A DNA stretch of 21,174 nt from a virus. Where the stretch lies: the IMG/VR virus record IMGVR_UViG_3300046007_008584, positions 1 to 21,174 of that record. One strand, given 5' to 3'. Each line of letters opens with the position of its first letter. Within the stretch, counting starts at the first letter, position 1. Shown here piece after piece: positions 1 to 21,174 of this stretch. The notes under the pieces are model-generated. The model searched no databases. It saw only the letters and a program-made list of their open reading frames with translations, and was not told where the DNA came from. A program made the translations under genes and the position numbers.

Positions 1-468
1 CGTCCAGGTGACATTCGCGGCAATTGTCCCGGCCCCCTGAAAGGCGACCCAGTTTGAACTGTCCGCGTCAGCAAAACGGACATCCTTCTGCGCATTGAGC
101 GTGATGTCCCCGGTGAATGTCGCGCCGCCATCCTTGAGCAGCGCGCCGTCAACGGTAACGCCCGCAGCGCTCGTCTTCTCGTTAATTGTGTCCGCGCTGA
201 CCGCGCTGTCCTTCAGCAGCACGCCGTCGACGGTAACACCCGCTGCGGCCGTGTACTCAGAAACCGCATCAGACTTAAGCGTCCCGCCGCTGATCGCGAG
301 CACCTTGCCCGTGCCGACATTAAGCCCGACGCTCGTCCCCGATCCGTTCGGATTGAAAAGCGCGTCGAGCGTGTCGAGATCGGTGTTCAGCTTTCCGCCC
401 CAGGTATCGCGCGACGCGCCGACCTCTGGCTTCGTCAGATTTAGGTTCGTCGTGTAGGTGTCGGCCAT
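1..468 (-). CDS. Phage tail fibre protein, N-terminal part (3' end beyond the window)
   Basis: The reading frame opens with ATG at 468, preceded by GGGAG at good spacing, and stays open for 156 codons to the window edge, so the C-terminal part is missing. The first 40 residues ([17 protein letters not shown]..., then [15 protein letters not shown]) match the N-terminal signature of many phage tail-fibre proteins, the part that attaches to the particle. Residues 75-87 and 101-113 are near-identical copies of AAGVTVDG(V/A)LLKD at a 26-residue spacing, a repeat common in fibre shafts. It follows the upstream tail gene after a 1-nt gap. The receptor-binding end is not visible, so host range cannot be judged. 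Confidence 0.85.
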
Positions 469-469
469 C

Positions 470-1003
470 TTAAGCTCCCGAGTTCAACCGCTGCCACGTT
501 TCCGCCGAAATGACCGCCGGCGCCCACGTTTCGACGCCAACGGCCGCCGGCACCCAAGCCTGCGCCGGCGTCGGCTCGGGCTGCCACAAGAGGCGCCCGT
601 TGAAAGTCGCGCTCGACGTTGCCGGCATCGTGATCGCGCCGGCCATCCACGCGATTGCCGAGAACTCTGCGCCGCTTGTCGCGGCGACCGAGAGCGACCC
701 CGGACGCACGCGTTCCGGGCCGAACGTCGCGGCGCTCGACGCCGGCATATCGACGGATGCAGCCACGTCGGCAGACGCGGAAAACGCAGCGCCAGACGTG
801 GCGGGGATCGCCGCCGCTCCAGCCGCGATTAATGCAGCCTGAAGCGTCGCGTCAGACGTCGACGCCGCGTCGAAAGCTCCGGCCGCGATCAGCGACGCAC
901 CGAGCACGACGTCGCTGGCGCCGGCGACCACCACGGCGCCGTCGAGGACATAACCGGAGCCGTACAGTCCTTCGCCGTAATCAGCGACGCCGTAGTCGGC
1001 CAC
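470..1003 (-). CDS. Repeat-built tail protein (20-residue tandem repeats)
   Basis: 177 residues, GTG start at 1003 with CGGAG seven bases upstream. The N-terminus ([15 protein letters not shown]) has the YG(E/V)G style of several phage tail proteins. From residue 27 to about 134 the protein is a tandem array with a period of exactly 20 residues, each unit containing a version of PATSSATF. The C-terminus has two 10-residue units, [10 protein letters not shown] and [10 protein letters not shown]. Ala, Ser, Thr and Gly dominate and there is no catalytic motif. The regular period suggests a beta-solenoid or fibrous virion part. It lies directly upstream of the tail fibre and 12 nt after the preceding gene, so it is probably a tail or fibre-attachment component. 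Function is inferred from position and composition only. Confidence 0.75.
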
Positions 1004-1015
1004 GACGCGCTCCGA

Positions 1016-1408
1016 TCAATCTAGCGTAACGTCGACTTCGCCGATGGCGAAGCGCAGCACGTCGCCGCTATCGATCGCCTTCGACGCGGTGAGATTGCCG
1101 AACGCGATCATATTTCCGCTACTCGATGCATCGAACACCGCCGCCGCGACAATCGTTCCCCAGTTACCTGTCGCGGCCGGGAACTCGATAGCGACGCTGT
1201 TGCTGGCCGTCGCCGGCGCGCTACCGCTGACCACGAATGTCGCCGCCTGCCGCGCGTAAGATCCGCCGGAGACTTCGGTGCCGCCGCCGGCCTCTCCCGG
1301 CGCGACGGTGAACAGCGCGAGATACCACGCCGTCGGGCGCGTCGCCGCGCCGTTCGTCAAGAGCCAGTCGAGGACCAGATCCTCCGCGTAATCGCTTAGC
1401 CCGGCCAT
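1016..1408 (-). CDS. Phage tail-associated structural protein (Gp80-like family)
   Basis: 130 residues, start ATG at 1408 sharing one base with the stop of the adaptor gene (TAATG). The sequence runs from LSDYAEDLVLDWLLTNGAATRP through TAWYLALFT and YARQAATF, then AATGNWGTIVAAAVFDA, and ends in a beta-rich segment (SGDVLRFAIGEVDVTLD). I recall this pattern from a widespread small phage protein often labelled a tail fibre or Gp80-like protein. It is probably all-beta and part of the virion, between the head-tail adaptor and the tail proteins. The exact role in the particle is not known to me. Confidence 0.7.
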   Translation of the reverse strand: MAGLSDYAEDLVLDWLLTNGAATRPTAWYLALFTVAPGEAGGGTEVSGGSYARQAATFVVSGSAPATASNSVAIEFPAATGNWGTIVAAAVFDASSSGNMIAFGNLTASKAIDSGDVLRFAIGEVDVTLD

Positions 1409-2025
1409 TAGTAGACCCTCCTCGTGCGCTGGATGAGCGGCGAACCGCTATGCAGGGAACGCTGCGCTTCAGCGTTGAGCGACTCGACGCGAGCGTTGTA
1501 GGCGCTAAAGAAAACAGGAACGCGCGCGTCATCGACCAGGAACGGCGCGGCGTGCGTCATCGCGCCGTAAAGATATATGTCCGGCGCCTTCGTCAGCAGC
1601 CAGTTCGTCGTGCTCTGATCCGACAGCGGCGTGATCTTCCCGTAATAAATCATCTCGATGTCGATATCGTCGTCTGGTGCCGGCACGATCTCGATCGCGC
1701 CGTTCATGAGAGAATAGAACGCCGGCGCGGTGAACGTCTGCGCCTTAATGATCGAATCGCTCTCGTCGAGCGTTATGAACCGTAACGGCTGCGCGCCGTC
1801 GACGATATGCAGGTTGATCGCCTCGAGCCAGTCGGCCGGCAGCTGAACATACTGCTGATCGCTTGTCGCCTCGGCGCGGACGATCATCTCGCGCGTGCGC
1901 AGCCGAGTGTTGAGATCAGCCTCGGCCAATTGAATAAACGTCTCGATTTGCGACGTCAGGTCCGCGCGGTTCAGCCAATCGGCAACCGCGCTCTTCAGCG
2001 TCGCGTAGTTCGTGATCGTCGCCAT
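1408..2025 (-). CDS. Head-tail adaptor protein (SU10 adaptor-like)
   Basis: 205 residues. The chosen start is the ATG at 2025 (MATITNYATLKSAVADWLNR), because it overlaps the upstream stop by one base (TGATG) and gives the family's usual N-terminus. The helical beginning, FIQLAEADLNTRLRTREM, YVQLPADWLEAINLHI, a central beta part (GAIEIVPAPDDD, EMIYYGKI) and the late helix (YLYGAMTHAAPFLVDD) fit the adaptor that docks below the portal in SU10-like podoviruses. It should form a ring between portal and tail. The downstream position after the capsid gene agrees. An upstream in-frame extension to 2079 is rejected because it would lie inside the previous gene. Confidence 0.78.
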   Translation of the reverse strand: MATITNYATLKSAVADWLNRADLTSQIETFIQLAEADLNTRLRTREMIVRAEATSDQQYVQLPADWLEAINLHIVDGAQPLRFITLDESDSIIKAQTFTAPAFYSLMNGAIEIVPAPDDDIDIEMIYYGKITPLSDQSTTNWLLTKAPDIYLYGAMTHAAPFLVDDARVPVFFSAYNARVESLNAEAQRSLHSGSPLIQRTRRVY

Positions 2026-2351
2026 CAGCAGGCCATCCAATGCGTGCGGTAGGGCAGCGCCTCGTCGCTGAGCAGCCACCTTCGCATTTCCGCGCGATCG
2101 CGCAAGATACCGCGCCGGCGCAGATCGAGATAAACCTGCATGGGCATGCGCCCGACGCGGACGAAATCGCCGACGCGCTCAACGCGCGACACGCTGTTCC
2201 GCATCTCCTTGTTCTGATCGGCCAGCCGCGTGATGTCGACCGTCGACTCGATGACGATCTTGTTGTCTGTGGTGACGTGCATCTTCTGCACGCTGCCCGA
2301 CATTTCGTCGACGTCGAGAAGAAACGATCCTGGGGCGAAATGCTCGGCCAT
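2025..2351 (-). CDS. Conserved small virion-region protein, function unknown
   Basis: 108 residues, ATG at 2351 preceded by GAGG nine bases upstream, first gene after the hairpin that follows the capsid gene. The N-terminal half is probably beta-rich (FLLDVDEMSGSVQKMHV, KIVIESTVDI). The C-terminal half carries RVGRMPMQVYLDLRRRGI and ends RRWLLSDEALPYRTHWMAC. Proteins with this ending occur between capsid and adaptor genes in related podovirus-like genomes. I cannot name a function. A head-completion or capsid-associated role is inferred from position only. Confidence 0.65.
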   Translation of the reverse strand: MAEHFAPGSFLLDVDEMSGSVQKMHVTTDNKIVIESTVDITRLADQNKEMRNSVSRVERVGDFVRVGRMPMQVYLDLRRRGILRDRAEMRRWLLSDEALPYRTHWMAC

Positions 2352-2369
2352 GAATGCCTCATGTTAAGA

Positions 2370-2393
2370 GGGGGCGGGATCACTCCCGCCCCC
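2370..2393 (-). terminator. Hairpin after the capsid gene, probable (partial) terminator
   Basis: Perfect 9-bp inverted repeat (GGGGGCGGG / CCCGCCCCC) with a 6-nt loop in the 48-bp gap between the major capsid gene and the next gene. On the minus strand it is followed by TCTTAAC, a weak U tract. A leaky terminator here would lower expression of downstream genes relative to the capsid protein, or the hairpin may stabilise the capsid message. Confidence 0.55.
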
Positions 2394-2399
2394 AGGTGC

Positions 2400-3383
2400 T
2401 CACGCAGAAACCGTCAGGTTGGCGATCGCAGCGTGCGCCTTCTCGCTCTTCACGCGCAGGCCGTATTCGACGACCATTTCCTTCTTGTCGCTGTCGCCGT
2501 TCTTCGCGATGTCGAAGGTCCGGAACGGCCGCAGGTAAGAGACCGAGACGTATTCCGGATCCATTACGAACGCGAAGCGCTCATCGGTGAACCGGTTCGG
2601 GACGATGGCGACCTCGCCGAAATCGGACAGGTAGACGTCGGCCGTCGCGATGATCTTGAGCGGCGTGGCGTTGTTATACTGGATGCGCTGCTCGGCGAGG
2701 CCCGCGAATGTCGACGCGACGGTTTTGTTGTAGGGACCGACCATCAGCACGGTCGGCTCGCCGCCCTCGGTCCAGACGTTCTTAATCGCGTTCTTCAGCA
2801 TGGTTTCGCCGAACGCGACGTCGGTGGCGGTGGACAGGCTCGTCCACGCCGTGTCCGGATAGCCGTTTCCGTTCGCGCCGCTCATCGCCGGGAGCGTCGC
2901 GCTGTTCGCGATCGAGTTCGTGATCAGCCACGTCGGGAAGCCGGCGGTGTTGCGCGCGGTCGACGTCGACCCGGCAGAGCCAGCCTGATTCGACAGGAGG
3001 ATTTTCTCCATGTCGCGCTTGATCTCTTTCGCCTTCTTCGCCGTTTCGTAGGCCATAACGGTGCGCATGCCGGCGGCGTTGACCGCGTCGGCGGTGCCCG
3101 AGACGCTCACGACCTTCGTCGAGATCTGCGTATAATTTGCGACGCGAACAGTCGCCGTAAAATCCATGTTGCCGGCGGCGTCGCCTTCAACAGCCGCGTT
3201 CGAGCCGTCAGCCGCCGCGAGCGCGTCGGTCTGCCACTCGAAGTAGGTGTTTTCGCAGGTGTCGCGTCCGATGTTCGACATGAAGGGCGTCGAGGTCGGG
3301 CTGATGTCGTAAATGATGTTCGACAGATCCTCACGGATCGCGTTCGACGCGTCGTAGGTCTGCACTTTCGTCACGCTAGTCAT
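2400..3383 (-). CDS. Major capsid protein (SU10-type, HK97 fold)
   Basis: 327 residues, ATG at 3383 with CAGGAG upstream, three bases after the scaffold gene. The N-terminus (YDASNAIREDLSNIIYDISP, TPFMSNIG) and the core (YEWQ-like YFEWQTDAL, YTQISTKVVSVSGTADAV, AYETAKKAKEIKRDMEK) match the DUF5309/SU10 major capsid family, whose shell subunits have the HK97 fold. Later segments (TVLMVGPYNKTVAS, IIATADVYLSDFGEVAIVPNR, FAFVMDPEYVSVSYLRPF) are also typical. Length is normal for the family. The gene sits directly after the scaffold gene, as expected, and is followed by a strong hairpin. Confidence 0.93.
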   Translation of the reverse strand: MTSVTKVQTYDASNAIREDLSNIIYDISPTSTPFMSNIGRDTCENTYFEWQTDALAAADGSNAAVEGDAAGNMDFTATVRVANYTQISTKVVSVSGTADAVNAAGMRTVMAYETAKKAKEIKRDMEKILLSNQAGSAGSTSTARNTAGFPTWLITNSIANSATLPAMSGANGNGYPDTAWTSLSTATDVAFGETMLKNAIKNVWTEGGEPTVLMVGPYNKTVASTFAGLAEQRIQYNNATPLKIIATADVYLSDFGEVAIVPNRFTDERFAFVMDPEYVSVSYLRPFRTFDIAKNGDSDKKEMVVEYGLRVKSEKAHAAIANLTVSA

Positions 3384-3386
3384 GGG

Positions 3387-4409
3387 TTATCTCCTGCCGT
3401 CTAAAAGGCCAAATAGGACAGCCGCGTCCTCGACGCGGCCGGTTTTCGAGAGACGCTGCTTCATTCGCGTGACCTCTGTGGCCGCCTTCGGGCTGTTGAC
3501 TGCCGTGCCCGCGCGTAGTGGCTTCGGGCCTGCCGCAGCCTGCTGCGGTTGAGGCTTATTCGCCATCAGAGCGTCGTAACGTCGGGCCTTCTCCAGCAGG
3601 ATGATCGCGCGGGGATCGTAAGCCTGACTTAACTCCTGATCGGAATAGCCCTGCTGTTGACCGTACGCGCGCAGCTTTTGCCGCGCGGCGTTCCACGCCT
3701 TTTCATCGCGCCACTCGGCGAATTTCTCGCGCACGAGTTGCTGACCCTTCGCGACGACGTGCTGCAGCTGCTGGCTTTGCTCCGCCTGGGCTTGCGCCGC
3801 AAGTCGATTCTGCTCAGCCTGTATCGCAGACAGCTTCTCTTTCGTCTCGCGCCATTGATCCCGGATCAACGGATAATTGATCGGATCTTCACGGTGCAGC
3901 TTCGCCCAATCGGGCTCTTGCGGCGTCAGGGCTTCGATCTGCTGGCGCAGCGCGCCGAGCAGCTGCGCGTACTGCGCGCGCTCGGCCATGACCTGCTGTT
4001 TTTCGGTCTGAACAACCTGCGCCTCGCTGCGCAGGGCGTTCATCTTTCGCGAATAATCAGCCTGCCTCTGATACCCTGCAGCCGCTTCCTTTACGCTCAC
4101 CTGCATAACCTTGCCGTCGATCTTGACGGTGATCATGCCGGCGTCGTCGGCTTCGGCTTCGGCGCTCTCATCGGGCGGCTCTGCCGCGACGGCCTGCGCA
4201 TCGTCAGGCGGCGACGCCAAAGCGTCTGCCTCTCCGCCATCCGCTGCTGTCGTCTCAATGGCCTCGTCGACAGTTTCGACCGCATTGCTGCCGTTCGCGC
4301 CGTTCGCTTTCGGCGGTGGTCCGCCTGCGTCGAGCGCGGCAAGCCGCCCTGCGATCTGGTCGAGACCGATTTCCGCTGGCGCGGCCTGCTCGGTCGGTTG
4401 ATTAAGCAT
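3387..4409 (-). CDS. Capsid scaffolding protein
   Basis: 340 residues, ATG at 4409 with AAGGAG at ideal spacing. Residues 1-90 are an acidic Ala/Glu/Asp-rich disordered region. Next comes ITVKIDGKVMQVSVKEAAAGYQ plus RQADYSRKMN, a motif I know from phage head-scaffold proteins. A long Gln/Ala-rich coiled coil follows (about 120-235), and a basic C-terminus (KAATEVTRMKQRLSKTGRVED) that would bind the inner face of the capsid shell. It lies immediately before the major capsid gene, the usual scaffold position. It should guide prohead assembly and leave before or during DNA packaging. No protease domain is seen. Confidence 0.85.
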   Translation of the reverse strand: MLNQPTEQAAPAEIGLDQIAGRLAALDAGGPPPKANGANGSNAVETVDEAIETTAADGGEADALASPPDDAQAVAAEPPDESAEAEADDAGMITVKIDGKVMQVSVKEAAAGYQRQADYSRKMNALRSEAQVVQTEKQQVMAERAQYAQLLGALRQQIEALTPQEPDWAKLHREDPINYPLIRDQWRETKEKLSAIQAEQNRLAAQAQAEQSQQLQHVVAKGQQLVREKFAEWRDEKAWNAARQKLRAYGQQQGYSDQELSQAYDPRAIILLEKARRYDALMANKPQPQQAAAGPKPLRAGTAVNSPKAATEVTRMKQRLSKTGRVEDAAVLFGLLDGRR

Positions 4410-4420
4410 GAACTCTCCTT

Positions 4421-4672
4421 CTACTGCGTGCCGCGTAGGCGGCGATTAAACGCCATCACGGTTGGCTCTGCCGCGAGAGCGGCAAGCTCCGATCGGACGT
4501 CATCTAGCGCGCGGACGCGCGCATGCACGGCCTCGCGATCTTCGAGGCTAGCGGCCTCTCGCCAAATTACAATGTACCGCGCTTCAAGACGTCTGAAGAC
4601 CTCCATCGCCGCAGCGTCGCGCGCGAGGGCCTGCGCCGCCCGCCATAGGGCGTCCTGCTCGGCGCTAGACAT
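4421..4672 (-). CDS. Small helical protein of the head module, function unknown
   Basis: 83 residues, ATG at 4672, overlapping the end of the preceding gene by 8 nt and ending 11 nt before the scaffold gene. It is predicted all-helical, rich in Ala, Arg and Glu (WRAAQALARDAAAMEVFRRL, REAVHARVRALDDVRSEL). No known domain is recognised. Small proteins at this place between portal and scaffold are common in T7- or P22-like head modules. Its role cannot be read from the sequence. Confidence 0.6.
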   Translation of the reverse strand: MSSAEQDALWRAAQALARDAAAMEVFRRLEARYIVIWREAASLEDREAVHARVRALDDVRSELAALAAEPTVMAFNRRLRGTQ

Positions 4673-5360
4673 CGAAGCCGCCGCTGTAACCGGCGTAGCC
4701 GCCGCCGCTGTAGCCGGTCGACGCTCCGACGCCGCCGCCGTAATCAGCCCCGCCGCCAGAGCCGCCGCCGTAATAGTCGTTTGAATAGGCGCTTAAGATG
4801 CCGGATAGCGCTTGCGGCGACATGCCGTACTGGCGCTGCGTCGCAACGCGATCAAGAGCCGAAACGTACTCGTCCGGCATCATGCGAGATACGACAGCCG
4901 CATTATACTGCTGCTGCGTCGTCATCGGCCCGAATAGCGACGCCGCGAAACGATCCGGCAGCGGAGAAAAGCCGGCCATGTAAGCCCGCGCCGGATTGAT
5001 CACGGGTCCGACGCCGAGCGCTGTTAGGTCAGCCTGCGCGCGGCTGATGTCCCGCCCCGTCCCGAGCGCGCCGGCGATGCCGCCGAGCCCCGGAATGCCC
5101 ATCAGCATCCCCGCGACAGAGCCGATCCTGCCCGTCGCCGTACCGGCCCCGTATTCGCCGATGGGAGGCTCGTAGGACGGTCCTGGCGTCGTCAGCGCAC
5201 TTGCGTCGCTGGCGCCCGTCCCGAGCATTCCTGCGGCTCCAGGCGCGCCCCCAAGAACGCCCGGATACATCGCCATGACGCGCTGCCACAGCGGCGTGAC
5301 GCGAGGGGCGTTCAATTGCGGCGCGCGCACCGAAAGCGGAGCGCCGTAAGGTCCGTTCAT
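4665..5360 (-). CDS. Gly/Ala-rich virion-region protein, possible internal or connector protein
   Basis: 231 residues, ATG at 5360 in an ATGA overlap with the portal stop. GGGAGGGGGG, inside the portal end, could be the ribosome site. Residues 65-105 are a hydrophobic Gly/Ala stretch (MLMGIPGLGGIAGALGTG), a possible membrane-active segment. Residues 140-190 hold a more ordered part (TTQQQYNAAVVSRMMPDEYV). The last 40 residues are a Gly/Tyr/Ser low-complexity tail (YYGGGSGGGADYGGG and onward). The family is not recognised. The position after the portal and the amphipathic centre would fit a minor head or ejected protein; this is inference. Confidence 0.6.
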   Translation of the reverse strand: MNGPYGAPLSVRAPQLNAPRVTPLWQRVMAMYPGVLGGAPGAAGMLGTGASDASALTTPGPSYEPPIGEYGAGTATGRIGSVAGMLMGIPGLGGIAGALGTGRDISRAQADLTALGVGPVINPARAYMAGFSPLPDRFAASLFGPMTTQQQYNAAVVSRMMPDEYVSALDRVATQRQYGMSPQALSGILSAYSNDYYGGGSGGGADYGGGVGASTGYSGGGYAGYSGGFDV

Positions 5361-7519
5361 CGCAGCCCCCCTCCCGGCATTTGCTGATTGCGAAACAGCG
5401 CCTGCATTTCAGCGCGCTGACGGTCGACCTCGGCGCGGATCACGGCCATGTCGACCTGCGCGCCGGTCTTCGCCTGTATGTCGTATGCCTTCAGCATTGC
5501 GTCGACCATGAGCTTGTCGCGCTCGAAATCAGCCGAGACCATCGCCTTCTGGCGGTCTAGTTCTTGCCGCGCGGCGTTGATGACGATGTCGGCTTGGATC
5601 TTCTGCGCCTCGACCTGCGCGAGCATCTGCGCCGGATCCATGCGCGGCTGCTGCTGCATGTTCTGCATCAGCTGCATCATCGCCTGCGGATCAACCTCTT
5701 TCACGAATTGCGAAGGATCGCGGAAGCCGGCCAGTTCGATCATTTGCGCGAGCGTCGCACGGTACTGTGACATATCGACAAGAGGATTAGCAGGCCCGAG
5801 CAGCTTCAGTATCTCCTCTTGCTTCGCAGCGATGACCTGCAGGAAACCGAGCCGCTGTTCGTCAGAGCCGCGCCCGAGCGCCACGTTGATCGTCATGTCC
5901 ATTGACGCGTCCCAGCCGCGCGGATCGACGGCAACGAACCGGTTACGCAGGCGCATGATCTTCGCCTTGTCCTGATGCTGAACGAGCATGCGCAGGACGC
6001 CCTGGAAACACCGCTTCAGGCCATCGGCGAACAGCCGGGCGATCATCTCGATGCGGTCCTGCGACGCGGACAGCTGCGCCTGGACAGCCGCGCGCGTCGT
6101 CGACTGTAAAACGTCAGCGTCGAGCCCCTGCGACGTGCGCGAGATGCCGGTGCGCTGCGTTTTGATCTCGTCGATGTAGGCCAGGACGCCCAGCGCCGGC
6201 TGCCCGACAAACGGCGTGGCAAGCGGCTGCACCGCTCCAGGCGCGCGCGCCCGGATCACGGCGCCGGTCTCGTTGTTCAAAACGTCGTCGAGGTTCACCT
6301 GCCCCTCGACGACGACCGTGCGCGGGTGGATTGCTTGGGCGAGGCTGTCGAGCATGTTCCGCATGATGCTCGACTTCATCAGCTGCAGGTCCATCGTCTG
6401 ATCGGCGATCGACTGACCGAAAATCGTGTGTGGCGTCGGATCGGGCGACAGGATCGCGAAAGGGATCTCCTGGACGATCTCGCTGTGCAGGATGTAGCCG
6501 CCGTTGCCGACCGTGCAGACCTTATGCATCTCGGCGATGCCGTCGCCGTCGCGATCAACGCGGATATAGCACTCGACGTAATAAACCTTATCGGTGCTCT
6601 CGTCGTTCTGATTGGTGATGCCGAAAAACGACTGGTCAGCAGGATTGCGGACAAGCACCTCGTTATTCATCTCAAAGCCGCTGGTGCCGGCGTTCATCTC
6701 GATAACGTCGCGTGGGTAGCCCATCGCGACCAGCTCCGAGATCGTCGCCAGCTTGCGGCGCCCAACGAACAGCGCGTCGTCCAGCGACGTCGCTTCGTTG
6801 TCGATCAGAAATTGCTCGGGCGGGATCGCCTCGATGCGATAGCGCGGCGTGCGCGTGATCCGCCGTACCGTCAGCGACACGCGCGGCTCCTGCACCTGCT
6901 CGCCGAACGGTGTCTGCACCGCGATAATTTCCTCGCTGACGCTCTCGAGGACGACAGCCGGATCGCTCAGGATCAGCTGCATCTCTTCCTGCGAGAGGCC
7001 GGAATACGAGTGCCGCTCAACGCTCTCGTCGTAGTAATGCGTCCAGTTCAGGATTCCCGTTTTGAGGATCAACGCGTCCTTGATCGCGTCATGCAGCACG
7101 CGAAAGCCGGGGTTCTCCTGGAAGAAGACATAATTGACCAGTTCCGTCGCCTGCTTCGCCGCCTCAATGTCCTCGGGCTGACGGGGGATGAACTCAACGA
7201 CGTTCTCATTCCCGGTAAAAATCCGCAGCAGCGAAGGAAGCATCGCAAGGACGGTATCGCGCACTTCCGTCAGCACGACGCGCGACCGCCCCCGCTCTTC
7301 GTTTCCGAACTCGCGCCCCAAAAAGTAGGCCATCGCGCGCTCGCGCTCCGGCGCGATGTAGCTGTCGATGTAGGTTGCAGCGTCCTGCGTCGCCTGGAAA
7401 ACGATATACCGGAACTCTTCGTCGGTGAGCGCGCCCTTCGGCGCGATTACGCCCGTCTCGTCGTTCCAAGCGCGCGACGCGGTCGCGCCGATCGGGATCA
7501 GATCCGGGTTATAGGCCAT
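5357..7519 (-). CDS. Portal protein (P22-like class)
   Basis: 720 residues, ATG at 7519 with AGGAG eight bases upstream. The N-terminal third holds a conserved portal pattern: YIDSYIAPERERAMAYFLGR, SRVVLTEVRDTVLAMLPSLL, then ENVVEFIPRQPEDIEAAKQA and DAIKDALILKTGILNWTHYY. The middle has the beta wing (RYRIEAIPPEQFLIDNEATS) and the DLQLMKSSIMRNMLDSLAQA helix. The C-terminus from about 620 is a Gln/Met-rich region followed by a long coiled coil, resembling the barrel extension of P22-type portals. Twelve copies should form the ring at one capsid vertex through which TerL pumps DNA. Its place between the terminase and scaffold genes fits. Confidence 0.92.
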   Translation of the reverse strand: MAYNPDLIPIGATASRAWNDETGVIAPKGALTDEEFRYIVFQATQDAATYIDSYIAPERERAMAYFLGREFGNEERGRSRVVLTEVRDTVLAMLPSLLRIFTGNENVVEFIPRQPEDIEAAKQATELVNYVFFQENPGFRVLHDAIKDALILKTGILNWTHYYDESVERHSYSGLSQEEMQLILSDPAVVLESVSEEIIAVQTPFGEQVQEPRVSLTVRRITRTPRYRIEAIPPEQFLIDNEATSLDDALFVGRRKLATISELVAMGYPRDVIEMNAGTSGFEMNNEVLVRNPADQSFFGITNQNDESTDKVYYVECYIRVDRDGDGIAEMHKVCTVGNGGYILHSEIVQEIPFAILSPDPTPHTIFGQSIADQTMDLQLMKSSIMRNMLDSLAQAIHPRTVVVEGQVNLDDVLNNETGAVIRARAPGAVQPLATPFVGQPALGVLAYIDEIKTQRTGISRTSQGLDADVLQSTTRAAVQAQLSASQDRIEMIARLFADGLKRCFQGVLRMLVQHQDKAKIMRLRNRFVAVDPRGWDASMDMTINVALGRGSDEQRLGFLQVIAAKQEEILKLLGPANPLVDMSQYRATLAQMIELAGFRDPSQFVKEVDPQAMMQLMQNMQQQPRMDPAQMLAQVEAQKIQADIVINAARQELDRQKAMVSADFERDKLMVDAMLKAYDIQAKTGAQVDMAVIRAEVDRQRAEMQALFRNQQMPGGGLR

Positions 7520-7583
7520 CTACGCGCTCCTGCAGCCGAAAGTCGGCGACAATTCGATACCGGAACCGCCGCCGACCGCAATA

Positions 7584-7748
7584 TCAGCGTTTTTTGCCAG
7601 CCTTTTTCGCTTCGGACATACCGATCGCGATCGCTTGCGCTCGCGACGTCACTTTCGGCCCCTTCTTCGAGCCCGAATGCAACTTGCCTTCGGCGTATTC
7701 GCCCATGACCTTTGACATCTTGGCCTTGCCGGCCTTGCCCATCTTCAT
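7584..7748 (-). CDS. Small basic protein, DUF6496-like
   Basis: 54 residues, ATG at 7748 overlapping the glycosyltransferase stop (ATGA), with GAGGAG upstream. The ATG two codons later is an alternative. The core MSKVMGEYAEGKLHSGSKKG followed by PKVTSRAQAIAIGMSEA is a pattern I recall as DUF6496, a small Lys-rich protein frequent in phage structural regions. It is strongly basic, so it may bind nucleic acid or pack with the virion, but no function is established to my knowledge. It lies 64 nt upstream of the portal gene. That 64-bp gap shows only the portal ribosome site. Confidence 0.75.
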   Translation of the reverse strand: MKMGKAGKAKMSKVMGEYAEGKLHSGSKKGPKVTSRAQAIAIGMSEAKKAGKKR

Positions 7749-8419
7749 GCTTCGCTCTCCTCTATGCGTTTTCCCGTCGCGGCGTCGTCATCCTCGGCCG
7801 GAGCAGCCGCGACGTGCTCGTGGCCGAACTCGAATACTCCGACATGACGCACGCGCTGCGATGCGTCGTGGTCGACGAGCACCTCGAAGCCGTGCGCGAT
7901 CGCACGCTGACAGAAGAACAGATCCTCGCCGATCGTCTTCCGCGCTGTCGGCAGCCACGGCGTCGAGAACCAAGGCTGCGGCAGGCGCCGGAACACGTCA
8001 GCGTGCGTGAGGATAGCGCCGAACCCGAGCGCCTCGGCGGGCTCGCGCCCCGTCTTGCCTGCAGACGACAAGCGCCGCTCGTCGGCGACAGACGCGAGGG
8101 CCGTCGGACGCGGCGGCAAGCGCCGCGTCGCATAGTTGCAGCCGACGATCGGCGCGTCGCCGGCCACGAGCATGCGGAACAAGTCAGGCGGCACGCGCAT
8201 GTCGCTGTCGAGCCACAGCAGGACGTCGGCGCCAGCCTGCAGCGCCATCTCGGCAAGCCGGTTCCGCTGCGAGGCGATCAGCGTTCCGCTGATGCAATGC
8301 AGATTGACGGCCGAGCCCGCCGGCAGGTCCGACCATATCGTCATCGACAGGCGCGCGAGATCGTAGGCGAAGCCGGTGCAGACCGTGTCGCGCGCGGGGA
8401 TGCAGATCGAAACCTTCAA
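7745..8419 (-). CDS. GT-A fold glycosyltransferase (family 2-like)
   Basis: 224 residues from TTG at 8419. I chose this start because the TTG overlaps the upstream stop (TTGA), GGAG lies eight bases before it, and it gives the expected LKVSICIPARD N-terminus; extensions further upstream lie inside the previous gene. Segment 44-73 (SGTLIASQRNRLAEMAL, then VLLWLDSDM) shows the donor-binding strand and the metal-binding DxD (Asp71, Asp73). IVGCNYATRR (91-100) and IGEDLFFCQRA (163-173) resemble the acceptor-side and GED motifs of phage and bacterial GT-A enzymes. It should move a sugar from a nucleotide donor to an unknown acceptor. It is coupled to the beta-propeller gene, which suggests a shared pathway. 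Confidence 0.8.
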   Translation of the reverse strand: MKVSICIPARDTVCTGFAYDLARLSMTIWSDLPAGSAVNLHCISGTLIASQRNRLAEMALQAGADVLLWLDSDMRVPPDLFRMLVAGDAPIVGCNYATRRLPPRPTALASVADERRLSSAGKTGREPAEALGFGAILTHADVFRRLPQPWFSTPWLPTARKTIGEDLFFCQRAIAHGFEVLVDHDASQRVRHVGVFEFGHEHVAAAPAEDDDAATGKRIEESEA

Positions 8420-9312
8420 AACACGCTCTCCACGACGCTCTGCTCCAGTTCCATGAACCGCGCAACGCGATCGGTGCAGCCGTAGCTCACGACGAGCGTA
8501 TCGTGCTCGGCGTTGAACGCGAGGCCGGCGCAGAACTCGATAGCATCGCCGTCGAACTTGAACTTGCGGGACAACGCTTTCGGCCGCATGTCGCCGTCGA
8601 ACGTCAGAAAACGGTGCCAGTACTCCCAGCGCGGCGGGCGCCGTTCCATCCCCTTGTGGTGGACGACGGCGATCCACCCGTCGCGCCAGGGCATCGCGCA
8701 GCTGCTCCCGCTTACCTCGGGGATCGACGCCGGCGTGAGGTCGACGTCGATCAGCGTGCCGTCCTCGTACTTCATCAGCCGCCACGGCGCGACGGTATGA
8801 ACGAAATACAGATCGTCGCCGCGCACCCAGGGCGTCCAGTTTTTTTCAACGTCGCGGTTATCGGGCGACGCCAAGAACATATGGTCGACAAGCCGCATCG
8901 TCGATCCGTCGAGACGCGCCAAAGTAAGCGTCCCGCGCCTTTTGCCGCGATAGTGAACGGCCGTTCCGGTTACCCAATACGCTTCGCGCCAAAGAAACAG
9001 CCGCAGATCCTCGAGGCCGTCGAGCGCCGGCTGCTCGGCGCGGATATGCCGGTCTTCGAGCAAGTCATGCGACAGCGGCTGCAGCGCGTTGTCCATCCAC
9101 AGCAGGCTGTTCTGCGTGTCCGGCACGCTCGACGCTAGCGCCGACCCGGTCCAAAAATGATAGCCGTGCTTCAGATCGTAATTTACGGCCCGGACGGTCG
9201 CGAGATAGCCGCCGGAAACCTTAAGCACCGACGGGTTGCAGGGCAGGTGCCGCGTCAGAGGCACGACCTCGACGCGGCGCCGCTTCTGCGGAAGATCGGC
9301 GAGGACGATCAT
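8416..9312 (-). CDS. Five-bladed beta-propeller protein of the glycosidase/phosphorylase type
   Basis: 298 residues, ATG at 9312 in an ATGA overlap with the preceding gene. An in-frame extension is rejected because it is an Arg-rich antisense-like tract. Several blade-like strands and motifs are visible: CNPSVLKVSGGYLATVRAVN (25-44), NSLLWMD, LEDLRLFLWREAYWVTGTA (100-118), DVEKNWTPWVRGDDLYFVH (154-172), YWHRFLTFDGDM (231-242) and IEFCAGLAFNAEHDTLVVSYG (258-278). These match bacterial proteins with a GH32/GH43/GH130-like five-bladed propeller, often encoded beside glycosyltransferases. No activity is proven. It may read, trim or phosphorolyse a glycan connected with the neighbouring glycosyltransferase. 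Confidence 0.7.
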   Translation of the reverse strand: MIVLADLPQKRRRVEVVPLTRHLPCNPSVLKVSGGYLATVRAVNYDLKHGYHFWTGSALASSVPDTQNSLLWMDNALQPLSHDLLEDRHIRAEQPALDGLEDLRLFLWREAYWVTGTAVHYRGKRRGTLTLARLDGSTMRLVDHMFLASPDNRDVEKNWTPWVRGDDLYFVHTVAPWRLMKYEDGTLIDVDLTPASIPEVSGSSCAMPWRDGWIAVVHHKGMERRPPRWEYWHRFLTFDGDMRPKALSRKFKFDGDAIEFCAGLAFNAEHDTLVVSYGCTDRVARFMELEQSVVESVF

Positions 9313-9833
9313 CTCACCCCCTCGCCTTCCTCTTCGTATTCCTCGCCGTTTTCTTCGTCCTCGTATTCCTCGCCCTCTTCGCCTTCTTCCTCGCCGCCGT
9401 CCCGGATCGGCCCGCCGGCGATCCACGCCGAGCAGGTGCGCGCGCCGGCGCACTTGAAGTCGAAGATTTCACAGAACCCGAGATCGCCGGCTTCGACGAC
9501 GTCCATCGCGTCGCGCTCGCGCCCTTCGCCTTCGAGGCCCTGCTCGATGCAATCAAGCATGCGCTCCGTCTGATTGAACGCGCCGCAATTCCCGCACCGC
9601 ATCGTGCGCGCCTCGTCGGGCGGGACGTCCCAGACCCGCGCCAGCTTCGTCCAGTAGCTGTCGTTCGGCTCATTCGGGTTCATCGGCCCGTAATTAGCCT
9701 TGTCGATCGCCCGGCCGCGATTGCGCAAATTGAGCGTGACATCCTGCGTGGCGCGCGGGCACGCCTCGCCTTCGGCTTCCGGCTCTTCGACGCGCTGCAT
9801 GCGCTCGCCGATCTCGCTGTAATTCGTCGCCAT
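9309..9833 (-). CDS. Cys-rich conserved phage protein with highly acidic C-terminal tail
   Basis: 174 residues, ATG at 9833, placed two bases after the previous stop with GGAAGGGG upstream. The core LNLRNRGRAIDKANYGPMNP, PNDSYWTKLARVWDV, RCGNCGAFNQTERMLDCI, GDLGFCEIFDFKCAGARTC and SAWIAGGPI is a conserved pattern found next to terminase and portal genes in podovirus-like phages. Cysteines at 80, 83, 95, 121, 128 and 134 could bind zinc or an iron-sulphur cluster. Residues 147-171 are almost only Glu, Gly, Asp and Tyr. I do not know a demonstrated function; the metal site is inferred from Cys spacing. Confidence 0.7.
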   Translation of the reverse strand: MATNYSEIGERMQRVEEPEAEGEACPRATQDVTLNLRNRGRAIDKANYGPMNPNEPNDSYWTKLARVWDVPPDEARTMRCGNCGAFNQTERMLDCIEQGLEGEGRERDAMDVVEAGDLGFCEIFDFKCAGARTCSAWIAGGPIRDGGEEEGEEGEEYEDEENGEEYEEEGEGVR

Positions 9834-9834
9834 C

Positions 9835-9993
9835 TCATTTCCCCTTCCGGCGCGCGGCGCGCATGTTGTCCACAAGGTTCGGATATGGCCTGCCGGCCTC
9901 TTTCGCCGCCGCCTTCGCGGCGGTTTTCTTTGCCGGCGACAGCGCCTTGTCGCGCTTGGTCGGGTCCGGCGTTTTCCATACAGGCTTCTTCAC
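9835..9993 (-). CDS. Very small basic phage protein
   Basis: 52 residues, GTG at 9993 with an excellent AAGGAG nine bases upstream, one base after the previous stop and one base before the next ATG. The sequence begins VKKPVWKTPDPTKRDKALSP, has an Ala/Lys helix (AKKTAAKAAAKEAG) and ends RPYPNLVDNMRAARRKGK. I know the KALSPAKK...GRPYPNLVDNM pattern from small proteins in phage structural regions. Its charge suggests nucleic-acid contact, but no function is known to me. Confidence 0.75.
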   Translation of the reverse strand: MKKPVWKTPDPTKRDKALSPAKKTAAKAAAKEAGRPYPNLVDNMRAARRKGK

Positions 9994-9994
9994 G

Positions 9995-10303
9995 TCACTT
10001 CTCCTTCCGTCCCGCGTTGCGCGCGGAAATCGCTTTCGCCTTTGCCTTTGCGTCCGCCTTCGACGACGCGCCCCAAGCGCGCAGCGACAGCAGCAACCGC
10101 GTCGGCTTGCCCTTCTCGTCGCGCTCGGGGCCGGGCATGTTGCCCATGCGCGCGAGGAACGACGCGCGGCGCGGGTTGTCGCCAGCCTTCACAGGCGGCT
10201 TAAGGTTCATGCCTTCAGCGCGCGCAGATGCGCGCCCCTTGGCGTTCAGGCCGCCGGCGGGGTTCTTGCCCTCGGCGCGCTGCCATGCTGGCGTTTTCGG
10301 CAT
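9995..10303 (-). CDS. Conserved basic protein, DUF6321-like
   Basis: 102 residues, ATG at 10303 sharing one base with the TerL stop (TAATG). The longer in-frame extension lies inside TerL and is rejected. Motifs in order: PAWQRAEGKNPAGGLNAKGR, NLKPPVKAGDNPRRASFLAR, MGNMPGPERDEKGKPTRLLL and SLRAWGASSKADAKAKAKAI. This matches the small basic DUF6321-type protein found beside terminase genes in many podovirus-like genomes. It is probably DNA- or virion-associated; no activity can be assigned. Confidence 0.78.
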   Translation of the reverse strand: MPKTPAWQRAEGKNPAGGLNAKGRASARAEGMNLKPPVKAGDNPRRASFLARMGNMPGPERDEKGKPTRLLLSLRAWGASSKADAKAKAKAISARNAGRKEK

Positions 10304-11697
10304 TACACGACCCCTCGAATGTTGCGGATCAGCGGCTTGCCCTTCACCCAGGGCGTTGCACGACCGCCGACGATAGCCGCATCGCCGGCGAATGAAAGGC
10401 ACAGCGCGTCCGCTAAGTCAGGCGATCGCATGCCGCGCTTGCGCATCGCGTCCTTCGCTTCGACGACGATCTTGCCGCTCGACGCGAACGAATAACGCGG
10501 CGCGACCAACTCGTGCCGCAGCGTGTCGTCGCGCGGCAAGCGCACCGCGCGCGTCGACAGCCACCCCTTCACCGACAGCCACAACTCGTCGCGCAGCTTA
10601 TGCGCCTGCGGGTTCATCGCCGACGCCTCGGCGACGTTGACGTCTCGCACATTGAAGCCGAGTTCACGCAAGCGATCGGCGACGCCGGACCCGAGGCCGA
10701 TCACGTCGACGCAGATCACCGCCGGAGCGTCGACACGCGCTTCGTGCGCAATCGCGCCGACGGTCCCCATGAGATCGAGTCCGCCCCAGGCGCGCACGCT
10801 CTCGACGACAGGCCCGCGACGCTTGCAGAGCGCCGTGCGGTCTGTCCCGAACCGCGCGACGTCGACGCCGTACACGAGCGGCTCGTTCGCCGGCGCCGAG
10901 ATGTCGCGGACCATCGCCGCGTCGACAAGCTCGGCCGCGATCAGCGTATCGCTGTCCGCCCTCGCGAACTCGCCCAACACGCGGATGCGGTAGGCGTTCG
11001 AGTCCTCGCCGTATGTCGCCTTGATCTGCGCGACGAAGTCGCGCGACACGAGCGGGTTGTCGAGGCACGAGACGTGCATTCGATACCAGTCGGACGCTAG
11101 CTCGTGATGCGAGCGGTAAAACATCCCGCTGTTGCGGGTCGGGTTCGAGATTAAAATCGTCGTCGCCGAGTGTCCCGACATCGACCCGGCTGCAGCCTCG
11201 AACACAGGCTCGGGGATCGCCGACGCTTCGTCGGCGACGAGCAAAACGTGCTCGGAGTGCACGCCCGCGAGCGCCTCGGGGCGCTCCGACGACGACGTGC
11301 GCGCCGAGATAAAGCTCGACTCGGGCGCGCCGGCAAACTGGATGCGATCGCTCTGGACCTCGAACGACGCGCGCAGCGCCGCCGGCAGGCGGTTTACTTG
11401 GGCACGCAATTCCGAATAGAGCGCATCGAACAGCTGGCCGGCCGTTGGCGCGGTAACGACGGCCTTTTGCGGAAACCGCGTCACCATGTGCCAGATCAGC
11501 GCCCAGCTGCAGGCCGTCGATTTCCCGACGCCGTGCCCGGCCCGCACCGAGATCCGCCGCTCGCCCGACGCTACCGCGTTCAGAAAGCGCTCCTGCCAGG
11601 GCAGTGGCGCCGCGCCGAGCACCTCGCGCACGAAAGCTACCGGCCGAGACCGGTAGGCTTCGATCAGATCGACAAACGTTTGAGTCGACGCGCTCAC
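10303..11697 (-). CDS. terL: Terminase large subunit (packaging ATPase-nuclease)
   Basis: 464 residues, ATG at 11697 overlapping the upstream stop (ATGA). ATPase domain: WQERF adenine motif (34-38), Walker A AGHGVGKST (53-61), Walker B VLLVADEAS (Asp156, Glu157) and coupling motif ISNPTRNSG (183-191). Nuclease domain, RNase H fold: GVDVARFGTD (Asp279), VICVDVIGLGSG (Asp331) and RSPDLADAL (Asp427/Asp430), supplying the metal-binding acidic residues. The protein cuts concatemeric phage DNA and pumps it through the portal. All catalytic residues are present and length is normal. A clear small subunit is not next to it; the 73-residue gene just upstream and the 129-residue gene at 15417-15806 are candidates. 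Confidence 0.94.
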   Translation of the reverse strand: MSASTQTFVDLIEAYRSRPVAFVREVLGAAPLPWQERFLNAVASGERRISVRAGHGVGKSTACSWALIWHMVTRFPQKAVVTAPTAGQLFDALYSELRAQVNRLPAALRASFEVQSDRIQFAGAPESSFISARTSSSERPEALAGVHSEHVLLVADEASAIPEPVFEAAAGSMSGHSATTILISNPTRNSGMFYRSHHELASDWYRMHVSCLDNPLVSRDFVAQIKATYGEDSNAYRIRVLGEFARADSDTLIAAELVDAAMVRDISAPANEPLVYGVDVARFGTDRTALCKRRGPVVESVRAWGGLDLMGTVGAIAHEARVDAPAVICVDVIGLGSGVADRLRELGFNVRDVNVAEASAMNPQAHKLRDELWLSVKGWLSTRAVRLPRDDTLRHELVAPRYSFASSGKIVVEAKDAMRKRGMRSPDLADALCLSFAGDAAIVGGRATPWVKGKPLIRNIRGVV

Positions 11698-11915
11698 AGC
11701 ATGCCCTCTTTCTGCAGCAGGTGGCGCATCAGCGCGCGCACTTTTGCCTGGATCTCGCCGCCCTCTGACGCGCGGATGTAGGCGTGCTTGCGAGCCCTCT
11801 TGCTGCTCTCGACGGCCACGGCTTCAGCCTGCCGTTCCGCGACGTGCTCGCGCAGCATCCGCTCGAAAGGCTTCAACGCGCTGAGGATAACCTCTTGCCG
11901 TTCATTCGTTTCCAC
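11694..11915 (-). CDS. Small helical protein preceding TerL, function unknown
   Basis: 73 residues. The GTG at 11915 is preferred because GAGGAGG stands seven to ten bases before it; an in-frame TTG at 11939 has no such site. It overlaps the preceding gene by 14 nt and TerL by 4 nt. The protein is helical and charged (VILSALKPFERMLREHVAER, GGEIQAKVRALMRHLLQKEG). By position it could be a small terminase subunit, but 73 residues is short for that family and I see no HTH, so this is a weak guess. Confidence 0.6.
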   Translation of the reverse strand: METNERQEVILSALKPFERMLREHVAERQAEAVAVESSKRARKHAYIRASEGGEIQAKVRALMRHLLQKEGML

Positions 11916-12123
11916 GGGCTTCCTCCTCAATCGCAGCAAGCGCCTTCAGCGCCGCGTCAGCCTGCCGGTGCGACCAGCGCTCGCGCACGTCGCCGTCCTG
12001 ATCGCGCACGATCGCAAGCGCGTCACGAGCGGCGCGATACAACATCTCCCTCAACGCAAGCTCCTGCAGGGCCTGCTCCAGCAGAACCTGAAGGCGCATC
12101 GCCGCCTGCTTCCAATCTTCCAT
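11902..12123 (-). CDS. Small helical protein, function unknown
   Basis: 73 residues, ATG at 12123 with AAGGGG nine bases upstream; a GTG at 12141 in frame is less likely. The composition is Ala, Glu, Leu and Arg (MRLQVLLEQALQELALREML, ADAALKALAAIEEEARG) and suggests helices only. Its start lies 101 nt inside the tail of the zinc-ribbon gene in another frame, an unusually long overlap here. No family is recognised. Confidence 0.6.
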   Translation of the reverse strand: MEDWKQAAMRLQVLLEQALQELALREMLYRAARDALAIVRDQDGDVRERWSHRQADAALKALAAIEEEARGNE

Positions 12124-12349
12124 TTTCCAATCCCCTTCCACTTTTTAAATCCATCTTCCGGCGCATCAATCTAAAAGCACTCAGATCTCTATTGAATTTT
12201 CCAATCTCCGACGCCGGCATCTCAAGCGTCGTGAACCTATGTCGACACCGCCGACACTCGCGGCGACGACGGACATATAGATTGTTCGCTCGCGTGTCGA
12301 CGACGCGGGTCACGCCGTGGCGGCAATGCACGCACGGATATCCGCTCAC
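12023..12349 (-). CDS. NrdR-type zinc-ribbon protein (no ATP-cone)
   Basis: 108 residues from GTG at 12349, chosen because GGAG stands eight bases upstream and the zinc ribbon then begins at residue 6; an extension to 12460 would run through the 30-residue membrane-protein gene in another frame. Cys6, Cys9, Cys32 and Cys35 surround GVTRVVDTRANNLYVRRRREC and HRFTTLE, which closely resembles the N-terminal DNA-binding ribbon of NrdR, the repressor of ribonucleotide reductase genes (CPFC...VIDSR...RRRREC..C..RFTT.E). The ATP-cone that NrdR uses to sense dNTP levels is absent. Residues 70-108 are low-complexity and overlap the next gene, so the true C-terminus may be shorter if there is a frameshift. 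Confidence 0.68.
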   Translation of the reverse strand: MSGYPCVHCRHGVTRVVDTRANNLYVRRRRECRRCRHRFTTLEMPASEIGKFNRDLSAFRLMRRKMDLKSGRGLENGRLEAGGDAPSGSAGAGPAGACVEGDVVSRRS

Positions 12350-12374
12350 GGCTAAAGCTCCGTCGTTTTGATCG

Positions 12375-12467
12375 TCATCTTTTGTTTGATCCCAATATGA
12401 AGAACATGACGAAGGCTCCTGCGACGAGCGTCGACACGATCCCCAGAACGAAAGTCCCACCGCACAT
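12375..12467 (-). CDS. 30-residue single-pass membrane protein
   Basis: ATG at 12467 shares one base with the preceding stop (TGATG) and has AAGGGG about eight bases upstream. The protein is MCGGTFVLGIVSTLVAGAFV followed by MFFILGSNKR: a hydrophobic helix from residue 6 to 25 and a short positive C-terminus, so probably a type with the C-terminal Lys/Arg in the cytoplasm. The coupling to the neighbouring genes makes translation likely. No family is recognised. It could be a small regulator of a membrane complex, a superinfection-exclusion peptide or a lysis-related protein; the sequence cannot decide. Confidence 0.6.
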   Translation of the reverse strand: MCGGTFVLGIVSTLVAGAFVMFFILGSNKR

Positions 12468-12835
12468 CAACGATCCCCTTCTGCGCTCTCCGGCGCGGCG
12501 ATCTCAGGCAGCGGCGCGCGCACGACGTTGATGGTGTCGCCGGCGTAGAGCCACGCCCCGACGTTATGCCACTCGCGTTTCAACGTGCCTTGATGGCTGG
12601 CGAGAACCTCCGAGCCAAGGGCAAGAGCCTCCCGCAGCCGCTCGACCTCGGCTTCGAGCCGTCTGATTTTCGCAACCGCAAGCCAGTCGGCGTCAAATGT
12701 GTTTGTCCACTCACCTCCACACTCTTTGCAAAGTCGGCTCAGCTTGGTGAAACCGTCCTCGTTCTTGACAACACGCACGGTCGTTCCGATCCGCTCACAC
12801 TGTGGGCAGACCGAGTCTATCAATCGCTCGCTCAT
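12467..12835 (-). CDS. Zinc-ribbon plus coiled-coil small protein
   Basis: 122 residues, ATG at 12835 in an ATGA overlap with the preceding gene; a 20-residue upstream extension is rejected. Cys10-Pro-Gln-Cys13 and Cys36-Lys-Glu-Cys39 form a treble-clef or zinc-ribbon pair. Residues 54-75 (AKIRRLEAEVERLREALALG) are a coiled coil that shares AEVERLRE with three neighbouring proteins. The C-terminal part (WLYAGDTINVV) is probably beta-rich. The substrate or partner is unknown; zinc binding is inferred. Confidence 0.65.
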   Translation of the reverse strand: MSERLIDSVCPQCERIGTTVRVVKNEDGFTKLSRLCKECGGEWTNTFDADWLAVAKIRRLEAEVERLREALALGSEVLASHQGTLKREWHNVGAWLYAGDTINVVRAPLPEIAAPESAEGDR

Positions 12836-13248
12836 GGCTTGGTCTCCTCCACCATAATCCCCGCGCGCCGCATAGCGCAGATCCTGGAAAACCACAGGGT
12901 GCGCTCTGCTTCACGGGACGCTTCGGTGCGCTCTCGATCCGAGTCAGCGTGCGATGTCTGCCGCATGACCTTCTCGATGATCCTCCTGTCTTCTTCTGTC
13001 ATCGACGCATCGATGAAGGTCTTCGGGAATCGAACGCACAGCGATGTGCCGATTACGGCTAGGATCTCGGTCCGCCCAAGAGACGCCTCCGTCAGCGTTT
13101 CTAGATACCACTCGTTATGTCGCACGAGATGCTTGTTTTGCCTCTTTAGCTCCTCGACCTCGGCCAGCAGGAAGGCGCGATCCTCGTCGGCGCCCGCACG
13201 GATCCCTTCCTGGTGCCGCGCGCGGATCTCCTCGATCTTATCGGTCAT
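12832..13248 (-). CDS. Coiled-coil small phage protein (paralogue of the 13738-13992 product)
   Basis: 138 residues, ATG at 13248, ATGA overlaps at both ends. Residues 6-33 (EIRARHQEGIRAGADEDRAF plus LLAEVEEL) are nearly identical to residues 9-35 of the product encoded at 13738-13992. The rest differs: a middle part with ILAVIGTSLCVRFPKTFIDA and a charged helical C-terminus. The module occurs in many small phage proteins with no known function. It is probably cytoplasmic and oligomeric through its coiled coil. Confidence 0.65.
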   Translation of the reverse strand: MTDKIEEIRARHQEGIRAGADEDRAFLLAEVEELKRQNKHLVRHNEWYLETLTEASLGRTEILAVIGTSLCVRFPKTFIDASMTEEDRRIIEKVMRQTSHADSDRERTEASREAERTLWFSRICAMRRAGIMVEETKP

Positions 13249-13532
13249 GGCTTGACCTCCAGCGCCTTGCGGGCGATCTCGATAAGTTCCTCAACGACGA
13301 TGTCCCACTCAAACCCGGCCGGTCCGACTGTTTCGTATCGAGAGATATGTAACAACACCTCGCGCAGCCGCTCGACCTCGGCGCGCGCCTCGTCGCGCTC
13401 GCGGGTCAGCTTTTCGATCTCATCTGCCGCATCCTTCATCAATAATGATCGAATGCGACAGGGGCAAGATATCTCCAGACCTTTGAAGTCCGGCATGGTG
13501 ACCCGCAGCTTTTGGGTGATGTCGTCGCTCAT
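13245..13532 (-). CDS. Coiled-coil small phage protein
   Basis: 95 residues, ATG at 13532, 4-nt overlaps with both neighbours. Two cysteines in SCPCRIRSLLMKDAADEIEK precede a strong coiled coil, LTRERDEARAEVERLREVL. The C-terminal ADEIEKL...EVERLR arrangement is typical of small accessory proteins in phages of high-GC bacteria. There is no recognisable enzyme motif and the function is unknown. Confidence 0.65.
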   Translation of the reverse strand: MSDDITQKLRVTMPDFKGLEISCPCRIRSLLMKDAADEIEKLTRERDEARAEVERLREVLLHISRYETVGPAGFEWDIVVEELIEIARKALEVKP

Positions 13533-13741
13533 TTCTTCGTCCTCCCTCGGTATGGGTTTTCATGCACCCGTTTCCTGTCCCAGTTTGAGGCGAACCATCC
13601 CTCCCCCCAAGCCTCGGCCATGCGCTTGCGGATGAGGCGGTCGATCTCTTGAGCCGTCGCTTCAATATGAGCGCCGTGTATCGCCCAGTTCTCTGCCATG
13701 CGCTGCGCGATGCGCTCGCCGTCTGTTTTGCGTCGGCTCAT
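13529..13741 (-). CDS. Small charged helical protein, function unknown
   Basis: 70 residues from ATG at 13741, chosen because it makes a 4-nt ATGA overlap with the upstream gene; longer in-frame extensions lie antisense-like inside that gene. The sequence MSRRKTDGERIAQRMAENWA followed by EIDRLIRKRMAEAWGEGW is helical and rich in Arg and Trp, with a basic end (KRVHENPYRGRTKK). No family is recognised. Confidence 0.6.
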   Translation of the reverse strand: MSRRKTDGERIAQRMAENWAIHGAHIEATAQEIDRLIRKRMAEAWGEGWFASNWDRKRVHENPYRGRTKK

Positions 13742-13992
13742 GACCTGCCCCCACCGCAAGTGACGCCGGGCGGGTTGCGTCGCGGACAGAATGAGTTCTG
13801 GCAACTCGCGTTCGCGCCAGCCGGACACAGGCAACCCGCAGCGGTCTCGTAATGAATCGGGAAGCCTTGCCGCAGGCCCTTCCTCAGCCGCTCGACCTCG
13901 GCCAGCAGCCATGCGCGGTCCTCGTCGGCGCCGGCACGCACCCCTTCCTCGTGCCGCGCGCGGATCTCTGCCAGCTTCTTGTCGTCGCTCAT
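13738..13992 (-). CDS. Coiled-coil protein with C-terminal Cys cluster
   Basis: 84 residues, ATG at 13992 overlapping the previous stop. Residues 8-38 (AEIRARHEEGVRAGADEDRA, then LLAEVERLRKG) repeat the module of the 12832-13248 product. The C-terminus has cysteines at 54, 56, 64, 69 and 79 (CLCPAGANASCQNSFC, then GVTC), which could hold a metal. It looks like the shared coiled-coil module joined to a different small domain. Function unknown. Confidence 0.65.
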   Translation of the reverse strand: MSDDKKLAEIRARHEEGVRAGADEDRAWLLAEVERLRKGLRQGFPIHYETAAGCLCPAGANASCQNSFCPRRNPPGVTCGGGRS

Positions 13993-14171
13993 CGCCCGTC
14001 GTCCCTCTCCACAATCACGAAACCCGCGTCGTCGATCGCCTGCAGCCACCGCTCCGCGTGAGCACGCACCTCAGCACGCGCGCCGTCGCCGATCGAGCGC
14101 CAAGCCGGCAACCCGACAGCGTCGATCGACCACCACGCGCGTGCGATTGCGTCGACTATCCTCTCACTCAT
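13989..14171 (-). CDS. Small hypothetical phage protein
   Basis: 60 residues from ATG at 14171, with GGGGGAGGG upstream and an 8-nt overlap with the preceding gene. It carries ARAWWSIDAVGLPAWRSIGD and AEVRAHAERWLQAIDDAGFV. This looks like a compact helical protein of a type I have seen as hypothetical in phages of alphaproteobacteria. No function can be given. Confidence 0.6.
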   Translation of the reverse strand: MSERIVDAIARAWWSIDAVGLPAWRSIGDGARAEVRAHAERWLQAIDDAGFVIVERDDGR

Positions 14172-14496
14172 CTTTTTCCCTCCCCCGGCGCGTCGACACG
14201 ATCCGCAATTCATAACCCGCCGCCACGATCGCCGCGTGGATCAGCGACAGCTTCGGATCCCGCGCGCCCTGGCGCCACTTCGCCAACGTCGATCGGTTGA
14301 CGCCGATGCGGCGCGCATACGCATCGATATCCCCAGCGCAATCCCGAACGACGATCTCGAACAGCCGCCGCACGATCGGATCGCAGCCCGGTGCCGCATG
14401 CTTCGCCCGCCGGCGGGCGTTGGCGATTCCGCCCAGCGGGGCGATATCCCGCAGATGCGCGTCTCGAGCCGGCCATCGCCGTTCCCCGCCGCTCAT
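14164..14496 (-). CDS. Helix-turn-helix protein (XRE/Cro-like)
   Basis: 110 residues, ATG at 14496 in a 4-nt overlap with the preceding gene. An extension to 14745 is rejected as a shadow of that gene. Residues 1-45 are basic and probably flexible. Residues 60-95 contain a Cro-like HTH: AYARRIGVNRSTLAKWRQGA with recognition helix around NRSTLAKWRQG, then LSLIHAAIVAAGYELRIV. It is probably a DNA-binding regulator of a nearby promoter. The two best candidate sites are the palindrome at 15817-15829 and the repeats at 15353-15407, but no link is proven. Confidence 0.72.
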   Translation of the reverse strand: MSGGERRWPARDAHLRDIAPLGGIANARRRAKHAAPGCDPIVRRLFEIVVRDCAGDIDAYARRIGVNRSTLAKWRQGARDPKLSLIHAAIVAAGYELRIVSTRRGREKDE

Positions 14497-14918
14497 GAGC
14501 TCGCCTCCGACGCGAGCATCGCCGGCGGCGGCAGGCCGTAAGAGCCGACCGCGCGCGTCCGGTAGTCCTCGAACCGCTGCCCCTTCATGCGGTGCTTCCA
14601 CACTTCCTCGGGGTCGCGCCTCCAGGCGCCCTGCTCGGGCAGCAGCACCGCGTGGCGTTTGCCCTCGGCGACCTCGTAGTAGCGGACGCCCTCGCGCGAA
14701 AGCCGGTGATCGGTGCGCGTGTGCAACAACAGCTGCCGGCGGCACAACGTGCCGAGCGCCGTCGCCCAGGTCGCGCGCGGCACGCCCGGCGTCTCGTCGA
14801 TGACGTCGGCGACGCAGAACTCGCCTCGCAGGTGGCGGACAATCGCGAACGCCTCGACGAGCGTCAGCGTCTTCTTGGCGACGCGCGCGCGCGCGTCGAA
14901 CAGATCAAGCTGCATCAT
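14493..14918 (-). CDS. Winged-helix-like protein with N-terminal sliding-clamp motif
   Basis: 141 residues, start at ATG 14918 or the adjacent ATG 14915, with GGGGAG upstream. Residues 3-7 are QLDLF, the textbook consensus (QL[S/D]LF) by which bacterial proteins bind the beta sliding clamp. Residues 17-75 (TLVEAFAIVRHLRGEFCVAD, then PRATWATALGTLCRRQLLLH and SREGVRYYEV) look like a winged-helix DNA-binding domain. The C-terminus is basic and unrecognised. It is the first gene of the long small-gene train. Clamp binding at the replication fork is inferred from the motif alone. Confidence 0.65.
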   Translation of the reverse strand: MMQLDLFDARARVAKKTLTLVEAFAIVRHLRGEFCVADVIDETPGVPRATWATALGTLCRRQLLLHTRTDHRLSREGVRYYEVAEGKRHAVLLPEQGAWRRDPEEVWKHRMKGQRFEDYRTRAVGSYGLPPPAMLASEASS

Positions 14919-14985
14919 GGCTGCTCCCCAGCAGACGCGGACAGGATCGCCCGCGTCGGCGGAGAATGCATGCGTTGCGCGCGAC

Positions 14986-15016
14986 GCGTCAAGGGGCGCG
15001 TGACGCTGTTTTTTTT
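14986..15016 (+). terminator. Terminator-like hairpin and T run on the plus strand
   Basis: Six-base arms GCGTCA (14986-14991) and TGACGC (15001-15006), loop of nine G/C-rich bases, then TG and eight T. This is the shape of a rho-independent terminator, but on the strand with no recognised gene. It could end an antisense transcript, or be chance in a low-complexity region. Confidence 0.35.
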
Positions 15017-15329
15017 GGCGGGGCGCGGTGGCGCGATGCGGGGTACGGGGGGGCGGGGTGCGCGGGGGCGGGGCGCGGAGCGCGGAGCGCGCGGGGCGCG
15101 GGGAAATTGAGCGCGGAGCGCGCGGGGGCTGCCGCAGCCGCCGCCGCCTCCGGTGGTCGCCCCCGCCGGGGGGCCGCGCGGGCGCCCGGCGGCCAGCACC
15201 TCGAGGTCAGCGCGCCGGCGTGCCGCCCCTGGCGCCAGGGCGCGCGATGCGCCACGCCGCCGGCACGGCGGATGGCGCGGGTAGGGTCCGCGTCGCGCCG
15301 TGCTCGCGCGGCGCACCGCGCATCTCGTT

Positions 15330-15412
15330 AAGTCGTTGATATTCCTACGTTTTGCGCTGCACAAGTCGCATAAGATCCATTATCAAAAATCGATGCTGCG
15401 CTGCACACTAGC
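15330..15412 (-). promoter_or_regulatory. A+T-richer region with two copies of TGTGCAGCGCA, promoter-like
   Basis: The 11-mer TGTGCAGCGCA (minus strand) occurs at 15397-15407 and 15353-15363, 44 bp apart. Downstream of each copy, 11-12 bp away, stands a possible -10 hexamer (GATAAT and TATCAA). In the second copy TTGTGC is 17 bp from TATCAA. This could be a tandem promoter for the small-gene and virion operons, with the repeat as a protein site or -35 region. No strong consensus -35 is seen. Confidence 0.3.
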
Positions 15413-15416
15413 GTTT

Positions 15417-15806
15417 TCAAGGGGTTACGTCCTCGGCGACGACATCGACGATTTTCGCGTCATGCTGCACCGCAGCAATTCCACTTTTCGCGCGCTCCGC
15501 GATCTGCTGTAGGGCGGCAAGGTGGAGCTCATGCGTATGCGTGTGCACCACGTCGACTTGCGCTTTCGGCCGTCCGAAATTGCGATCGAGGATCTCGCGC
15601 GCCGCGCCCAGCGCGACCTGTTCGTTACTGCTCTCGAGCAGCTCGCCGAGCCGCTCGGCGGCGCGCATCGACAGGCGCTTAACGATCCGCGCGGTCGCCT
15701 GGAGCCGGCGGTCGCGACCGCCCGGATTGAGGTTCGCGCCGCCCTTCGTAACCCGCCCGCGTTCATCCCGCTTAACGAGGCCTGCCGACTCTCCGGTGTT
15801 AAGCAC
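15417..15806 (-). CDS. DUF5681-like protein, possible small terminase subunit
   Basis: 129 residues, GTG at 15806 with GGAG six bases upstream. The N-terminal part (ERGRVTKGGANLNPGGRDRR) resembles the KPGQSGNPGGR motif of DUF5681 proteins. Then comes a helical region: IVKRLSMRAAERLGELLESS, NEQVALGAAREILDRNFGRP. This arrangement, a basic NPGGR motif followed by a helical repeat ending AAREILDR.FGRP, is common in proteins encoded just before phage terminase genes. The C-terminus (THTHELHLAALQQIAERAKS) is helical. TerL itself lies some 3.7 kb downstream, so a terminase-small role is possible but not shown. Confidence 0.6.
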   Translation of the reverse strand: MLNTGESAGLVKRDERGRVTKGGANLNPGGRDRRLQATARIVKRLSMRAAERLGELLESSNEQVALGAAREILDRNFGRPKAQVDVVHTHTHELHLAALQQIAERAKSGIAAVQHDAKIVDVVAEDVTP

Positions 15807-15816
15807 CTGTGGCTCC

Positions 15817-15829
15817 GTTACAATGTAAC
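15817..15829. promoter_or_regulatory. Palindrome GTTACAATGTAAC, possible operator
   Basis: Perfect 6-bp arms around one central base, ending six bases before the GGAG ribosome site of the gene at 15417-15806. It stands out in this G+C-rich context. Such a site could be the operator of a small dimeric regulator, for example one of the HTH proteins in this window. No promoter hexamers with good spacing are obvious. Confidence 0.35.
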
Positions 15830-15925
15830 ACTTTCCCGCTTCCCGCTCCCATCGCCCCTACCCCCGCCCGTTAACACGCACGCTAGCCCGGTTTTCCTGG
15901 CCGTACAACGCTTCTGACGAGCCGT

Positions 15926-15943
15926 CCGCTACCCCTGTAGCGG
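15926..15943 (-). other. Intergenic hairpin after the EDEIPF gene
   Basis: Perfect 7-bp stem CCGCTAC / GTAGCGG with loop CCCT, 30 bp downstream of the stop at 15973. No U tract follows on the minus strand, so it is at best a weak terminator or an RNA stabiliser. Confidence 0.4.
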
Positions 15944-15972
15944 CCACCCCGCCAGCGTCGCTGTAGACCCCC

Positions 15973-16572
15973 TTAAAACGGGATTTCGTCCTCGAGGCCA
16001 TGTTCCGCTTCCGTTCCTTGCGCCGCCACCCTGGTCACGACCGCGCCGGGGAAGGCCGCCTTCGCCGCGTCCGCCGACACCGCCGCCCGCGACCACCGGT
16101 GGCGCCACACTCTCAGCAATTCCGGCAAACTGACGACCGTCTCGCCGTCGACCGCCAGCCCCGGCGCTGCCGCGTCGCGATCGTGCATCGTCACGACGTA
16201 CCGCGTTCCGTCGATCGTCGCACCGACGACGCCGCCCGGCAATGGGCTGGCGCCGAGCGCGGCCGCCTCGGCGTCGAGCGCCTGCCACCCGCGCATCAGG
16301 ACGGCCGCCCGCTTAACGACGTCCTCGACGACGCCAGACGCGACCGCCTCGTCGAGGCGCCGGCGCGCCGACGCGAACCGGGCTGCCGTCTCCGGCCCGA
16401 CAAGCGCCTCAACGCGCCCCGGCCCCCACTTCCGCTCCACGTCGGCCGCGACACGGTCGAGCGGCGCGAGCGCGGCTGCCACCGCATCCGCCCGCAGCAT
16501 CTCGTCGAGGCTCATCGCCCTGATCGGCTCCCTGACCGGCGCCTCGCGCCGCTTGCTCGTCTTGCCCGTCAT
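15973..16572 (-). CDS. Unknown protein with SSB-like C-terminal tip (EDEIPF)
   Basis: 199 residues from ATG at 16572, preceded by GAGGAGAGGGACAGG. In-frame starts further up (TTG 16638, GTG 16626) would add a run of six His from a GGT repeat, but they have poorer ribosome sites. The N-terminus is basic (KTSKRREAPVREPIRAMSLD), followed by an Ala-rich helical part (DRVAADVERKWGPGRVEALV). A possibly beta-rich part follows (GATIDGTRYVVTMHDRD), then LPELLRVWRHRWSRAAVSAD. It ends GLEDEIPF, nearly the DDDIPF tip by which bacterial SSB recruits replication and repair proteins. It lies after the primase-helicase and the iteron-like gap, so a replication role is likely. No OB fold can be shown by eye. 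Confidence 0.6.
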   Translation of the reverse strand: MTGKTSKRREAPVREPIRAMSLDEMLRADAVAAALAPLDRVAADVERKWGPGRVEALVGPETAARFASARRRLDEAVASGVVEDVVKRAAVLMRGWQALDAEAAALGASPLPGGVVGATIDGTRYVVTMHDRDAAAPGLAVDGETVVSLPELLRVWRHRWSRAAVSADAAKAAFPGAVVTRVAAQGTEAEHGLEDEIPF

Positions 16573-16595
16573 CGTCCTGTCCCTCTCCTCGTCTC

Positions 16596-16794
16596 GGTGG
16601 TGGTGGTGGTGGTGCGGCACCTCCACCCTTCCCTTCAAACTCTCCCCGCCGCCCGCCAGGGCGCTGCCGCACCTGCAGCACCCCTTGGCCCCCTAAAGGG
16701 GGCCTAAAGGTGGTGCGGCAGGGTGCGGCATCTGCCCGCTCCTGCGCAGCACCTGCTGCGCCCTGGTGCTGCAAGGTGCTGCAACGGTGCTGCA
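16596..16794. repeat. Iteron-like cluster of GGTGC(G/T)GCA repeats, candidate origin
   Basis: Copies of GGTGCGGCA or GGTGCTGCA stand at 16611, 16712, 16722, 16765, 16775 and 16786 on the plus strand. Inverted copies stand at 16665, 16674 and (one mismatch) 16745. Tandem copies are 9-11 bp apart, about one helical turn. A (GGT)6 tract at 16596-16613 adjoins the first copy. The cluster lies directly after the primase-helicase gene. Such arrays are typical replication-initiator or operator binding sites. Confidence 0.55.
16687..16704. other. Perfect hairpin inside the iteron-like cluster
   Basis: GGCCCCC and GGGGGCC pair over seven bases around a TAAA loop. It sits between the inverted copies and the first tandem direct copies of the repeat. 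No U tract follows on the minus strand, so an origin or RNA-structure role is more likely than a terminator. Confidence 0.45.
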
Positions 16795-16802
16795 GACACC
16801 CC

Positions 16803-19172
16803 CTATTTCGCCCCCGCCAGACACCAAGCTGGGCTCGTCCTGCCCCGCGTCCCGGAGGCGACCTCGACCCTCTCGATGAGCCCCGCCGACACCCAGGCCG
16901 TCGTCATGTCGCGAACCATGCCGCGCCACCGGGCCGCCTCGACGTTCGCCGACAGGTCCGGCAGCGCGTCGCGCAGGACGTGACCGATCCACCGGGACGA
17001 CTGATCGCTGACGCGGAGCGGATCGCCCTGCCGCTCGGCTTTCCCGATCTCGGCGAGCGCTCGGGTCCGGTGATCGTCCCGGACGACGTCCCAGGTGCTG
17101 GGCGGCTCCCACCGCTCGACGACGCCGACGCTGTCGCCGCCCCGCAGCCCGGTGCCGTTGCCGAGCTCGACGGACGCGAGGCGGATCCACGACGCGCTGC
17201 GTGCCGGCGAGAGGTTCGTCTTCGCGTCGTCGATGCGCGCATAGCGGCCCCGCTCGGCGACGGGCACGCCGAGCCGGATGGCGTCCTGCTCCGCCATCGG
17301 CTGCAGGATCCGCGCGACGCGCGCAGCGCCGATCAACGCCGTGCCGCCCCGGATGCTGTCGGCGGACGCATCCTCGTTTCCTTGTATTTTGCGAAAATGA
17401 TGGACGATCTCGACGCTGACGCTGGTCTGGTCGGCGATTGACCGCCACGCCGCGACGACGTGATGCATCGCGCCGTTGTCGTTTTCTGACACGGCGTGAG
17501 ACCCGACGAACGGATCGACGATCAGGACGCTGACGTTGCTGCGGCGGATCACCGCGACGACGGCGTCGACGACGGGACGGTGGACGACGACGCCGTCCCG
17601 CCCCTCAGACGCGATTAACAAAGGCACGTCGCGCCCCGCGTCGAGCAGCAGGCGCCCCTCGATCTCGTCGCGCGCAATGCCGTGATGGCGCGCCGCAGCC
17701 GCGATTCGCCTCTGCATCTCGTCGAGCGGATCCTCGAGGTTCAACGCCCAGACGACGCCACGCTCATGAACGTCCTCTCCGAGCAGCCGCCGGCCGCTGG
17801 CGATCGCCAACGCTTCGGCGACGTACAGGCTCGTCTTGCCGACGCCGCCGGCCGACGCGAGGACCGAGACGTGCCCCCGCAGCAGGCTCCGGCCGTAAAT
17901 CCACCGCCGTGCCGGGATCTGCTCCGGCTCGATCCACCGGAACGCGTTGCCGAGCCCGCCAGGAGCCTCAGGAAGCGCGCTGGCCTCTTCTGGCGCCTCC
18001 GGTGCTGCCGGCGCTGCAGGCGCGTCCTGCGGCCCGGAAACAGGCCCTGGCGTCGATGCTTGCGGCTCTTGTGCCTGTGCCGTCTCAGCCGGCGGGCTGC
18101 CGGCCACCAACGGCCGGGCGGCGAGCCGCGCCTCGAGCCGATCGGCTGCCGTCTGCGCCGTCTGGTCGCGCGGGGCGATCGCCCGCCACGCCGCCTTGAG
18201 ATCGCCGCCGTGCTGCGTTTTCGCGAGGACGGCGAACGCATCGTGCAGCCGCCCGGAGAACAGGCACGCGCTGCCGTGATGGGAGTATGCGACCCAATCG
18301 CCGCGCTGGCCTCGGAACACGACGACGCCCGGCATCCCGGTCTCGCTGCCGGGCCGCAGGAACCGGTGCCGGTCGTCTCGGTCCTTCCAGCAGTATCGAT
18401 AGCCCTGGCTCTCGAGCGCCTGCCTCATCCACTCGAAGCCGGCGCTCTTGTTGAACGCGTCGATCACGCCGCCGGCGTCGCCGGCCATGCGCGTCGTCGC
18501 CGGAACGGCGACGAGCTTGTCCTCGCGCGCCTCGGCACGCAGCCGGTCGAGGTAGCGCGTTTCGCACGCGCGCACGTCGAGCCACGGCGCATCTGCGCGC
18601 GACGCGGCGCGAAACGTCCTGAGCGCTTCTGTCGTCGCGACGCGCGGCAAATACCAAGGTTGCGACCATCGCAGGTTCTCGACCGCGTCGTCGACGAGGC
18701 ACCCCGCGCCGCGCAGCCGCTCGATGACGTAGCCGACGCACCAGCTGAGTTCCTCGGGCGATTGCAGGCGCGCCACTGGCAGGATGAGGCGCCACTTCGG
18801 GCGCTCCGGCGCGTGGCTATACGACGTGTGCAGGGCGAACGCGACGCCGATCGACGCCGCCGCCTCAACCGCGACGTCGAATGCCGGCGCGCCGGGCGCG
18901 ATCTCGCCGGTCGTCGGATCGAACGACGCATCGCCGTCAATGACCACCAGCTGCGCCGTGCGCAGCGCGTCGTCGTGCCGGCGCGGCTCGGTCAGGTCGC
19001 CGCCCCGGATATAGTACGACCCGTCCTTAGCGCCGGTGCGTGGCTGCGCCAGCCGCGCAGCGAAGTCCGGCCAGGAATATTCGCGCGGCTCTAGCGCGAC
19101 GTCGGTCTTCCCGCCGCGCGCAAACGCGACGCGAAGCATTGCCGTTTCCAACTGATCTGATATGTCGGTCAT
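16803..19172 (-). CDS. Primase-helicase (AEP-like primase fused to RepA-type RecA-fold helicase)
   Basis: 789 residues, ATG at 19172. N-terminal domain: VVIDGDAS (Asp79, Asp81) and ALHTSYSHAPERPKWRLILP (His115-Pro132) fit the acidic and s-x-H motifs of archaeo-eukaryotic-type primases of plasmids and phages. YRYCWKDRDDRHRFLRPGS (258-276) begins a linker domain like those of such fusions. Residues 355-405 are a Pro/Ala/Glu linker. The helicase domain has Walker A ASAGGVGKTS (Lys446), Walker B VLIVDP (Asp553) and VEIVHHFRK (587-595), as in RepA/AAA_25 hexameric helicases. A winged-helix-like end follows. It should synthesise primers and unwind DNA at the phage fork. No ribosome site precedes the ATG, but an 8-codon leader overlaps it. 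Confidence 0.85.
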   Translation of the reverse strand: MTDISDQLETAMLRVAFARGGKTDVALEPREYSWPDFAARLAQPRTGAKDGSYYIRGGDLTEPRRHDDALRTAQLVVIDGDASFDPTTGEIAPGAPAFDVAVEAAASIGVAFALHTSYSHAPERPKWRLILPVARLQSPEELSWCVGYVIERLRGAGCLVDDAVENLRWSQPWYLPRVATTEALRTFRAASRADAPWLDVRACETRYLDRLRAEAREDKLVAVPATTRMAGDAGGVIDAFNKSAGFEWMRQALESQGYRYCWKDRDDRHRFLRPGSETGMPGVVVFRGQRGDWVAYSHHGSACLFSGRLHDAFAVLAKTQHGGDLKAAWRAIAPRDQTAQTAADRLEARLAARPLVAGSPPAETAQAQEPQASTPGPVSGPQDAPAAPAAPEAPEEASALPEAPGGLGNAFRWIEPEQIPARRWIYGRSLLRGHVSVLASAGGVGKTSLYVAEALAIASGRRLLGEDVHERGVVWALNLEDPLDEMQRRIAAAARHHGIARDEIEGRLLLDAGRDVPLLIASEGRDGVVVHRPVVDAVVAVIRRSNVSVLIVDPFVGSHAVSENDNGAMHHVVAAWRSIADQTSVSVEIVHHFRKIQGNEDASADSIRGGTALIGAARVARILQPMAEQDAIRLGVPVAERGRYARIDDAKTNLSPARSASWIRLASVELGNGTGLRGGDSVGVVERWEPPSTWDVVRDDHRTRALAEIGKAERQGDPLRVSDQSSRWIGHVLRDALPDLSANVEAARWRGMVRDMTTAWVSAGLIERVEVASGTRGRTSPAWCLAGAK

Positions 19173-19195
19173 GCGCTTGCTGCGACCGTCTGCAT
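19169..19195 (-). promoter_or_regulatory. 8-codon leader ORF overlapping the primase-helicase start
   Basis: ATG at 19195 stands five bases after GGGGGAGGA (19209-19201), the best ribosome site in this gap. It encodes MQTVAASA and its TGA overlaps the ATG at 19172 (ATGA). The primase-helicase ATG has no clear site of its own, so ribosomes may reach it by termination-reinitiation. Alternatively the site could serve the main gene with unusually long spacing. Confidence 0.4.
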
Positions 19196-19227
19196 CGCGG
19201 TCCTCCCCCTGTCGGCAGGCGTGGCTT

Positions 19228-19264
19228 GCGCGGAGGCGAGTTATCCCTTTCCTCGCCTCCGCGC
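19228..19264. other. Strong hairpin between the SSB-like and primase-helicase genes
   Basis: Perfect 13-bp arms GCGCGGAGGCGAG / CTCGCCTCCGCGC around an 11-nt loop, in the 102-bp gap. On the minus strand no U tract follows, so it is not a standard terminator. It may act as a pause or processing site that sets the ratio of the abundant SSB-like protein to the primase-helicase. Confidence 0.6.
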
Positions 19265-19274
19265 GCCGAACTCG

Positions 19275-19856
19275 TCAGAACTCGTCGTCGCCTGCAGGCG
19301 CGGATACCGGCGCGGGCTTAGGTGCAGGCTGCGGTGCGGGTGTTGGCGCCGCTGCTGGCGCGCCGCTCATCTCCGGCGGACGCGGGATCATCCTGACGAG
19401 CTTCCATTGGATATCGCGCGTCGCGCCCTTACCGATCTTAACCGGCACGCTGCCGGTGATCTCGACCAGCGGCACGAGGCCTTTGCCGTGTTCGGCCTCG
19501 GTCTGATTGTAGATCGCTTCAACGAAGCGCGTCGTCGCCACCGCATTGCTGCAGATCTCGCGCACGACGCGATCGCCGAACGCGCTCGGCGACAGCACGT
19601 CTACCGAGACGCCGACTTTCGCCTCGCCGCCTGGGTTCGGCGTCTTTTTGTTGCCCGGCCACGGCATCCAATTGCGCGTGCCGGCGCCAAGCTCCAGCCA
19701 ACCGAGCGCCATATTCTCGACATCGATCGCCAGCTGACGCGGCGTGACGACGCGCGTGCCGCCGTCGGCGGACGACGCCTGCCATTGATCCATCTGCGCG
19801 CTGAAACGCAACCACGGCTTGCCGGAACCGCCACCGGAAGAGATTGAAATCGGCAT
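19275..19856 (-). CDS. Probable single-stranded DNA-binding-like protein with acidic Phe-ended tail
   Basis: 193 residues, ATG at 19856 with GAGG upstream. The folded part (1-140) mixes strands and aromatic residues: KPWLRFSAQMDQWQASS, DVENMALGWLELGAGTRNWM, VSVDVLSPSAFGDRVVREIC, GLVPLVEITGSVPVKIG, IQWKLVRMIPRPPEM. Residues 145-188 are a Pro/Ala/Lys linker, and it ends GDDEF. Globular domain, disordered linker and acidic tip with final Phe is the plan of SSB, T7 gp2.5 and similar proteins. It lies between RuvC-like and primase-helicase genes. I could not identify the family, so ssDNA binding is an inference. Confidence 0.6.
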   Translation of the reverse strand: MPISISSGGGSGKPWLRFSAQMDQWQASSADGGTRVVTPRQLAIDVENMALGWLELGAGTRNWMPWPGNKKTPNPGGEAKVGVSVDVLSPSAFGDRVVREICSNAVATTRFVEAIYNQTEAEHGKGLVPLVEITGSVPVKIGKGATRDIQWKLVRMIPRPPEMSGAPAAAPTPAPQPAPKPAPVSAPAGDDEF

Positions 19857-19909
19857 TGAAGCGTCCTCGCATTAAAGCATGCACGCAGAGCCGCTGCCGT
19901 GCGCCGGGT

Positions 19910-19927
19910 GCCCGGAAACCGCCGGGC
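19910..19927 (-). other. Small hairpin between RuvC-like and SSB-like genes
   Basis: Six-base arms GCCCGG / CCGGGC with a 6-nt loop in the 92-bp gap after the resolvase stop. No U tract is present. The rest of the gap shows only the GAGG ribosome site of the next gene. Confidence 0.35.
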
Positions 19928-19948
19928 GCGGATCTCGATGTCAGGCGT

Positions 19949-20452
19949 TCAGCTGAACAGCTGCGCAGCGCCGCCGTAGGCGAGCAGGGCCGCTTCAGCG
20001 CGGCCGTCGTCCGCCTTGCGCGCGAAGAGCGCCGCGTGGCGCGGCATGAGTTCGGCCGCGCGCAGGCGCGATCCGTCCTTCCCTTCGCGGACGTGCAGCA
20101 GCCGCCGCCACCGCTGCGGCGTGATCCGCTCGACGGGGATGGCGAGCCCCGCCAGCACGCCCTCGACGATGCCGACGCTGCGGCCGAATTGAAACATGCT
20201 GCTGACGCCCTGGCCGGGCCTCGCACCGACCTGCTCGACGTAGGCAATCAGCGACAGCGCCTCTTCGCCACGCAGGATCTGCGCGAGATGCGACGCGCTG
20301 ACTTCGCGCTTCGCCCTGCCGCCCCGCTCGACGTGCAGCGTCGGCATGTCGTGGACGGTCAGGCCGCCGGTCGCGGGCCGGAAGAGCGCGACCGCCCCCG
20401 TCGCGCCGGGATCGACGCCGATCACGAGGCTATGCGTTGCGAGTGCCTTCAT
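19949..20452 (-). CDS. RuvC-like Holliday junction resolvase
   Basis: 167 residues, ATG at 20452 overlapping the upstream stop (ATGA). RNase H fold motifs: VIGVDPGATGAVALF (Asp14), AYVEQVGARPGQGVSSMFQF (Glu73) and ADDGRAEAALLA (Asp148/Asp149 and Glu153), giving the acidic residues that bind two Mg ions. VERITPQRWRRLL (108-120) is the typical pre-final helix of phage RuvC-like enzymes. It should cut four-way junctions or branched DNA before packaging, working with the exonuclease encoded two genes upstream. Length is normal for the family. Confidence 0.88.
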   Translation of the reverse strand: MKALATHSLVIGVDPGATGAVALFRPATGGLTVHDMPTLHVERGGRAKREVSASHLAQILRGEEALSLIAYVEQVGARPGQGVSSMFQFGRSVGIVEGVLAGLAIPVERITPQRWRRLLHVREGKDGSRLRAAELMPRHAALFARKADDGRAEAALLAYGGAAQLFS

Positions 20453-20682
20453 GGCCCTGCCCCCTTGTCGCGCAGAACGACGTCATATCCGGCCGCGTGC
20501 GCGAGCCTGATCAGCGTCGACAGACGCATGCGTCCGTCTTGCTTGGCGCGCAGCGCCCACAATCTGTTGGCGCCGACGCCGCCGTCTGCGCATAGCTTTC
20601 GGCCGCTGATCCCGCGCGCGTTCATGCTGTACTGTAGCGCGTCGAGGACGTCGGCCTCGTTGCGGACCTCGATGTCGATCAT
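20449..20682 (-). CDS. Small helix-turn-helix protein (XRE-like)
   Basis: 77 residues, ATG at 20682, with 4-nt overlaps to both neighbours. MNARGISGRKLCADGGVGAN plus RLWALRAKQDG reads as a Cro-type HTH with the recognition helix near GVGANRLWALR, followed by MRLSTLIRLAHAAGYDVVL, the usual final helix. It is only an HTH domain. It may regulate the replication operon or assist replication. The partner site is unknown. Confidence 0.7.
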   Translation of the reverse strand: MIDIEVRNEADVLDALQYSMNARGISGRKLCADGGVGANRLWALRAKQDGRMRLSTLIRLAHAAGYDVVLRDKGAGP

Positions 20683-21174
20683 GCGCTGGCCCAGCGCGGC
20701 AAAGACACGCGGTGGACGATCGGCTCGTATCCCATCTGCTCGCGCGGGATCTCGCCGAGCGTGAGCGCCGCATAGCGCTCAAACGCCTTCTTGATCTGCG
20801 CGCGCCCGATCCCGAGCGCGTGTTCGTCTAGCTCGGCGACCAGAACGTTGAACGGCGCGCTCGTCTCGCAAAAAACGAAAACGAACCGCTCGGCGAACAT
20901 TCCCTGCGCTTCGAGCGCGTCGCGGTAATGCGCTTCCTGGACGTGATAGCTGAACGACGCGATCGCCTTCGCGACGCCCTCGGGGCTCGCGTCGATCGTC
21001 GTCTTGAGATCGGCGATCGTCGATCCGCTCACCGCGTCGATCCGCGCCTTACAGCGCACGCCGTCGCGATGCCAGAGGCTCGTGATCTCCGTCTGAGCGC
21101 CGCTGAACAACTGCCACGCGATCGGATGTTGGCGCACCGCCTCGGCGACGCGCTGCGCGCGATCGTAGTCGCTT
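20679..21174 (-). CDS. RecE-like PD-(D/E)XK exonuclease, C-terminal part (5' end beyond the window)
   Basis: The frame is open to the right window edge and reads SDYDRAQRVAEAVRQHPIAW before the GTG at 21137, so this GTG is internal and the start is missing. The visible part has CKARIDAV (catalytic Asp), IADLKTT (Asp-x-Lys of the PD-(D/E)XK core) and YHVQEAHYRDAL (the QxxxY motif), as in exonuclease VIII-like phage proteins. The C-terminus is RAQIKKAFERYAALTLGEIP. It should degrade one strand from DNA ends to make 3' ssDNA for recombination. No RecT-like annealing protein is seen in the window. Confidence 0.85.
   Translation of the reverse strand, partial: SDYDRAQRVAEAVRQHPIAWQLFSGAQTEITSLWHRDGVRCKARIDAVSGSTIADLKTTIDASPEGVAKAIASFSYHVQEAHYRDALEAQGMFAERFVFVFCETSAPFNVLVAELDEHALGIGRAQIKKAFERYAALTLGEIPREQMGYEPIVHRVSLPRWASA

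Follow-up and report, generated by a model that had tools for sequence, protein, structure and literature searches.

For most environmental phages the replication origin is not known, and an array of short repeats beside a helicase gene in a viral record (IMG/VR record IMGVR_UViG_3300046007_008584, 21,174 bp, analysed over its whole length and called here the window) raises the question of whether such an origin can be recognized from its letters. A first-pass annotation had proposed that the array is the phage origin and the binding site of an initiator. Our main conclusion, reached by comparing sequences, is that this array is probably (about three chances in four) the origin at which the phage starts replication, and the cognate site bound by the initiator helicase of the adjacent gene. 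This supports the earlier proposal on three grounds: the placement of such arrays 3' of the helicase gene, the covariation of the repeated word with a winged helix, and a natural recombinant. Binding of the iterons by the C-terminal domain of this RepA-type protein is well supported by covariation; the origin activity of the array is inferred.

A repeat array confined to one intergenic region

The 9-mer GGTGC(G/T)GCA has eight exact matches in the 21,174 bp, which are the entire record holding the window, and all of them lie inside 16611-16794, so that the array spans 184 bp. Dinucleotide shuffles of the record contain a mean of 0.45 and a maximum of 2 matches to GGTGCKGCA, and none of 100 shuffles reaches eight. 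On the plus strand there are six iterons, three of them GGTGCGGCA (16611-16619, 16712-16720 and 16722-16730) and three GGTGCTGCA (16765-16773, 16775-16783 and 16786-16794). The minus strand carries three, namely GGTGCGGCA at 16665-16673, GGTGCTGCA at 16674-16682 and a ninth copy with one mismatch, GGTGCTGCG, at 16745-16753. Tandem spacings are 9, 10, 10 and 11 bp. The nine-copy array, six copies direct and three inverted, is thus as first described, provided that one mismatch is accepted, and the predicted excess of the 9-mer is indeed confined to the array within this record. As the record is the window itself, the count was also made over relatives, as reported below.

A short (GGT)n run (16596-16610) immediately precedes the first iteron. 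A CRISPR-like array was ruled out, the units being 9 bp long, in both orientations and without spacers. Elsewhere, the window carries a portal gene of the SU10 type (5357-7519, E 3.9e-201); a nucleotide search of the whole window against annotated phages returned a single weak match, with 1% coverage.

The composition of the region does not speak for an origin. The GC content of the array is about 0.65-0.74 (in windows of 100 bp), and because of this richness there is no obvious AT-rich melting region apart from the TAAA loop described below; a search of the window for an AT-rich unwinding region found none. GC skew, suggested as a check in the first-pass annotation, proved uninformative: no consistent signal marks the array, and the skew switches there neither in the window nor in most of the larger related contigs.

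The neighbouring gene encodes a RepA-type helicase with a predicted winged helix

The array starts 8 bp past the stop codon of a minus-strand open reading frame of 789 codons (16803-19172), which matches AAA_25 (E 1.2e-34) and phage DNA-metabolism PHROGs and is taken to encode a RepA-type initiator helicase. The AAA_25 domain, that of the RSF1010 RepA-like hexameric helicases, covers residues 412-596 (17385-17939, minus strand). A profile made of the window protein and 62 homologs (profile A3) matches RSF1010 RepA (1g8y) by sequence with an E value of 1.5e-10, and Foldseek with the RepA model returned RSF1010 RepA structures as top matches (1olo, E 1.8e-08; 1nlf; 1g8y). AAA_25 is the helicase domain recognized in all 63 homologs, and there was no match to a P4-type (SF3) helicase family.

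When the last 100 residues were predicted alone from an alignment of 54 sequences, they gave a confident winged helix (AlphaFold pLDDT 86.7). Structural matches of this domain, which covers residues 699-785 (16818-17078, minus strand), are winged-helix domains, the best of them (Z 8.9) being a DNA-bound one. In the predicted structure the winged helix is fused to the helicase in one chain, and we propose it as the iteron reader.

The neighbouring gene had been described as a primase-helicase. The helicase half of that description holds, on the strength of the AAA_25 match; the primase half finds no echo in Pfam, which recognized no primase in the N-terminal half of the window's RepA. Among the 63 aligned proteins, 21 match Toprim_3, 21 DUF7146 and 7 Prim-Pol. 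We therefore consider 'primase-helicase' a likely name for the window's protein, its N-terminal half being unassigned by Pfam and Toprim or Prim-Pol domains being present in some relatives. No fold is claimed for this half because the pLDDT of the full-length model is mostly under 50 there. Across the homologs of profile A3, the N-terminal half swaps between Toprim and Prim-Pol types, and the helicase, winged helix and array stay in place.

On the other side of the array lies a minus-strand gene of 199 codons (15973-16572) for which family searches gave no match, and whose product had also been put forward as a possible binder. Since the genes past the array differ from one phage to the next, to the point of being unrelated, we prefer the RepA helicase as the candidate binder and regard this flanking gene as probably outside the system.

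The same array design in related loci

The first homolog found, at locus L002, has a RepA with 42% identity to that of the window and the same architecture built on another word, ACTGGAGCA: about nine copies of ACTGGAGC(A) lie on both strands directly 3' of the gene, around GGTATACCCTAAAGGGTATATACC, and the hairpin core CCCTAAAGGG is the same as in the window. Two further homolog scans added 158 loci; a third query, with a Microcystis phage homolog, found nothing further. Most loci have a repeated 8-mer in the first 400 bp past the stop codon that is far rarer in other intervals of the same locus. In addition to ACTGGAGCA, the iteron words include AGTGCGGAA, GGTGGAGCA, GGTGGGGAA, GGTGAGGAA, GGTGTGGAA, AGTGGCGCA and ACTGTGGAA, among others, and they mostly fit the pattern R-S-T-G-N-N-G-S-A, in which position 8 may also be A and NN is specific to the locus.

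Using a fixed definition of a cluster (at least five [GC]TGNNG sharing the same NN within 200 bp), we found one within 1.4 kb 3' of the RepA gene in 37 of 49 distinct homologous AAA_25 helicase loci; on the 5' side none of 34 loci had one over the same distance, and shuffled 3' flanks contained one in 0.6% of cases. With this motif, roughly one distinct locus in four had no clear array inside the 1.4 kb; in these the array may be absent, the sequence missing, or the motif insensitive. In several loci lacking an adjacent array, one was present 0.2-1.3 kb further on, past inserted genes. No array was seen at L123, where homology is limited to the N-terminal part, or at L127, the Rhizobium phage RHph_X2_26 homolog. 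An attempt to find arrays by scanning viral contigs for iteron pairs gave many unrelated matches and was useless without the helicase as an anchor.

In whole related contigs, the copies of the word that fall inside the array amount to 6/6, 7/7, 7/7, 5/5, 5/6 and 7/11 of all copies, and each relative genome has a single word-bearing array. The design is also found in bacterial genome contigs, mostly from Alphaproteobacteria, which carry relatives with arrays; the iteron of one of them, L318 (Lichenibacterium), is GGTGCGGCA, one of the two words of the window, and further genome copies are those of Defluviimonas (L317) and Rubellimicrobium (L319). Judged from these comparisons, the array is one member of a widespread and seemingly undescribed kind of element behind RepA-type helicase genes of bacterial viruses. 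A literature search of incomplete coverage retrieved no description of such a RepA/iteron-array family.

The iteron word covaries with the winged helix

Pairs of proteins from a set of 83 distinct RepAs were compared at equal helicase identity, and those sharing an iteron core resemble each other more closely in the winged helix than those whose cores differ. The 20 alignment columns with the strongest coupling to the word include 18 in the winged helix, where 5 would be expected. The top coupled column is the wing tip, occupied in the window by residue 776 (codon 16845-16847, minus strand), and it sorts by base 5 of the iteron: D or E goes with C, Q with A, A, T or H with T, and K or R (or Q followed by R) with G. 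This rule was set down before three further scans supplied hold-out loci. Among 43 new C-termini it was right for 32 and wrong for none, the other 11 lacking the wing motif or the cluster; the 32 cases are not independent, because most are related to the marine T and A classes. Over training and hold-out sets together, base 5 is correctly predicted from the wing residue for 140 of 144 RepAs.

The association was set against a tree of the 144 RepAs made from the helicase domain alone, on which there are 23 changes of base 5 and 20 of the residue class. The normalized mutual information between the wing column and base 5 reaches 0.62. When base 5 was simulated 300 times on this one quick tree under a single simple model, the largest value was 0.40 at the wing column and 0.53 over all 381 columns. 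Tree-based independent pairs are few on well-supported branches, and among the pairs listed only T versus small/His reached 6/6. The four exceptions to the rule are L201 and L203 (Q with GG), and L318 and the window (R with C). The window's own RepA therefore breaks the rule, with R776 and yet C at base 5; since it is part of a diverged group with words ending in GCA, we do not claim the wing code for it.

A natural recombinant separates the word from its flanks

Further indications come from loci L415 and L421, compared with L401 (the L129 protein). The first 340 residues of the protein are 94% identical and the downstream gene is 91-92% identical, whereas the last 380 residues are just 33-34% identical; in L415 this diverged part still contains the AAA_25 domain. 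Between unchanged flanks, the word has become ATCGGGACA or ATGTCGGAA, and the CCCTTTAGGG hairpin is present. The word therefore travels with the helicase/DNA-binding half of the protein rather than with the flanking genes. Such a hairpin accompanies either helicase half; a separate role for it, for example in priming by the shared N-terminal half, would be compatible with the recombinant, although not proved by it.

The central hairpin

A perfect hairpin with a 7-bp stem had been noticed in the middle of the array, and it is found at 16687-16704, where GGCCCCC-TAAA-GGGGGCC forms the stem around an AT tetraloop. It is the tip of a large inverted repeat (about 16665-16730), seen in the DNA fold, in which left-arm iterons pair with right-arm ones. 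Folding of the array strand as DNA gave a z score of -4.96, and no shuffle was equally stable.

Perfect hairpins of at least 6 pairs are present in 83 of 89 non-identical arrays. Many are central, at 0.5-0.63 of the array length, with AT tips (TATA, ATAT, TAAA, TTTA, TTAT), as in CACCCCCTAAAGGGGGTG and CTTGCATATATATATGCAAG. Compared with shuffles, a hairpin at p ≤ 0.05 is found in 46% of arrays, a statistic that is modest when taken alone because some of the longest hairpins are merely inverted iterons. The recurrence of a central position together with an AT tip is the stronger argument for the hairpin.

Alternative roles for the array

Repeated sites are typical of operators as well as of origins. 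The array could thus be an operator through which RepA, or a separate regulator, controls the downstream operon or its own messenger, with no origin involved; its intergenic position between two co-directional genes would suit this role, as would the separate winged-helix gene that some relatives have between repA and the array. Against it, the array comes behind repA and not ahead of it, the genes past it are unrelated between phages whereas the word and the RepA C-terminus covary, and a search for sigma-70-like promoters within 16400-17000 found none. We consider it unlikely.

Plasmid copy control is another use of iteron arrays, and short-repeat arrays act as partition sites; in P4 both ori and crr carry iterons. 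A site for partition, incompatibility, recombination or packaging, in place of a start of replication, is on this basis conceivable. It is nevertheless very improbable given that the proposed reader is a helicase protein, that there is one word-bearing array per relative genome, and that no partition genes were recognized among the window proteins searched. Operator and partition roles are both less likely than an origin, although an array that binds protein would by itself suit regulation or partition as well.

The position directly past a stop codon and a fold far better than that of shuffles (z -4.96) might also indicate a transcription terminator, or an RNA structure ending the repA messenger. 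This reading is hard to credit: within 16400-17000 no terminator-like site was found and a T tract was also absent, the word behaves as a sequence signature coevolving with a DNA-binding domain, and an RNA function would need neither both orientations nor spacing by a helical turn. Lastly, a simple-sequence or codon-repeat artefact of GC-rich DNA, evoked by the (GGT)n run ahead of the first copy and by GGTGCKGCA pairs in many unrelated viral contigs, can be dismissed in view of eight copies against 0.45 expected and of the conserved position and covariation across phages.

A model for initiation

The most likely reading is an origin read by RepA. The C-terminal winged helix of RepA would bind the 9-bp iterons, which are placed about one helical turn apart and flank the central hairpin; covariation and the natural domain swap argue strongly for this step. 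By analogy with the helicase family and with better-studied origins, the bound proteins may then assemble as AAA_25 (RSF1010 RepA-like) hexamers, and the DNA may open or extrude at the central inverted repeat, which has an AT loop. Priming on the single strand exposed in this way, possibly on the hairpin, could be the work of the host or of RepA's own N-terminal half, which in relatives is of the Toprim or Prim-Pol type.

A broader proposal, whose chances we judge evenly balanced, is that of a large undescribed family of phage origins served by a RepA-type helicase with a swappable winged-helix reader. One wing residue would read base 5 (acid for C, Gln for A, Lys/Arg for G, small/His for T), the helicase, reader and word would be exchanged as a specificity cassette, and the hairpin would be a separate conserved element for opening or priming. 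If true, the sequence 3' of repA would reveal the origin of any phage with this RepA family, and in the main subfamily a single amino acid would suffice to predict part of the iteron. Initiator-origin specificity would become directly testable with the words and wing residues that occur as a natural series, and swapped cassettes would indicate how phages may shift origin compatibility when competing inside one cell. The element would also unite the iteron array and the post-initiator stem-loop, which are two designs of origin.

Comparison with known origins

The placing of short iterons just behind the helicase gene, on its 3' side, as in the window and 37 of 49 relatives, is also a feature of SaPI Rep-ori and SCCmec Cch2 of staphylococcal islands, where SaPI Rep represents another helicase class. 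In SaPI Rep and SCCmec Cch2, the C-terminal domain of the initiator helicase reads iterons directly 3' of its own gene (PMC7581432). A comparable word specificity carried by the C-terminal domain is suggested here by covariation and the domain swap. Unlike SaPI, the present element has an AAA_25/RSF1010 RepA-like helicase, a central hairpin and tailed-phage hosts, and its genome copies are mostly in Alphaproteobacteria.

The P4 iteron, GGTGAACAG(A/T), begins with GGTG like that of the window. For the P4 alpha protein, a C-terminal winged helix and repeats have been stated (PMC4234260). As in alpha, one protein would join priming, helicase and C-terminal winged-helix origin-binding parts and read short iterons, the winged helix being a prediction here; unlike in P4, the helicase is AAA_25, with no match to the SF3 (P4/D5-type) family. 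The P4 origin-binding domain was absent among the matches listed for the winged helix, which says nothing against relatedness.

The plasmid pRN1 requires an origin stem-loop 3' of its prim-pol/helicase/winged-helix gene, and similar stem-loops occur in some phages (PMC4234260). A C-terminal winged helix and a stem-loop just 3' of the gene are common to crenarchaeal plasmids of the pRN1 type, phage BIP-1 and the window, whose inverted repeat is a large stem-loop. However, pRN1 has no iterons and an SF3 helicase, whereas here iterons dominate, the helicase is AAA_25, and Prim-Pol is present in some relatives only.

The RepA of RSF1010 (IncQ) shares its fold and its sequence family with the helicase of the window. 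RSF1010 differs in having separate RepA, RepB' and RepC proteins and iterons of about 20 bp, the window combining a fused helicase and DNA-binding domain with iterons of 9 bp. The RSF1010 oriV comprises iterons plus hairpins (ssiA/ssiB) for priming (PMC4234260). Because the helicase is AAA_25 and not SF3, and the reader fused and not separate, the array and its RepA belong to none of the SaPI, P4, pRN1 and RSF1010 systems as these are defined, although these are their nearest working parallels.

Variants of the layout

Some loci depart from the basic layout. In L312 (4726-5400) and L309 (3400-4040), a stand-alone winged-helix gene, a second copy of the RepA type, lies between repA and the array, and in L312 its wing residue is of class K, the same as in the neighbouring RepA; such a gene may act as a regulator or as a competitor for the iterons. 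The Rhodoferax phage P26218 (L124, 33050-33660) has a more distant RepA followed by a small gene with a weak GntR-like (winged-helix) match, and past this gene there is a CTGCTACAA array around a CCCCTTTAGG hairpin, which suggests that the design is broader than the AAA_25 proteins with a fused reader. In phage record MW202879 (L125, 3000-3320), TCGGAGATACC / TCGAAGATACC repeats lie 3' of the annotated repA.
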